Assembly (NCBI GenBank): GCA_947479815.1
Contig: CANKAT010000013.1
Location: 1 to 52,504, forward strand
DNA length: 52,504 nt
Source of the DNA: Sphingobacteriaceae bacterium
GTDB lineage: Bacteria > Bacteroidota > Bacteroidia > Sphingobacteriales > Sphingobacteriaceae
Direction of reading: 5' to 3'
This document shows positions 1 through 52,504 of this stretch, one piece after another (within the stretch, counting starts at the first letter, position 1; every line of letters starts with the position of its first letter). Made by a program: the position numbers and the translations under genes. The notes beneath the pieces are model-generated. The model did no database searches, was not told the origin of the DNA, and saw only the letters and a program-made list of their open reading frames with translations.

Positions 1-24
1 ATCAGCATGTTTCTAAAATTGAAG

Positions 25-1809
25 TTAATATAATTTTACTTCAAGCCATAAATATGTGCAACAAAGTAAAAATAAAATGTAAAACCAGATTGGGTGAATC
101 GTGTCTTTATAAACCTGAACTGCCCCATTTCCAGTTGTGATATTTTTTGCAGATTGTTCAATAAAATTCTGTGTGTTTTTAAGTTTTTCTGAAGCCTTAA
201 CTTCAGTCCACGCTTTTTCATCAAATACATAAAACCAATTTGAATCAGTATTTTCAAATTGAAAAGATTGCCATCCCGGCTCTGAAGGCCAAAAAGATCC
301 TGTCTCCTGAAAACTCATCAATGAATGTTGCTTAAAAGCTAATTTTTCGCCCTTAATTTGAAAGTGCGATTTATTTCCAGATTCAGTTTGAATTTCGATT
401 CCCATGTCTTTATTTATCACAGGAAGGGAATGAACTGCAAGGCTTTCGGGATTTTCTTTCTTTCTGGCTGCTTTTTGAAGAATATACGACCAGAAAGATG
501 AATAATCTTCCTCTTGATTGCCAAGCATCCAGGTATATGAATCATTGATGACAGTCAGAAGGATTTTTCCCTTTCCAAATAATTTACTGCTCGTTAAAAT
601 ATTACCTCGTTCATTTTTTACCAGACTTTGCGTTCCAGCTTGTCCCAAGATTTCGATAGAACTACTTCCCTGAAGTATTGCTTTTAGTGCCGAATGTTTT
701 TCCCAGTTCAATTTTAATGTTTTTGGGAATACCTGTTTATTTTCCCGAATGGGGAATGCATTCTTGTAAAAACCATTTCCTGGTTCTGATGCATCAGCTT
801 TAATAATTAGCCCCATGCCCTTATTTATCTGATTTTGAATAGCCTGATTTTCTAGGGTGCTCAAGCGTGATAATTCACTCCTATCGCCTATTAGAATATC
901 GAAATTAGTAAGAAGGGTTGTATTGATACGATTGAGATCGTTTTTTTTGCTGTTCAGAAACTCTGTACTGTATTTGGCTGTGCTGATGCTGGTTCTTACA
1001 GATAAACTATAGCCCTGCTGGGCTAGCCAGTTTTTTAAAAACTTGTTCTCAAAGTCAGGAGCTGATGCTAGGATCAATATCCTAATCGATTCCCGTTCTT
1101 TCACTATTATCGGTAATTTTTCTCTTGAGAGTGTATCCTTGTCTGCTATTACTGTAAGCGAGTAAACCGCTTTATCTAGATGTTTTGGGGTACATTTCAA
1201 CTCAAAATTATTCCAAGTTTCCTTCCTGATTATTACTGAATCTAGATTTGTGCCCAAGCCCTGCAGAATAAGCTTGACCTCGGGTCCTGTGGTATTATTA
1301 TATTTCCCCTGTACAAGTAATTGCTCGCCTGAACGGATATTTTCAGTCCAGCTGATTGAACTTACCCCGTTTTTTAAGGCTGCTGGATGGAAAATCAAAT
1401 TTTTCGTTTTCAGACTTTTTAGTTCATCTGATTCTAGGCCGTATCCAAAAATATGAAGGGTTTGATAATCAGGCTTTGAAGTCAAAAAATAGGTGATATC
1501 GTTGATGTATTTTACTTTATTGTCTTTTTCAGTAATCGCTAGGTCTGTGCTGAATAGTGAAGCACCTTTATATTTTTCTAAACTATCTTTAGGATAACCA
1601 TCAGTTAAAAGGATGGCAATAGTACTATTGCTCAAACTAACTTTTCTATCATAATTTATAGGGTAAAGAATGAATAATAAAGATATAATTGCCAGCACAG
1701 ATGCGGTTATTCTGAAAATTAAATTCGACTTATTCTTCCTTCCGATTTCTTTAAAAATGAGAAAGCTGAGCAGCAGGGCAAGAAAGATAATACTATAGAT
1801 CTTATCCAT
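25..1809 (-). CDS. Membrane-anchored protein of unknown function, last gene of the MoxR/BatA cluster
   Basis: I cannot assign a function. The 594-residue product has two hydrophobic helices near residues 4-22 and 33-50, a long soluble middle, and a last helix near 573-590. The middle, around residues 240-350, begins ILILASAPDFENKFLKNWL and alternates strands and helices in a way that resembles the flavodoxin-like fold of class I glutamine amidotransferases, but I see no Cys-His-Glu triad, so an enzyme role is doubtful. One base separates it from the DUF4175 gene upstream, so the two are probably translated together. Similar membrane proteins often close MoxR-DUF58-BatA-DUF4175 runs in Bacteroidota. 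The call as a gene is firm; the fold is an inference from residue pattern only. Confidence 0.75.
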   Translation of the reverse strand: MDKIYSIIFLALLLSFLIFKEIGRKNKSNLIFRITASVLAIISLLFILYPINYDRKVSLSNSTIAILLTDGYPKDSLEKYKGASLFSTDLAITEKDNKVKYINDITYFLTSKPDYQTLHIFGYGLESDELKSLKTKNLIFHPAALKNGVSSISWTENIRSGEQLLVQGKYNNTTGPEVKLILQGLGTNLDSVIIRKETWNNFELKCTPKHLDKAVYSLTVIADKDTLSREKLPIIVKERESIRILILASAPDFENKFLKNWLAQQGYSLSVRTSISTAKYSTEFLNSKKNDLNRINTTLLTNFDILIGDRSELSRLSTLENQAIQNQINKGMGLIIKADASEPGNGFYKNAFPIRENKQVFPKTLKLNWEKHSALKAILQGSSSIEILGQAGTQSLVKNERGNILTSSKLFGKGKILLTVINDSYTWMLGNQEEDYSSFWSYILQKAARKKENPESLAVHSLPVINKDMGIEIQTESGNKSHFQIKGEKLAFKQHSLMSFQETGSFWPSEPGWQSFQFENTDSNWFYVFDEKAWTEVKASEKLKNTQNFIEQSAKNITTGNGAVQVYKDTIHPIWFYILFLLCCTYLWLEVKLY

Positions 1810-1810
1810 T

Positions 1811-3937
1811 TTAGGGTTGCTGAGGCTTTAAATTATTGAAATATTCTGTCGAAAGCGATGTTTTAGGTGCTGCTGTTGTAGCCTGAGGCGTTTTAACTTC
1901 GTTTTTGATCATTATTTGCAATGCTGCTTCTAGGGTAGATAGCTCTCCAAAACTTACTTTACCATTGCCCGATTTGCTTAGTATTTTCTGCATGATTCCT
2001 AATGCCTTTATATAGGTTGCAGGTTGGGTCGAGGCTTTGGTTACAAGGTTTCGGTTTGCCTCTTGAAGGATACTGAATTCAGATTGGTTTAATTTTTTCC
2101 CTTCTTTTAGCTTTGCAATAATGGAGGTTGATTTCTTCAAAGCATTTTGTTCTTCGCTTTTCAAAATAGTTCGCTCTGCCGATGGTTGAATAATTTTATC
2201 AAGTTCGGCGCTGAGGCGCTTTTCGGCTTTAATTGTAGGCGTTTTCAATGCTGTTTTTGAAACATAAGCTCTAGATTTTTGCTGAAGATCTTTAAGCAGA
2301 CGTAATGCCTTGTATTCAAAGGGTAGCGCTTCTTCGGGTTTATAGGTTCTTAATCTAAGTTCCGACTTCCACATTTCTGTTAAGGTGGCCTTAAGCTGGG
2401 CTTTTAGTTCAGGCTCAAAGAAGGTTGCATCTTCAGCGATATCGTGCTTATGGGCATAGGCGTCCATAATTTTTTCAGCATTGCCAAATGCAGCAGATTC
2501 TTCAGCTGCAGAATTTTCTTGATGCTCTTCACCTATTTCTTCATCGGTTTCTTCACCTAGAAATTTGCCATAGCGTAACCTGAGTAATTTTTGGTCGATC
2601 CCTAAATTATTACTTCGGTTTTTAAATTCTTGTTCGCTTATGGAATTTTTATCTTTTAAGATTTTCTCTGTATCGATAATGATTTGCCTCTGGCTTCTAA
2701 AATACTCAGGAACAAGATTAATACCTCCAAGCATCCCATCCATACTCATTAATTTGGCAGTATCCTGAATGCTGACGATATAAACATCTGATCTGCTTTG
2801 CTGTTTCCGGCTGTCAGTGACATTAACATAGAAATACAATTCATCACCCGGAACCATTCCCAATTTTGGAAGATCAATCGTTTTTTGAAGCTTGTATCCC
2901 TGTTTTCCATTCATGCTTTCGTTGAACCTGATTACTTGCTCCTTGAATTTCACACTTTCTCCTTTTCCGCTACTAATAGTTGCAGAGATATAGGAATCAG
3001 TTATCCCATAATCATCGTTGATCTGAACCTGTAAATTTGTTTTTTTAGGCTCGCCAAAATCAATGGTACTATATTGTTTTGGAGTGATGATGCGGATGGT
3101 TGCAGGCTCATCTTTTATCGTTTCCAATTTATACAAATCAGATAGTTTACCATCTAGCACCACCTGATAAAAACCTGGTTTATTAATCGTTTTGCTGAAG
3201 GTCCATTTTGTTCCTTCTTTATTCTGGGAACTTAATTTAACAGTCTCTTTATCATTAAAAACAAAGTATAGTTTGCTAACAGGCCTGCTGGTTTCAATGA
3301 CCCATTCCAGCATTGCTCCATCTTCAATTGTAGCTGAAAACTGCTGCTGAATTCGTGCGTTTCGGTTGGTATAGGTAGGGGGAACAACCTTTAATCTGAT
3401 AGATGATATTTCTGGTAAAATTATATCAGGTATTAAAGGTGTTGATTCTTTTTCAATGCTTAAACTATTGTTGTTAAAAGTGCCAAAATCTAATCTGGAA
3501 ATAAAAATTGAAATAAGAATCGAAATGGCCAGAAATAGTGCAGATATTTTCAAGCGTTTATAGATCAATGCTGGCGTATGAATGCTCTGCATTTCATTTT
3601 CGATCTTTTCAATCTGTAATTTCTCCAGCATATTCAGTTTTTCAGAATTTTTGAGAACCAATGAAAAGCTATCTTCAAGCTGGGGATAGGTTTGGTCGAG
3701 TAGCCTGGAAACATCAGCATCTCTGATTTTCGATACTTTAAAAATTTGAATTAGCCCAAGCGAGATCAGCAGGCTTATCGGAAGTATAAACCAATAAGAT
3801 ACAGGCACAATACTATTCCACACGCTAAGTAGTAATAAGGAGAAGGATATTGCCAAAAATACTGAACTAAGTAAGCCAGAACTAATCCAACGTATCTTAA
3901 TCGATCTTATGTGTTTCATGCCTTCTGAATAGTTCAT
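1811..3937 (-). CDS. DUF4175 family membrane protein
   Basis: The 708-residue protein has hydrophobic helices at about residues 20-40, 46-66 and 129-147. Between the second and third is a charged stretch that is probably cytoplasmic. After the third comes a beta-rich region (the VVPPTYTNRNARIQQQFSAT area, about residue 190) and then a long, Glu/Lys/Gln-rich helical part with likely coiled coils from about 420 to the end. This order is typical of the DUF4175 family, which in Bacteroidota sits beside BatA-type and DUF58 proteins. The biochemical role is unknown; the large helical part suggests protein-protein contacts. It lies between the BatA-like gene (1-base gap) and the last gene of the run (1-base gap), so the three are probably one translational unit. 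Confidence 0.8.
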   Translation of the reverse strand: MNYSEGMKHIRSIKIRWISSGLLSSVFLAISFSLLLLSVWNSIVPVSYWFILPISLLISLGLIQIFKVSKIRDADVSRLLDQTYPQLEDSFSLVLKNSEKLNMLEKLQIEKIENEMQSIHTPALIYKRLKISALFLAISILISIFISRLDFGTFNNNSLSIEKESTPLIPDIILPEISSIRLKVVPPTYTNRNARIQQQFSATIEDGAMLEWVIETSRPVSKLYFVFNDKETVKLSSQNKEGTKWTFSKTINKPGFYQVVLDGKLSDLYKLETIKDEPATIRIITPKQYSTIDFGEPKKTNLQVQINDDYGITDSYISATISSGKGESVKFKEQVIRFNESMNGKQGYKLQKTIDLPKLGMVPGDELYFYVNVTDSRKQQSRSDVYIVSIQDTAKLMSMDGMLGGINLVPEYFRSQRQIIIDTEKILKDKNSISEQEFKNRSNNLGIDQKLLRLRYGKFLGEETDEEIGEEHQENSAAEESAAFGNAEKIMDAYAHKHDIAEDATFFEPELKAQLKATLTEMWKSELRLRTYKPEEALPFEYKALRLLKDLQQKSRAYVSKTALKTPTIKAEKRLSAELDKIIQPSAERTILKSEEQNALKKSTSIIAKLKEGKKLNQSEFSILQEANRNLVTKASTQPATYIKALGIMQKILSKSGNGKVSFGELSTLEAALQIMIKNEVKTPQATTAAPKTSLSTEYFNNLKPQQP

Positions 3938-3938
3938 A

Positions 3939-5456
3939 TCAATTAAGATTGTTTCTGAAGGTTAAATATCTTTCCAACACGAATATTGAAATTAAGGCAA
4001 GCCAGAACTGATTTTCTAGGCTTTTTTTTCGTTCCTGATTTTTGACTGCATACGTATCACTTTCTTTTATAAAACTAGGAGCGATCTGGTCTTGCCTCAC
4101 TATTCTTTTGTCTGATGGATGTATTTCTGAGGCATGTTGATCTGAGAGGATAATTGGAATCAAGGCCTTTGGGAAATCATTACTCCAAACTAGTTCGTTC
4201 CAATCCGGATTAAATCTGGAATAAAAATGGAAGACTGGTAACTTATTTTCCATTTTCAGATTAAGTACAGGATTCCCAAAACCGTCTTCCCAAACTGATA
4301 AACCACCTGCTGAATTTCCAGGGTATGCATTTCGTTTGAACAGTTTAATATCTTCCTTTCCAATACTGTTCATGGGTGGGGATAGATTTAACTTGCTATT
4401 TATCACTTCTATATTTCCCTTTTCATATTTAAAAAACAAGTTTAACGGAACTATTCCGAGTGGAATGACAGTCTCTGAAAGCCAGAAAATGATATTTTGG
4501 TCTGATGGAATATTGATCGTTGAATATTCAGTCAGTTTTATTTTTCGGCCAGTATATTTTTTTATGGCAGTTACTGCTGCTTTCAAATAGTTGGCATCAT
4601 TTTTAAATTTATCCGTATAAATGGCTATTCTAATTGTTGCCGTATCAATAGTAACCGGAAGTGAATCGCTCTGCTTTTTATCTTTAAATTTTAAACTTGC
4701 CTTAGCATTCTGAATGTCGAATTCAAATGGGCTATTGTTAGATGCAGGATCAATAGCTATCGTTTTAAATGTAGTTTTATTAGGACTACTAGCGGCAATT
4801 GTGACGTTTACACTGTCTGATTCATTGAACCAGGCATTTTCAATCCAGGTAGCTGTTGAATCAGAAGGTGTGTAAGTTTTCCACTGTATGGGATGAGTGA
4901 CAAGCGGTCGTTCAGTACCTAATCTATTCAATAGGTTTGGAGTGAAAAGAAAAACTTGAGTATTTCCAGGAACTTCATCTTCCAGTAATTTGATTAATGA
5001 CCAGTAGGGGAGCAGCTGCTCTGAACCTATTTCTGATTTATTTTGGTTCAATGCATCCTCAAGTTTAGCATACTGAAAACCTGGTTCAAAAAAATGAAAT
5101 TCATAACCGAGCTTACTTAGAGAATCAATTTCTTTTTTAAAATGGTTAGATGTTTCATTGAGATTTTGTTTTTCCATCAAAATCCATCCTTTAGTTGAAG
5201 ATGTATTTATTTTGCTATTCCATAAGGGGCCTGCGAGTATCAAAGCTAAAACGATCAGCAATAGGCAACGTAGAAATAATAAGAGCAGATCGATCAGTTT
5301 TAAACTGCGGGCACTTTGCCTAGAGCTTTCTCCCAGCAGGCTGATACTTCCAATTTTTAGCGTCTTTCCTTTTTTAATATTCCACAAATGGATGATTAGC
5401 GGAATTGAAATTCCGCCAATCGCAAATAGCCATAAAGGGTTAATTAGTTGGAACAA
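3939..5456 (-). CDS. BatA N-terminal domain protein
   Basis: The start (MFQLINPLWLFAIGGISIPL) and the following IIHLWNIKKGKTLKIGSI are characteristic of the BatA/aerotolerance N-terminal domain: a first membrane helix at about residues 7-25, a short basic cytoplasmic loop, and a second helix at about 58-80. The remaining ~400 residues are probably periplasmic, and a last hydrophobic segment lies near the C-terminus (QFWLALISIFVLERYL). There is no von Willebrand A domain, unlike true BatA, so the VWA function in this cluster is probably supplied by the DUF58 protein encoded 3 bases upstream. The length of 505 residues is more than BatA proper. The term aerotolerance comes from Bacteroides work and does not prove the same role here. 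Confidence 0.8.
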   Translation of the reverse strand: MFQLINPLWLFAIGGISIPLIIHLWNIKKGKTLKIGSISLLGESSRQSARSLKLIDLLLLFLRCLLLIVLALILAGPLWNSKINTSSTKGWILMEKQNLNETSNHFKKEIDSLSKLGYEFHFFEPGFQYAKLEDALNQNKSEIGSEQLLPYWSLIKLLEDEVPGNTQVFLFTPNLLNRLGTERPLVTHPIQWKTYTPSDSTATWIENAWFNESDSVNVTIAASSPNKTTFKTIAIDPASNNSPFEFDIQNAKASLKFKDKKQSDSLPVTIDTATIRIAIYTDKFKNDANYLKAAVTAIKKYTGRKIKLTEYSTINIPSDQNIIFWLSETVIPLGIVPLNLFFKYEKGNIEVINSKLNLSPPMNSIGKEDIKLFKRNAYPGNSAGGLSVWEDGFGNPVLNLKMENKLPVFHFYSRFNPDWNELVWSNDFPKALIPIILSDQHASEIHPSDKRIVRQDQIAPSFIKESDTYAVKNQERKKSLENQFWLALISIFVLERYLTFRNNLN

Positions 5457-5459
5457 TGC

Positions 5460-6347
5460 TTAAGTTCTTAATTTGCTGCGTTGATTTAGAAAATCTCTTA
5501 ATGCTTGATCGAGCGGTTCAGCCATACTAATCACACGGTAAAAAATATGACGGTCTAATAGTTCTATTCTCATGCTGTTCAAATGCTTTTCAAGTTTTTC
5601 TTGGTACATATTTTTAGCAGTTTTGACATCAATTTTAATGGTTTCACCAGTTTCAAGATCTTCTAATTCTGAGTAGCCTTTAAAATCAAGTTCCAGTTCA
5701 TTTTTCCCCATGAGATGAAATACAATTACTTCATTTTTTAGGGAAGTTAAGGTGTCAATTAATTGCAGTATCTCTCCATGCTGTTCATACATATCGGTAA
5801 TAAAGATTAGCAACTCCCTTTTTTTTGACCCGGTGTAAATATCTTTATAATGAATGGGCTTAGTAAAATCGCCGCCTGCTTTGATGTTTTCCAGCTGATA
5901 AAACATTCTAGATAAATGTTGGAAATCTTGTTTGGCAGCTAATGAGAATAAACTCCCATCCTGAAATACATATAGACCAATTGCATCGCCTTGATTATTA
6001 GCAAGATAGGCTAGTGAAGCGGCGAGGTGTCTGGCGTAGTCTATTTTTTTATATCCTCCATCTTCATGGTTCATTGATCCACTAGCATCGATTAGAAACC
6101 GAACAGAAATGCTGGTTTCGACTTCCGATTCCCGGATATAATACCGATCAGAACGGCCATACATTTTCCAATCAAGCCAGCGAAGGTCATCACCTGGTTG
6201 ATAACTTCTGTATTGGCTAAATTCAAGTCCCGGGCCTTTAATAGAGCTTTTATTAACCCCTGTCATAAAGCCATCTACCACAGTTTTTGCTGACAGTGAA
6301 AGGTCTTTAATAGCCATTATGACTTTGGGATCTACTAATTTACTCAT
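5460..6347 (-). CDS. DUF58 family protein with VWA-like metal site
   Basis: The 295-residue protein carries the DUF58 signature QPGDDLRWLDWKMYGRSDRY at residues 51-70, followed by a von Willebrand A-like MIDAS motif DASGS at 87-91 and a later Asp in FITDMYE, which would complete a metal-binding adhesion site. No membrane helix is visible, so it is probably cytoplasmic. Family members are partners of MoxR AAA+ ATPases, and the moxR gene lies 45 bases upstream on the same strand. The pair presumably acts as a chaperone-like module on a membrane or periplasmic client, possibly the BatA and DUF4175 proteins encoded downstream. Confidence 0.88.
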   Translation of the reverse strand: MSKLVDPKVIMAIKDLSLSAKTVVDGFMTGVNKSSIKGPGLEFSQYRSYQPGDDLRWLDWKMYGRSDRYYIRESEVETSISVRFLIDASGSMNHEDGGYKKIDYARHLAASLAYLANNQGDAIGLYVFQDGSLFSLAAKQDFQHLSRMFYQLENIKAGGDFTKPIHYKDIYTGSKKRELLIFITDMYEQHGEILQLIDTLTSLKNEVIVFHLMGKNELELDFKGYSELEDLETGETIKIDVKTAKNMYQEKLEKHLNSMRIELLDRHIFYRVISMAEPLDQALRDFLNQRSKLRT

Positions 6348-6392
6348 TGGAGTGGTATCGATAATTTATTGAAAAACGATCAAATTTCGCGT

Positions 6393-7391
6393 CTAGGCCT
6401 GAATTTTTGACCTCTCAACAGATCTGATCAATGCTGACGTAACCTGATCTGAGTTGACGTTTTCTGCTTCTGCCTTAAAATTGACAAGAATGCGATGGCG
6501 TAATACCGGATAAGCCATTGCATGCAGGTCTTCCATAATGACAGCATATCGGCCTTTTAATAATGCTCTGGCTTTTGCAGTTAAGATCAATGCCTGTCCG
6601 GCTCGTGGCCCGGCACCCCATCTCACCCATTCTTTTACATATTCAATATTAGTGGTATCCGGTCTTGTTGCACGGATGATTTTACTTACATATTCAATTA
6701 GATCCTGGCTGATGCTAACATCTCTAACCAGTGATTGGATTTGTAAAATTTCATCACCGCTTAAAACTGGTTCAATCACTGTTTTCTTTGATCCTGTAGT
6801 GCTATTTAAGATTCCGAATTCTTCCTGCTCGCTTGGGTACCCAATTTTAATGAAGAGCAGAAAACGATCCAACTGTGCTTCAGGTAAGGGATAAGTTCCT
6901 GCCTGCTCAATTGGGTTTTGGGTTGCCAGTATAAAAAAAGGACGGTCTAATGGGTAGGTTTGGCCACCATAGGTAACCTCAAATTCCTGCATCGCTTCTA
7001 GTAAGGCCGCCTGAGTTTTTGGGGGTGTACGGTTGATCTCATCAGCCAGAATAATATTGGCAAAAATGGGACCCTTATTGAACTTAAAAAATCGTTTTCC
7101 GGTGCTATGGTCTTCTTCCAATATCTCTGTTCCGATGATATCTGTTGGCATCAGATCGGGTGTGAACTGAATTCTTCTAAAAGAAAGGTGCATGGCTTGC
7201 GACAGGGTTTTAACCATTAATGTTTTGGCAAGTCCTGGAACACCCTCTAAAAGGCAATGCCCGCCAGCCATTAAGGAGATGATCATTTCTTCCAAAACCT
7301 GATCTTGCCCAACAATTACTTTCTGAATCTCTTCTTTTAAATGCGGTAGCTTAGCAATTAATGCCTTAATATTACTTTCTGAAATTTTCAA
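6393..7391 (-). CDS. MoxR family AAA+ ATPase
   Basis: MoxR ATPases are AAA+ proteins thought to act as chaperones in maturing complexes together with VWA-domain partners. The sequence shows Walker A GVPGLAKT at residues 50-57, Walker B IILADEINR at 113-121, a sensor-1 region ILATQNPIEQAGTYPLPEAQ and the following LDRF arginine region. The 332-residue length is normal for the family. The C-terminal lid (about 250-332) contains the family's GAGPRAGQALI motif. It is the first gene of the five-gene minus-strand run and faces the DUF4159 gene across 140 bases. The ATG is the first in frame after a short A/T-rich leader, with no strong Shine-Dalgarno. Confidence 0.93.
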   Translation of the reverse strand: MKISESNIKALIAKLPHLKEEIQKVIVGQDQVLEEMIISLMAGGHCLLEGVPGLAKTLMVKTLSQAMHLSFRRIQFTPDLMPTDIIGTEILEEDHSTGKRFFKFNKGPIFANIILADEINRTPPKTQAALLEAMQEFEVTYGGQTYPLDRPFFILATQNPIEQAGTYPLPEAQLDRFLLFIKIGYPSEQEEFGILNSTTGSKKTVIEPVLSGDEILQIQSLVRDVSISQDLIEYVSKIIRATRPDTTNIEYVKEWVRWGAGPRAGQALILTAKARALLKGRYAVIMEDLHAMAYPVLRHRILVNFKAEAENVNSDQVTSALIRSVERSKIQA

Positions 7392-7465
7392 GTTCGTATA
7401 ATTGGTTTAATAATGCGAAAATTAGGAATAAATTGGCGGAAACAGGTAATAAGTGTATGCCCATC

Positions 7466-7487
7466 CAGATTTTTACAAAAAAATCTG
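7466..7487. promoter_or_regulatory. 9-bp perfect inverted repeat between divergent moxR and DUF4159 genes
   Basis: CAGATTTTT (7466-7474) is followed by a 4-base spacer and its exact complement AAAAATCTG (7479-7487). The site lies 75 bases from the moxR start and 44 bases from the DUF4159 start, in the only intergenic space that can hold both promoters. It could be an operator for a dimeric regulator or a weak hairpin. No T-run follows on the plus strand, so I do not call it a terminator. Confidence 0.35.
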
Positions 7488-7531
7488 CTGAAAAGAGTTT
7501 TTGGGAAGATATATTGAGATAATTTAGACGA

Positions 7532-8155
7532 ATGTTTGGTTCAAAGTTCACATTTACACGAATAAAATACCGCTCAGGCGACTGGGATACAGATCAGCGT
7601 ATGCCATCAAATCTGCTAAACTCATTGGTAGAATACACTACCATTCCAATAAATAATGAGGAAAAAGTCGTTGAACTATCTAGTAATGAGTTGTTTTTGT
7701 ACCCATTTTCATATTTAAGCGGGCATAAATTGGTGCAATTCGACCAGCAGGAAAAGCTTAATTTTAAAAAATATGTGGAGAATGGTGGTTTTGTTTTTGT
7801 AGACGACTGTAATCATGATATTGACGGGCTATTTGCTAGATCTTTTGAGGCTCAAATGAGCTCTATCTTTGGTCAATCGGCCTTGAAAAAGATTCCTAAT
7901 GACCACCAGATCTATCAATCATTTTTTAAATTCGAAAAGGGTCCACCTACTACCTCATTTGAATTAAACGGCTGGGGTGATGATCTGGTACATGATTATC
8001 TGAAAGCTATTGAAATAAATGGCCGTATCGGAGTTCTTTATAGTAACAAGGATTATGGTTGTGAATGGGATTATGATTTTCGGAATAAACGATTTTATGC
8101 AGAGGATAATACCAAATTTGGAGTGAATATTATTATGTATGCCATGGGTGTATAA
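7532..8155 (+). CDS. DUF4159 domain-containing protein
   Basis: The 207-residue product resembles stand-alone DUF4159 domains: FTRIKYRSGDWDTDQRMPSN at about residues 7-26, ELFLYPFSYLSGH, then GGFVFVDDCNHD near residue 90, consistent with the family's class I glutamine amidotransferase-like fold. There is no signal peptide in this copy and no membrane helix, whereas many homologues are secreted. Function is unknown. DUF4159 proteins often accompany MoxR/DUF58/BatA genes, and here the gene is divergent from that cluster, so a shared role is likely. It begins at ATG after ATTTAGACG with no Shine-Dalgarno. No terminator is visible in the 195 bases before ispG. Confidence 0.8.
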   Translation: MFGSKFTFTRIKYRSGDWDTDQRMPSNLLNSLVEYTTIPINNEEKVVELSSNELFLYPFSYLSGHKLVQFDQQEKLNFKKYVENGGFVFVDDCNHDIDGLFARSFEAQMSSIFGQSALKKIPNDHQIYQSFFKFEKGPPTTSFELNGWGDDLVHDYLKAIEINGRIGVLYSNKDYGCEWDYDFRNKRFYAEDNTKFGVNIIMYAMGV

Positions 8156-8294
8156 TGATCAGGAATAAATTGCTGGTTATTTAATTTTAGATAGTTTAAG
8201 GCTGGAATTAGAATTAATCTACAAGAACAATCAATAAAATGCATTTCTTATATTTTTTTGGTTAAAAGAGAGGATTTTTTTTAAAAGACCTAAA

Positions 8295-8330
8295 TTTGAC
8301 AATACATAAGCATCATATTATTTAGTTTTG
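8295..8330 (+). promoter_or_regulatory. Candidate Bacteroidota-type promoter for ispG
   Basis: TAGTTTTG at 8323-8330 fits the Bacteroidota -7 consensus TAnnTTTG exactly, 20 bases before the ispG ATG. An upstream TTTG lies at 8295-8298, but the 24-base spacer is longer than the usual 19-21, so only the -7 element is convincing. Confidence 0.5.
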
Positions 8331-8350
8331 CATGATATTAATCCCATTTA

Positions 8351-10483
8351 ATGATTAAGAAGCCTTTTGATGCTTTAAGCGGCAAGTATTGTAATTCATT
8401 GGATTCCTTTTCCAGATTTTTGACCCGTGAGGTAACTATCGGACACATCCCGATGGGTGCAAACAATCCAATCAGAATTCAAAGTATGACCACAACCGAT
8501 ACGATGGATACCATCGGTACTGTTGAGCAAACTATCCGTATGGTAGATGCCGGTTGTGAATACGTCAGAATTACCGCTCCAAGTGTAAAGGAGGCTAAAA
8601 ACTTGGCCCTTATCAAGAAAGAATTAATTGTGCGTGGATACAATGTCCCATTGATCGCCGATATTCATTTCACTCCCAATGCTGCTGAAGAAGCTGCAAG
8701 GATTGTAGAAAAAGTTCGAATCAACCCTGGAAATTACGCGGATAAAAAGCGCTTTGAGAATTTTGAATATACCAGTACTGAATACAATGCCGAGCTAGAA
8801 AGAATCTATAAAAAGTTTAGTCCTTTAGTCAAGGTTTGTAAAGAATATGGAACTGCGATGCGAATAGGTACCAATCATGGTTCCCTTTCAGATCGAATCA
8901 TGAGCCATTATGGCGATACCCCGCAAGGTATGGTTGAGTCGGCCATGGAGTTCATGCGCATGTGTGAAGATCTGAATTATTATAATTTGGTGATCTCCAT
9001 GAAATCTAGCAATCCCCAAGTTATGGTTCAGGCCTATCGTTTGCTGGTTGAAACTATGGTTAAAGAAGGGATGAACTATCCACTACACCTAGGTGTAACT
9101 GAGGCCGGCGATGGAGAAGACGGTAGAATAAAATCAGCCGTAGGTATTGGTGCATTACTAGAAGATGGATTGGGTGACACCATTCGAGTCTCGCTTACCG
9201 AAGACCCTGAATTTGAAGCACCTGTGGCAATTTCATTAGCTGACCGATATAAGGAAAGGGAGTTATCAGTTATCAGTTATCAGTTATCAGACAACAGAAA
9301 GGAGTTATCAGTTGACAGTTATCAGTTATCAGACAAGAAGAAACAACAGACAACAGATAACAGACAACCGATAACCGATAACAGACAACAGACAACCGAT
9401 AACAGACAACAGACAACAGATAACAGACAACAGACAACAGAAAGTCATAATCCTTACGAATATCAGAAGCGTCATACCTCTGAACTCAATACCTTCATTG
9501 GTGGCCATCAGGTTCCGAGGGTTATTATTGATCTATCCCAGAAAAATTTGAAAGATCCATCCATTCTAGCAGATGTGGGATACCTGTATTCATCACTGCT
9601 TGATAAATACAATATGGCTGAGCAATCAACTGATTTTGTTTACCTGGCTGATGAATTGCCATCCTTCAGCTTTCCTGGAAATTTGAAGCAGCTTTATAAT
9701 TATTCAACATGGAAATTACTAGTGGATAAGAGTAATTGTCATCCATTTTATTCACTTGAAGAGTTTATTTCTTCGAAAGATCATGATCCGGCATTGAACT
9801 TAGTTTCTATTTCTAATCAGGATATTGATTCGGAGCTGTTCAAAGAACTTCCAATAGATAATACACTTGTTTTTGTTCTAGAAACACATGCTATTTGTGG
9901 ATTGCAGGATCAGCGAAATGCATTTTTCAAACTCATGAATAGGGGTCTAGAGATTCCGGTAATTATTAAGAGAAAATATAGTCTGACGGATCAAAATTCA
10001 ACTATTTTGCCAAAGGATACAGATTTTCAGTTATATGCCGCAACTGATCTCGGTGGCTTACTTTTGGATGGTTTTGGAGATGGTGTGTGGGCAGATGCAT
10101 CAGAAATATCTGCAAAAACTATTCTTTCTACATCTTTCGGAATTCTACAGGCTACCCGATCAAGAATATCCAAAACAGAATATATTTCATGCCCTAGTTG
10201 CGGCAGAACACTTTTCGATCTGCAGATTACCACACAAATGATCCGTAGTCGCACAGACCATTTGAAAGGATTAAAGATTGGGATCATGGGCTGTATTGTT
10301 AATGGTCCGGGCGAAATGGCAGATGCAGATTATGGATATGTTGGTACTGGTCCAGGAAAAATTACGCTCTATCGCGGAAAAGAGGTGGTTAAGAAAAATG
10401 TGAATTCCGAAAATGCCTTAGATGAACTAATTGGAATCATACGCGGAGATGGAAATTGGGTAGATCCTGAGCTCAATAATTAA
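8351..10483 (+). CDS. ispG: 4-hydroxy-3-methylbut-2-enyl diphosphate synthase, Bacteroidota-type, with in-frame repeat insert
   Basis: IspG is an iron-sulfur enzyme of the MEP pathway that converts methylerythritol cyclodiphosphate to HMBPP. The N-terminal TIM barrel runs from PIRIQSMTTTDTMDT to about residue 298 (GVTEAGDGEDGRIKSAVGIG is the phosphate-binding part). A large middle domain follows, as in the long IspG of Bacteroidota, Chlorobi and plants, and then the C-terminal iron-sulfur domain with Cys614, Cys617, Cys648 and Glu655 (CPSC and GCIVNGPGE). At 710 residues it is longer than I expect because residues 304-363 are a low-complexity insert (bases 9260-9439) built of 7-base repeats, in the linker between the barrel and the middle domain. 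The frame is open throughout and all catalytic residues remain, so I expect an active enzyme. The ATG at 8351 follows ATCCCATTTA. Confidence 0.95.
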   Translation: MIKKPFDALSGKYCNSLDSFSRFLTREVTIGHIPMGANNPIRIQSMTTTDTMDTIGTVEQTIRMVDAGCEYVRITAPSVKEAKNLALIKKELIVRGYNVPLIADIHFTPNAAEEAARIVEKVRINPGNYADKKRFENFEYTSTEYNAELERIYKKFSPLVKVCKEYGTAMRIGTNHGSLSDRIMSHYGDTPQGMVESAMEFMRMCEDLNYYNLVISMKSSNPQVMVQAYRLLVETMVKEGMNYPLHLGVTEAGDGEDGRIKSAVGIGALLEDGLGDTIRVSLTEDPEFEAPVAISLADRYKERELSVISYQLSDNRKELSVDSYQLSDKKKQQTTDNRQPITDNRQQTTDNRQQTTDNRQQTTESHNPYEYQKRHTSELNTFIGGHQVPRVIIDLSQKNLKDPSILADVGYLYSSLLDKYNMAEQSTDFVYLADELPSFSFPGNLKQLYNYSTWKLLVDKSNCHPFYSLEEFISSKDHDPALNLVSISNQDIDSELFKELPIDNTLVFVLETHAICGLQDQRNAFFKLMNRGLEIPVIIKRKYSLTDQNSTILPKDTDFQLYAATDLGGLLLDGFGDGVWADASEISAKTILSTSFGILQATRSRISKTEYISCPSCGRTLFDLQITTQMIRSRTDHLKGLKIGIMGCIVNGPGEMADADYGYVGTGPGKITLYRGKEVVKKNVNSENALDELIGIIRGDGNWVDPELNN
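9260..9439 (+). repeat. Heptamer array inserted in frame in ispG
   Basis: The 180-base tract is made of 7-base units. The first half is mainly AGTTATC (four, then three more with one variant), and the second half alternates AGACAAC, AGATAAC and CGATAAC. The two halves are roughly inverted copies, since GTTATC pairs with GATAAC. Three units make 21 bases, so the second half reads as the heptad peptide DNRQQTT repeated. Wherever the unit AGATAAC would put TAA in frame, the array has AGACAAC (AGA CAA), so no stop occurs. The same words occur outside genes at 15771-15802 and 52137-52504. Confidence 0.9.
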
Positions 10484-10525
10484 GACTTTTATAGTAGCAA
10501 CGATTCTTTTGAGCTTAAATAAATG

Positions 10526-11362
10526 TTAAATCTCTTTTCTTAAAAACTCAACACTTTTTTCACAAGTTAACTGTAATGCAAGAGGTAATTCTTCCTTTGT
10601 GAAAGGATGTGAAGCTCCAAAAACGTGATTTGCATAGGGAATAATCAATAATTCTGCATTTGAGGAATTCTCTTTCAGCTTTATGGCTTCGCCGGTTAGC
10701 ACATTTTCATCCTGATCGCCGTGCAGAATAAGCCAGGGCTTACTGATTCGGCCTGCGGCTTGCAAAATGTCAAATGATTGGAAATTTTTCTCCAGATCAT
10801 GTAAAAGATCAATTTTTAGTGGTGTATATTGTTTTGTTCTGGAATTGAAATTAAATATTACCCCTTTTTTTTGCCATTCTATCTCATCCTCTTTTTTCCA
10901 AAGACTCCTAAAATCAGCAATTGCAGCCCAGGTTACTAGTTTGCTAACGCGCTGATCTTTAGCTGCCTGAATGATGCATGTTCCTCCACCACGACTATGA
11001 CCAATCAAACTTAACCTGCTAGGTGCCTGAAATTCAATGCCGCTTTTTACAAAAGAGATCACTAGGTCTAAATCAGTAAATTCTTTAGAAAAAGTATTGC
11101 CACCAAATGCACCCAGATCTGCAAATTCAATTGGGTTTTCAGGTGTTGTACCATTATGAGAAAAATTAAATTTCAGAAATCTGAACCCTTGCTTAACAAA
11201 GTATTCTGCCACAAGGTTATATGCACCCCAATCTTTAAACCCCTTAAATCCATGAACAAAGATTACCATCGGATTTTCTTCCTGGCCAGTCTTAAAACTG
11301 AGGTCCATTAAAATAGGTTTTCCTTCAGCGCCTTTTATTGTAAATGATTGATGGATGAGCAT
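10526..11362 (-). CDS. Alpha/beta hydrolase (dienelactone hydrolase/esterase-like)
   Basis: The 278-residue protein is a serine alpha/beta hydrolase without signal peptide. It shows the oxyanion-hole motif HGFKGFKDW near residues 36-44, the nucleophile elbow GHSRGG (Ser at about residue 133), the acid in LHGDQDENV near 213, and the final His in YANHVFG near 245. Substrate is unknown; relatives are annotated as esterases or prolyl oligopeptidase-like hydrolases. It converges with ispG, whose stop is 42 bases away, and no hairpin terminator is visible between them. The downstream partner of its promoter region is the 500-base space before hemA. Confidence 0.85.
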   Translation of the reverse strand: MLIHQSFTIKGAEGKPILMDLSFKTGQEENPMVIFVHGFKGFKDWGAYNLVAEYFVKQGFRFLKFNFSHNGTTPENPIEFADLGAFGGNTFSKEFTDLDLVISFVKSGIEFQAPSRLSLIGHSRGGGTCIIQAAKDQRVSKLVTWAAIADFRSLWKKEDEIEWQKKGVIFNFNSRTKQYTPLKIDLLHDLEKNFQSFDILQAAGRISKPWLILHGDQDENVLTGEAIKLKENSSNAELLIIPYANHVFGASHPFTKEELPLALQLTCEKSVEFLRKEI

Positions 11363-11496
11363 TTTTATTTAACGCGTTTTTTGCTAGTTAATTATAAGTC
11401 TGTTTTGATCCAATGCTATTCATCAATAGCATAATTAATCAAGATATGAAATTAAAAGGTTTTCTAGAAATCTTGCGATACTTTTCATTCTGGTAC

Positions 11497-11504
11497 TAAA
11501 TTTG
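11497..11504 (+). promoter_or_regulatory. Candidate distal -7 element for hemA
   Basis: TAAATTTG matches TAnnTTTG. TCTTG about 21 bases upstream could be a weak -33. It lies about 360 bases before the hemA start, so it is less likely than the proximal element. Confidence 0.3.
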
Positions 11505-11828
11505 GGTTTTAATTAGGTCTCAAAAACAATTGTCTATAAACTCTTTGTTGATTATTGACGGGTGCAAAGACATTTTTTATGACCAAATCATTCATAGATC
11601 TGTCACCGATGTTTTGTTCATCAATCTTCAATTATTTCGAACCAGAAGGTTGATTAATCTATTGTATTGCGCATTTTTATCATTGTTTTAGGACAATTAC
11701 ATGATCAACTGCATCAAGAAAGTTAAGCAGGTTAAAAAATTATATATTTTTAAGATTTTTTCTTATTTATAATCTTTCTAAACGCTTGTGTTTACAAAGG
11801 CGTGACATATTCAAAAACGCTTATTTGT

Positions 11829-11862
11829 TACATTTGTTATGGTTTATAATTAGGAGTAGGAG
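11829..11862 (+). promoter_or_regulatory. Proximal -7 element and Shine-Dalgarno-like sequence for hemA
   Basis: TACATTTG at 11829-11836 matches TAnnTTTG; no TTTG is found at the -33 distance. It is followed by AGGAG twice (11852-11856 and 11858-11862), of which the first is 9 bases from the TTG start codon. Strong Shine-Dalgarno sequences are uncommon in Bacteroidota and may compensate for the TTG start. Confidence 0.5.
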
Positions 11863-11865
11863 AAC

Positions 11866-13092
11866 TTGAAGTATTTAAAAGTTATTGCCTTTACGCACAA
11901 GCAAATTGACCTGAAAGATTTAGGCAAGTTTGTTATTTGCAACGAATCTTTGGAGAGTAGTTTAGATAGTGTCAGGCGTAAGTTTGATATCCCTGAAATA
12001 TTTTACATCGGGACCTGCAATCGCGTAGAGTTTGTTTTTACTGCTGATCAGAATCTTTCGAATGAGTTTGTCAGGGGGTTTATTCAGGCTTTGAATTTGC
12101 CGGTATCTAATGAACAGGTTGAGGCTTTTGCCGATCAGGTTTCTGTTTATGAGGATGTAGAGGCATTAAATCATCTTCTTCGTATCTCATGTTCTCTCGA
12201 AAGCTTGGTTGTTGGTGAAAAAGAAATCCTTGCACAGGTGCGCAAAGCGTATGATACCTGTCGATTAGCTGGTTTTACCGGCGATTATTTGCGCCTTGTC
12301 ATGAACAGAGTAGTAAAGACATCAAAAGAAGTATATACCAATACCGCAATTGCGCGAAAACCAATTTCAGTAGTCTCATTAGCTTATAGAAAACTACGTG
12401 AGCTTAAAATGTGTACAAAATCACGGATACTGATCATAGGAGCTGGTGAAACAAATAAAAATATTTCAAAGTACCTCAAGAAACATAAATATTCCAACTT
12501 CACAATCTTTAACAGAACGCTCGAAAATGCTCAGGTGCTTGCTGATGAACTTGGTGGAAAAGCTTATGGTCTTGATGCATTAAAAACATTCAAGAATGGT
12601 TTTGATGTGATCATCACTTGCACAAGTGCTACCGATCCTATCCTAACCAATGAAATTTATAATTCTCTGCTCAATACTGATACCTCTAGGAAAGTAATTG
12701 TAGACTTGGCAGTACCAAATGATACTAGCCCTGAAGTGCTTGATAATAACCCTGTTACTTTTATTGAAGTTCATAGTTTGCAGGAAATAGCAAATAGTAA
12801 TTTACAGGAACGTTATGAGGAACTGATTTTTGCTGAGCGTATCATTGAAGATAATATCCTGGAATTTAAACCTGTTTTGAAACAACGTAGAGTTGAAATT
12901 GCGATGAGAGATGTTCCTGTTAAGATCAAAGAGATCAGGAGCGCTGCTGTGAACAGAATCTTTGCTGATGAAATTGAAGGTATGGATTCAAACTCTCGTG
13001 AGGTATTAGAGCGGGTTATGAATTATATGGAAAAGAAATATATCAGCCTTCCAATGGTAATGGCTAAGGATATATTGATAAAAAATAGCTGA
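11866..13092 (+). CDS. hemA: Glutamyl-tRNA reductase
   Basis: HemA reduces glutamyl-tRNA(Glu) to glutamate-1-semialdehyde with NADPH, the committed step of the C5 route to haem. The catalytic motif GTCNRVEF holds Cys51. Residues 100-130 contain the conserved SLESLVVGEKEILAQVRKAY region, and the NADPH-binding loop ILIIGAGETNKNISKYL begins near residue 187. A helical dimerisation part ends the 408-residue protein, somewhat shorter at the end than some homologues. The start is TTG: a TAG lies in the same frame three codons upstream, and translation from this TTG gives the expected family N-terminus (KYLKVIAFTHK). It is the first gene of the haem run, 69 bases before hemCD. Confidence 0.95.
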   Translation: MKYLKVIAFTHKQIDLKDLGKFVICNESLESSLDSVRRKFDIPEIFYIGTCNRVEFVFTADQNLSNEFVRGFIQALNLPVSNEQVEAFADQVSVYEDVEALNHLLRISCSLESLVVGEKEILAQVRKAYDTCRLAGFTGDYLRLVMNRVVKTSKEVYTNTAIARKPISVVSLAYRKLRELKMCTKSRILIIGAGETNKNISKYLKKHKYSNFTIFNRTLENAQVLADELGGKAYGLDALKTFKNGFDVIITCTSATDPILTNEIYNSLLNTDTSRKVIVDLAVPNDTSPEVLDNNPVTFIEVHSLQEIANSNLQERYEELIFAERIIEDNILEFKPVLKQRRVEIAMRDVPVKIKEIRSAAVNRIFADEIEGMDSNSREVLERVMNYMEKKYISLPMVMAKDILIKNS

Positions 13093-13161
13093 TTTTCGGT
13101 TGATCCCAATCATTTTGGCTATTTTTAGCTACGAAATAAACGGCCGAACAAATTAAAAATC

Positions 13162-14772
13162 ATGCCTAATCATTTACCAGAAGATACTACAAAATCTAGA
13201 ATCATAATTGGTACACGTGGAAGTGAACTTGCACTCTGGCAAGCTAATTATGTTAAAGATCTTTTGGCCGCAATAGGCCTTGAATCAGAATTAAAAATCA
13301 TTAAAACTCAGGGTGATAAAATTCTGAACTTGAGCTTCGACAAGCTTGAGGGTAAAGGGTTTTTCACAAAAGAACTTGAAGAAGAACTTCTAAGTGGTTC
13401 TATCGATTTGGCCGTCCATTCCCATAAAGATCTTCCTACAAATCATCCAGAAGGCTTGATTATTGCTGCTGTTTCTGATCGTGAAGATCCAGCAGAACTC
13501 TTACTGATCTTAAAGGATTGTGTAGATGTTCAGCAGAAACTGTCAGTTAAGTTTGGTGGAATGGTTGGAACTTCCTCTAATCGTAGAAAAGCTCAGCTTT
13601 TAGCTGTTCGTCCTGATCTTGAGATCGAAGAACTTCGTGGAAATGTGATCACTCGAATTCAGAAATTACGTGATGAGAAGTATGATGCAATCATGCTTGC
13701 CAAAGCAGGGGTACTTCGTTTAGGTCTTGATTTGAGTGAATTTTATATCGAAGAGCTGGAGCCTAATGAATTGATACCTGCTCCTGCACAGGGAGTATTG
13801 GCTTACCAAATCCGTGAAAATGACACAGCGCTATTTGAAAAACTTCAGGCAATAAACAATCATGATATTGCCGAACAAATTGGAATTGAAAGAAAAGTAT
13901 TGAATTTATTCGAGGGTGGCTGTCAGATGCCATTAGGTTGTTATTGCCGAAAGGATGGGTCTACTTTTCAAATCTGGACTTCCAAGGCAGCTGATGGTAC
14001 TGATTTTCCCGATAGGTTATTTACGCAGACTGAAACTGCAGATGGTATTGCTGAGAAGATTGTTGCTAAATTCGCAACCGACCGTAAATTTCCAACGAAC
14101 ATATTTATTACCCGTGAGCTGAGTGAGTCAAGCTATCTGAGAAATGCACTGGCAAAGCATCAAATAGAGATTGAAGGCCGTTCATTGATCAGGACATTTC
14201 CTTATATTAATAAGCTGGATCCATTTATCTTAAGAAATATAGACTGGGTTTTCTTCAGCAGTAAAAATGCTATAGAATATTTTTTCAAACTGGAGCCTCA
14301 GCTTTCAAAAAAAGTAAAATTCGGGGTCCTTGGGAGAGCTTCTGAAGACGCACTTCGACTTCATGGCAAAAAAGCAGATTTTAATGGTGAAGAAGAAGGA
14401 ATTGATACCCTAGATATTGCTAAAGAGTTTGCCAAACAGGCTAATGGTACTACTATTTTATTCCCAAGTGCTAAGGGCTCTTTGAAGACTATCCAAAAAG
14501 CACTAGCTCCAGAGACTAAAATTATTGAATTAACTGTCTATGAAACGGTAAGCGAAGAAAATGTAGAGCAATCAAATGCTGAAGTTCTCATCTTTACAAG
14601 TCCATCAAATGTTGATTCATATTTTGCTGAAAATTTATTGGAGCCAGATCAGAAAGTAATTTGTATTGGTAAAACAACAGGTCAAAAATTTGATGAAATG
14701 GGAGTTAAATATACCCTGCCATTCTCGCCAGATGAGATGGGTTTAGCAGAGGCCATTTTTGCTCTTGACTAA
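13162..14772 (+). CDS. hemCD: Fused hydroxymethylbilane synthase and uroporphyrinogen-III synthase
   Basis: Residues 1 to about 305 are porphobilinogen deaminase: IIIGTRGSELALWQANYV at the N-terminus, the AVHSHKDLPT substrate region, GTSSNRRKAQLL and the dipyrromethane cofactor loop EGGCQMPLG with Cys254. From about residue 310 to 536 the chain has the weakly conserved two-lobed pattern of HemD (FITRELSESSYLRNAL; VFFSSKNAIEYFF; VLIFTSPSNVDSYF; CIGKTTGQKFDE). The reading frame is continuous, so the bifunctional form should make uroporphyrinogen III from porphobilinogen without releasing hydroxymethylbilane. A total of 536 residues is close to the sum of the two enzymes. The HemD half is assigned from motif order and context. 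Confidence 0.9.
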   Translation: MPNHLPEDTTKSRIIIGTRGSELALWQANYVKDLLAAIGLESELKIIKTQGDKILNLSFDKLEGKGFFTKELEEELLSGSIDLAVHSHKDLPTNHPEGLIIAAVSDREDPAELLLILKDCVDVQQKLSVKFGGMVGTSSNRRKAQLLAVRPDLEIEELRGNVITRIQKLRDEKYDAIMLAKAGVLRLGLDLSEFYIEELEPNELIPAPAQGVLAYQIRENDTALFEKLQAINNHDIAEQIGIERKVLNLFEGGCQMPLGCYCRKDGSTFQIWTSKAADGTDFPDRLFTQTETADGIAEKIVAKFATDRKFPTNIFITRELSESSYLRNALAKHQIEIEGRSLIRTFPYINKLDPFILRNIDWVFFSSKNAIEYFFKLEPQLSKKVKFGVLGRASEDALRLHGKKADFNGEEEGIDTLDIAKEFAKQANGTTILFPSAKGSLKTIQKALAPETKIIELTVYETVSEENVEQSNAEVLIFTSPSNVDSYFAENLLEPDQKVICIGKTTGQKFDEMGVKYTLPFSPDEMGLAEAIFALD

Positions 14773-14790
14773 TATTTATATTTTAAACCA

Positions 14791-15768
14791 ATGGATCATA
14801 TGTTAATTCGTCCCAGGAGGTTAAGAAAATCGCCGGTATTGCGTGAAATGGTTGCTGAAACCAGATTATCAAAGGATATGTTTATCTATCCATATTTTGT
14901 TGTGCCAGGTAAAAATGTAGTACATGGAATTGATGCTATGCCCGGGGTGAATCATTTTTCTGTAGACACTCTTCTTAAGGATGTTGAAAAATCTTTGAAA
15001 CTCGGGCTGAATAAAGTCTTGCTTTTTGGTGTTGGTGAAGAAAAAACAGAAGATGCCAGTTCATCCTTCGATAAAAATTCGATTGTCGCAAATGCGGTTC
15101 GGGAATTGAAAAGAGCGTTTGCTGACGATATTTATGTGGTTACAGATGTTTGTACCTGTGCCTATACTACACATGGGCATTGCGGAATTCTGCAAAATGA
15201 TTATGTTCAGAATGATAAAACCGTAGGTATTTTGGCGCAAATGGCCTTAGTGCATGCCCAGGCAGGTGCTGATATGGTAGCGCCATCAGATATGATGGAT
15301 GGACGAATACTTGGTATTCGTGAAAAACTAGATCAGAATAGCATGGTCAATACCGCCATAATGAGCTATAGCATAAAATTTGCATCGGCATATTATGGAC
15401 CATTTAGAGAGGCTGCAGATTCAGCCCCAGGGAAAGGTGATCGAAAAGCATACCAGATGGATTTTAGGAATCCTAACGAAACAATGCGTGAATCAGCTCT
15501 TGATGAACAAGAAGGTGCAGATATTTTGATGGTTAAACCGGCACTTGCTTATTTGGATGTAATTCATCGATTGAAAGAAAGCACAAATTTACCCGTAGCT
15601 TGTTATAATGTTTCAGGGGAGTATTCCATGGTAAAAGCGGCAGGTGCTAAAGGCTGGATAGATGAGCAGAAAGTGATCATGGAAAACATGTACGCATTCA
15701 GCAGGGCAGGAGCCAATATAATTATAACGTATCATGCCCGTGAGATCCTTGAAAAAGGATGGATGTAG
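14791..15768 (+). CDS. hemB: Delta-aminolevulinic acid dehydratase (porphobilinogen synthase)
   Basis: HemB condenses two 5-aminolevulinate molecules to porphobilinogen. Active-site lysines are Lys196 (SYSIKFASAYYGPFR) and the Schiff-base Lys249 (ILMVKPALAYLD). The metal loop DVCTCAYTTHGHCG has Cys121, Cys123 and Cys131, the pattern of the zinc-dependent class rather than the magnesium-only class. The 325-residue length is normal. It begins 18 bases after hemCD. Its stop is followed within 2 bases by a block of 7-base repeats that fills the space to hemL. Confidence 0.95.
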   Translation: MDHMLIRPRRLRKSPVLREMVAETRLSKDMFIYPYFVVPGKNVVHGIDAMPGVNHFSVDTLLKDVEKSLKLGLNKVLLFGVGEEKTEDASSSFDKNSIVANAVRELKRAFADDIYVVTDVCTCAYTTHGHCGILQNDYVQNDKTVGILAQMALVHAQAGADMVAPSDMMDGRILGIREKLDQNSMVNTAIMSYSIKFASAYYGPFREAADSAPGKGDRKAYQMDFRNPNETMRESALDEQEGADILMVKPALAYLDVIHRLKESTNLPVACYNVSGEYSMVKAAGAKGWIDEQKVIMENMYAFSRAGANIIITYHAREILEKGWM

Positions 15769-15770
15769 AA

Positions 15771-16241
15771 GAGTTATCAGTTGGCGGTTATCAGTTATCA
15801 GATGGAGGTAAGGGTAAAGCTAAAAGCAGTTAGGTGGTTAGTTGGTTAGTTGGTTAGTGGTTAGGTGGTTAGATAGTTAGTGGTTAGTAGTTAGTTAGTT
15901 AGTTAGTGGTTAGGTGGTTAGTGGTTAGATGGTTAGTGATTAGGTGGTTTATTATTCACATCATGCAATTAAATTAAATAGTACTCAAGAACTTATTACC
16001 TGATAGCTATTGGCTAAGAACTTAGAACTTATTACTTAAAACTCACTACTTACAACCTATAACTTATTACTTAAAACTTAATACTTAAAACTTAATACTT
16101 AAAACTTAATACTTAAAACTTAATACTTATAACTTACTACTTAATACTCACTACTTATAACTTATTACCTACAACTTATTACCTACAACTTATTACCTAC
16201 AACTTATTACCTACAACTTATTACCTACAACTTACAACTAA
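15771..16241 (+). repeat. Composite repeat element between hemB and hemL
   Basis: The whole 471-base space is repetitive. It holds AGTTATC-type units (15771-15802), a GGTTAGT-type array with 7-8 base period (about 15829-15950), a unique-looking core with CATCATGCAATTAA (about 15951-15990), a degenerate palindrome CCTGATAGCTATTGG (15999-16013), and a long 7-base array of ACTTAAA/ACTTATT/TACCTAC words (16014-16241) that runs into the hemL ATG. From 16026 to 16241 the plus strand has no G at all. The same order of parts occurs, on the other strand, before leuB (27216-27373). Confidence 0.9.
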
Positions 16242-17621
16242 ATGTTAGAATCAATAAAGAAAATATTTTCAGGCTCTGATGAAGAAACAACGGTTAACTC
16301 TACGGTTAAACCGGATATTTCAAGAGAAAAATCAGCAGAATTATATGAAATATCAAAGACCTATTTTCCTGGGGGAGTAAATTCGCCTGTCAGGGCTTTT
16401 AAGTCTGTGCATGGTACTCCCTTATTTATTCAAAAAGGTGATGGCTGTTTTATATGGGATGCTGATGGCAATCAGTTTATTGATTTCTGTGCTTCCTGGG
16501 GGCCATTGATTCTTGGACATAACCATGCAGCTGTTCGTGAAAAGGTAATCGAGGTCATGCAGAACGGCATGAGCTTTGGTGCACCTACTGCTCTTGAAAA
16601 TCAACTTGCAGAACTCATTCTTAAAAATAATAAGTACATCCGTAAACTTCGATTTACCAGTTCGGGAACCGAAGCGGTGATGTCGGCAGTACGTTTAGCA
16701 CGCGGCTATACTAAACGCGATAAAATTATCAAATTCGAAGGTTGTTATCATGGCCACCTTGACTCTTTATTAGTTAAAGCAGGCTCAGGCTTAGTAACTT
16801 TTGGTGAGACTTCATCTGCAGGAATACCAAGATCAATTGCCGAAGAAACCATTGTTATTCCCTTGAATAATATACAGGCTGTAGAAGAAGCGTTTGAGCA
16901 ATTTAGCGATCAGGTAGCGGCGGTAATTATTGAGCCAATTCCAGCCAATAACGGACTTTTACTTCAAACCCAAGAATTTCTTGAATTTCTTCGCAGAATC
17001 TGTACAAAGAATAAGTCGCTTCTGATCTTTGATGAAGTGATTTCCGGATTTAGAGTTGGTTTTGAAGGTGCAGCGGGATATTATACTATTGAGCCTGATA
17101 TTATTACCTATGGAAAAATCATTGGTGGTGGTTTGCCTGTAGGGATGTATGGCGCATCAGAAGAGATCATGGGGATGATATCTCCAGATGGTCCGGTTTA
17201 TCAGGCAGGAACTTTATCAGGCAATCCGGTTGCGATGGCTGCAGGAATTGCCCAGTTGACAGAGCTGTCAAAATCTAATTTTTATAAAGATCTGAATAAT
17301 AAGACTTCTGAATTTACAGAATCTATCCAGCGTTACGCAACAGCCAATAATTATAAGTTTAAAGTATTTACCATTGGTTCTATTTTTTGGTTTGCCTTTA
17401 CAGATCGTGAAAGCATCAGTACTGCTGATGATATCGAGGCAACCAGTATGGAAAAATTCAAGATCATGCATCGTGAATTATTAAATAGAGGGATTTATCT
17501 TGGTCCATCAGGATATGAAGTTGGTTTTGTTTCTTCAGCACATTCTAAGATTGAACTTGAAAAAGCAAAGCGAGCTATTTTTGAGAGTTTAGATATCGTA
17601 TTTAGAGGTTCCCATTCATGA
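16242..17621 (+). CDS. hemL: Glutamate-1-semialdehyde 2,1-aminomutase
   Basis: HemL is the PLP enzyme that turns glutamate-1-semialdehyde into 5-aminolevulinate. Landmarks are YFPGGVNSPVRAF near residue 45, the cofactor phosphate region SSGTEAVMSAVRLARG, FDEVISGFRVG (Asp that contacts the PLP ring nitrogen) and the Schiff-base Lys292 in TYGKIIGGGLPVG. At 459 residues it is about 25-30 longer than the usual enzyme because of an N-terminal extension (MLESIKKIFSGSDEET). A later start is possible but the first ATG follows the array directly. The last four bases overlap the histidine kinase gene (ATGA), so hemL and the kinase are probably translationally coupled. Confidence 0.95.
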   Translation: MLESIKKIFSGSDEETTVNSTVKPDISREKSAELYEISKTYFPGGVNSPVRAFKSVHGTPLFIQKGDGCFIWDADGNQFIDFCASWGPLILGHNHAAVREKVIEVMQNGMSFGAPTALENQLAELILKNNKYIRKLRFTSSGTEAVMSAVRLARGYTKRDKIIKFEGCYHGHLDSLLVKAGSGLVTFGETSSAGIPRSIAEETIVIPLNNIQAVEEAFEQFSDQVAAVIIEPIPANNGLLLQTQEFLEFLRRICTKNKSLLIFDEVISGFRVGFEGAAGYYTIEPDIITYGKIIGGGLPVGMYGASEEIMGMISPDGPVYQAGTLSGNPVAMAAGIAQLTELSKSNFYKDLNNKTSEFTESIQRYATANNYKFKVFTIGSIFWFAFTDRESISTADDIEATSMEKFKIMHRELLNRGIYLGPSGYEVGFVSSAHSKIELEKAKRAIFESLDIVFRGSHS

Positions 17622-18493
17622 GAAGGCCGCTCCTAATATTTTATAGTCTGATCATTTACACTGTGCTCCAGGTAATTTGGTGGGGCAGGCTATTGCTCGC
17701 CGCAAAGCCAGATAGTTTAGCCATGATTTTGGGAGAAAGTGCTGTATTTATTTTCATTTTTATTGTCGGGGTTTATTACATGCACAAGGCTATTAAAGGT
17801 GAAAGGAAATTACATAGACAACAGAAAAATTTTTTACTTTCTGTAACACATGAGTTGAAATCGCCTCTGGCATCCATAAAATTATATTTAGAGACCATTC
17901 TAAAAAGAGATCTTGATCAAGCACAGCAGAATTCATTTTTGAAAAATTCATTAAAGGATATTGAGCGACTTGATGATCTGGTTGAGAACATGCTCATCGC
18001 TACTAAGATTGAAAATCAGTCGTACACTTTTCCAAAGGAGCAGTTTAATTTTTCGCAGCTCGTCAATTCAGTTGCCGAACGGCTTCAGTTACATACTTGT
18101 AATTCGGAAGTCATCAAAGCATCTGTTCAACCCTTTATTTTTCTCAATGGGGATAAATTTGCTTTAACCTCAGTAGTTACAAACCTGATCGAAAATGCTG
18201 TAAAATACTCTCCACCATGCGAAGAAGTTAAGGTAAGTCTGAAGCAAAAAGGTGATCAGATTTACTTTATTGTTGCTGATTTAGGTATAGGCATTAATGA
18301 TCAGGAAAAATCACGTATTTTTGAAAAGTTTTATAGAGTTGGGAGTGAAGAGACACGAAAAACTAAAGGAACAGGTTTAGGTTTGTTCATAGTAAAGCAA
18401 GTTCTTGATAAGCATCAGGCTCTTATAAAAGTTAGAAACAACAATCCTTCGGGAACTATTTTCGAAGTAATATTCAACGCAAATGCCAATTAA
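17618..18493 (+). CDS. Membrane sensor histidine kinase embedded in the haem operon
   Basis: The 291-residue protein has two membrane helices (about residues 5-27 and 36-55) joined by only some ten residues, so there is almost no periplasmic sensor part and no HAMP or PAS domain. The HisKA box SVTHELKSPLASIKLYLE carries His78. The ATPase domain shows the N box NLIENAVKYSPP (Asn193), G1 DLGIGI (221-226), the F box IFEKFYRV and G2 GTGLGL (251-256), so it should be active. The stimulus could be inside the membrane or come from a partner. It overlaps hemL by 4 bases and the response regulator gene by 11 bases. Confidence 0.92.
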   Translation: MRRPLLIFYSLIIYTVLQVIWWGRLLLAAKPDSLAMILGESAVFIFIFIVGVYYMHKAIKGERKLHRQQKNFLLSVTHELKSPLASIKLYLETILKRDLDQAQQNSFLKNSLKDIERLDDLVENMLIATKIENQSYTFPKEQFNFSQLVNSVAERLQLHTCNSEVIKASVQPFIFLNGDKFALTSVVTNLIENAVKYSPPCEEVKVSLKQKGDQIYFIVADLGIGINDQEKSRIFEKFYRVGSEETRKTKGTGLGLFIVKQVLDKHQALIKVRNNNPSGTIFEVIFNANAN

Positions 18494-19187
18494 ACAAAGA
18501 ATTCTCCTGGTAGAAGATGAAGAGCATCTTTTGGAAGCTATCAAATTAAATCTGGAAATGGAAGGATACAAAGTATCAACCGCAACGGATGGAAAAAAAG
18601 CATTAAAAATTTTCAAAGAAGAGCGCTTTAATCTAGTGATTCTTGACGTGATGTTGCCCGAGATTGATGGATTTCAGGTGGCAGAAACCATAAGACTTGA
18701 AAATTCAGAAGTTCCTATCATGTTTTTGACTGCCAAAAACACGAGTGAAGACCGTGTGATGGGTTTGAAAAAAGGCGCTGATGATTACCTGGTGAAGCCG
18801 TTTAATTTGGAAGAATTGATTTTAAGGGTTGCAAATCTTGTTCGTCGAAGCTTAAAAGGAGATGAATTGAAGGAATTGAATTCTTATAAGATTGGCGATA
18901 AAACGATCTATTTTAACTCATTTGAATTAAAAAGTGATGACGGAACGATCACGCCGCTAACCAAGAAAGAGACCATGTTATTAAAACTTTTGATCGAGCG
19001 TCGTAATGATGCAGTTTCAAGAGAGCAAATTCTTGAAACGGTTTGGAATTATGACGTTTATCCATCAACAAGGACTATTGATAATTTTATTCTGACATTC
19101 CGGAAATATTTTGAGCCTGATCAGAAAAATCCGACTTATTTTCATTCAATCCGTGGGGTTGGATATAAATTTATAGATAATAACTAA
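18483..19187 (+). CDS. OmpR/PhoB-family response regulator
   Basis: This is the DNA-binding partner of the kinase just upstream. The receiver domain (residues 1 to about 120) has acidic Glu11/Asp12, phosphoacceptor Asp55 (LVILDVMLPEIDG), Thr83 and Lys105 (DYLVKPF). A winged-helix Trans_reg_C domain follows to residue 234, with LTKKETMLLKLLIERRNDAVSREQI and the recognition-helix area STRTIDNFILTFRKYF. The length is typical. Its target is not shown by the sequence; overlap with the kinase gene and position between hemL and hemE suggest haem genes as candidates. Confidence 0.93.
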   Translation: MPIKQRILLVEDEEHLLEAIKLNLEMEGYKVSTATDGKKALKIFKEERFNLVILDVMLPEIDGFQVAETIRLENSEVPIMFLTAKNTSEDRVMGLKKGADDYLVKPFNLEELILRVANLVRRSLKGDELKELNSYKIGDKTIYFNSFELKSDDGTITPLTKKETMLLKLLIERRNDAVSREQILETVWNYDVYPSTRTIDNFILTFRKYFEPDQKNPTYFHSIRGVGYKFIDNN

Positions 19188-19190
19188 AAA

Positions 19191-19706
19191 ATGTTTACTA
19201 AAAAGGCCCGCCTTTGGGTTATTGGAATTGCAATACTTTTGCTTGGCTGGACTATCATTCAGCAGGTTTATGAAATATCAGGAGTTATCCTTATCGGTAT
19301 AGGCCTATTGATTTGGGGCTATTTTCGCGAAGGAACTGTGGTTATGGCAGCTAGAGCATTCCATGCTAAAAACTACGATGAAGCTGAGGAGCTTCTTAAG
19401 GAGATTGAAGACCCTGATCGTTTGGGTAAACATAGGCGAGGTTTCTATGAGTTTATTTATGGGAATTTGGAACTTCACAGGCACAATTACGATGAAGCTG
19501 AAAAGCATTTCCAAATTGCCAGTAAATTTCCGTTACGAAATCAGAATGATAAAGCTATAGTTCTGGTACATTTGGCAAACATTAACCTACGTAAAAAAGA
19601 TGTTGAACGTGCCAGAGCATATGTTGAAATGGCAAAAACATTTAAAATATCGTTGAGAGTAAAAGATATTATAGAAAAGATCGAATCTGAAATTAAAAAA
19701 GCATAG
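19191..19706 (+). CDS. Small membrane-anchored TPR-like protein
   Basis: The 171-residue product has two N-terminal hydrophobic helices (about residues 7-25 and 29-46, GIAILLLGWTIIQQVY and GVILIGIGLLIWGYF) followed by three helical hairpins that look like tetratricopeptide repeats (AARAFHAKNYDEAEELLKE; GNLELHRHNYDEAEKHFQI; ANINLRKKDVERARAYVEM). TPRs bind proteins, so this may scaffold the kinase, regulator or haem enzymes at the membrane; this is inference. It starts 3 bases after the regulator gene and shares one base with hemE (TAGTG), so it is part of the same transcript. Confidence 0.78.
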   Translation: MFTKKARLWVIGIAILLLGWTIIQQVYEISGVILIGIGLLIWGYFREGTVVMAARAFHAKNYDEAEELLKEIEDPDRLGKHRRGFYEFIYGNLELHRHNYDEAEKHFQIASKFPLRNQNDKAIVLVHLANINLRKKDVERARAYVEMAKTFKISLRVKDIIEKIESEIKKA

Positions 19707-20746
19707 TGAGCGAGAATAACATACAAAACAGCCTGTTTTTAAGGGCTGCATTTTCAAAAAGCACAGAGCGGCCTCCGGTATGGATGATGCGCCAAGCCGG
19801 CCGGTTCATGCCCGAGTACTGGGAGATAAAAAATAAATACACCTTTCTGGAGATGTGTAAAACCCCTGAGATCGCAGCAGATGTGACCATGCTTCCGGTC
19901 AATTTATTGGGTATTGATGCAGCAATTCTATTTTCAGATATTCTTGTCACCGCAGAAGCAATGGGCGGCGATCTGAGTTTTACTCAGGGTGTAGGTCCAA
20001 AGTTTGCAAACCCGGTACGTAACCAGGCAGATGTAGATAAATTGCTTACAGAAGTAGATGATAAACTTCAATATGTTGCAGATGCAATTAAGGTAATTCA
20101 GCAACGTTTAAATGGGAGTATTCCGCTGATCGGTTTTGCAGGTGCACCCTTTACGGTGATGAGTTACCTAGTAGAAGGAGGATCATCTAAAGATTTTAAA
20201 CTGACCAAACTTCTTATCCATAACCATCCTGATCTAGCTCATCAATTGCTTGCAAAGATCGCAAAGGTTACTGTTGATTATTTAAATCTTCAGATCAATG
20301 CCGGTGTTAATGCGCTTCAGCTATTTGATAGCTGGGCTCTTGCTTTGTCATGGGATGATTATAAAGAATTCTCTCATAATTATAACACGGAGATCATTTC
20401 AAAACTGAACAGAAAGGATATTCCAATTATTTCCTTTTGTAAAGGCAGCTCGGTTTTTGCACCACTGATGGCCGAATCAAAGCCTGATGTGATTTCAGTT
20501 GACTGGAATGCCGATCTTCTGGATATTAAAAAGAAACTTCCGGTAGGAATTGCTGTTCAGGGTAACCTAGATCCACATATTCTTTATGCAGATAAGAAAG
20601 TAATTAAGGAAAGAATACATCGCTTATTTGAACGGATGCGCGGAGAAGATGGTTTCATCTTTAATCTGGGTCATGGTATTATGCCGGATATCCCATTTGA
20701 TCATGTTAAATATGCTGTTGAACTGATTAAGGATTTTAGATATTAG
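19706..20746 (+). CDS. hemE: Uroporphyrinogen decarboxylase
   Basis: HemE removes four carboxyl groups from uroporphyrinogen III to give coproporphyrinogen III. The N-terminal PPVWMMRQAGRFMPEYWEIK contains the substrate-binding arginines, the conserved Asp lies in LFSDILVTAEAMG, and GFAGAPFTVMSYLVEGGSSKDF and NLGHGIMPD are family hallmarks. The length of 346 residues is usual. The start is GTG, whose G is also the last base of the TPR gene's TAG stop; translation from it gives SENNIQNSLFLRA, the expected leader. A perfect palindrome begins two bases after its stop. Confidence 0.95.
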   Translation: MSENNIQNSLFLRAAFSKSTERPPVWMMRQAGRFMPEYWEIKNKYTFLEMCKTPEIAADVTMLPVNLLGIDAAILFSDILVTAEAMGGDLSFTQGVGPKFANPVRNQADVDKLLTEVDDKLQYVADAIKVIQQRLNGSIPLIGFAGAPFTVMSYLVEGGSSKDFKLTKLLIHNHPDLAHQLLAKIAKVTVDYLNLQINAGVNALQLFDSWALALSWDDYKEFSHNYNTEIISKLNRKDIPIISFCKGSSVFAPLMAESKPDVISVDWNADLLDIKKKLPVGIAVQGNLDPHILYADKKVIKERIHRLFERMRGEDGFIFNLGHGIMPDIPFDHVKYAVELIKDFRY

Positions 20747-20862
20747 GACCCGATAGCTATCGGGTGAGGTAGGAGGACTGAGGTCTGAGGACTGAGGTCT
20801 GAAGACTGAGGTATGAAGACTGAGGTATGAAGACCCGATAGCTATCGGGTGAGGACTGATGT
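20747..20862 (+). repeat. Heptamer array bounded by two copies of a perfect palindrome
   Basis: CCCGATAGCTATCGGG, its own reverse complement, lies at 20749-20764 and again at 20834-20849, each with the same flanks (GA before, TGAGG after). Between them is a 7-base array of GAGGACT, GAGGTCT, GAAGACT and GAGGTAT words, reading TGA at nearly every unit. The block starts directly after the hemE stop. A relative of the palindrome occurs at 27271-27286 and a degenerate one at 15999-16013, both beside other 7-base arrays. Confidence 0.9.
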
Positions 20863-20933
20863 AATGGTACTATAACACTACTAAGGAGTAATAAGGATTT
20901 TATTTTATGTATTGTATTGTTAATGAATTAACT

Positions 20934-20984
20934 TTTAACTTTTAGCTTTCAACTTTCAGCTTTTAGCTTTCAACTTTCACCTTT
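20934..20984 (+). repeat. Heptamer array abutting the hemJ start
   Basis: Seven-base units AACTTTT, AGCTTTC, AACTTTC and AGCTTTT follow each other and end at the base before the hemJ ATG. The coding strand is pyrimidine-rich with very few G, like the array before hemL. The hemE stop is 187 bases upstream; the space between also holds the palindrome-bounded array. Confidence 0.85.
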
Positions 20985-21524
20985 ATGCTATATCTGTATC
21001 TCAAGGCCATTCATATCATATTTGTTGTAAGCTGGATGGCCGGGTTGTTTTATATCGTTCGTTTGTTTATCTATCATGTAGAGGCTAATGATCGTACTGA
21101 TTCAGAGAGAATTACGCTACAAAGGCAGTTTGAGATTATGCAGCATAAGCTCTGGTATATAATCACAACCCCCGCTATGGCCATTTCTGTCTTGGCTGGT
21201 ATTGCGATGATCTGGGTAAATCCAGTTTTGTTAAGTATGAACTGGATGCTGGTAAAACTAGCCTTTGTACTTGGATTATTGGTCTATCATTTTCTGTGTC
21301 AGAACATTATGAACAAGCTAAAACAGGGTATATTTACATGGTCATCTACTCAGTTAAGGCTTTGGAATGAACTGGCTACAATTTTTTTGGTCGCCATCGT
21401 GTTTACAGTAATCCTTAAAAGTGCAGTTGATTGGATCTATGGCTTAACAGGCCTCGTGATATTTAGTGCGGTAATCATGTCAGCGGTTAAGATTTATAAG
21501 TATTATCGTTTAAAAGGAAAATAA
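20985..21524 (+). CDS. hemJ: HemJ-type protoporphyrinogen IX oxidase (CopD/DUF420-like membrane protein)
   Basis: HemJ oxidises protoporphyrinogen IX to protoporphyrin IX in bacteria that lack HemG and HemY. The 179-residue protein has four to five membrane helices. The first begins YLYLKAIHIIFVVSWMAGLFYIVR, cut here: LKAIHIIFVVSWMAG carries His10, and LFYIVRLFIYH the conserved Arg and His; TLQRQFEIMQHKLWYIITTP and LVKLAFVLGLLVYHF match family positions. Position after hemE supports the call. The reaction is inferred from family membership. It is the last recognisable haem gene in the run; coproporphyrinogen oxidase and ferrochelatase are not in the window. Confidence 0.85.
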   Translation: MLYLYLKAIHIIFVVSWMAGLFYIVRLFIYHVEANDRTDSERITLQRQFEIMQHKLWYIITTPAMAISVLAGIAMIWVNPVLLSMNWMLVKLAFVLGLLVYHFLCQNIMNKLKQGIFTWSSTQLRLWNELATIFLVAIVFTVILKSAVDWIYGLTGLVIFSAVIMSAVKIYKYYRLKGK

Positions 21525-21604
21525 TATTACAAACTGGATACAAGATATTCCTGATCAAATCATCATTTAAACCTGAGATCAGCATGAATTGCTGATAATT
21601 TTCA

Positions 21605-22744
21605 ATGAAGAAATACTTTATTTTTTTAGGCTGCCTAAGTATATTTTATACTTCTTTTGCTCAGATATCTACTGATAGTTTAGAATATCGAATTCGCCCT
21701 GATAGTCTTAAAACCGGCGAACTTCAATTCAGTGTACAGAGTTTCAACTTTATGCGAAACTATGAGTACTTCAATAAAATTCAAGACGGTTATACCCTTT
21801 TCGGAACGCAGTTGGAGCCCCAACTAGTTTATTATGCTCATCCTAGACTTGCAGTAATAGCTGGCGTTCACTTGCAAAAAGATTTCGGGGATAAAGGCTT
21901 TTACAGAACGCTTCCCCTTTTCAGTGTTAAATATCAAAATGGGAATACCACTTTGATTAATGGTGTTTTAGAAGGTAATATCCATCATCGTATGGCTGAG
22001 CCACTATTTGATTTTGAAAAAAGAATCACTGAACCTGTAGAATATGGCACACAGTTTATCCTTAAAAACAATTCACTTTTCCTAGATGCATTTATTAATT
22101 GGAAACGGATGATTTATAAGCCCTCTCCTGTGCAGGAGCAGATTTTGGGTGGACTTTCAGCATATTTCACACTAATTAAGAATTCAAAGATCGATCTTTC
22201 TATTCCTGTTCAATTAACAGTTTTTCATCAGGGAGGACAAATTGATATTAACCCTGAACCTTTGCAAACCCTGGTTAATACGGCTTTGGGTTTTAAATTA
22301 AAGATTCCCTTATCGGGGTTTGTGAATTCTATAAGAACGGAAAACTATGTGATGGGCTTCAATGATTTTTCATTTACAGATGTACAGGCTTTTTCTAAAG
22401 GTCGCGGATGGTATCTTAATACTGGGATTGATACGCATTATGGTTCATTGATGGGAACTTATTGGAATGGAATGTCATTTATTTCTTCTAACGGAATGCC
22501 TTTATATCAAAGTGTATCGCAACATATTAACTACCCAGGTTATACTGAAAAGAACAGAAAATTGATTATGCTTCGTTATTCTTATCAGAAGCAACTTATT
22601 CCAAATCTTTATCTTGACTTTCGATTCGAACCTTATATGGATTTGGGAAGACCAGCAGGCACCAGAAAAATAGAATTTTCAAATTCCTCTTTTTTGGTTT
22701 ACAAACAGTCTTTCAAACTTCTCAAGCCTAAAACAGATCGATAG
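21605..22744 (+). CDS. Secreted, probably outer-membrane, protein of unknown function
   Basis: I do not recognise a family. The 379-residue product starts with a Sec signal peptide (KKYFIFLGCLSIFYTSFAQ, cleavage after about residue 19). The rest has many alternating, aromatic-rich beta strands (for example LEPQLVYYAHPRLAVIAGVH, LIMLRYSYQKQLIPNLYLDF) that suggest an outer-membrane beta barrel with a final Phe-containing strand (SFLVYKQSFKLL). It lies 80 bases after hemJ on the same strand without a visible terminator, so it may be read through, but nothing ties it to haem. Confidence 0.72.
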   Translation: MKKYFIFLGCLSIFYTSFAQISTDSLEYRIRPDSLKTGELQFSVQSFNFMRNYEYFNKIQDGYTLFGTQLEPQLVYYAHPRLAVIAGVHLQKDFGDKGFYRTLPLFSVKYQNGNTTLINGVLEGNIHHRMAEPLFDFEKRITEPVEYGTQFILKNNSLFLDAFINWKRMIYKPSPVQEQILGGLSAYFTLIKNSKIDLSIPVQLTVFHQGGQIDINPEPLQTLVNTALGFKLKIPLSGFVNSIRTENYVMGFNDFSFTDVQAFSKGRGWYLNTGIDTHYGSLMGTYWNGMSFISSNGMPLYQSVSQHINYPGYTEKNRKLIMLRYSYQKQLIPNLYLDFRFEPYMDLGRPAGTRKIEFSNSSFLVYKQSFKLLKPKTDR

Positions 22745-22904
22745 CAGTAGGGGCTAAAGCTGAAGGTATAGCCTGAACAAATAGCATGGGTCTTTGATGA
22801 TCAGCAATCAAGTCAAGCCTGTAAAATCAAGCCTCTAGTATTCAGATTTATTTTCCAAAGCGTGCAACTAAATGATAGTGTTTAGCATCTTACTATTAAA
22901 GCAT

Positions 22905-23474
22905 ATGAATTTGGATCATTCCTATACGATAGATAGTTTGCTTGAGGGATGCAGAAGGGGTGATAGGAAAGCTCAGGAAAGCCTATATAAAATTTTGGCA
23001 TCTCGTATGATGGGAATCTGTATGCGTTATTCAAAAGATACTTTTGAAGCCGAAGATGTATTACAAATGGGTTTTGTCAAGGTCTTTCAAAAAATATCTG
23101 ATTTTAGAGGTGAAGGATCTTTTGAAGGATGGATCAGGCGGATCATGGTGAATACAGCCATTGAATCCTATCGAAAGAATCTCAGAAATTTAAATTTGGT
23201 AGATATTGATGAGGTTTATGATCAGCCTCAAAATACATTTGATATGAGCGGGCTCGAGTTAAAGGATCTGCTTAAGCTCGTTCAGCAATTACCTAATGGT
23301 TATCGTCTGGTCTTTAACTTGTATGTAATAGAGGGCTATTCGCATAAAGAAATAGCCAAACAGCTGGGTATCACTGAAGGGGCATCTAAGTCGCAATTAT
23401 CAAGAGCTAGAGCTATATTAAAGGAAAAAATAATTAAAATGGAGGGCTTAAATTATGCATCCCATATCGGATAA
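22905..23474 (+). CDS. RNA polymerase ECF-type sigma factor
   Basis: The protein has sigma region 2 (LYKILASRMMGICMRYSKDT, then AEDVLQMGFVKVFQKISDF and FEGWIRRIMVNTAIESYRK) and sigma region 4 (LPNGYRLVFNLYVIEGYSHK, then EIAKQLGITEGASKSQLSRA). I chose the ATG at 22905 (NLDHSYTID), giving 189 residues; an ATG at 22872 in frame adds eleven hydrophobic residues not seen in the family. Its last 20 bases overlap the next gene, a membrane protein, which is the usual arrangement of a sigma factor with its regulator in Bacteroidota. Confidence 0.9.
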   Translation: MNLDHSYTIDSLLEGCRRGDRKAQESLYKILASRMMGICMRYSKDTFEAEDVLQMGFVKVFQKISDFRGEGSFEGWIRRIMVNTAIESYRKNLRNLNLVDIDEVYDQPQNTFDMSGLELKDLLKLVQQLPNGYRLVFNLYVIEGYSHKEIAKQLGITEGASKSQLSRARAILKEKIIKMEGLNYASHIG

Positions 23475-24237
23475 AGACCTAGATCAATTATTTCAGCAAC
23501 GTTTTGTAAATCTTGAACTAGAACCTTCAAATGAGGTATGGGGAAAGATTTCCAGTACATTGGATAACAAGGTATCTGGCAAGCAATCATTTGCAACTTT
23601 CTGGATGGCTGCTGCAAGTGTTATTATGGTAACCTCTGCAGTTCTATGGTTTACCAGGCCAATAGGAATAATAAAACTTCAAAAAAGTCCAGAAATGGCT
23701 AAAGAAAAAGTTGAAGTTCTACTTCCCCAACTAAAAAAAGAGTCCATCACTGAACCTGTTCATGAAGAACCAATTCTTGCTGAGCTTAAGCCCGGACTTA
23801 CAGAATTTGCAAATGAGAAACCAGCCGGAAGTGATTTTAAATTACTCACTGAAATTTCAACAGCAAGGCCTGAGTTGGAGCCTGCTACAGAGCAAGCACC
23901 GATTGTGATTGCTTCAGCTATTGTTAAAAAACCAATTGCTACGTTAATTAAGCAATCAGTTAAAGTCCCTGAAAGATATTCCGGTGATCAGTCGCTACTA
24001 GATGTTACCCAGGTAGATATGATTGCTAAAGTGGATGTGCCTGAAGAGCATAAATTAGATGAAGAACGTGTTCATAACGGAAATAAGAAAATTAGGAGTA
24101 TAGCTGGCTTGGTGAATTTTGTAATTGCCAAGGTTGATAAGCGAGAAGATAAATTGATAGAGTTTAAAGATGGTGTTGAAGGCTCTGAGGTATCCGGAAT
24201 TAATTTAGGATTGTTTAAAATAAAAAGCAGAAAATAG
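23455..24237 (+). CDS. Single-pass membrane protein, putative anti-sigma partner
   Basis: The 260-residue product starts with a short cytoplasmic part (DKDLDQLFQQRFVNLELEPS, then NEVWGKISSTLD) that matches the N-terminus of proteins encoded after Bacteroidota sigma factors. A membrane helix lies near residues 48-66 (FWMAAASVIMVTSAVLWF). The outer ~190 residues are rich in Glu, Lys, Pro and Val and look poorly ordered. No zinc-binding anti-sigma motif (HxxxCxxC) is visible, so the anti-sigma role rests on gene order and on the 20-base overlap with the sigma gene. Confidence 0.65.
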   Translation: MHPISDKDLDQLFQQRFVNLELEPSNEVWGKISSTLDNKVSGKQSFATFWMAAASVIMVTSAVLWFTRPIGIIKLQKSPEMAKEKVEVLLPQLKKESITEPVHEEPILAELKPGLTEFANEKPAGSDFKLLTEISTARPELEPATEQAPIVIASAIVKKPIATLIKQSVKVPERYSGDQSLLDVTQVDMIAKVDVPEEHKLDEERVHNGNKKIRSIAGLVNFVIAKVDKREDKLIEFKDGVEGSEVSGINLGLFKIKSRK

Positions 24238-24249
24238 AATATTAAATAA

Positions 24250-25053
24250 ATGAAACGATTAGTTGTTTGTGCTCTATTAAGCACATATGTATTAGGAGCC
24301 TTAGCTCAACAAAAAAAAGACACCATTCTGGTTATAACACGAGATACCACTCAAAAGGAACACAAAAGTGTTATAATAAGGTTTGGTGATAAAGATTCTA
24401 AAAAGGATAGTACCAAGACAGAACCTAAATCAAAAAATAAATTTTCTGTCCAGTTCAATGCTGCACGTTTTGATCTGGGATTGAGCACCTACACCGATAA
24501 TGGTAGTTTTACACTTAGTCCTACAAACTCATTCCTTGAACGTGATACCTGGAAAAGTAGCAATTTCGGTTTTGATTTTTTTCAAATGGGATATAGATTT
24601 AATAGCTATTTTAAGATCTATACAGGCGCCGGTCTAGATTGGAATCATATGCGTTTGAAGCAAAATATTACCATGCAAAAAGATAAGCCATCACTTAGTT
24701 ATGTAACTGAGACTGTTGATTATAAGAAAAATCGCTTCTCTAGTCGATATCTGCGAATCCCATTAGCATTCCAAATACGTTCCAAAACTGATAAAAAGTC
24801 TGTTTTTTTTGTTTTCGGGCCTGAGATCGGTTTCCTCTTGAATGGGAAAGTTAAGCAAGTGAGTAAGCAAAATGGTAAAGATAAGTTTAAAGACGATTAC
24901 AATTTGAATCCTTTCAGATACGGAGCATTTGCTAGGTTAGGATATGAAGCAACAGGTGTATTTGTTAAATACTATGGCAATGATGTCTTTGCTGATGGTC
25001 AGGGCCCTGCAGATTTTAAAAATCTATCTTTTGGATTGATGTTTGGATTTTAG
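24250..25053 (+). CDS. Outer-membrane beta-barrel protein (PorT-like fold)
   Basis: The 267-residue product has a signal peptide (KRLVVCALLSTYVLGALAQ), a short charged linker, and then a set of amphipathic strands ending in SFGLMFGF, where the last Phe is the usual outer-membrane targeting signal. The FSSRYLRIPLAFQIRSK, FFVFGPEIGFLLNGKV and YGAFARLGYEATGVFVKYY segments are typical of the outer-membrane beta-barrel families with 8-10 strands. It follows the membrane partner gene by 12 bases and is closed by a strong terminator, so sigma factor, membrane protein and barrel form one unit. Confidence 0.82.
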   Translation: MKRLVVCALLSTYVLGALAQQKKDTILVITRDTTQKEHKSVIIRFGDKDSKKDSTKTEPKSKNKFSVQFNAARFDLGLSTYTDNGSFTLSPTNSFLERDTWKSSNFGFDFFQMGYRFNSYFKIYTGAGLDWNHMRLKQNITMQKDKPSLSYVTETVDYKKNRFSSRYLRIPLAFQIRSKTDKKSVFFVFGPEIGFLLNGKVKQVSKQNGKDKFKDDYNLNPFRYGAFARLGYEATGVFVKYYGNDVFADGQGPADFKNLSFGLMFGF

Positions 25054-25064
25054 GCAATGTAATT

Positions 25065-25109
25065 TAAAAAAGCCCCGCTTGTGCTGAAATTCAGCAGGCG
25101 GGGTTTTTT
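25065..25109 (+). terminator. Rho-independent terminator after the sigma/barrel unit
   Basis: GCCCCGC (25072-25078) pairs with GCGGGG (25098-25103), and inside it TGCTGAA pairs with TTCAGCA, giving a long hairpin followed by TTTTTT. An A-run before the stem would also allow function on the minus strand. Confidence 0.9.
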
Positions 25110-25111
25110 AG

Positions 25112-25119
25112 TATATTTG
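25112..25119 (+). promoter_or_regulatory. Candidate -7 element very close to the ABC ATPase start
   Basis: TATATTTG matches TAnnTTTG exactly and ends only 5 bases before the ATG at 25125, so the transcript would be leaderless or nearly so. No TTTG is present at the -33 distance, which falls in the terminator hairpin. Confidence 0.45.
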
Positions 25120-25124
25120 GTACC

Positions 25125-26117
25125 ATGTCACAGCCTTTTATTTCTCTTAAAGACCTTAGTAAACACTATTCTGAAGATTCTTCGGCAGGGGTAAGTTCAA
25201 TCAGCCTTACCATTAATAAGGGTGATTTTGTGGCTATTGTTGGCGAAAGTGGAAGTGGAAAAAGTACACTTTTGAAACTTATTTATGGTTTGCTTGCACC
25301 AGATTCAGGTGAAGTTTTTTTTAAAGCTGAGCACCTGAATGGACCACATGAGAAACTGATACCAGGCCATGATTCTATGAAAATGCTTAGCCAGGATTTT
25401 AATCTGAATCTTTTTGCAAAGGTTTATGAAAATATAGAAAGTATGCTTTCTAATGAAGATTTGAGCGCAAAGAAGCAAAAAGCAAAGAAAATGATGGAAT
25501 TTCTCCGGATTGATCATTTGGCAACTAAAAAAATTGTTGACTTGAGTGGGGGAGAGCAGCAACGAGTGGCTCTAGCAAGAGCAATTATTACAGAGCCTGA
25601 AGTTTTGCTTCTTGATGAACCTTTTAGTCAGCTTGATGCAGTGTTGAAAACGCAGTTTCGTGCAGATTTAAGGAGACTATCTGATGAGTTGGGGATCACC
25701 ATTATTATTGTTTCGCATGATCCAATTGATGGCTTAACACTAGCGAATCAAATGTTAATTTTAAAGGACGGGAAACTTATTGAATCAGGAAAGCCTGATG
25801 TATTGTATTCAGAGCCCGCTCATATTTATACTGGCAAATTACTTGGCAATGCTTTTGTTTTAACGCTTGATGAAGCTAGGCAAATGGGTATAAAAGCGAA
25901 AAAGGAACATGTCATGATCTATCCTGAATGGGTACAGCTTAAAAGTAGCTGGAGTAGCAAAGGGTATTTGATTCGGGATATTTTTTTTAAGGGTTTCTAT
26001 GAAGACTTGCTTCTGGAAAGAAATGGAATTCAGGTAATCGCAGTGAATCCTAATCCTGGTATATACAGTAAAGGGCAAAAAGTTCAGGTAATAATCAGAA
26101 AATACCTAGAATTTTAA
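25125..26117 (+). CDS. ABC transporter ATP-binding protein, without adjacent permease
   Basis: The 330-residue protein has Walker A GESGSGKST at residues 40-48, a Q-loop (KMLSQDFNLNLF), the signature LSGGEQQRVALARA, Walker B EVLLLDEPFSQLDA and the switch His in IIIVSHDP. After about residue 230 a C-terminal part (VMIYPEWVQL and on) looks like the OB-fold/TOBE region of importer ATPases of the CysA/PotA/FbpC group. No permease or binding protein gene is beside it: a terminator lies on each side. Substrate cannot be inferred. Confidence 0.88.
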   Translation: MSQPFISLKDLSKHYSEDSSAGVSSISLTINKGDFVAIVGESGSGKSTLLKLIYGLLAPDSGEVFFKAEHLNGPHEKLIPGHDSMKMLSQDFNLNLFAKVYENIESMLSNEDLSAKKQKAKKMMEFLRIDHLATKKIVDLSGGEQQRVALARAIITEPEVLLLDEPFSQLDAVLKTQFRADLRRLSDELGITIIIVSHDPIDGLTLANQMLILKDGKLIESGKPDVLYSEPAHIYTGKLLGNAFVLTLDEARQMGIKAKKEHVMIYPEWVQLKSSWSSKGYLIRDIFFKGFYEDLLLERNGIQVIAVNPNPGIYSKGQKVQVIIRKYLEF

Positions 26118-26150
26118 GGCTGACAGAGCTTTTAAGCTCTTGCCAGCCTT
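26116..26150. terminator. Bidirectional terminator between the ABC ATPase gene and leuB
   Basis: AAGGCTG (26116-26122) pairs with CAGCCTT (26144-26150), and AGAGC with GCTCT inside. It overlaps the ABC gene's TAA stop and lies 6 bases from the leuB stop, serving the two converging genes. Confidence 0.75.
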
Positions 26151-26156
26151 AATGAT

Positions 26157-27215
26157 TTAAATATTTTTGGCCAGCCAATCACCCACTTCAGTGGTTTTAT
26201 AAGCTTTATTCTTTCCGGCAATATCTTCGGTAACAATACCTTCAGCTAAAGATTTGTTTACTACTACACGAATCAGTTCTGCTTCTTCTTTTAATCCGAA
26301 AGCATCTTCAAACATCATAGCTGCCGAAAGAACAGTTGCCAAAGGATTAGCAATGTCTTTACCTGCAGCCTGAGGATAAGAACCGTGTATTGGCTCAAAT
26401 AAAGAAGTGTGTAGCCCGATTGATGCAGAAGGCATTAATCCCATTGAACCTGAAATAACAGAGGCTTCATCAGTTAAAATATCTCCAAACAGATTCTCAG
26501 TGATCATGACATCATAGGTGCTCGGCCATTGAACAAGGCGCATCGCTACAGCATCCACAAATTCGTAACTAACGGTAACTTCAGGATAATCTTTTTCCAT
26601 GTCTTGGACTGTTTCCCGCCATAAACGTGAACTTTCAAGAACATTGGCTTTATCTACACAGCAAAGTCTTTTACTTCTGTTCATCGCCATTTCGAAACCC
26701 AATTTTGCTAAACGGGTTATTTCATCGCGTGTATAGGTACAGGTATCGAAAGCTGTATTTCCATTATCTTTTCTTCCGCGTTCACCAAAATAAATTCCTC
26801 CTGTCAATTCACGCAGGATAATCAAATCAGTTCCTTCAATACGTTCTCTTTTTAATGGAGAGTTATCGATCAAGGAAGGAAAAGTAAAAGTAGGGCGAAC
26901 GTTTGCGAATAAGCCTAGTTTTTTGCGCATTTTCAAAAGACCCTGCTCAGGACGAACCGGCGCTTTTGGGTCATTATCATATTTAGGATCCCCAATAGCT
27001 CCAAATAGAATTGCATCAGCAGCCATACAAACTTCATGTGTTGAGTCAGGATAGGGCTCGCCACAGGCATCTATGGCACAGGCCCCAGTTAATGCAGAAG
27101 TCCAATTAATTTCATGACTAAATTTTGCAGCAATGGCATTACATACTTTAACAGCCTGATCAATTACTTCAGGGCCAATTCCATCTCCTGCTAAAAGGGC
27201 GATATTTAATTTCAT
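26157..27215 (-). CDS. leuB: 3-isopropylmalate dehydrogenase
   Basis: LeuB oxidises and decarboxylates 3-isopropylmalate with NAD in leucine synthesis; where a citramalate route exists it also acts on beta-methylmalate. The N-terminal GDGIGPEVIDQAVKV, the catalytic ELTGGIYFGERG region, the CVDKANVL stretch and the metal-binding NLFGDILTDEASVISGSMGL are all present. The 352-residue length is normal. It is the last gene of the ilv-leu run, and the space before it (155 bases to the cimA stop) is a composite repeat element whose 7-base array ends at its ATG. Confidence 0.95.
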   Translation of the reverse strand: MKLNIALLAGDGIGPEVIDQAVKVCNAIAAKFSHEINWTSALTGACAIDACGEPYPDSTHEVCMAADAILFGAIGDPKYDNDPKAPVRPEQGLLKMRKKLGLFANVRPTFTFPSLIDNSPLKRERIEGTDLIILRELTGGIYFGERGRKDNGNTAFDTCTYTRDEITRLAKLGFEMAMNRSKRLCCVDKANVLESSRLWRETVQDMEKDYPEVTVSYEFVDAVAMRLVQWPSTYDVMITENLFGDILTDEASVISGSMGLMPSASIGLHTSLFEPIHGSYPQAAGKDIANPLATVLSAAMMFEDAFGLKEEAELIRVVVNKSLAEGIVTEDIAGKNKAYKTTEVGDWLAKNI

Positions 27216-27373
27216 TTTTAAGTATTAAGTTCTAAGTTATAAGTAATAAGTTTTAATTAATAGGTTGAAACCTGATAGCTATCGGGTTGTATTTATTGAC
27301 TAATATTTAATGTTAATTGCATGATTTGAATACTAACCACTAACCATCTAACCACTAACCAACTACCCACCTA
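27216..27373 (-). repeat. Composite repeat element between cimA and leuB
   Basis: Read on the minus strand, the TAG stop of cimA is the first part of a GGTTAGT-type array (27331-27373). Then come a core with CAAATCATGCAATTAA (about 27302-27330), a near-palindrome CCCGATAGCTATCAGG (27271-27286), and an AACTTATTACTTATAACTT-type 7-base array that runs into the leuB ATG. The core differs from the one before hemL by one base in 20, and the order of the parts is the same. Confidence 0.88.
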
Positions 27374-28888
27374 AATAATATTAAGCATTTTCTGTGTCGA
27401 TTTTATCGCACAAACAGTTTGATCTGAATCCAGACCTCTAGTTATAAATTTCTTATTAGAGGTTTCCCAGGTAATAATTGTTTCACATAGTGCGTCCGAA
27501 TTACTTCCTGGTGCAATTCTAACCGCATAATCAATCAATTTTGGAAGGGATAACTGTTTTTTAGCATATACTTTAGCCAGTGCTTTCATAAATGCATCAA
27601 ACTGTCCATCGCCTTGAGCATTCTCTTCAAATAGCTCACCGTCAATTCTAACTGATATTGTGGCAGAAGGTCTTAGTCCTTTTGAATGCGTTAATACATA
27701 CGATTCGATTACAACCTTGTCAATAGTTAATGTGCTGTTTAATACATCAGAAATGATATACGGAAGATCTTCTTTCGTTACCGTCTCTTTCATGTCTCCT
27801 AGCTCAATAACACGCTGAGTTACTTTTTTTAAATCCTCGCCACTGAGTTTAAGACCTAATTCCTGAAGGTTTTTCTCAATATTGGCCTTTCCTGATGTTT
27901 TGCCAAGGGCATAGGTGCGTCTTCTGCCAAACCTCTCAGGTAGTAAATCATTGAAGTATAAATTATTTTTACTGTCCCCATCGGCATGAATGCCTGCTGT
28001 TTGAGTAAATACATTCTCTCCAACAATTGGCTTGTTTGATGGGATTCGGATACCAGAGAAAGTTTCAACCAATTTGCTGACCGTATAGATGGCTTCTTCG
28101 TTGATATTGATCTCTACTTCAGGCATAAAATCGTTAATGGTTGCTACCGCACTTGCGATAGAGGCATTGCCTGCCCTTTCACCCATACCGTTTACGGTTA
28201 AATGCAACCCGTTGGCACCTGCTCTGATCGCTTCTAAAATGTTTGCATTTGCGAGGTCATAATCATTATGAGCATGAAAATCAAAATGTATGCTTGGATA
28301 GCGTGATTTGATCTCAGAAATGTACTTATAAGTTTCATTAGGAGTCAATACTCCCAAGGTATCAGGCAACAATATCCTTTTTACGGGCTGTGTAGATAAA
28401 AAATCAAGATATTGATACACATATTCCGGTGAATTGCGCATGCCATTACTCCAGTCTTCAAGGTATACATTGCTTGAAATGCCATGGCTTTGTGCCAACT
28501 GTATGATATCCTTAATTTCTGAAAAATGTTGTTCAGGTGTCTTTTTAAGCTGGTGTATCAGATGGTTTAACGAACCTTTGGTTAATAAATTCTGCACTTT
28601 AACTCCTGCATTAGCCATCCATTCAACAGATACTCCATGATCAACAAATGAAAGCACTTCTATTTTGTTTGTGTAGCCATGTAAGTTGGCCCAGTCCATA
28701 ATAGTTTTAACAGATGTATACTCTCCTTCTGAAACCCTTGCCGAGGCAATCTCAACCCTGTCAACTTTGAGTTCTTCAATCAGCAGTTGAGTGATGGTTA
28801 GTTTTTCTGATATAGAAAAGGATACCCCAGATGTTTGTTCACCATCGCGGAGCGTAGTATCCATTATTTCTATTTTCCTTTTTTCCAT
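27371..28888 (-). CDS. cimA: (R)-citramalate synthase-like enzyme (second LeuA homologue)
   Basis: This 505-residue enzyme has the DmpG/LeuA-type barrel ([19 protein letters not shown]; metal-binding FDFHAHNDYDLANANILEAI; GMGERAGNASIASAVA) and a C-terminal regulatory domain (about 390-505). It is clearly not a duplicate of the neighbouring leuA. Segments such as VDRVEIASARVSEGE, NLLTKGSLNHL, NVYLEDWSNGMRNSPEYV and ERFGRRRTYALGK resemble, from memory, Leptospira citramalate synthase, which makes citramalate from pyruvate and acetyl-CoA for isoleucine. I chose the ATG at 28888 (MEKRKIEIMD), 16 bases after leuD; an earlier frame start at 28927 would overlap leuD and add unrelated residues. Substrate specificity is inferred. 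Confidence 0.78.
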   Translation of the reverse strand: MEKRKIEIMDTTLRDGEQTSGVSFSISEKLTITQLLIEELKVDRVEIASARVSEGEYTSVKTIMDWANLHGYTNKIEVLSFVDHGVSVEWMANAGVKVQNLLTKGSLNHLIHQLKKTPEQHFSEIKDIIQLAQSHGISSNVYLEDWSNGMRNSPEYVYQYLDFLSTQPVKRILLPDTLGVLTPNETYKYISEIKSRYPSIHFDFHAHNDYDLANANILEAIRAGANGLHLTVNGMGERAGNASIASAVATINDFMPEVEININEEAIYTVSKLVETFSGIRIPSNKPIVGENVFTQTAGIHADGDSKNNLYFNDLLPERFGRRRTYALGKTSGKANIEKNLQELGLKLSGEDLKKVTQRVIELGDMKETVTKEDLPYIISDVLNSTLTIDKVVIESYVLTHSKGLRPSATISVRIDGELFEENAQGDGQFDAFMKALAKVYAKKQLSLPKLIDYAVRIAPGSNSDALCETIITWETSNKKFITRGLDSDQTVCAIKSTQKMLNII

Positions 28889-28904
28889 TTGGATGGTCTT
28901 AATA

Positions 28905-29501
28905 TTATAAAGGAAGTTGTGAAGCAAATGCTTCTATTTCAGTTTTAATGTTTTGCAGGTAATCTATATCATCAAATCCATTGACCATATTATCTTTTTT
29001 GTAAGAGCTTATGTCAAATGTTTCTTTTTCTCCGGTTGATAGTATAGCGATACGCTGTTCTGGAAGATTAACTTCAATTTCAGTTTTAGGGTCGGCTTCA
29101 ATTGCCCGAAAGATTTTTTCGGCGAATTCTGCACTTACTTGAACAGGTAAAACTCCAATGTTCAGACAATTATTTTTAAAAATATCGGCGAAAAAACTTG
29201 ATACTACACATCTGAAGCCATAGTCATATACCGCCCATGCTGCATGCTCTCTGGATGATCCAGAACCGAAGTTCTTGCCACCGACTAGGATTTTGCCACT
29301 GTACAAAGGGTTATTGAGTACGAAATCTGATTTAGGTGTATGATCTGGATTGTATCTCCAATCGCGGAATAGATTATCCCCAAATCCTACACGTTCAGTA
29401 GCTTTTAAAAAGCGTGCTGGTATGATTTGATCAGTATCAACATTCTCAATTGCAAGAGGAACTGCGGTACTTTTTAATATATTGAATTTATCGTAAGCCA
29501 T
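28905..29501 (-). CDS. leuD: 3-isopropylmalate dehydratase small subunit
   Basis: LeuD forms the swivelling domain that completes the active site of LeuC. The 198-residue protein has [13 protein letters not shown], the substrate loop [15 protein letters not shown] and the [13 protein letters not shown] region, all typical. Its C-terminal tail ([20 protein letters not shown] then [12 protein letters not shown]) is of interest because a similar tail ends the degenerate LeuC-like protein at 32677-33678. It starts 32 bases after leuC and ends 16 bases before cimA. Confidence 0.95.
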
Positions 29502-29533
29502 TTTATTTTGTTTTTGCGAATGATCGCTTGTTA

Positions 29534-30928
29534 TTAAATAAGAGTTCTTGGATCAGTGACAACACCGGTAATGGCCGCTGCAGCAGCAACCAACGGACTA
29601 GCAAGCATCGTTCTTGAGCCTGGACCCTGACGGCCTTCAAAGTTTCTGTTTGACGTACTTACCGCATATTTTCCAGCTGGTATTTTATCGTCATTCATAG
29701 CAAGGCATGCTGAACAACCAGGCTGACGCAAGGTAAATCCGGCTTCATTTAAAATATCGAGTAATCCTTCCTCTTTTATCTGTGCTTCAACAATATGAGA
29801 TCCGGGCACAAGCCATGCAGTAACATGGTCGGCTTTTTTCTTGCCCTTTACAATGGATGTGAAAGCCCTAAAATCTTCAATTCGACCATTGGTACAGCTT
29901 CCAATAAATACATAATCTACTGGCTTACCCATCATTGATTCCCCTTCATTGAAACCCATGTAATTCAGTGATTTAGCATAAGATGCGGCTCCACCTTCCA
30001 CATCATTCGCGTTTGGAATGGAATGTGAGATTCCCATGCCCATTCCCGGATTGGTTCCGTAAGTGATCATAGGTTCAATAGAAGCACCATCATACGTGTA
30101 TTCAATATCGAAAATCGCATCTGAATCTGATTTTAACGATTGGTAATAAGCAAGGGCTTTATCCCATGCTTCGCCTTTCGGACTGAATTCACGGTCCTTT
30201 ACATAATTAATGGTTGTTTCATCAGGTGCAATCATTCCACCTCTTGCACCCATTTCTATACTCAGGTTGCAAACGGTCATACGACCTTCCATCGTCATAC
30301 TTTCAAAAACTTTACCTGCATATTCCACAAAATATCCGGTTGCTCCTGAAGTGGAAAGCTGAGATATGATAAATAAGGCAACATCCTTAGGGGTGACACC
30401 TTTTCCCAGTTGTCCGTTGATATTTATCCTCATTTTCTTTGGCTTCTCTTGCATGATACACTGAGTAGCAAGTACCATTTCAACTTCAGATGTACCAATT
30501 CCAAAAGCGATGGCACCAAAAGCGCCATGGGTTGATGTATGCGAATCACCACAAACAATCGTAGCCCCTGGCTGTGTAATGCCATATTCTGGTCCAACAA
30601 CATGAACGATGCCATTTTTTTGATGTCCTAATCCCCAGTAACTGATACCATATTCATTGGAATTTGATTCCAAAGCCTTCAACTGGTTCGCAGAAAGAGG
30701 ATCCTGAACAGGTAAATGTTGGTTAATGGTTGGAGTATTATGATCGGCTGTTGCGAAAGTACGCTTTGGGTATAAAACTTTGATACCTCTGCTTTTTAGT
30801 CCGAGGAATGCTACAGGGCTTGTAACCTCGTGGATGAGGTGTCTATCTATAAATAATACGTCGGGTCCGCCTTCAATCTTACGAACTACGTGAGTATCCC
30901 ACACTTTGTCAAACAATGTTTTGCTCAT
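29534..30928 (-). CDS. leuC: 3-isopropylmalate dehydratase large subunit
   Basis: LeuC carries the [4Fe-4S] cluster that isomerises 2- to 3-isopropylmalate, and with a citramalate synthase present it probably also processes citramalate. Cluster ligands are Cys345 ([13 protein letters not shown]) and Cys405/Cys408 (GCSACLAM), at the positions expected for the family. The active-site motif [19 protein letters not shown] is intact, and the 464-residue length is normal. It follows leuA by 155 bases containing a 7-base array and precedes leuD by 32. Confidence 0.96.
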
Positions 30929-30991
30929 ATTTTTTTTATTAATATTTAGTACTCAGATATAGATTTTATCCGATTTTTCTATTTAAAATCA

Positions 30992-31086
30992 ATAACCTAA
31001 AACTTATAACTTATTACTTATAACTTATTACTTACTACTTATTACTTACTACTTGTAACTTATTACTTACTACTTATAACTTATTA
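30992..31086 (-). repeat. Heptamer array between leuA and leuC
   Basis: On the plus strand the units read AACTTAT, TACTTAT, TACTTAC and TACTTGT in an unbroken 7-base rhythm. On the transcribed strand it is AAGTAATAAGT-like and begins inside the TAA stop of leuA. The remaining 60 bases before leuC carry no repeat. Confidence 0.85.
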
Positions 31087-32592
31087 AACAAACTTATTCA
31101 GCGCATCCACATAGGCATTTGCCGATGCTCGTACGATATCAGTACTAAATCCATAACCTACATATGATTTACCATCATTAGTAACTCGCATATCTACTTT
31201 ACTGACATCATCGCTTCCGCTATGAATTGCATGAATATTAAACTCTTTGATATTGAAGCTTTTGCCAATGATCTTTTCAATTGCTTTGATCGTAGCATCT
31301 ACTGGTCCGTTTCCGGTTGCAGTTGCTTCGTTATCGTTTCCTTTGTAGTTTAAAACTATTGTGGCCGTCGGGCTAGCCTGATCACCACATGCTACCTTCA
31401 AACTTTTGATAGCAAGACCATTTTTATAATTATTTTCAGACTCATGTCCCATCAGGAACAGGATGTCATCATCCTTGATCTCTTTTTTGCCATCTGCCAG
31501 TGTAAGAAATCGTTCGTAAACCTGATCCAAGTCAATACGGTCAATAGTATAGCCCAGACGTTCTAGATGATGATTTAATGCATGACGGCCACTTCTGGCA
31601 GTTAATATAATCTCTGACTGGTCAATACCAACATCTTCAGGATTAATGATCTCATAGGTTTCTCTATGTTTTAACACACCATCCTGATGAATCCCTGAAC
31701 TATGTGCAAATGCATTTTTGCCTACGATTGCCTTATTGGGTTGAACGGGCATACGCATCATTCGGCTAACCATTCCACTCAGCTCATATAAATGCTTACT
31801 GTTCACTTTATGAGTAAATTTGAGGCTGTGATGAGTTTTAAGGATCATTACAATTTCTTCCAATGCAGTATTTCCTGCACGCTCTCCTATACCATTGATA
31901 GTACATTCTACCTGGCGTGCGCCATTTTGAATACCAGCAATGCTGTTCGCTGTAGCCAAGCCCAGGTCATTATGGCAATGCACCGAAATAATAGCTTGAT
32001 CGATATTTTTAACATTTTCTTTTAGAAATCGGATCTTTTCGCCGTATTGTTCTGGCAGGCAATATCCATTAGTATCGGGGATATTCACAACAGTAGCACC
32101 TGCTGCGATCACAGCTTCCACCATTTTTGCCAGAAATTCATTATCTGCTCTACCTGCATCTTCGGCATAGAACTCAATATCTTCAACAAAACTCTTGGCA
32201 TATTTTACCGAATCAACCGCACGTTCAAGTATTGCTTCACGAGTACTGTTGAACTTGTATTTTATATGATTATCGGATGCACCTATTCCAGTATGTATAC
32301 GTGGTCTTTTTGCAAATTTTAAAGCTTCTGCAGCACAATCGATATCTCCTTTATTAGCTCGTGTTAACGCACAGATCACAGGTTCACGCACGGCTTTTGA
32401 AAGCTCCAGTACACTTTGAAAATCGCCGGGACTTGAAATAGGGAATCCCGCTTCAATAACATCAACGCCCAGATTTTCTAGTGCCTTGCCAATTTCGATT
32501 TTCTCTACTGTTGATAGCTGACATCCGGGTACCTGTTCTCCATCCCTTAGGGTGGTGTCAAAAATATAGATGCGGCTTGGGTCGTGTAACAT
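31084..32592 (-). CDS. leuA: 2-isopropylmalate synthase
   Basis: LeuA joins acetyl-CoA and 2-oxoisovalerate, the first step of leucine synthesis. The 502-residue protein has [17 protein letters not shown], the metal-binding [34 protein letters not shown] and a C-terminal leucine-binding regulatory domain (about 385-502, with [12 protein letters not shown]). The full regulatory domain suggests feedback inhibition by leucine. It starts 84 bases after the LeuC-like gene. Its stop codon is the first part of a 7-base array. Confidence 0.95.
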
Positions 32593-32676
32593 ATTTTTTA
32601 TTTTAAATAAAGCTTGTTTGCTTTATTGTGATCCGAAACATTATATTGTTTTAGATCCTTTTCACTTGGTTTGAGT

Positions 32677-33678
32677 TTAATCCTCATTAAATATTTTATA
32701 ATCCTTTGAATGTTCAAATTCTTCAATATTTTCAAGTCTGCTTAACAGGTAATCAGTATCGTTATATCCTGATAAAATAGCAGAAGTATCGAATGCAATC
32801 ATCCCTGTATTCTGAAGATTTGATTTTGACTGCATAAGTTTTGATAATCCGATACCATAGTTACCTATGCCAATATCTTCTGCATCGAATTCAAGAACCT
32901 CATCAAATACAGCACGATCATCTGAGAATAGTTCACTTTGATATGCGATATCTTTATTAACTGTTTCCATCATTGTGCAGTTTTTTTGGATAAAAGCAAA
33001 TGTTTTTTCATCTGGTGCTATAAGCCCTCCGAGTGCACCAATTTCTCTACTCATTTTACAAATGGTCATTCGGCCCTCAATGTCTAAATTGAGAATGGTG
33101 TCACCGGCATACTCAATAAAATAGCCATTAGCACCATCTGCAGCAATCTCTGACAATAGGTAATGGTTAATATCCTTTGCTTCAAGACCTTTAGCAAGTT
33201 TGCCGTTAACCTCTATTTTCATTCGTTTAGGTTTATGGATCAGCATACATTGAGTAGCAAGAACTTGTTCTACGTGTAATTCACTTATTCCAATAGCAAT
33301 CGAACCTAATGCACCTAAAATATCTGAAAATTGTTTATCACATACAATTGTTTGTCCGGGATAACTAACGTATGGAAATAACTGGTCAAAACGAAGCCGT
33401 TCTATTTTGTTTAAGTTGAAATCATTGCAGTTCCTATTTAGCATGTCAAGCTGAAAGCGTGCCAGCTCGCTTAGAGGAATGTGCTGATTTTTATCAGTAA
33501 TTACACTTGTTTGCTTGGGTCTGTATACAGGAATTTGTCGTTTACGTAAGCCTTCAAAAGCTGCCAGACTCGTTATTTTATTGATCAGGTGTGCATCAAT
33601 ATATAAGGTGTCCGGAAAACCTGCATCGCTGCTCACTACGTGCTCACTCCATATCTTATCAAACACTGTTTGTGCCAT
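32677..33678 (-). CDS. Degenerate LeuC-like protein with LeuD-like C-terminal tail (probable pseudoenzyme)
   Basis: Residues 1 to about 286 align with LeuC domain I: AQTVFDKIWSEHVVSSDAG at the start, EVNGKLAKGLEAKDIN, DGANGYFIEYAGDTI and EGRMTICKMSREIGALGGLI. The active-site motif GDSHTSTHG is replaced by CDKQFSDIL, and the parts that would carry the three iron-sulfur cysteines are missing. Residues 287-333 (TGMIAFDTSAILSGYNDTDY, then LLSRLENIEEFE) resemble the tail of LeuD, not LeuC. The 333-residue frame has no internal stop or frameshift, so it is probably expressed and under selection, but it cannot be a dehydratase by itself. It could regulate, scaffold or replace a subunit of LeuCD. A 17-bp hairpin lies 18 bases before its start. 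Confidence 0.85.
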   Translation of the reverse strand: MAQTVFDKIWSEHVVSSDAGFPDTLYIDAHLINKITSLAAFEGLRKRQIPVYRPKQTSVITDKNQHIPLSELARFQLDMLNRNCNDFNLNKIERLRFDQLFPYVSYPGQTIVCDKQFSDILGALGSIAIGISELHVEQVLATQCMLIHKPKRMKIEVNGKLAKGLEAKDINHYLLSEIAADGANGYFIEYAGDTILNLDIEGRMTICKMSREIGALGGLIAPDEKTFAFIQKNCTMMETVNKDIAYQSELFSDDRAVFDEVLEFDAEDIGIGNYGIGLSKLMQSKSNLQNTGMIAFDTSAILSGYNDTDYLLSRLENIEEFEHSKDYKIFNED

Positions 33679-33695
33679 AGTTTGTAGGGTATAAA

Positions 33696-33793
33696 TTGTA
33701 AGTTTTAAGTTTAGGGCAGTGGTGCTGAAACTTAAAACTTACAACTTATTACTTCTCACTTATTACTTCTCACTTATTACTTCTCACTTTCTA
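33696..33793 (-). repeat. Heptamer array and 17-bp perfect inverted repeat between ilvC and the LeuC-like gene
   Basis: TTGTAAGTTTTAAGTTT (33696-33712) and its exact complement (33728-33744) flank a 15-base loop, giving a hairpin in the polycistronic message. Beside it, at 33745-33793, runs a 7-base array (CACTTAT, TACTTCT on the plus strand). On the transcribed strand the last codons of ilvC, GAG AAG TAG, match the array unit GAGAAGTAATAAGT, so the array begins within the gene's end. Confidence 0.9.
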
Positions 33794-34846
33794 CTTCTCA
33801 GGTTGATTTTCAGGGCGTAAACTTCTTACCGCCTGACCTGCTTGCCAGATTTCACTATCATGAAGAGTTTTTAATTCAGCTTCAAGTTTTACTCGGTAAT
33901 CAGGCTGGCTGTTCAATTTAATAGTACGCTCAGCTTCTTTTCCTGATGCCACACTCTCGTATAGTTCATCAAAAACTGGCTGGGTTGCATCACGGAAACG
34001 ACCTTTCCAATCAAGTGCTCCACGTTGTGCAGTTGTTGAACAATTAGCATACATCCAATCCATCCCATTCTCTGCAACTAAAGGCATTAAACTTTGAGTA
34101 AGTTCTTCAACAGTTTCGTTGAAAGCTTCAGAAGGTGAGTGGCCATTTCTGCGCAGTGTATTGTACTGTGCTTCGAAGATACCGGCAATAGCGCCCATCA
34201 AGGTACCACGCTCACCAGTTAGATCAGAGTATACTTCTTTACGGAAATCAGTTTCGAACAAATATCCTGAACCAACTCCAATACCTAGTGCGATTGCACG
34301 TGTTCTTCCATTACCAGTTGAATCCTGATGAATTGCAAAAGAAGAGTTAAGACCTTTGCCAGCTAAGAAAAGACGACGCAATGAAGTGCCTGATCCTTTT
34401 GGTGCAACTAATATTACATCAACATCAGCAGGAGGTATGATTCCTGTTTGTTCTTTATAAGTGATACCGAATCCGTGTGAAAAGTAAAGCGCTTTTCCGG
34501 GAGTAAGGTATTTTTTGATTGTTGGCCAAAGTGCAATTTGACCAGCATCTGATAATAGATATTGAATGATTGTACCTTTTTCAGCCGCTTCTTCAATTTC
34601 AAACAGAGTTACTCCAGGTACCCATCCATCCGCGATAGCTTTGTCCCATGTTTTGGAGTCTTTACGCTGACCGATAATTACATTGATACCGTTGTCGCGC
34701 AGGTTTAATGCTTGCCCCGGACCTTGAACCCCATAACCAATAATTGCTACGGTTTCATGCTTTAAAACTTCACGAGCTTTGTCTAAGGGGAATTCTTCGC
34801 GGGTTACTACCTCTTCTACAACCCCGCCGAAATTGATCTTTGCCAT
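33791..34846 (-). CDS. ilvC: Ketol-acid reductoisomerase
   Basis: IlvC isomerises and reduces 2-acetolactate or 2-aceto-2-hydroxybutyrate with NAD(P)H. The 351-residue protein has the dinucleotide motif GYGVQGPGQALNLRDNG followed by the cofactor loop GQRKDSKTW, and the metal-binding region SDLTGERGTLMGAIAGIFEA. Length fits the short class I form. The Arg and Ser residues in the loop suggest NADPH preference, an inference. The last residues (PEK) are encoded by bases that belong to the neighbouring array. Confidence 0.95.
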   Translation of the reverse strand: MAKINFGGVVEEVVTREEFPLDKAREVLKHETVAIIGYGVQGPGQALNLRDNGINVIIGQRKDSKTWDKAIADGWVPGVTLFEIEEAAEKGTIIQYLLSDAGQIALWPTIKKYLTPGKALYFSHGFGITYKEQTGIIPPADVDVILVAPKGSGTSLRRLFLAGKGLNSSFAIHQDSTGNGRTRAIALGIGVGSGYLFETDFRKEVYSDLTGERGTLMGAIAGIFEAQYNTLRRNGHSPSEAFNETVEELTQSLMPLVAENGMDWMYANCSTTAQRGALDWKGRFRDATQPVFDELYESVASGKEAERTIKLNSQPDYRVKLEAELKTLHDSEIWQAGQAVRSLRPENQPEK

Positions 34847-34915
34847 ATTGTTTTGTTTTTACTTTTTGTTTTTATTTAATGTTATTTATTTAAATCATTT
34901 TATTTTCAGATTGAA

Positions 34916-35536
34916 CTACATCGTAAAGATCTTCTGTCCATTATTAAGATATTCATTCTCAGCTACTTCTTCGCCAGGTTCTGCTTTTTCAAACTCACGT
35001 AATTTGCGGTTAAAGCCATCGCTATCTTTGATGATGGCCACCCGCGCACTGCGAACAAATTCGATCAGTCCAAAAGGTTGTAGAATCTTGATCAAAGCAT
35101 CTGTTTCTTCGCGGTGCCCTGTAGTTTCAAAAACAGTATAATCTTTACGGATTACAACTGCGCGCGCACCGTTTTCACGAAGTAAACGCTCTACACTTGC
35201 TTTTTCTGCAATAATATCTGTTGGTACCTTATAAAGAGCAAGTTCCTGCCAGATCACATCTTCATTGGTATTGAAATAAACTTTCAATACTTCAACCTGC
35301 TTTTCAATTTGCCTGGATAGTTTTCTTACCACATCTTCAGTTTCGTGAACCACAATATTAAAACGGTGGATACTCTCTATCTCAGATGGTGAAGTATTCA
35401 GGCTATGAATATTTATTTTGCGTCTGGTGAAAATGATCGCGATCCTGTTCAGGAGCCCGATCTGATTTTCGGTATATACAGTAATATTATATTCCTGTTT
35501 TCCGGACGGCTTTTCTGTATCGTTCTGATTGCTCAT
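34916..35536 (-). CDS. ilvN: Acetolactate synthase small (regulatory) subunit
   Basis: The N-terminal ACT domain (residues ~17-92: YNITVYTENQIGLLNRIAII and FTRRKINIHSLNTSPSE) binds valine and regulates the catalytic subunit IlvB encoded 32 bases upstream. A second regulatory domain follows to about residue 175. The C-terminal FEKAEPGEEVAENEYLNNGQ part extends the protein to 206 residues, somewhat longer than enterobacterial IlvN. It begins 69 bases before the ilvC start. Confidence 0.93.
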   Translation of the reverse strand: MSNQNDTEKPSGKQEYNITVYTENQIGLLNRIAIIFTRRKINIHSLNTSPSEIESIHRFNIVVHETEDVVRKLSRQIEKQVEVLKVYFNTNEDVIWQELALYKVPTDIIAEKASVERLLRENGARAVVIRKDYTVFETTGHREETDALIKILQPFGLIEFVRSARVAIIKDSDGFNRKLREFEKAEPGEEVAENEYLNNGQKIFTM

Positions 35537-35568
35537 CTTGTTTTTTTCGTCGTTCTGTTGAGTAGTTA

Positions 35569-37305
35569 TTATTTCAATCTGATCTCACTCACACTGCATC
35601 CCTGCGGTACCATTGGAAATACATTATTTTCTTTAGTTACCATCACTTCTAAGAGGAAGGATCCCTTATTGTTCAGCATTTCCTGCAAGGCAGTAGTAAT
35701 ATCACTACGCTCTGAGATACTTCTGCCTTTAATGCCATAGGCAGCGGCCACAGCAACAAAATCTGGGCTTGCTATATCAACGAATGAATAACGATGCTCA
35801 TTAAACAGCTCTTGCCATTGCCTTACCATGCCTAAAAATCTATTGTTCAGAATCAAGATCTTCACATCAATTCCACTTTGCATGATTGTTCCAAGTTCCT
35901 GGAGGGTCATTTGAAATCCTCCATCACCGATTATTGCCACGACTGTACGATTTGGGGCGCCAAATTTAGCACCAATTGCTGCAGGAAGGGCAAATCCCAT
36001 AGTTCCTAATCCGCCACTGGTGATATTGCTTCGTGTACTATTTAACTTGGCATACCTGCAGGCCACCATCTGATGCTGACCTACATCAGTAACAATTACT
36101 GCTTCCCCTTTGGTAAGTACATTCAACTGGTGAATAACTTCTCCCATGGTAAGTTCTCCGCTTGTAGGATGGAGTTCATTATGAATTACCGCTTCAATCT
36201 CATTTTGATCGAAATCTCTGAATTTTTGTAGCCATTCCTTATGTTCTTTTTGCTTTATAAGGTCTGTTAAAGCGGGAATAGTTTCTTTACAATCGCCCCA
36301 AACAGGAACCGTCGTTTGAACATTTTTATCTATTTCAGATGGGTCAATATCCAGGTGAATAACTTTTGCTTGTTTAGCATATTTATCTAGACGGCCAGTT
36401 ACCCGGTCATCGAATCTCATGCCTATAGCTATCAGCACATCGCATTCATTGGTAAGTACGTTAGGCCCATAATTTCCATGCATCCCCAGCATACCTACAT
36501 TCAGCGGATGATCCGTAGGGATGGCTCCGGCACCAAGTATAGTCCATGCTGAAGGGATTCCGCTTTTCTCTACAAAAGCCTTGAATTCTTGTTCGGCTTC
36601 ACCAAGTATAACCCCCTGGCCCCAAATTATAAATGGTTTTTTTGCCTGATTGATTAATTCTGCGGCCTGTATGATATATTCTTTCCTGATCAAAGGCTTT
36701 GGACGATAGCTGCGAATATGATTACAAGGTGTATACCCACTGTAATCAAATTTCTGTATCTGCGCATTTTTGGTGATATCAATTAACACTGGCCCCGGTC
36801 TACCGCTTCTTGCAATGTAAAAAGCTTTACTGATTATTTCCGGAATTTCGGTTGCGTCAGTGATCTGATAATTCCATTTAGTAACAGGGGTAGTAATATT
36901 GATTACATCTGTTTCCTGAAAAGCATCAGTGCCTAATAAGTGTGCAAATACTTGCCCTGTGATGCATACCAGAGGAGTACTGTCAATCATAGCATCAGCA
37001 AGACCTGTAACTAGATTGGTGGCACCAGGGCCGCTGGTTGCAAATACAACACCTACTTTTCCTGATGTTCTTGCAAAACCTTGCCCGGCATGGATACCGC
37101 CTTGCTCATGTCTTACAAGAATATGGTTTAATTTTTCTTTATAATCGTATAGTGCATCATAGATAGGCATGATTGCTCCACCAGGATATCCGAATATAAC
37201 ATCAGTACCCTCTGTGATCAATGCTTCGAGTAGAGCTACAGAACCCGAAACTTCAATGGTTTCTACTTCTGCTGGGTTGCTCAATTCTTTCTGCTCAGTT
37301 TCCAT
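35569..37305 (-). CDS. ilvB: Acetolactate synthase large (catalytic) subunit
   Basis: IlvB makes acetolactate from two pyruvates, or acetohydroxybutyrate from pyruvate and 2-oxobutyrate. The 578-residue thiamine-diphosphate enzyme shows IFGYPGGAIMPIYDALYDY with the catalytic Glu in HEQGGIHAGQGFAR, a central FAD/transhydrogenase-like domain (IWGQGVILGEAEQEF), and the ThDP/metal motif GDGGFQMTLQELGT ending with NNRFLGMVRQWQ. It lies between ilvD (66 bases) and ilvN (32 bases). Confidence 0.95.
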   Translation of the reverse strand: METEQKELSNPAEVETIEVSGSVALLEALITEGTDVIFGYPGGAIMPIYDALYDYKEKLNHILVRHEQGGIHAGQGFARTSGKVGVVFATSGPGATNLVTGLADAMIDSTPLVCITGQVFAHLLGTDAFQETDVINITTPVTKWNYQITDATEIPEIISKAFYIARSGRPGPVLIDITKNAQIQKFDYSGYTPCNHIRSYRPKPLIRKEYIIQAAELINQAKKPFIIWGQGVILGEAEQEFKAFVEKSGIPSAWTILGAGAIPTDHPLNVGMLGMHGNYGPNVLTNECDVLIAIGMRFDDRVTGRLDKYAKQAKVIHLDIDPSEIDKNVQTTVPVWGDCKETIPALTDLIKQKEHKEWLQKFRDFDQNEIEAVIHNELHPTSGELTMGEVIHQLNVLTKGEAVIVTDVGQHQMVACRYAKLNSTRSNITSGGLGTMGFALPAAIGAKFGAPNRTVVAIIGDGGFQMTLQELGTIMQSGIDVKILILNNRFLGMVRQWQELFNEHRYSFVDIASPDFVAVAAAYGIKGRSISERSDITTALQEMLNNKGSFLLEVMVTKENNVFPMVPQGCSVSEIRLK

Positions 37306-37371
37306 AATATTTCTCTTTTATTGTGATTTAAGCTGATCGTTAAATCATTCATCTGATCGTTGATTTATTTA

Positions 37372-39048
37372 TTATTCGTCGGTAACGCAGCCTTCGGATG
37401 CGCTTTTTACCTGTTTAAAATACTTGAATAAAACTCCATTCTTAACAGGAGGTTCTGGCTGAATCCATAGTTTTCTTCTGTTCTCCATCTCTTGATCAGA
37501 GATCATGACATTAATTGAATTTTTAGTAGCACTGATTTCAATGGTGTCACCATCTTTTACAAGCCCGATGTTTCCTCCTTCAAAGGCTTCGGGAGTGATG
37601 TGCCCAACAACAAAGCCATGAGTACCGCCAGAGAATCGGCCGTCTGTGATCAGCGCAACTGATGCGCCTAAACCTGCACCAAAGATGGCAGAAGTTGGTT
37701 TCAGCATCTCTGGCATTCCCGGAGCACCTTTTGGTCCTACGTTCCTGATCACGACCACATCGCCTGCTTTAACTTTGCCGCTGCTAATGCCATGGATCAG
37801 TTCAAATTCACCATCAAAAACCCTTGCCGGACCGATGAAAGATTCACCTTCTTTTCCACTGATCTTGGCTACTGAACCCATTGGAGCAAGGTTGCCGTAT
37901 AGCATTTGTAAATGCCCCGTTTTCTTTACTGGGTTTTCATACGGAAGAATAACATCCTGTGTATTGAAATCAAGGTCGGCTGCGTTGGCTACATTCTCGG
38001 CCAGAGTTTTTCCTGTAACGGTCATGCAATCGCCATGGATCAATCCTTTTTGCAATAGATATTTTAATACAGAGGGCATACCGCCAATGGTATGAACATC
38101 TTCCATCATGTACTTTCCGCTAGGCTTGAGATCTGCTATGACAGAGGTTTCATCACTAATTTTTTGGAAATCAGACAGTTCAAGTTTTATACCTACTGAT
38201 TTTGCCATTGCAATTAAATGCAGAACAGCATTGGTAGAACCACCTAGAACCATTACCGTTACTAGTGCATTGTGAAATGCTTTTCTGGTCATGATATCAC
38301 TAGGCTTGATATCCTTTTCAAGCAGGATTCTGATATATTTTCCTGCTTCCAGGCATTCTTGTCTTTTTTCTATACTTAAGGCGGGGTAGGATGAGCTATA
38401 AGGTAAACTCATACCCATTGCCTCTATCGCAGATGCCATGGTATTGGCCGTATACATACCTCCACAAGCTCCAGCACCCGGGCAAGCATTCTGGATAATT
38501 CCCTGAAAATCTTCTTCTTCAAGATTCCCTGCTAATTTTTGACCCAAAGCTTCGAATGCCGAAACAATATTCAAGGATTGACCTTTATAATGGCCTGAAT
38601 GGATACTTCCACCGTAAACCATAATTGCTGGTCGATTTAAGCGGCCCATTGCCATAATTGCTCCGGGCATATTTTTATCACAACCGGGCAAAGCTATCAA
38701 TCCATCATAATAATGACCTCCGCAAACAGTTTCAATTGAATCGGCAATTACATCTCTTGAAACCAAAGAATAGCGCATACCTTCAGTACCATTTGTGATG
38801 CCATCACTGATTCCAATAGTATGGAACATAAGGCCTACAAGGTTATTATCCCATACTCCTTTTTTCACATCTTTTGCAAGATCATTCAGATGCATGTTAC
38901 AGGTATTGCCATCATAACCCATACTAACAATTCCTACTTGCGCTTTTGCAAGATCTTCGGTAGTTAGTCCTATTCCATATAACATTGCCTGTGAAGCAGG
39001 TTGTGTAGGGTCTTGAGTAACTGTTTTGCTATATTTATTTAGTGCCAT
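37372..39048 (-). CDS. ilvD: Dihydroxy-acid dehydratase
   Basis: IlvD dehydrates dihydroxy acids to 2-oxo acids in valine and isoleucine synthesis. Cys50 (GNTCNMHL), Cys123 (PGCDKNMPG) and Cys195 ([14 protein letters not shown]) match the three cluster ligands of [2Fe-2S]-type dihydroxy-acid dehydratases. The 558-residue length is normal. It is the first gene of the ten-gene ilv-leu run and is preceded by a structured leader with an intrinsic terminator about 80 bases before its start. Confidence 0.96.
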
Positions 39049-39125
39049 CTTTCTAGTATAAATCGTAATTTATTTACCTTTTTATGATGTATGGATGTGT
39101 TATTAGTTGTTCAATAATTGTTGTT

Positions 39126-39153
39126 AAAAAAAGCCTCTCTTTTAAAGGAAGGC
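39126..39153 (-). terminator. Intrinsic terminator in the ilvD leader (candidate attenuator)
   Basis: On the minus strand GCCTTCCTTT pairs with AAAGAGAGGC (one mismatch and one G-T pair) and is followed by seven T (A-run at 39126-39132 on plus). It reads in the direction of ilvD and lies 78 bases before its start, so transcription must pass it to express the operon. Confidence 0.7.
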
Positions 39154-39190
39154 GTTCAATTTTTATTGGGTTTATTCAATTTCAGGCCTT

Positions 39191-39235
39191 GCTGATAGTA
39201 ATGAGCAGAAAAATAAATTCTACATTATTATCAGC
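39191..39235 (-). promoter_or_regulatory. Stem-loop in the ilvD leader, upstream of the terminator
   Basis: GCTGATAATAATG and CATTACTATCAGC (minus strand) pair over 13 positions with one A-C mismatch around a 19-base loop. It is placed as an attenuator stem would be, 37 bases before the terminator. The ligand or leader peptide that might control it is not seen. Confidence 0.6.
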
Positions 39236-39574
39236 GATTAGTTCCTAATTAATCAGTTTTTTAGATGTACAATTCAATCTATTGATGATTATTTAAATCT
39301 TTTAAATTTCCTAATTTATTTAAATCTCAATTTAAGTGCTTATGATTTAAGTATCAATAGCAAGTGGAATTATTTTAAATAAGAATAAAATACTGAAAAA
39401 ATGAAAATTTCAATATTTAATATGTTAAATAGCCATAAATATTAAATAATATATTGTATAAATAGACCAAAATGGTTTTCGGTTTTCGGTTCAGAAAATA
39501 TGCTCTTTCAATATTTATGAACATTTCTGCCTAAAATTAGGTTTTGGATTGGAAAGTTGGGATTGGTTATAAAC

Positions 39575-39609
39575 AAAAAAGCCCCTCTGATCTAATGATC
39601 AGAAGGGCT
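39575..39609 (-). terminator. Rho-independent terminator of atpD-atpC
   Basis: On the minus strand AGCCCTTCTGATC and GATCAGAGGGGCT form a 13-bp stem with one G-T pair and a 4-base loop, followed by TTTTTT. It lies 19 bases after the atpC stop. Confidence 0.92.
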
Positions 39610-39628
39610 TTCAAATGATGTTTGTTGA

Positions 39629-39880
39629 TCAGGAATCTTGGATTCCTTCGGCAAGTACCATAATTGAATTATTTAATACTTCAATTACTCCTCCTTTGAT
39701 AGATATAGTTTCTACGGGGCTATTATCTTTACGGATAATCACTTTCCCATCTTCAAGTGTTGAAATGATAGGAGCATGGTCTTTCAGTACTTCGAAAGAT
39801 CCCATCGTACCAGGTACGGTTACAGATCTTATCTCTCCTTCGTAAACTTTTTTATCAGGTGTTAATATTTCTAATTTCAT
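39629..39880 (-). CDS. atpC: F-type ATP synthase epsilon subunit, short form
   Basis: Epsilon belongs to the central stalk of ATP synthase. The 83-residue product (MKLEILTPDKKVYEGEIRSV at the start) comprises the N-terminal beta-sandwich only; the C-terminal helical hairpin that inhibits the enzyme in longer homologues is absent. This short form is common in Bacteroidota. It follows atpD after a 74-base space made of a 7-base array and ends before a strong terminator. Confidence 0.9.
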   Translation of the reverse strand: MKLEILTPDKKVYEGEIRSVTVPGTMGSFEVLKDHAPIISTLEDGKVIIRKDNSPVETISIKGGVIEVLNNSIMVLAEGIQDS

Positions 39881-39888
39881 ATTTTTTA

Positions 39889-39954
39889 GATGTGAGATGT
39901 GAGATATGAGATATGAGATTGTCTCAAATCTAATGTCTCATCATCTAATATCTC

Positions 39955-39957
<3 letters not shown>
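39889..39957 (-). repeat. Heptamer array between atpD and atpC
   Basis: On the plus strand the units GATGTGA and GATATGA are followed by imperfect inverted copies (TCTCATC, TCTAATA, TCTC), so the tract can fold on itself. On the transcribed strand the atpD TAG stop is continuous with the first unit (TTAGGAGATATTAGATGA). It separates two genes that are normally adjacent. Confidence 0.8.
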
Positions 39958-41839
<1,882 letters not shown>

Positions 41840-42748
41840 ATGAAAAAAATTATTGTTACTGGTAGCAACGGACTGCTCGGACAGAAAGTAACGGAGCTTT
41901 CTCTACAAGACCCCGAAATTGAATTGATTGCTACTTCTATTGGACCAAACAGACATAATTTAAAAGACGGATATACCTATGAAGAGCTAGATGTTCTTGA
42001 TTGGGATCGTTTGAATGAACTAGTTGATATTTATCAGCCAGATTCAATCATTCATACAGCAGCCATGACTAATGTGGATGCATGCGAAGCAGAAAGAGCC
42101 CAATGCTATGCACTTAATGTTCAGTCAGTCAAAAATCTTGTGGATATATGTGAAAAGAGGGATATTCAATTGATCCACTTATCAACTGATTTTATTTTTG
42201 ACGGAGAAGATGGACCATATACTGAAGACGCAGAACCCAATCCCTTAAGTTATTATGGTGAAACGAAACTTGAATCTGAACTAGTTTTAAAAAACTCTTC
42301 CTGTCGTTGGGCTATTTTACGCACAATTATAGTTTATGGGATTGTAAATGACATGAGCCGAAGCAATATCATTTTATGGGCAAAAGGGGCTTTAGAAAAA
42401 GGTGAACCAATCCATGTTGTTAATGACCAGTGGAGAATGCCAACTTTGGCAGAAGACCTTGCTGCATGCTGTCTGCTTGCCGTCAAGAAGAATGCTTCGG
42501 GAGTCTTTAATGCTTCCGGCAAGGATTTGATGAGTATTTTGGAGATCGTTGAACGAGTAGCTGATCATTACGGACTAAACAAATCATTGATCAAACCCAT
42601 ATCTGCAGAAAGTTTAAATCAAGCCGCGAAAAGACCAAAGAAGACCGGATTTATTTTGGATAAAGCCATCGTAGAATTGGGTTATTTACCTCATTCTTTT
42701 GAGGAAGGAATGGCATTGATGGATAAACAGCTTAAATCTTTATCTTGA
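41840..42748 (+). CDS. NAD(P)-dependent reductase of the RmlD (dTDP-4-dehydrorhamnose reductase) family
   Basis: The 302-residue extended short-chain dehydrogenase begins with the Rossmann motif VTGSNGLLGQKV (residues 6-17). DSIIHTAAMTNVDACE, the catalytic Tyr/Lys in YYGETKLESEL and the STDFIFDGEDGPYTEDAEPN motif with its Ser/Thr are characteristic of RmlD-like sugar reductases. No other dTDP-rhamnose genes are nearby, so the substrate is uncertain. It starts at ATG after TTTGGAAA, divergent from atpD. Confidence 0.82.
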   Translation: MKKIIVTGSNGLLGQKVTELSLQDPEIELIATSIGPNRHNLKDGYTYEELDVLDWDRLNELVDIYQPDSIIHTAAMTNVDACEAERAQCYALNVQSVKNLVDICEKRDIQLIHLSTDFIFDGEDGPYTEDAEPNPLSYYGETKLESELVLKNSSCRWAILRTIIVYGIVNDMSRSNIILWAKGALEKGEPIHVVNDQWRMPTLAEDLAACCLLAVKKNASGVFNASGKDLMSILEIVERVADHYGLNKSLIKPISAESLNQAAKRPKKTGFILDKAIVELGYLPHSFEEGMALMDKQLKSLS

Positions 42749-42836
42749 ATTCTAAATTGTGTCCTTAAATTGTAAGGATATGTTTTTGTTAGGTGTTGAT
42801 TCAGTAAAAATATTACCTTAGAAAAAAATTAATTTT

Positions 42837-43298
42837 ATGACATTATCAAAAGGACAACAAGCACCCGATTTCACTTTATACAGTTCTGATTTAAAGGAAA
42901 TTTCATTAAAAGATTTTGCAGGTAAAAAAGTTGTGATCCACTTCTTTCCAATGGCCTTCACAGGAGTATGTACCACACAGTTATGCACGATGCGTGATAC
43001 TTTTGGATATTATGATGGTTTAGGAGCCGAGGTTTTGGCAATTTCTGTTGACTCTCCATTTACTCTGGCTAAATTTAAGGAAGATAATAACTACCAGTTC
43101 CTGCTTTTGTCGGATTTCAACAAAGAAACATCTAAAGCTTATGGAGCATTTTATGATGAATTTGTTTTTAATCTAAAAGGTGTTGCTAAAAGAGCTGCAT
43201 TTGTATTGGATGAAAATCACCAGGTTGTTTACGCAGAGGTTTTGGAATCAGCAGGCGATCTTCCTAATTTCAATGCTATTCGCGAAGCACTTAACTAA
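42837..43298 (+). CDS. Peroxiredoxin (AhpE/Prx-like)
   Basis: This 153-residue thiol peroxidase removes hydrogen peroxide and organic peroxides. The motif PMAFTGVCTTQLC contains the probable peroxidatic Cys45, with Thr42 in the usual TxxC position, and Cys50, which could be an in-chain resolving cysteine. No other cysteines are needed. VLDENHQVVYAEVLESAGDL is the typical C-terminal part. There is no signal peptide, so it is cytoplasmic. It lies alone, 88 bases after the SDR gene and 101 before the tRNA. Confidence 0.9.
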   Translation: MTLSKGQQAPDFTLYSSDLKEISLKDFAGKKVVIHFFPMAFTGVCTTQLCTMRDTFGYYDGLGAEVLAISVDSPFTLAKFKEDNNYQFLLLSDFNKETSKAYGAFYDEFVFNLKGVAKRAAFVLDENHQVVYAEVLESAGDLPNFNAIREALN

Positions 43299-43376
43299 TT
43301 TAGTGCTCATTGGGTCTTGATTTTTAAGGAATTGCGAGAATTTTTAAAAAAACTATGTTAGTTTAAAAAGAAAGCA

Positions 43377-43384
43377 TATTTTTG
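43377..43384 (+). promoter_or_regulatory. -7 element of the tRNA-Arg promoter
   Basis: TATTTTTG matches TAnnTTTG and lies 15 bases before the mature tRNA. A clear TTTG at the -33 distance was not found. Confidence 0.5.
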
Positions 43385-43399
43385 CAGTCCGTTAAAAAC

Positions 43400-43473
43400 G
43401 CACCTGTAGCTTAATTGGATAGAGCACCTGACTACGGATCAGGAGGTTAGGGGTTCGACTCCCTTCAGGTGCA
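43400..43473 (+). tRNA. tRNA-Arg, anticodon ACG
   Basis: The 74-base sequence folds as a full cloverleaf. The acceptor stem GCACCTG pairs with CAGGTGC, the anticodon stem CCTGA pairs with TCAGG around loop CTACGGA (anticodon ACG, whose A is normally converted to inosine), and the T arm is GGGGTTCGACTCCC. The discriminator base is A. The CCA end is not encoded and must be added afterwards. Confidence 0.97.
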
Positions 43474-43480
43474 CACACTA

Positions 43481-43515
43481 AAAAGCCTTTTCCATCATTT
43501 TTCGGAAAGGTTTTT
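43481..43515 (+). terminator. Terminator after tRNA-Arg
   Basis: CCTTTTCC (43486-43493) pairs with GGAAAGG (43504-43510), with one bulged T, and is followed by TTTTT. Confidence 0.8.
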
Positions 43516-43582
43516 AATTTTTCATTAAACCATCCTGTCATCAATCTTTTGTATTGACCCAATAGGATTAATTAGAAATCGA

Positions 43583-44155
43583 ATGCTGAACTTAGTTCTG
43601 TTTGGCCCTCCGGGAGCTGGTAAAGGAACACAATCCGAAAAGTTGATCAATAAGTTCAATCTTATTCATCTATCTACCGGTGACATTCTAAGGTCTGAAA
43701 TTTCAATGGGAACTGAACTTGGTCTTGAAGCCAAAAAGCTGATGGATGAGGGTTTATTGGTACCTGATGAAGTGGTGATCGGAATGATCAGTAATAAGTT
43801 GGATTCCAATAAACACGCAATTGGTTTTATTTTTGATGGCTTTCCGCGTACTGTAGCTCAGGCTGAAGCATTGGATAGTTTATTAATTTCTAAATCTTCT
43901 TCTATTTCGGGCATGATTGCCCTAGTGGTTAATGATGATGAGTTAGAGAAGCGTTTATTAAACAGAGGAAAAGCTTCTGGACGCTCAGATGATGCAAATC
44001 CAGAAATCATTCGTAAGCGAATTGTTGAATATAATTCCAAAACAGCTCCTGTAGCAAATTACTATAAAGGCCAGAATAAATTTACAAGCATTAACGGTAT
44101 AGGAACAGTTGATGAAATATTCGAGTCAATTTCCACCGTTGTTGATACCTTTTAA
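43583..44155 (+). CDS. adk: Adenylate kinase
   Basis: Adk interconverts AMP, ATP and ADP. The P-loop GPPGAGKGT is at residues 8-16; HLSTGDILRSEI binds AMP, GFIFDGFPRTVAQAEALD is the core signature, and RGKASGRSDD begins the lid. The lid lacks the zinc-binding insert, so this is the short form, and the 190-residue length agrees. It lies 79 bases before obgE on the same strand, a pairing seen in several Bacteroidota. Confidence 0.95.
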   Translation: MLNLVLFGPPGAGKGTQSEKLINKFNLIHLSTGDILRSEISMGTELGLEAKKLMDEGLLVPDEVVIGMISNKLDSNKHAIGFIFDGFPRTVAQAEALDSLLISKSSSISGMIALVVNDDELEKRLLNRGKASGRSDDANPEIIRKRIVEYNSKTAPVANYYKGQNKFTSINGIGTVDEIFESISTVVDTF

Positions 44156-44234
44156 TTGCGGTATAAGTCTGCAATTTTATCTTTTTGAGATCAATTAGGT
44201 TCCTGCCGGAATTTGTTCTCTGTAAAATTAAATT

Positions 44235-45242
44235 ATGTCTCAGAGTTCAAATTTTGTTGATTACGTTAAAATATGTTGCCGTTCAGGTCATGGCGGAGCA
44301 GGGTCTTCTCATCTGCATCGTGACATTCTAACTTCAAAAGGAGGTCCTGATGGTGGTGATGGTGGACGCGGCGGACATATTATTGTAAAAGGAAGCAGCC
44401 AGCTCTGGACATTATTGCACCTGAAATACCGAAAACATATTATTGCTGAGAATGGATTTCCTGGGTCAAGCGGACAGAAATCTGGTAGGACAGGAATTGA
44501 TGAAATTCTTGAAGTTCCTTTGGGAACTATCGCCCGCAATGCTGAAACGGGTGAGATCATATTTGAGATCACCAATAATGGAGAAACCAAAATTCTGACA
44601 CCTGGCGGTCGGGGTGGACTTGGAAATTGGCATTTTAAAACATCAACCAAGCAAACACCTAGATATTCACAACCCGGAGAGCCAGGAAGAGAGGAATGGA
44701 TGGTTCTGGAATTAAAAATCCTTGCTGATGTTGGTTTGGTAGGTTTCCCCAATGCGGGTAAGTCAACTCTGCTTTCAGTTCTTTCTGCTGCAAAACCAGA
44801 AATCGCTGACTATGCATTCACCACCCTGGTTCCAAATTTGGGAATCGTTTCCTATCGCGATAATCGATCTTTTGTAATGGCTGATATCCCTGGGATTATT
44901 GAGGGGGCTTCAAAAGGCAAGGGCCTTGGAATTCGTTTTCTAAGACATATTGAACGCAATTCGGTGCTATTGTTAATGGTCCCGGCTGATACAAACCGCA
45001 ATATCACAGAGGAATATGAAATTTTGCTGAATGAATTAGAACAATATAACCCCGAACTAATGCAAAAGCCTAGAATATTGGCTGTCAGTAAATCTGATAT
45101 GCTTGATGATGAGCTTATGGATGAAATGAAAAGGGAATTACCAACTATCCCAACCATCTTTATTTCATCAGTTGCGCAGAAAGGATTAGTTGAACTTAAG
45201 GATATGCTTTGGAAGGTAATTAATGAACATATTACTCCTTAG
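44235..45242 (+). CDS. obgE: GTPase Obg/CgtA
   Basis: Obg is an essential GTPase that acts in 50S ribosome assembly and stress signalling. Residues 1 to about 160 form the glycine-rich Obg fold ([23 protein letters not shown]). The G domain has G1 GFPNAGKST at 170-178, G2 TTLVPN, G3 DIPGIIEGA near 217-225, G4 SKSD and G5 SSVAQKG. No variable C-terminal OCT domain is seen, and the 335-residue length agrees with the short form. A hairpin about 55 bases after the stop may be its terminator. Confidence 0.96.
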
Positions 45243-45296
45243 CATCGTGATTTTAATTTGTTCTTAATCTTTGGGTAACCGATTCATTGTTTTTTA

Positions 45297-45343
45297 AAAC
45301 AGATCTTCGTAAGTTCTCAAACACTATTTGGGTAGATCTGTTT
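45297..45343 (+). terminator. Putative terminator after obgE
   Basis: AAACAGATCT (45297-45306) and AGATCTGTTT (45334-45343) are a perfect 10-bp inverted repeat with a 27-base loop, ending in a short T/A-rich run. The stem is AT-rich, so it could instead be a regulatory site. Confidence 0.45.
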
Positions 45344-45455
45344 AATTTCCAATAAATTATTAGCTAATATTCATCAGCTAAGCAATTCTGATTAAGAAAT
45401 TTAAAATTATTCGTTCCTATCGTTCTTTTTAGAGCCTCTTTTTCATTCAATTGAA

Positions 45456-45463
45456 TAACTTTG
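45456..45463 (+). promoter_or_regulatory. -7 element of the gap promoter
   Basis: TAACTTTG matches TAnnTTTG and is 19 bases before the gap ATG at 45483. No TTTG at the -33 distance. Confidence 0.5.
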
Positions 45464-45482
45464 GGCTATTATCGAGTTGAAC

Positions 45483-46493
45483 ATGAAAATAGCTATTAAT
45501 GGTTTTGGTCGCATCGGGAGAATTACCCTGAGAGCTCTGCTCAATAAAGCAGGCATTGAGGTATTAGCAATTAATGACCTTTCTGATACTAGAACCCTTG
45601 CCCACCTGTTAAAATATGATTCCGTACATGGCGGTTTTGATGGAACAGTAACAGCAGATGTTGACCATTTGATAGTCAATGGACATCCAATTCATGTATC
45701 TGCAGAAAAAGATCCTTCCTTACTTCCTTGGAAAGAACTGGGTATAGACTTAGTGATTGAATCGACCGGTAAATTTACAAGTATTCAAAAGGCAAGTCTG
45801 CATTTGCAGGCTGGTGCTAAACAAGTGCTCATTTCAGCGCCTTCGCCTGATAAAGATGTGCCTACAGTTGTACTTGGGGTTAATGATGATCTGGTAGATC
45901 TTTTTTCACCGATACTTTCCAATGCATCTTGTACAACTAACAATGTTGCACCGATGGTTAAGGTGCTTGATGATAATTGGGGGATTATTGATGGATATAT
46001 CACTACGGTACATTCAATGACTGGAGATCAAAATCTTCATGATGCCCCCCATAAGGATCTTCGACGTGCAAGAGCGGCTTCGGCATCAATTATACCTACA
46101 ACAACTGGTGCGGCAAAAGCAATAACAACCATATTTCCTCATTTGGATGGAAAGTTGGGTGGTGCCGGAATTCGGGTTCCGGTACTGAATGGCTCATTAA
46201 CAGATTTTACCTGCACCCTAAAAACTCGTCCAACTAAGGAATCAATTAATCAAGCATTTAAAATAGCTTCTGAAGGTTATCTAAATGGTATTTTGGAATA
46301 TACGGCTGATCCAATTGTTTCTGTCGATGTAATTGATAATCCTCATTCCTGTATTTTTGATTCTGAATTAACCTCGGTTGTTGGTGAGTTGGTGAAAGTA
46401 GTTGGATGGTACGATAATGAGTCAGGGTATTCAAACCGCATTGCCGATTTGGTCGTAAAAATTGCCCTTCTTAGGAAAGATGCCATCAAATGA
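45483..46493 (+). CDS. gap: Glyceraldehyde-3-phosphate dehydrogenase, type I
   Basis: Gap oxidises and phosphorylates glyceraldehyde-3-phosphate. The Rossmann motif INGFGRIGR is at residues 4-12, the catalytic Cys150 in NASCTTNNVAPMVKVLD, the phosphate-binding THSMTGDQNLHDAPHKDLRR region (here VHSMTGDQN) and the C-terminal WYDNESGYSNR are present. I chose ATG at 45483, giving 336 residues; a TTG two codons upstream gives no family residues. The Asp in INDLSDTRTLAHL suggests NAD use. The stop codon overlaps the next gene (ATGA). Confidence 0.95.
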   Translation: MKIAINGFGRIGRITLRALLNKAGIEVLAINDLSDTRTLAHLLKYDSVHGGFDGTVTADVDHLIVNGHPIHVSAEKDPSLLPWKELGIDLVIESTGKFTSIQKASLHLQAGAKQVLISAPSPDKDVPTVVLGVNDDLVDLFSPILSNASCTTNNVAPMVKVLDDNWGIIDGYITTVHSMTGDQNLHDAPHKDLRRARAASASIIPTTTGAAKAITTIFPHLDGKLGGAGIRVPVLNGSLTDFTCTLKTRPTKESINQAFKIASEGYLNGILEYTADPIVSVDVIDNPHSCIFDSELTSVVGELVKVVGWYDNESGYSNRIADLVVKIALLRKDAIK

Positions 46494-46921
46494 TCAAATT
46501 TATAAGCACAGAAGATACACTTACCTTAAGAAGCCCCGTTTTACGAGAGGGGTTAGATCCCGAATTATGCCGTTTTGAAGGAGATGATGATGAATTGTCT
46601 TTTCATCTGGGTTATTTTAAGGACGAAATTCTAGTTTGTATTGCCAGTTTTCATCAACAGGGTAGAGAAGGTTTTAATGGGACAGGGTATCAGCTCAGGG
46701 GTATGGCTACTCTTCATGCCAATCAGAGTATGGGTATTGGGAATCAGCTGGTCAATTTCTCAATTGTTTATCTCCGCGGACAAAAAGCAAATTACTTATG
46801 GTGTAATGCCCGGAAGCTTGCTTTTCGATTCTATACCGGATTGGGTTTTGAATTTATTTCAGAAGAATTTGATATTCCAGGCATCGGTCCGCATAAGGCG
46901 ATGTACTTAAAAATTCAATAA
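46490..46921 (+). CDS. GNAT family N-acetyltransferase
   Basis: The 143-residue protein has the acetyl-CoA binding pattern [20 protein letters not shown] (about residues 66-85), where Q/RxxGxG/A is represented by NQSMGIG, and the C-terminal [19 protein letters not shown] typical of GNAT enzymes. The substrate is unknown. Its ATG overlaps the gap stop by 4 bases and it ends 32 bases before pgk, so it is placed inside the gap-pgk operon and presumably co-translated with gap. Acetylation of a metabolite or of the glycolytic enzymes is only speculation. Confidence 0.83.
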
Positions 46922-46953
46922 AGAAAGCGTTTATTCGCTCTAAGAATAATGAT

Positions 46954-48147
46954 ATGAATACAATAGATTTAATAAATTTTTCAGGGAAAAAGGCCTTAAT
47001 AAGAGTCGATTTTAACGTCCCTCTTGATGAGCAGTTCACTATTACTGATGATAACCGGATGGTTGGTGCTGTACCAACAATTGAAAAGATTTTGAAAGAT
47101 GGGGGCTCAGTTATATTAATGTCACATTTGGGTAGACCCAAGGATGGTCCCGATGATCAATATTCGCTTCGTCATATTGTTAAACATCTTGCAGTTTTAT
47201 TAAACAGTGATATTCATTTTGCAGCTGATTGTATTGGAGAAGATGCGATCGCAAAGGCAAAGGCGTTAAAGCCGGGCCAAGTATTGCTCCTCGAAAATCT
47301 TCGTTTTTATAAGGAAGAAGAGAAGGGTGATGAGGCTTTTGCCAAAAAATTGGCTCAGTTGGGCGATGTTTATGTAAATGATGCCTTTGGAACTGCACAT
47401 CGTGCACACGCTTCAACTGCAATTATTGCTAAATTTTTTCCTGAAGCAAAATATTTTGGATACCTGATGGCTGGCGAACTAGCAAATGCAGAGAAGATTT
47501 TGAATCATGCAGAGAGGCCATTCACAGCCATTATGGGTGGAGCTAAAGTTTCAGATAAAATTCTTTTGATTGAGAGGTTACTCGATAAGGTTGATAATCT
47601 GATCATTGGAGGTGGTATGGCTTATACGTTTGCGAAAGCTCAGGGCGGACAGATTGGTACCTCAATTTGTGAGGACGATAAAATGGCTCTTGCCCTTGAA
47701 TTAATGGAAAAAGCAAAGCAGAAGAAAGTAAACCTGATTTTACCAGTGGATACGGTCATTGCAGATGCATTCTCGCCAGATGCGAATACAGCGGTTGTTA
47801 AAGCTGGAACTACACCATCCGACTGGATGGGACTAGATATTGGTACGGAGACAGCTCAACTTTTTAGTGATGTGATTAAAAACTCTAAAACGGTTCTTTG
47901 GAACGGCCCGATGGGCGTTTTTGAAATGAAAAAATTTGAAGTAGGTACAAAGGCAGTTGCAGTTGCAGTAGTTGAAGCTACAAAAAACGGTGCATTTTCT
48001 TTGATCGGTGGTGGTGATTCTGCAGCAGCTGTTTCAAAATTTGGTTTTGAAGATCAGGTAAGTTATGTTTCTACCGGTGGTGGAGCTTTATTGGAATATA
48101 TGGAAGGTAAAGAATTGCCTGGTGTGAAGGCTATTTATGGTTCCTAA
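46954..48147 (+). CDS. pgk: Phosphoglycerate kinase
   Basis: Pgk transfers phosphate from 1,3-bisphosphoglycerate to ADP. The N-terminal [15 protein letters not shown], the substrate-binding [13 protein letters not shown], the hinge [24 protein letters not shown] and the nucleotide-binding GGGDSAAAV followed by [13 protein letters not shown] are all present. The length of 397 residues is normal. It is followed after 18 bases by a 7-base repeat array and by the converging NTF2-like gene. Confidence 0.96.
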
Positions 48148-48165
48148 TCTAGGAAGGAATGACAC

Positions 48166-48258
48166 TGGGGTCTGGGGTCTGAAGTATGAGGTTTGAAGTC
48201 TGAAGTTTGAAGTCTGAAGTATGAGGTCTGAAGTATGAGGTCTGAAGTATGAGCTTCG
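48166..48258 (+). repeat. Heptamer array after pgk
   Basis: The units GTCTGAA, GTATGAG, GTTTGAA and GGTCTGG follow at 7-base steps (about twelve units), with TGA in nearly every unit. The words are close to those of the array after hemE (20765-20832). No palindrome is present here. Confidence 0.88.
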
Positions 48259-48290
48259 AAGATAGGCTGATGATTTCAAAATACTAACCA

Positions 48291-48752
48291 TCATTTCGAC
48301 CTTGAGCCGTAATCCATAGTAAAGGCAAGTGTTGATATTCTCCATCCTTCACTTGTTTTTAATAAAGTAAAAACATCCACTCCGGTGTGGCTAAATTTAC
48401 CACTGATATCTAGTGTATAGGGTACCCATGCCATAGCGATTTGTTTGTGGATCATAACCTTGGAGCTCAGTAGTTTTTCCTGAATTATTTGAGCCGGGTT
48501 GACCAATGTTCTCAATCGGTCGCTAAATTGGCGCATGGAATATTTTACAGTTCCATTTTTCTCTGAGATTGCCCAGGTTTGACCATCTTTCAATAGTATA
48601 GATTTATACAAAACGGTGTCCTGTGTTTCTAGTGCATCAAAAAACTGCTGTACTTTTTGTAGTATTTCCTTTTTATCCTGCTGCTGCTTTTCTTGAGCAA
48701 ATGATTTTAAATTGACTATTAAAAGGACGATAATAAATAGGGTCTTGTTCAT
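48291..48752 (-). CDS. Secreted NTF2-like (SnoaL/DUF4440-type) protein
   Basis: The 153-residue product has a signal peptide (NKTLFIIVLLIVNLKSFAQ) followed by a domain that looks like the nuclear transport factor 2 fold: a long first helix (KKEILQKVQQFFDALETQDT), then strands VLYKSILLKDGQTWAIS, AMAWVPYTLDIS and the final DVFTLLKTSEGWRISTLAFT. The W-R-I-S-T-L ending is typical of DUF4440-like proteins. Periplasmic location is likely; function unknown. It converges with pgk. Confidence 0.75.
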   Translation of the reverse strand: MNKTLFIIVLLIVNLKSFAQEKQQQDKKEILQKVQQFFDALETQDTVLYKSILLKDGQTWAISEKNGTVKYSMRQFSDRLRTLVNPAQIIQEKLLSSKVMIHKQIAMAWVPYTLDISGKFSHTGVDVFTLLKTSEGWRISTLAFTMDYGSRSK

Positions 48753-48855
48753 CTTGATATAGTTTTAGTTTAGATTTTCTATTATTGGTTTTGCTTTTCA
48801 ATACACGAGAATGAACAAAGAGATTGTTGAGAATTGTGTACAATTGATTTCAACA

Positions 48856-49935
48856 TCAGCCTGAGATTTTACGCATAAGTAATTCCAAGGGGCCATTTTT
48901 GAATTTTTTTCTCCAAAAAACACTGAAGAATACACTGAAAATATAAAACAAAAGAGAATATCCTAAGATGTAAGCAGCTGAAGTTGGTATTTCATCTTCT
49001 AAAAAGCCTGTATAATGCTTGCCAGTTAGTTTTGCTAAAATGATCATTCCAAGTATCAGGTGAATAACATAATGTGATAAGGTCATTTGTCCTGTTTTTT
49101 GTAAAGCAAGTACAATTGTATTGGTTGGAAATTTTTCGCCAATATACATTAGAAAAGGTATGACCATCAATGCAAAACCCATGGTAACTATGATGAATGG
49201 TAAGAAAGCTGGAAAATATTCAGCCATCATATAATCGATCCAAAATTGATCAAAATAGTGCTCTTTCGCTAAATGCCGAAGTACCTGAATCAACAGGAAC
49301 ATGACTAGTCCGGTAAAGAAAATTCTGCGTTTTACCATATTGTCCTGCCAGTTCAATCGCCCAAGCCACATCCCAAGTAAAAAATAGGAAAACCAGGGAA
49401 ATATTGAATTCCACCCATTAAAAAATGTATTTCTAAAAAATCCTAATGGTGTCCAAAAGTCTGTGTATCGGTATGTTGTAAAGTCCCAGCCCGTTTCAAC
49501 AGGAATGAACAACATCAGTAAATGAAATATGATAATTGCAGATATAGCCATTAATACATAATAACGTCTTGGTACAAAAAGCAGCAATGCAGCAATATGC
49601 ATGTAGCCTCCATAAAAGTGTAAAATATCTCCTGACCACCAATTGAAAAGTAAAAGACCTAAGACAAATAAGAACCAAGAACGTTTTACAACCTTTGATT
49701 TTAAATCAGCTTTTTCTTTTACAGTTAAAGTTTTCTTATTACACATAAGGGATAGCCCCATGCCGGCACAAATAATGAATATGGCAGTTGAATTTCCAGT
49801 AAAAATATTTAGAAAATGCCCTATTGAATCATTAGGGCTCATAACAGAACCAAAGCTGAAATTGAAATTGACAATGTACATCCCGAAAATGGCGTAAGCT
49901 CTTGCCAGGTCAAAACCAATTATTCTTTGTTTCAT
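48856..49935 (-). CDS. DUF418-type multi-pass membrane protein
   Basis: The 359-residue protein has about eight to ten membrane helices. The N-terminal QRIIGFDLARAYAIFGMYIV and the C-terminal SVFWRKKFKNGPLELLMRKI, which is the W-x8-GPLEWLMR-type ending, are the marks of DUF418 proteins. Their role is unknown; some share a distant fold with acyltransferases of the heparan N-acetyltransferase group, and the conserved Asp and Arg in FDLAR recall that. It is 103 bases from the NTF2-like gene on the same strand. Confidence 0.8.
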   Translation of the reverse strand: MKQRIIGFDLARAYAIFGMYIVNFNFSFGSVMSPNDSIGHFLNIFTGNSTAIFIICAGMGLSLMCNKKTLTVKEKADLKSKVVKRSWFLFVLGLLLFNWWSGDILHFYGGYMHIAALLLFVPRRYYVLMAISAIIIFHLLMLFIPVETGWDFTTYRYTDFWTPLGFFRNTFFNGWNSIFPWFSYFLLGMWLGRLNWQDNMVKRRIFFTGLVMFLLIQVLRHLAKEHYFDQFWIDYMMAEYFPAFLPFIIVTMGFALMVIPFLMYIGEKFPTNTIVLALQKTGQMTLSHYVIHLILGMIILAKLTGKHYTGFLEDEIPTSAAYILGYSLLFYIFSVFFSVFWRKKFKNGPLELLMRKISG

Positions 49936-50335
49936 TTTATTAAAGTAGAATTTATTTAAGTCTTTTCTATCAATAATTTCATAGGTTAATTGGGGGCTGC
50001 CTAAGGGTTTTTATTTTATCCATGTCTAAATATTTTCTTTATCCACTTTATAGCAATTGCCCTAACCCAAATAGTTGATCGATTAAAATCGAAACCATCA
50101 GTAAAATAACCGTTTTATTTCAGGCTTCGCAAGCATATTTTAGTTACTTCTGTCATGCATAGGCGATTCCTACTCATTTATTTAACAAACCCCGAATTGT
50201 TTTTAAGCCTCTGAGAATTAGTTTTTAGGAGAAAATTACATCAAAAAACTGTGGAAAACTTTTTTTGTGGGAGATAGTGGTAAAAAGTGGTAAGTTATTT
50301 ACTTTTACAATTGAATTAAAGAGTAAAAATTAATA
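49936..50335. other. 400-base space upstream of mraZ
   Basis: No gene or array is seen in this AT-rich divergent space. Its last 90 bases hold the MraZ operator repeats and the probable mraZ promoter; the rest shows nothing I can support. Confidence 0.5.
50267..50292 (+). promoter_or_regulatory. MraZ-type operator: three GTGG direct repeats at 10-base spacing
   Basis: GTGGGA (50267), GTGGTA (50277) and GTGGTA (50287) start exactly 10 bases apart, about 50-70 bases before the mraZ ATG; a fourth GTGG lies at 50251. E. coli MraZ represses its own dcw cluster by binding GTGGG direct repeats with 5-base spacers, which is the same 10-base period. The site lies where the -33 region would fall, consistent with repression. 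Confidence 0.75.
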
Positions 50336-50803
50336 ATGTCCCATTTCTTAGGAGAATTCGATTGTAAACTTGATGCTAAAGGCCGGATGATGGTACCATC
50401 AAGCCTGAAGAAGCAGCTTCCAGAAGCTGAGCGTGAAGGGCTTGTGATTAATCGTGGCTTCGAGAAACACCTAGTGATTTACACTAAAAAAGAATGGGAT
50501 ACCATCACAGAAGAGCTTAGTAAGCTAAATGCTTACGAAAAGAAAAGTCGTGATTTTATCCGCTATTTTACACGTGGAGCAACCGAGCTCTCCTTAGATT
50601 CTGCGAATCGTATACTTCTTCCTAAAGCATTAATGGAATATGCAGGCATTAATACCGAGGTAGTTCTTTCTTGCGTATTGAATAAAATTGAAGTTTGGGC
50701 TAAAGATGCTTACGATAGTCAGCTGGATAGTGAGCCTGAAAATTTTGCCAATCTTGCCGAAGAGGTGATGGGCAATGCAGCGAGAAGGGGGTCGAATGAC
50801 TGA
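50336..50803 (+). CDS. mraZ: Transcriptional regulator MraZ
   Basis: MraZ is the conserved first gene of the division and cell-wall cluster and an autoregulator. The 155-residue protein holds two SpoVT/AbrB-like halves, each with the DxxxR motif: DAKGRMMVPSSLKKQL at about residues 13-28 and DSANRILLPKALMEYA at about 85-100. The start HFLGEFDCKLDAKG is typical. Its last 8 bases overlap rsmH. The operator repeats just upstream support self-control. Confidence 0.94.
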   Translation: MSHFLGEFDCKLDAKGRMMVPSSLKKQLPEAEREGLVINRGFEKHLVIYTKKEWDTITEELSKLNAYEKKSRDFIRYFTRGATELSLDSANRILLPKALMEYAGINTEVVLSCVLNKIEVWAKDAYDSQLDSEPENFANLAEEVMGNAARRGSND

Positions 50804-51698
50804 CTATCACAATCCCGTGATGCTGCAGGAATGCATGGAAGGCTTGAATATTAAGCTTGAAGGCGTATACATTGACGTAACATTTGGGGGCGGTGGTCAT
50901 TCTCGCGAAATATTAAAACATTTAGGTCCTAAGGGCCGATTGTTAGCATTCGATCAGGATGCTGATGCACAGAAGAATTTACCGAAAGATGATCGATTGA
51001 CCTTTATTGATCAGAACTTCCGCTACCTCAAAAATAATTGCCGTTTGCAGGGCGCCATTTCTGCAGATGGTATTCTGGCTGATCTGGGGGTGTCCTCCCA
51101 TCAGTTTGATCAGCCAGAACGGGGGTTCTCTATTCGCTTTGAGGCAGATCTGGATATGCGTATGGATCAGGCTGGTTCACTTACTGCTAAACTGATTGTC
51201 AATAATTACACAGAAGAGCAGCTGCATCGCATTTTTGGAATTTATGGGGAGATTAAAAATGCGAAGACATTGGCCAATACTCTGGTAACCCAACGGCTAA
51301 ATAAGCCGATTAATACAGTGGATGAGCTGAAGTTTGCAATTGCAAAATTAATCCCGAAAGGAAAAGAAAATAAATACCTGGCTCAGGTTTTTCAGGCCCT
51401 TAGAATTGAAGTTAATCAGGAATTAGAGGCTTTGAAAGAGTTTTTAGAACAATCTGTAGATGTTTTGAAACCAGGAGGCAGGCTAGTAGTAATGTCTTAT
51501 CATTCATTAGAAGATAGGCTAGTAAAGAATTTTATTGCCAAGGGTAAATTTCATGGTGAAGTTGAGAAAGATTTCTTCGGAAATCAGATCAAGCCTCTTG
51601 AAAGTTTAACCCGTAAAGCAGTAGTAGCCTCAGAAGAGGAAATTCGGAAAAATAACCGTGCACGGAGTGCAAAACTTAGAATAGCGGAAAAGAATTAG
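50796..51698 (+). CDS. rsmH: 16S rRNA (cytosine-1402-N4)-methyltransferase
   Basis: RsmH (MraW) methylates C1402 of 16S rRNA with SAM. YIDVTFGGGGHSREIL near residues 24-39 is the SAM motif; ADGILADLGVSSHQFDQPER and GFSIRFEADLDMRMD are family signatures, as is LKPGGRLVVMSYHSLEDRLV. I chose the ATG at 50796 (MTDYHNPVMLQE), giving 300 residues and an 8-base overlap with mraZ; an earlier ATG at 50775 adds seven unrelated residues. GAAGGGGG seven bases before the chosen ATG may act as a ribosome binding site. Confidence 0.95.
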   Translation: MTDYHNPVMLQECMEGLNIKLEGVYIDVTFGGGGHSREILKHLGPKGRLLAFDQDADAQKNLPKDDRLTFIDQNFRYLKNNCRLQGAISADGILADLGVSSHQFDQPERGFSIRFEADLDMRMDQAGSLTAKLIVNNYTEEQLHRIFGIYGEIKNAKTLANTLVTQRLNKPINTVDELKFAIAKLIPKGKENKYLAQVFQALRIEVNQELEALKEFLEQSVDVLKPGGRLVVMSYHSLEDRLVKNFIAKGKFHGEVEKDFFGNQIKPLESLTRKAVVASEEEIRKNNRARSAKLRIAEKN

Positions 51699-51716
51699 GC
51701 TTTTTAGGCTTGATAT

Positions 51717-52136
51717 ATGGGCAATCAATTTAGAAATAGTAAAACAGAAGAGAAGATTGAATCTCAGGTTGATGATGAGGTTATTCCAGAGGTAATTGAA
51801 AAGGCAGAAATTCCCCGGAATTTTTTTACCCTCATGTTTACCGAAGGAGTGATATCAAAACAGGCAGCTACAGATATGCTTCCTTTCATCATTTTCATTG
51901 CTTTTTTAGGGATGATCTATATCGGTAACCGCCACCTCGCTGAAAATAACATTCGTGATATTGATAAGCTAGGGAAGCAAGTCAAAGAGCTTAGTTGGGA
52001 TTTTAAAACATTAAAAGCCGATTTGATGTTAAAAAGCACACAAACAGAAGTTGCAAAGGAGGTAGATACTCTTGGCTTAATGGAGCCAAATGAACCACCA
52101 AAGAAAATAGTAATAACCGAAGGAGAATTTAAATAA
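51717..52136 (+). CDS. FtsL-like cell division protein
   Basis: The 139-residue protein has a cytoplasmic Glu-rich part, one membrane helix at about residues 60-78 (LPFIIFIAFLGMIYIGN) and a short periplasmic coiled coil (IRDIDKLGKQVKELSWDFKT). Together with its position after mraZ and rsmH it fits FtsL, which joins FtsB and FtsQ to activate septal peptidoglycan synthesis. The sequence similarity of FtsL proteins is low, so the call rests on topology and gene order. The C-terminal PNEPPKKIVITEGEFK tail is unusual in its Pro/Lys content. ftsI would be expected next but lies beyond the repeat block. Confidence 0.78.
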   Translation: MGNQFRNSKTEEKIESQVDDEVIPEVIEKAEIPRNFFTLMFTEGVISKQAATDMLPFIIFIAFLGMIYIGNRHLAENNIRDIDKLGKQVKELSWDFKTLKADLMLKSTQTEVAKEVDTLGLMEPNEPPKKIVITEGEFK

Positions 52137-52504
52137 CAAACAGTTAACAGAACCAAGAACCAAGAACCAAGAACAAAGACGAGGAAGTGCTAATTTGAAA
52201 TCAGCAGTATTCTTCAGATAACAGATAACAGATAACAGACAACAGAACAAAGAACCAAGAACAAAGACTAGGAAGTGCTAATTTGAAATCAGCAGTATTT
52301 TTTCAGATAACAGATAACAGACAACAGATAACAGAACCAAGAACCAAGAACCAAGAACAAAGACTAGGAAGTGCTAATTTGAAATCAGCAGTATTCTTCA
52401 GATAACAGACAACAGATAACAGAACCAAGAACCAAGAACAAAGACGAGGAAGTACTAATTTGAAATCAGCAGTATTCTTCAGATAACAGATAACAGACAA
52501 CAGA
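52137..52504 (+). repeat. Long tandem repeat (about 81-96 bases per unit) with internal heptamers after ftsL
   Basis: The block runs to the window end. Four units start at about 52175, 52263, 52359 and 52440, each AAAGAC(G/T)AGGAAGTGCTA plus ATTTGAAATCAGCAGTATT, followed by 7-base words CAGATAA, CAGACAA and AAGAACC. TGCTAATTTGAAATCAGCA is an imperfect palindrome. The CAGATAA/CAGACAA words are those found in the ispG insert. The block begins at the ftsL stop and separates it from the rest of the division cluster. Confidence 0.9.

Follow-up and report, generated by a model that had tools for sequence, protein, structure and literature searches.

In the window, by which we mean the whole stretch of 52,504 nucleotides analyzed here, the ilv-leu gene run of a Daejeonella genome carries a gene (psC) for a LeuC-LeuD chimeric protein. 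This protein is most likely a pseudoenzyme, since its catalytic residues are lost in all ten intact orthologues and its amino acid sequence is under purifying selection. Pseudoenzymes are usually thought to arise via duplication and point mutation. psC is unusual in its origin, because it is most likely a deletion fusion of the two subunits of an enzyme that was replaced. Among the papers listed for isopropylmalate isomerase and its inactive paralogs, leuC pseudogenes, aconitase pseudoenzymes and Daejeonella, there was none with a title or abstract opening that describes such a LeuC-LeuD protein.

The gene order of the run is ilvD-ilvB-ilvN-ilvC-psC-leuA-leuC-leuD-cimA-leuB, and psC and its surroundings are made up as follows:

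32677-33678, minus strand: psC, 333-residue LeuC-LeuD chimeric pseudoenzyme; intact reading frame with ATG start
33791-34846, minus strand: ilvC, upstream neighbor of psC in 10/10 genomes with intact psC
31084-32592, minus strand: leuA (2-isopropylmalate synthase), downstream neighbor; TIGR00973 680.4 bits, above the cut-off of 598.7
29534-30928, minus strand: leuC of the second set, complete and with every motif; NF004016 709.8 bits, above the cut-off; dN/dS 0.02
28905-29501, minus strand: leuD of the second set; TIGR00171 182.1 bits, above the cut-off
27371-28927, minus strand: cimA-like (citramalate synthase-like) gene of the second set; best match NF042433 with 688.9 bits, below the cut-off of 950
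26157-27215, minus strand: leuB of the second set; 50-61% identical to leuB at seven loci outside the psC clade and 92-100% inside it

The leu genes were named from profile matches and gene order, and ilvD, ilvB, ilvN and ilvC carry the names suggested by homology. We use the name cimA because of the best-matching family, although the score is under its cut-off, and because of the exchange of ilvA for cimA described below. An earlier note made from the sequence had reported an intact frame between ilvC and leuA, and we found this frame with 333 residues, an ATG start and the flanking genes as claimed. The same note had held that psC does not replace LeuCD, which agrees with the full second leuC and leuD in the run. 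On the opposite strand across psC, we did not find any frame of 100 or more residues, which rules out an overlapping antisense gene of that length as origin of the constraint on psC. An assembly artefact is unlikely since there are ten intact copies, three of which come from records with titles not marked as MAG (L064, L070, L071). If the listed TTG start of cimA is right, leuD and the cimA-like gene overlap by 23 bases (28905-28927). In 11 of 13 other genomes, the cimA match starts at residue 6-16 (at residue 1 in G008 and G016), suggesting that the true start lies more internally.

When the psC protein was compared with known families, its N-terminal part matched LeuC. It shares 37% identity with the LeuC of the window over 338 aligned columns (BLASTP 5e-73) and matches PF00330 (Aconitase) at profile positions 1-287 of 463 with 175.5 bits (gathering score 28.7, E 2.5e-51). 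The LeuC family models match only up to about residue 270, and the scores are far under the family cut-offs (236.7 of 510 bits for NF004016 and 210.1 of 560.25 for TIGR00170). psC is nearer to the LeuC of G005, G012, G013, G015 and G021 (47-54% identity) than to the LeuC encoded in its own run (about 40%). For a residue-level comparison, the ten psC proteins were aligned with 11 LeuC rows (six from ancestral-type or outgroup loci and five of the second type), and the following parts were defined:

32830-33678, minus strand: LeuC-derived part, residues 1 to about 283 (aconitase domains 1-2), from Pfam Aconitase profile 1-287, the alignment with 11 LeuC rows and the comparison of the model with 4kp1
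33481-33495, minus strand: site of the lost LeuC DHN.PT loop (residues 62-66); 3-5 residues missing in the psC rows inspected, LeuC H63 and N64 absent from 10/10
33364-33399, minus strand: site of the lost LeuC GHP.QGIVHV.GPE loop (residues 94-105); deletion of 7-8 residues with the rest scrambled, LeuC 106-109 and 112 absent from 10/10
33316-33342, minus strand: former CGDSHTSTH motif, replaced (residues 113-121); 0/9 LeuC-invariant positions (LeuC 126-134) invariant in psC
32863-32868, minus strand: site of the deleted LeuC MITYGTN loop (residues 271-272); seven LeuC-invariant residues (287-293) absent from 10/10 orthologues
32875-32910, minus strand: segment with its own constraint, residues 257-268 (VFDEVLEFDAED); 11/12 columns invariant in ten psC rows and 1/12 in 11 LeuC rows
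32689-32802, minus strand: LeuD-derived tail, residues about 293-330 (GYNDTDYLL core), from a profile match to the LeuD C-terminus

In LeuC numbering, the lost catalytic loops are DHN.PT (62-67), GHP.QGIVHV.GPE (100-116), CGDSHTSTH (126-134) and MITYGTN (287-293), and three of the four were hit by in-frame deletions that are common to all ten psC proteins. Everything beyond LeuC residue ~305 is absent from all ten orthologues, including the cysteine region. In the LeuC alignment, the cysteines C346, C406 and C409 (numbering of the G013 protein) are invariant, and we take them to be the ligands of the [4Fe-4S] cluster. Likewise, the GDSHTSTHG motif and the DHN and GIVH loops are presumably the catalytic parts of LeuC. 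The absence of GDSHTSTHG and of the cluster cysteines, which the earlier note had read from the window, was thus confirmed for all ten orthologues. Its further claim that psC cannot isomerize isopropylmalate alone holds in the sense that psC lacks what the known isomerase chemistry needs: the loops and the cluster-cysteine region are lost, and catalysis by the known mechanism is therefore not possible. Thus, psC resembles LeuC (TIGR00170, NF004016) in that its first ~283 residues are homologous and have a similar predicted fold, but it differs from LeuC in having no cluster cysteines, no catalytic motif, no TYGTN loop and no domain 3.

Constraint on the remaining part is unevenly distributed. 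Among the 139 LeuC-invariant columns, 48 are unchanged in all ten psC proteins, and the better-kept stretches are 1-20 (5 of 8 invariant columns), 161-180 (5/8), 221-240 (9/15) and 261-280 (3/3). On the other side, 53 columns are invariant in psC and variable in LeuC, one of them being the start methionine, which is missing from one outgroup row by extraction. Four additional columns are invariant within psC and within LeuC but carry different residues in the two groups. The psC-only invariant columns and the tail motif point to a constraint of psC's own, in a comparison that is uncorrected for rate between groups that differ in age and rate.

The C-terminal end of psC is related to LeuD. A C-terminal profile of the ten orthologues aligned with the LeuD profile over 39 columns (hhalign probability 94.8%, E 5.4e-8). 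When a tail HMM was used, all 27 LeuD rows (21 genes, six of which were entered twice) outranked all 4,599 shuffled or reversed decoys, with E-values of 6.6e-9 for the best row (LeuD of G013) and 0.0028 for the LeuD of the window. A profile was needed here because BLAST of psC against the LeuD of the window alone was blind to the tail (best E 0.61, elsewhere in the protein). The psC proteins read GYNDTDY at the core of the tail (GHNDTDY in G018), and the LeuD rows that were inspected have G-x-DDID-[YF]. LeuB was rejected as source of the tail, since LeuB rows were present in the searched set and the best 30 rows consisted of the 27 LeuD rows followed by three shuffled decoys. psC is similar to LeuD (TIGR00171) in that about its last 40 residues come from the LeuD C-terminal segment, but the swivel domain with its GSSRE motif is absent; a search with Aconitase_C gave no match up to E 1. 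Taken together, LeuC homology in the N-terminal part and a short LeuD tail, seen by profile-profile comparison and by the tail HMM, bear out the chimera that had been proposed for this frame. For the proposed domain limits (1-286 and 287-333), the two-part make-up stands but the exact borders do not, since LeuC ends at about residue 283 and LeuD starts at about residue 293.

AlphaFold2 modeling of psC yielded a first model with a pLDDT of 50.8, which matched 4kp1 over 149 residues (Z 13.9). For the second model, two LeuC rows from outside the genus were added to the input and three near-duplicate LeuC rows were dropped. Scans of viral contigs for extra LeuC/LeuD rows had returned 1, 0 and 2 loci, and the 1-locus result was left unused. 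The second model reached a pLDDT of 63.4 overall, with 81-93 at residues 151-230 and 89-90 at residues 251-270 (blocks of ten). Low zones were residues 11-100 (mostly 33-67) and residues 275-333 (nearly all below 50). Its best structural match was 4kp1, an isopropylmalate isomerase large subunit (Z 23.7, rmsd 3.4, 265 residues, model residues 2-277), and the model thus predicts that the fold of aconitase domains 1-2 is present in psC. By sequence, we did not find any solved bacterial LeuC chain, and the best chains were archaeal large subunits. In seven rows of mitochondrial aconitase, the aligned range ends at psC residues 306-308 and at chain residues 737-748 of 753-754, which is the C-terminus of the swivel domain; these numbers are end points only. 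They hint that the LeuD tail, which lies in a low-confidence part of the model, may sit where the end of the small subunit normally docks.

Of 20 Daejeonella genomes, 10 encode an intact psC, and the nine other proteins are 58-89% identical to that of the window. Among ten named records with psC, nine have it in full length, including the intact copy of Daejeonella lutea DSM 22385, and one has the remnant of G011. In G010, the gene carries one frameshift, which is possibly an assembly error, and in G001 psC is gone and there is no such frame between ilvC and leuA. G016 was not scored as a loss because its contig starts between psC and leuA. Since three genomes of the clade have lost the gene or have it only in a short or frameshifted form, psC is not strictly essential. 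In G011 (L059, 8444-8758), one in-frame internal deletion leaves 105 codons with the first ~37 residues and the LeuD-like tail (GHNDTDY). This short gene may either be a minimal form made by nature or mark the beginning of gene loss. In G004 and G014 (the latter 68% complete), searches for LeuC (E 1e-20), ilvA and cimA all gave no match, and these two may be leucine and isoleucine auxotrophs.

To search more widely, the tail profile was run against 399 genomes of the family (genus included). Here, E-values of 1.2e-26 or lower were obtained only in 12 genomes, all of Daejeonella; the next value among the matches listed was 7.7e-14, and the others listed lie in frames of 466-510 residues, which are full LeuC proteins. 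Of 148 sampled genomes of the phylum, 46 gave a match, and every match other than psC lies in a frame of 465-526 residues. Thus, a second LeuC-LeuD remnant outside the psC clade was not found among the matches listed for the 399 family and 148 phylum genomes.

To quantify selection, one codon model was fitted to the ten intact genes, which gave a dN/dS of 0.13 and a log likelihood of -6791.5 compared with -7286.5 at dN/dS 1 (difference 495). Five pairs with low synonymous divergence yielded dN/dS values of 0.065-0.234, and 0/100 bootstraps reached 1 in each of them. Many pairs are saturated at synonymous sites, and the frame has therefore been open for a long time. Constraint is moderate, since the dN/dS of psC is about six times that of the neighboring LeuC (0.13 vs 0.02). 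For the earlier note, orthologues that are absent or randomly broken in relatives would have meant a decaying pseudogene; we found ten intact orthologues under purifying selection, which speaks against decay for the clade as a whole, although the gene was lost, shortened or frameshifted in three genomes.

Private changes were counted in the neighboring proteins. LeuD has six of them in G001, G010 and G011 vs three in the ten psC genomes, and cimA has 17 in the same three genomes vs 16 in the nine psC genomes with data. G010 accounts for four of the six LeuD changes and also shows 11 in ilvD; G001 accounts for nine of the 17 cimA changes and also shows eight in ilvB. Because these two genomes are also raised in ilvD or ilvB, the counts may reflect branch length, and there was no clear signal of relaxed constraint of the neighboring proteins in the genomes that lack psC.

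The origin of psC can be read from gene order. In G005, G012, G013, G015 and in G021, which belongs to another genus, the order is ilvC-leuC-leuD-leuB-leuA (the contig of G005 ends inside ilvC). In G005, G012, G013 and G015, ilvA follows directly behind leuA and each genome has one full LeuC. In the psC clade, psC is the only gene between ilvC and leuA, and leuA is followed by a distinct leuC-leuD-cimA-leuB set. When one family model was used as ilvA probe (TIGR02079, E 1e-60), ilvA was found in 4/4 genomes of the ancestral type and in 0/14 of the psC clade. The cimA-like gene has the opposite distribution (0/4 and 13/14), and in the 14th psC-clade genome (G007) the contig ends inside cimA. 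As a separate observation, the isoleucine route was apparently switched within one genus (window 26157-30928, loci L043-L059).

In a tree of six other genes from 19 genomes, the 14 genomes of the psC clade form one side of a branch with an SH-aLRT of 100. This tree comes from a quick search with no bootstrap, and the rows of G005, G016 and G017 cover less than half of the columns. In the LeuC tree, all psC proteins group together (100/100), and their long branch is separate from the two LeuC types. Since they are not nested in the ancestral type there, descent from ancestral-type LeuC rests on identity and position. From these data, the origin of psC appears largely resolved: it would be a leuC'-'leuD deletion fusion in the slot of the ancestral leuCDB. 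Most simply, the fusion occurred once, by deletion, in the stem lineage of the clade, and the gene was lost or decayed afterwards in G001, G011 and perhaps G010. We infer that leuB was removed in the same or in a second deletion. psC apparently arose on the branch on which isoleucine synthesis went from threonine deaminase to citramalate. One genus thus likely holds the states before and after, a leuC-leuD-leuB block and one fused, catalytically dead and conserved frame.

Since psC is conserved inside the ilv-leu run, has kept its fold and has its own constraint, a binding role is suggested. We tentatively favor, as a possibility that stays somewhat short of an even chance, that psC is a pseudoenzyme in which the LeuC core is closed by its own LeuD tail and which is predicted to bind an enzyme of a leucine or citramalate step. 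According to this proposal, the second leuC-leuD-cimA-leuB set would have come to lie behind leuA in the ancestor of one Daejeonella clade and ilvA would have been lost. The old leuC-leuD-leuB block between ilvC and leuA would have collapsed by deletion, which would have fused leuC codons 1 to ~305 in frame with roughly 40 codons from the end of leuD. What disappeared were the catalytic loops and the domain that bears the cluster, and purifying selection has acted on what was kept, the LeuD tail and the LeuC fold of domains 1-2. The tail might pack in cis on the LeuC core to give a self-closed LeuC-like core. This core might bind one of the enzymes that LeuC usually encounters, with LeuB or LeuC itself as the best candidates, and psC would then act as scaffold or modulator in the isomerase and dehydrogenase steps common to leucine and citramalate-derived isoleucine.

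There is a precedent for binding of LeuC to the next enzyme of the pathway. In Arabidopsis, LeuC binds isopropylmalate dehydrogenase according to two-hybrid, co-immunoprecipitation and BiFC data, and the two-hybrid assay of that study did not detect LeuC-LeuD binding (PMC7876033). Because of this interaction, LeuB comes first among the candidate partners of psC, followed by LeuC or LeuD, but the Arabidopsis complex involves a full large subunit, whereas psC is a stump. As a more specific version, psC may be a third, non-catalytic subunit that apportions the common isomerase and dehydrogenase to leucine and isoleucine synthesis, with LeuCD serving two substrates after the rerouting via citramalate. 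We consider this version distinctly unlikely; if it were true, psC would be a regulator made by deletion of an enzyme and not by duplication. If a role is confirmed, psC would be an example of gene replacement giving rise to a non-catalytic subunit, and it may point to a second function of LeuC that catalysis masks in other cases.

Other roles have to be weighed against binding of a pathway enzyme. psC may have acquired a new ligand-binding or catalytic function unrelated to LeuCD, with a metabolite bound by the retained domains 1-2 and psC working as sensor or new enzyme. The 53 psC-only invariant columns (the start methionine included), the 11 of 12 at residues 257-268 and the four columns with group-specific residues would fit such a function. 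However, inspection of psC did not reveal a recognizable catalytic or cofactor motif, and its constant position between ilvC and leuA in 10/10 intact genomes favors a role in that pathway, so that we regard a new function as rather unlikely. According to the idea of the earlier note, psC could bind LeuD or LeuC directly and limit LeuCD assembly as a decoy or assembly factor. This appears unlikely, although psC has parts of both subunits and sits in the same run as leuC and leuD. In the aconitase fold, the LeuC active-site loops face the small subunit, and these loops are the segments that psC is missing. Moreover, the LeuD tail may fill psC's own docking site in cis, as the low-confidence model suggests, and the LeuC part is only 40% identical to the LeuC that it would have to mimic. 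From IRP1, a non-catalytic task is known for an aconitase protein that has no cluster, and by the model psC has the same fold as aconitase and IRP1. By analogy, psC might be an RNA-binding autoregulator of the ilv-leu run. The IRP1 chains solved with RNA are close to the psC model (3snp, Z 20.4; 3sn2, Z 20.2), as are all aconitases, and there is a hairpin just upstream of psC in 10/10 intact genomes. However, IRP1 keeps all four domains and can switch, and much of its RNA contact runs through domains 3 and 4, whereas psC has only domains 1-2 and no cluster-binding part. Hairpins of other sequence occur at this position in G001 (no psC) and G013 (ancestral type), but not in G012 and G015, and the stem motif of the window recurs at 11 sites of the genome; RNA binding is thus very doubtful.

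Two further explanations involve no function of the protein, and we give both of them hardly any weight. If psC were a decaying pseudogene whose frame is open by chance, the frameshift in G010 (where an assembly error is possible), the cut to 105 codons in G011 and the missing gene in G001 would fit. However, a dN/dS of 0.13, the lnL difference of 495 and ten open frames despite saturated synonymous divergence in many pairs are at odds with decay, which the codon model refutes for the clade as a whole. The frame might also be a translated spacer whose protein sequence does not matter and which only serves to hold ribosomes on the mRNA from ilvC to leuA; its place inside the run and the short in-frame version kept in G011 would fit. 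Against this stand the constraint at the amino acid level, with dN/dS well below 1, and G001, which does without any such frame there. Binding of a leucine or citramalate-step enzyme by a self-closed LeuC core stays our tentative proposal for psC.

The hairpin upstream of psC lies between ilvC and psC at window positions 33691-33749, with a 22-pair stem and an RNA fold z of -4.9. In the nine other genomes with intact psC and in G010 and G011, hairpins with partly different stems are predicted at the same place (z -2.6 to -7.5, single-base shuffles). At this place, G001 (z -7.1) and G013 (z -7.3) have hairpins of other sequence, and G012 and G015 have none. The stem motif AAACTTAAAACTTACAACTTATAAC was found at 11 sites of the genome with up to two mismatches, including window positions 33688-33712 and 33728-33752, and the reversed pattern gave 0 sites. 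These sites represent a dispersed AT-rich repeat family.
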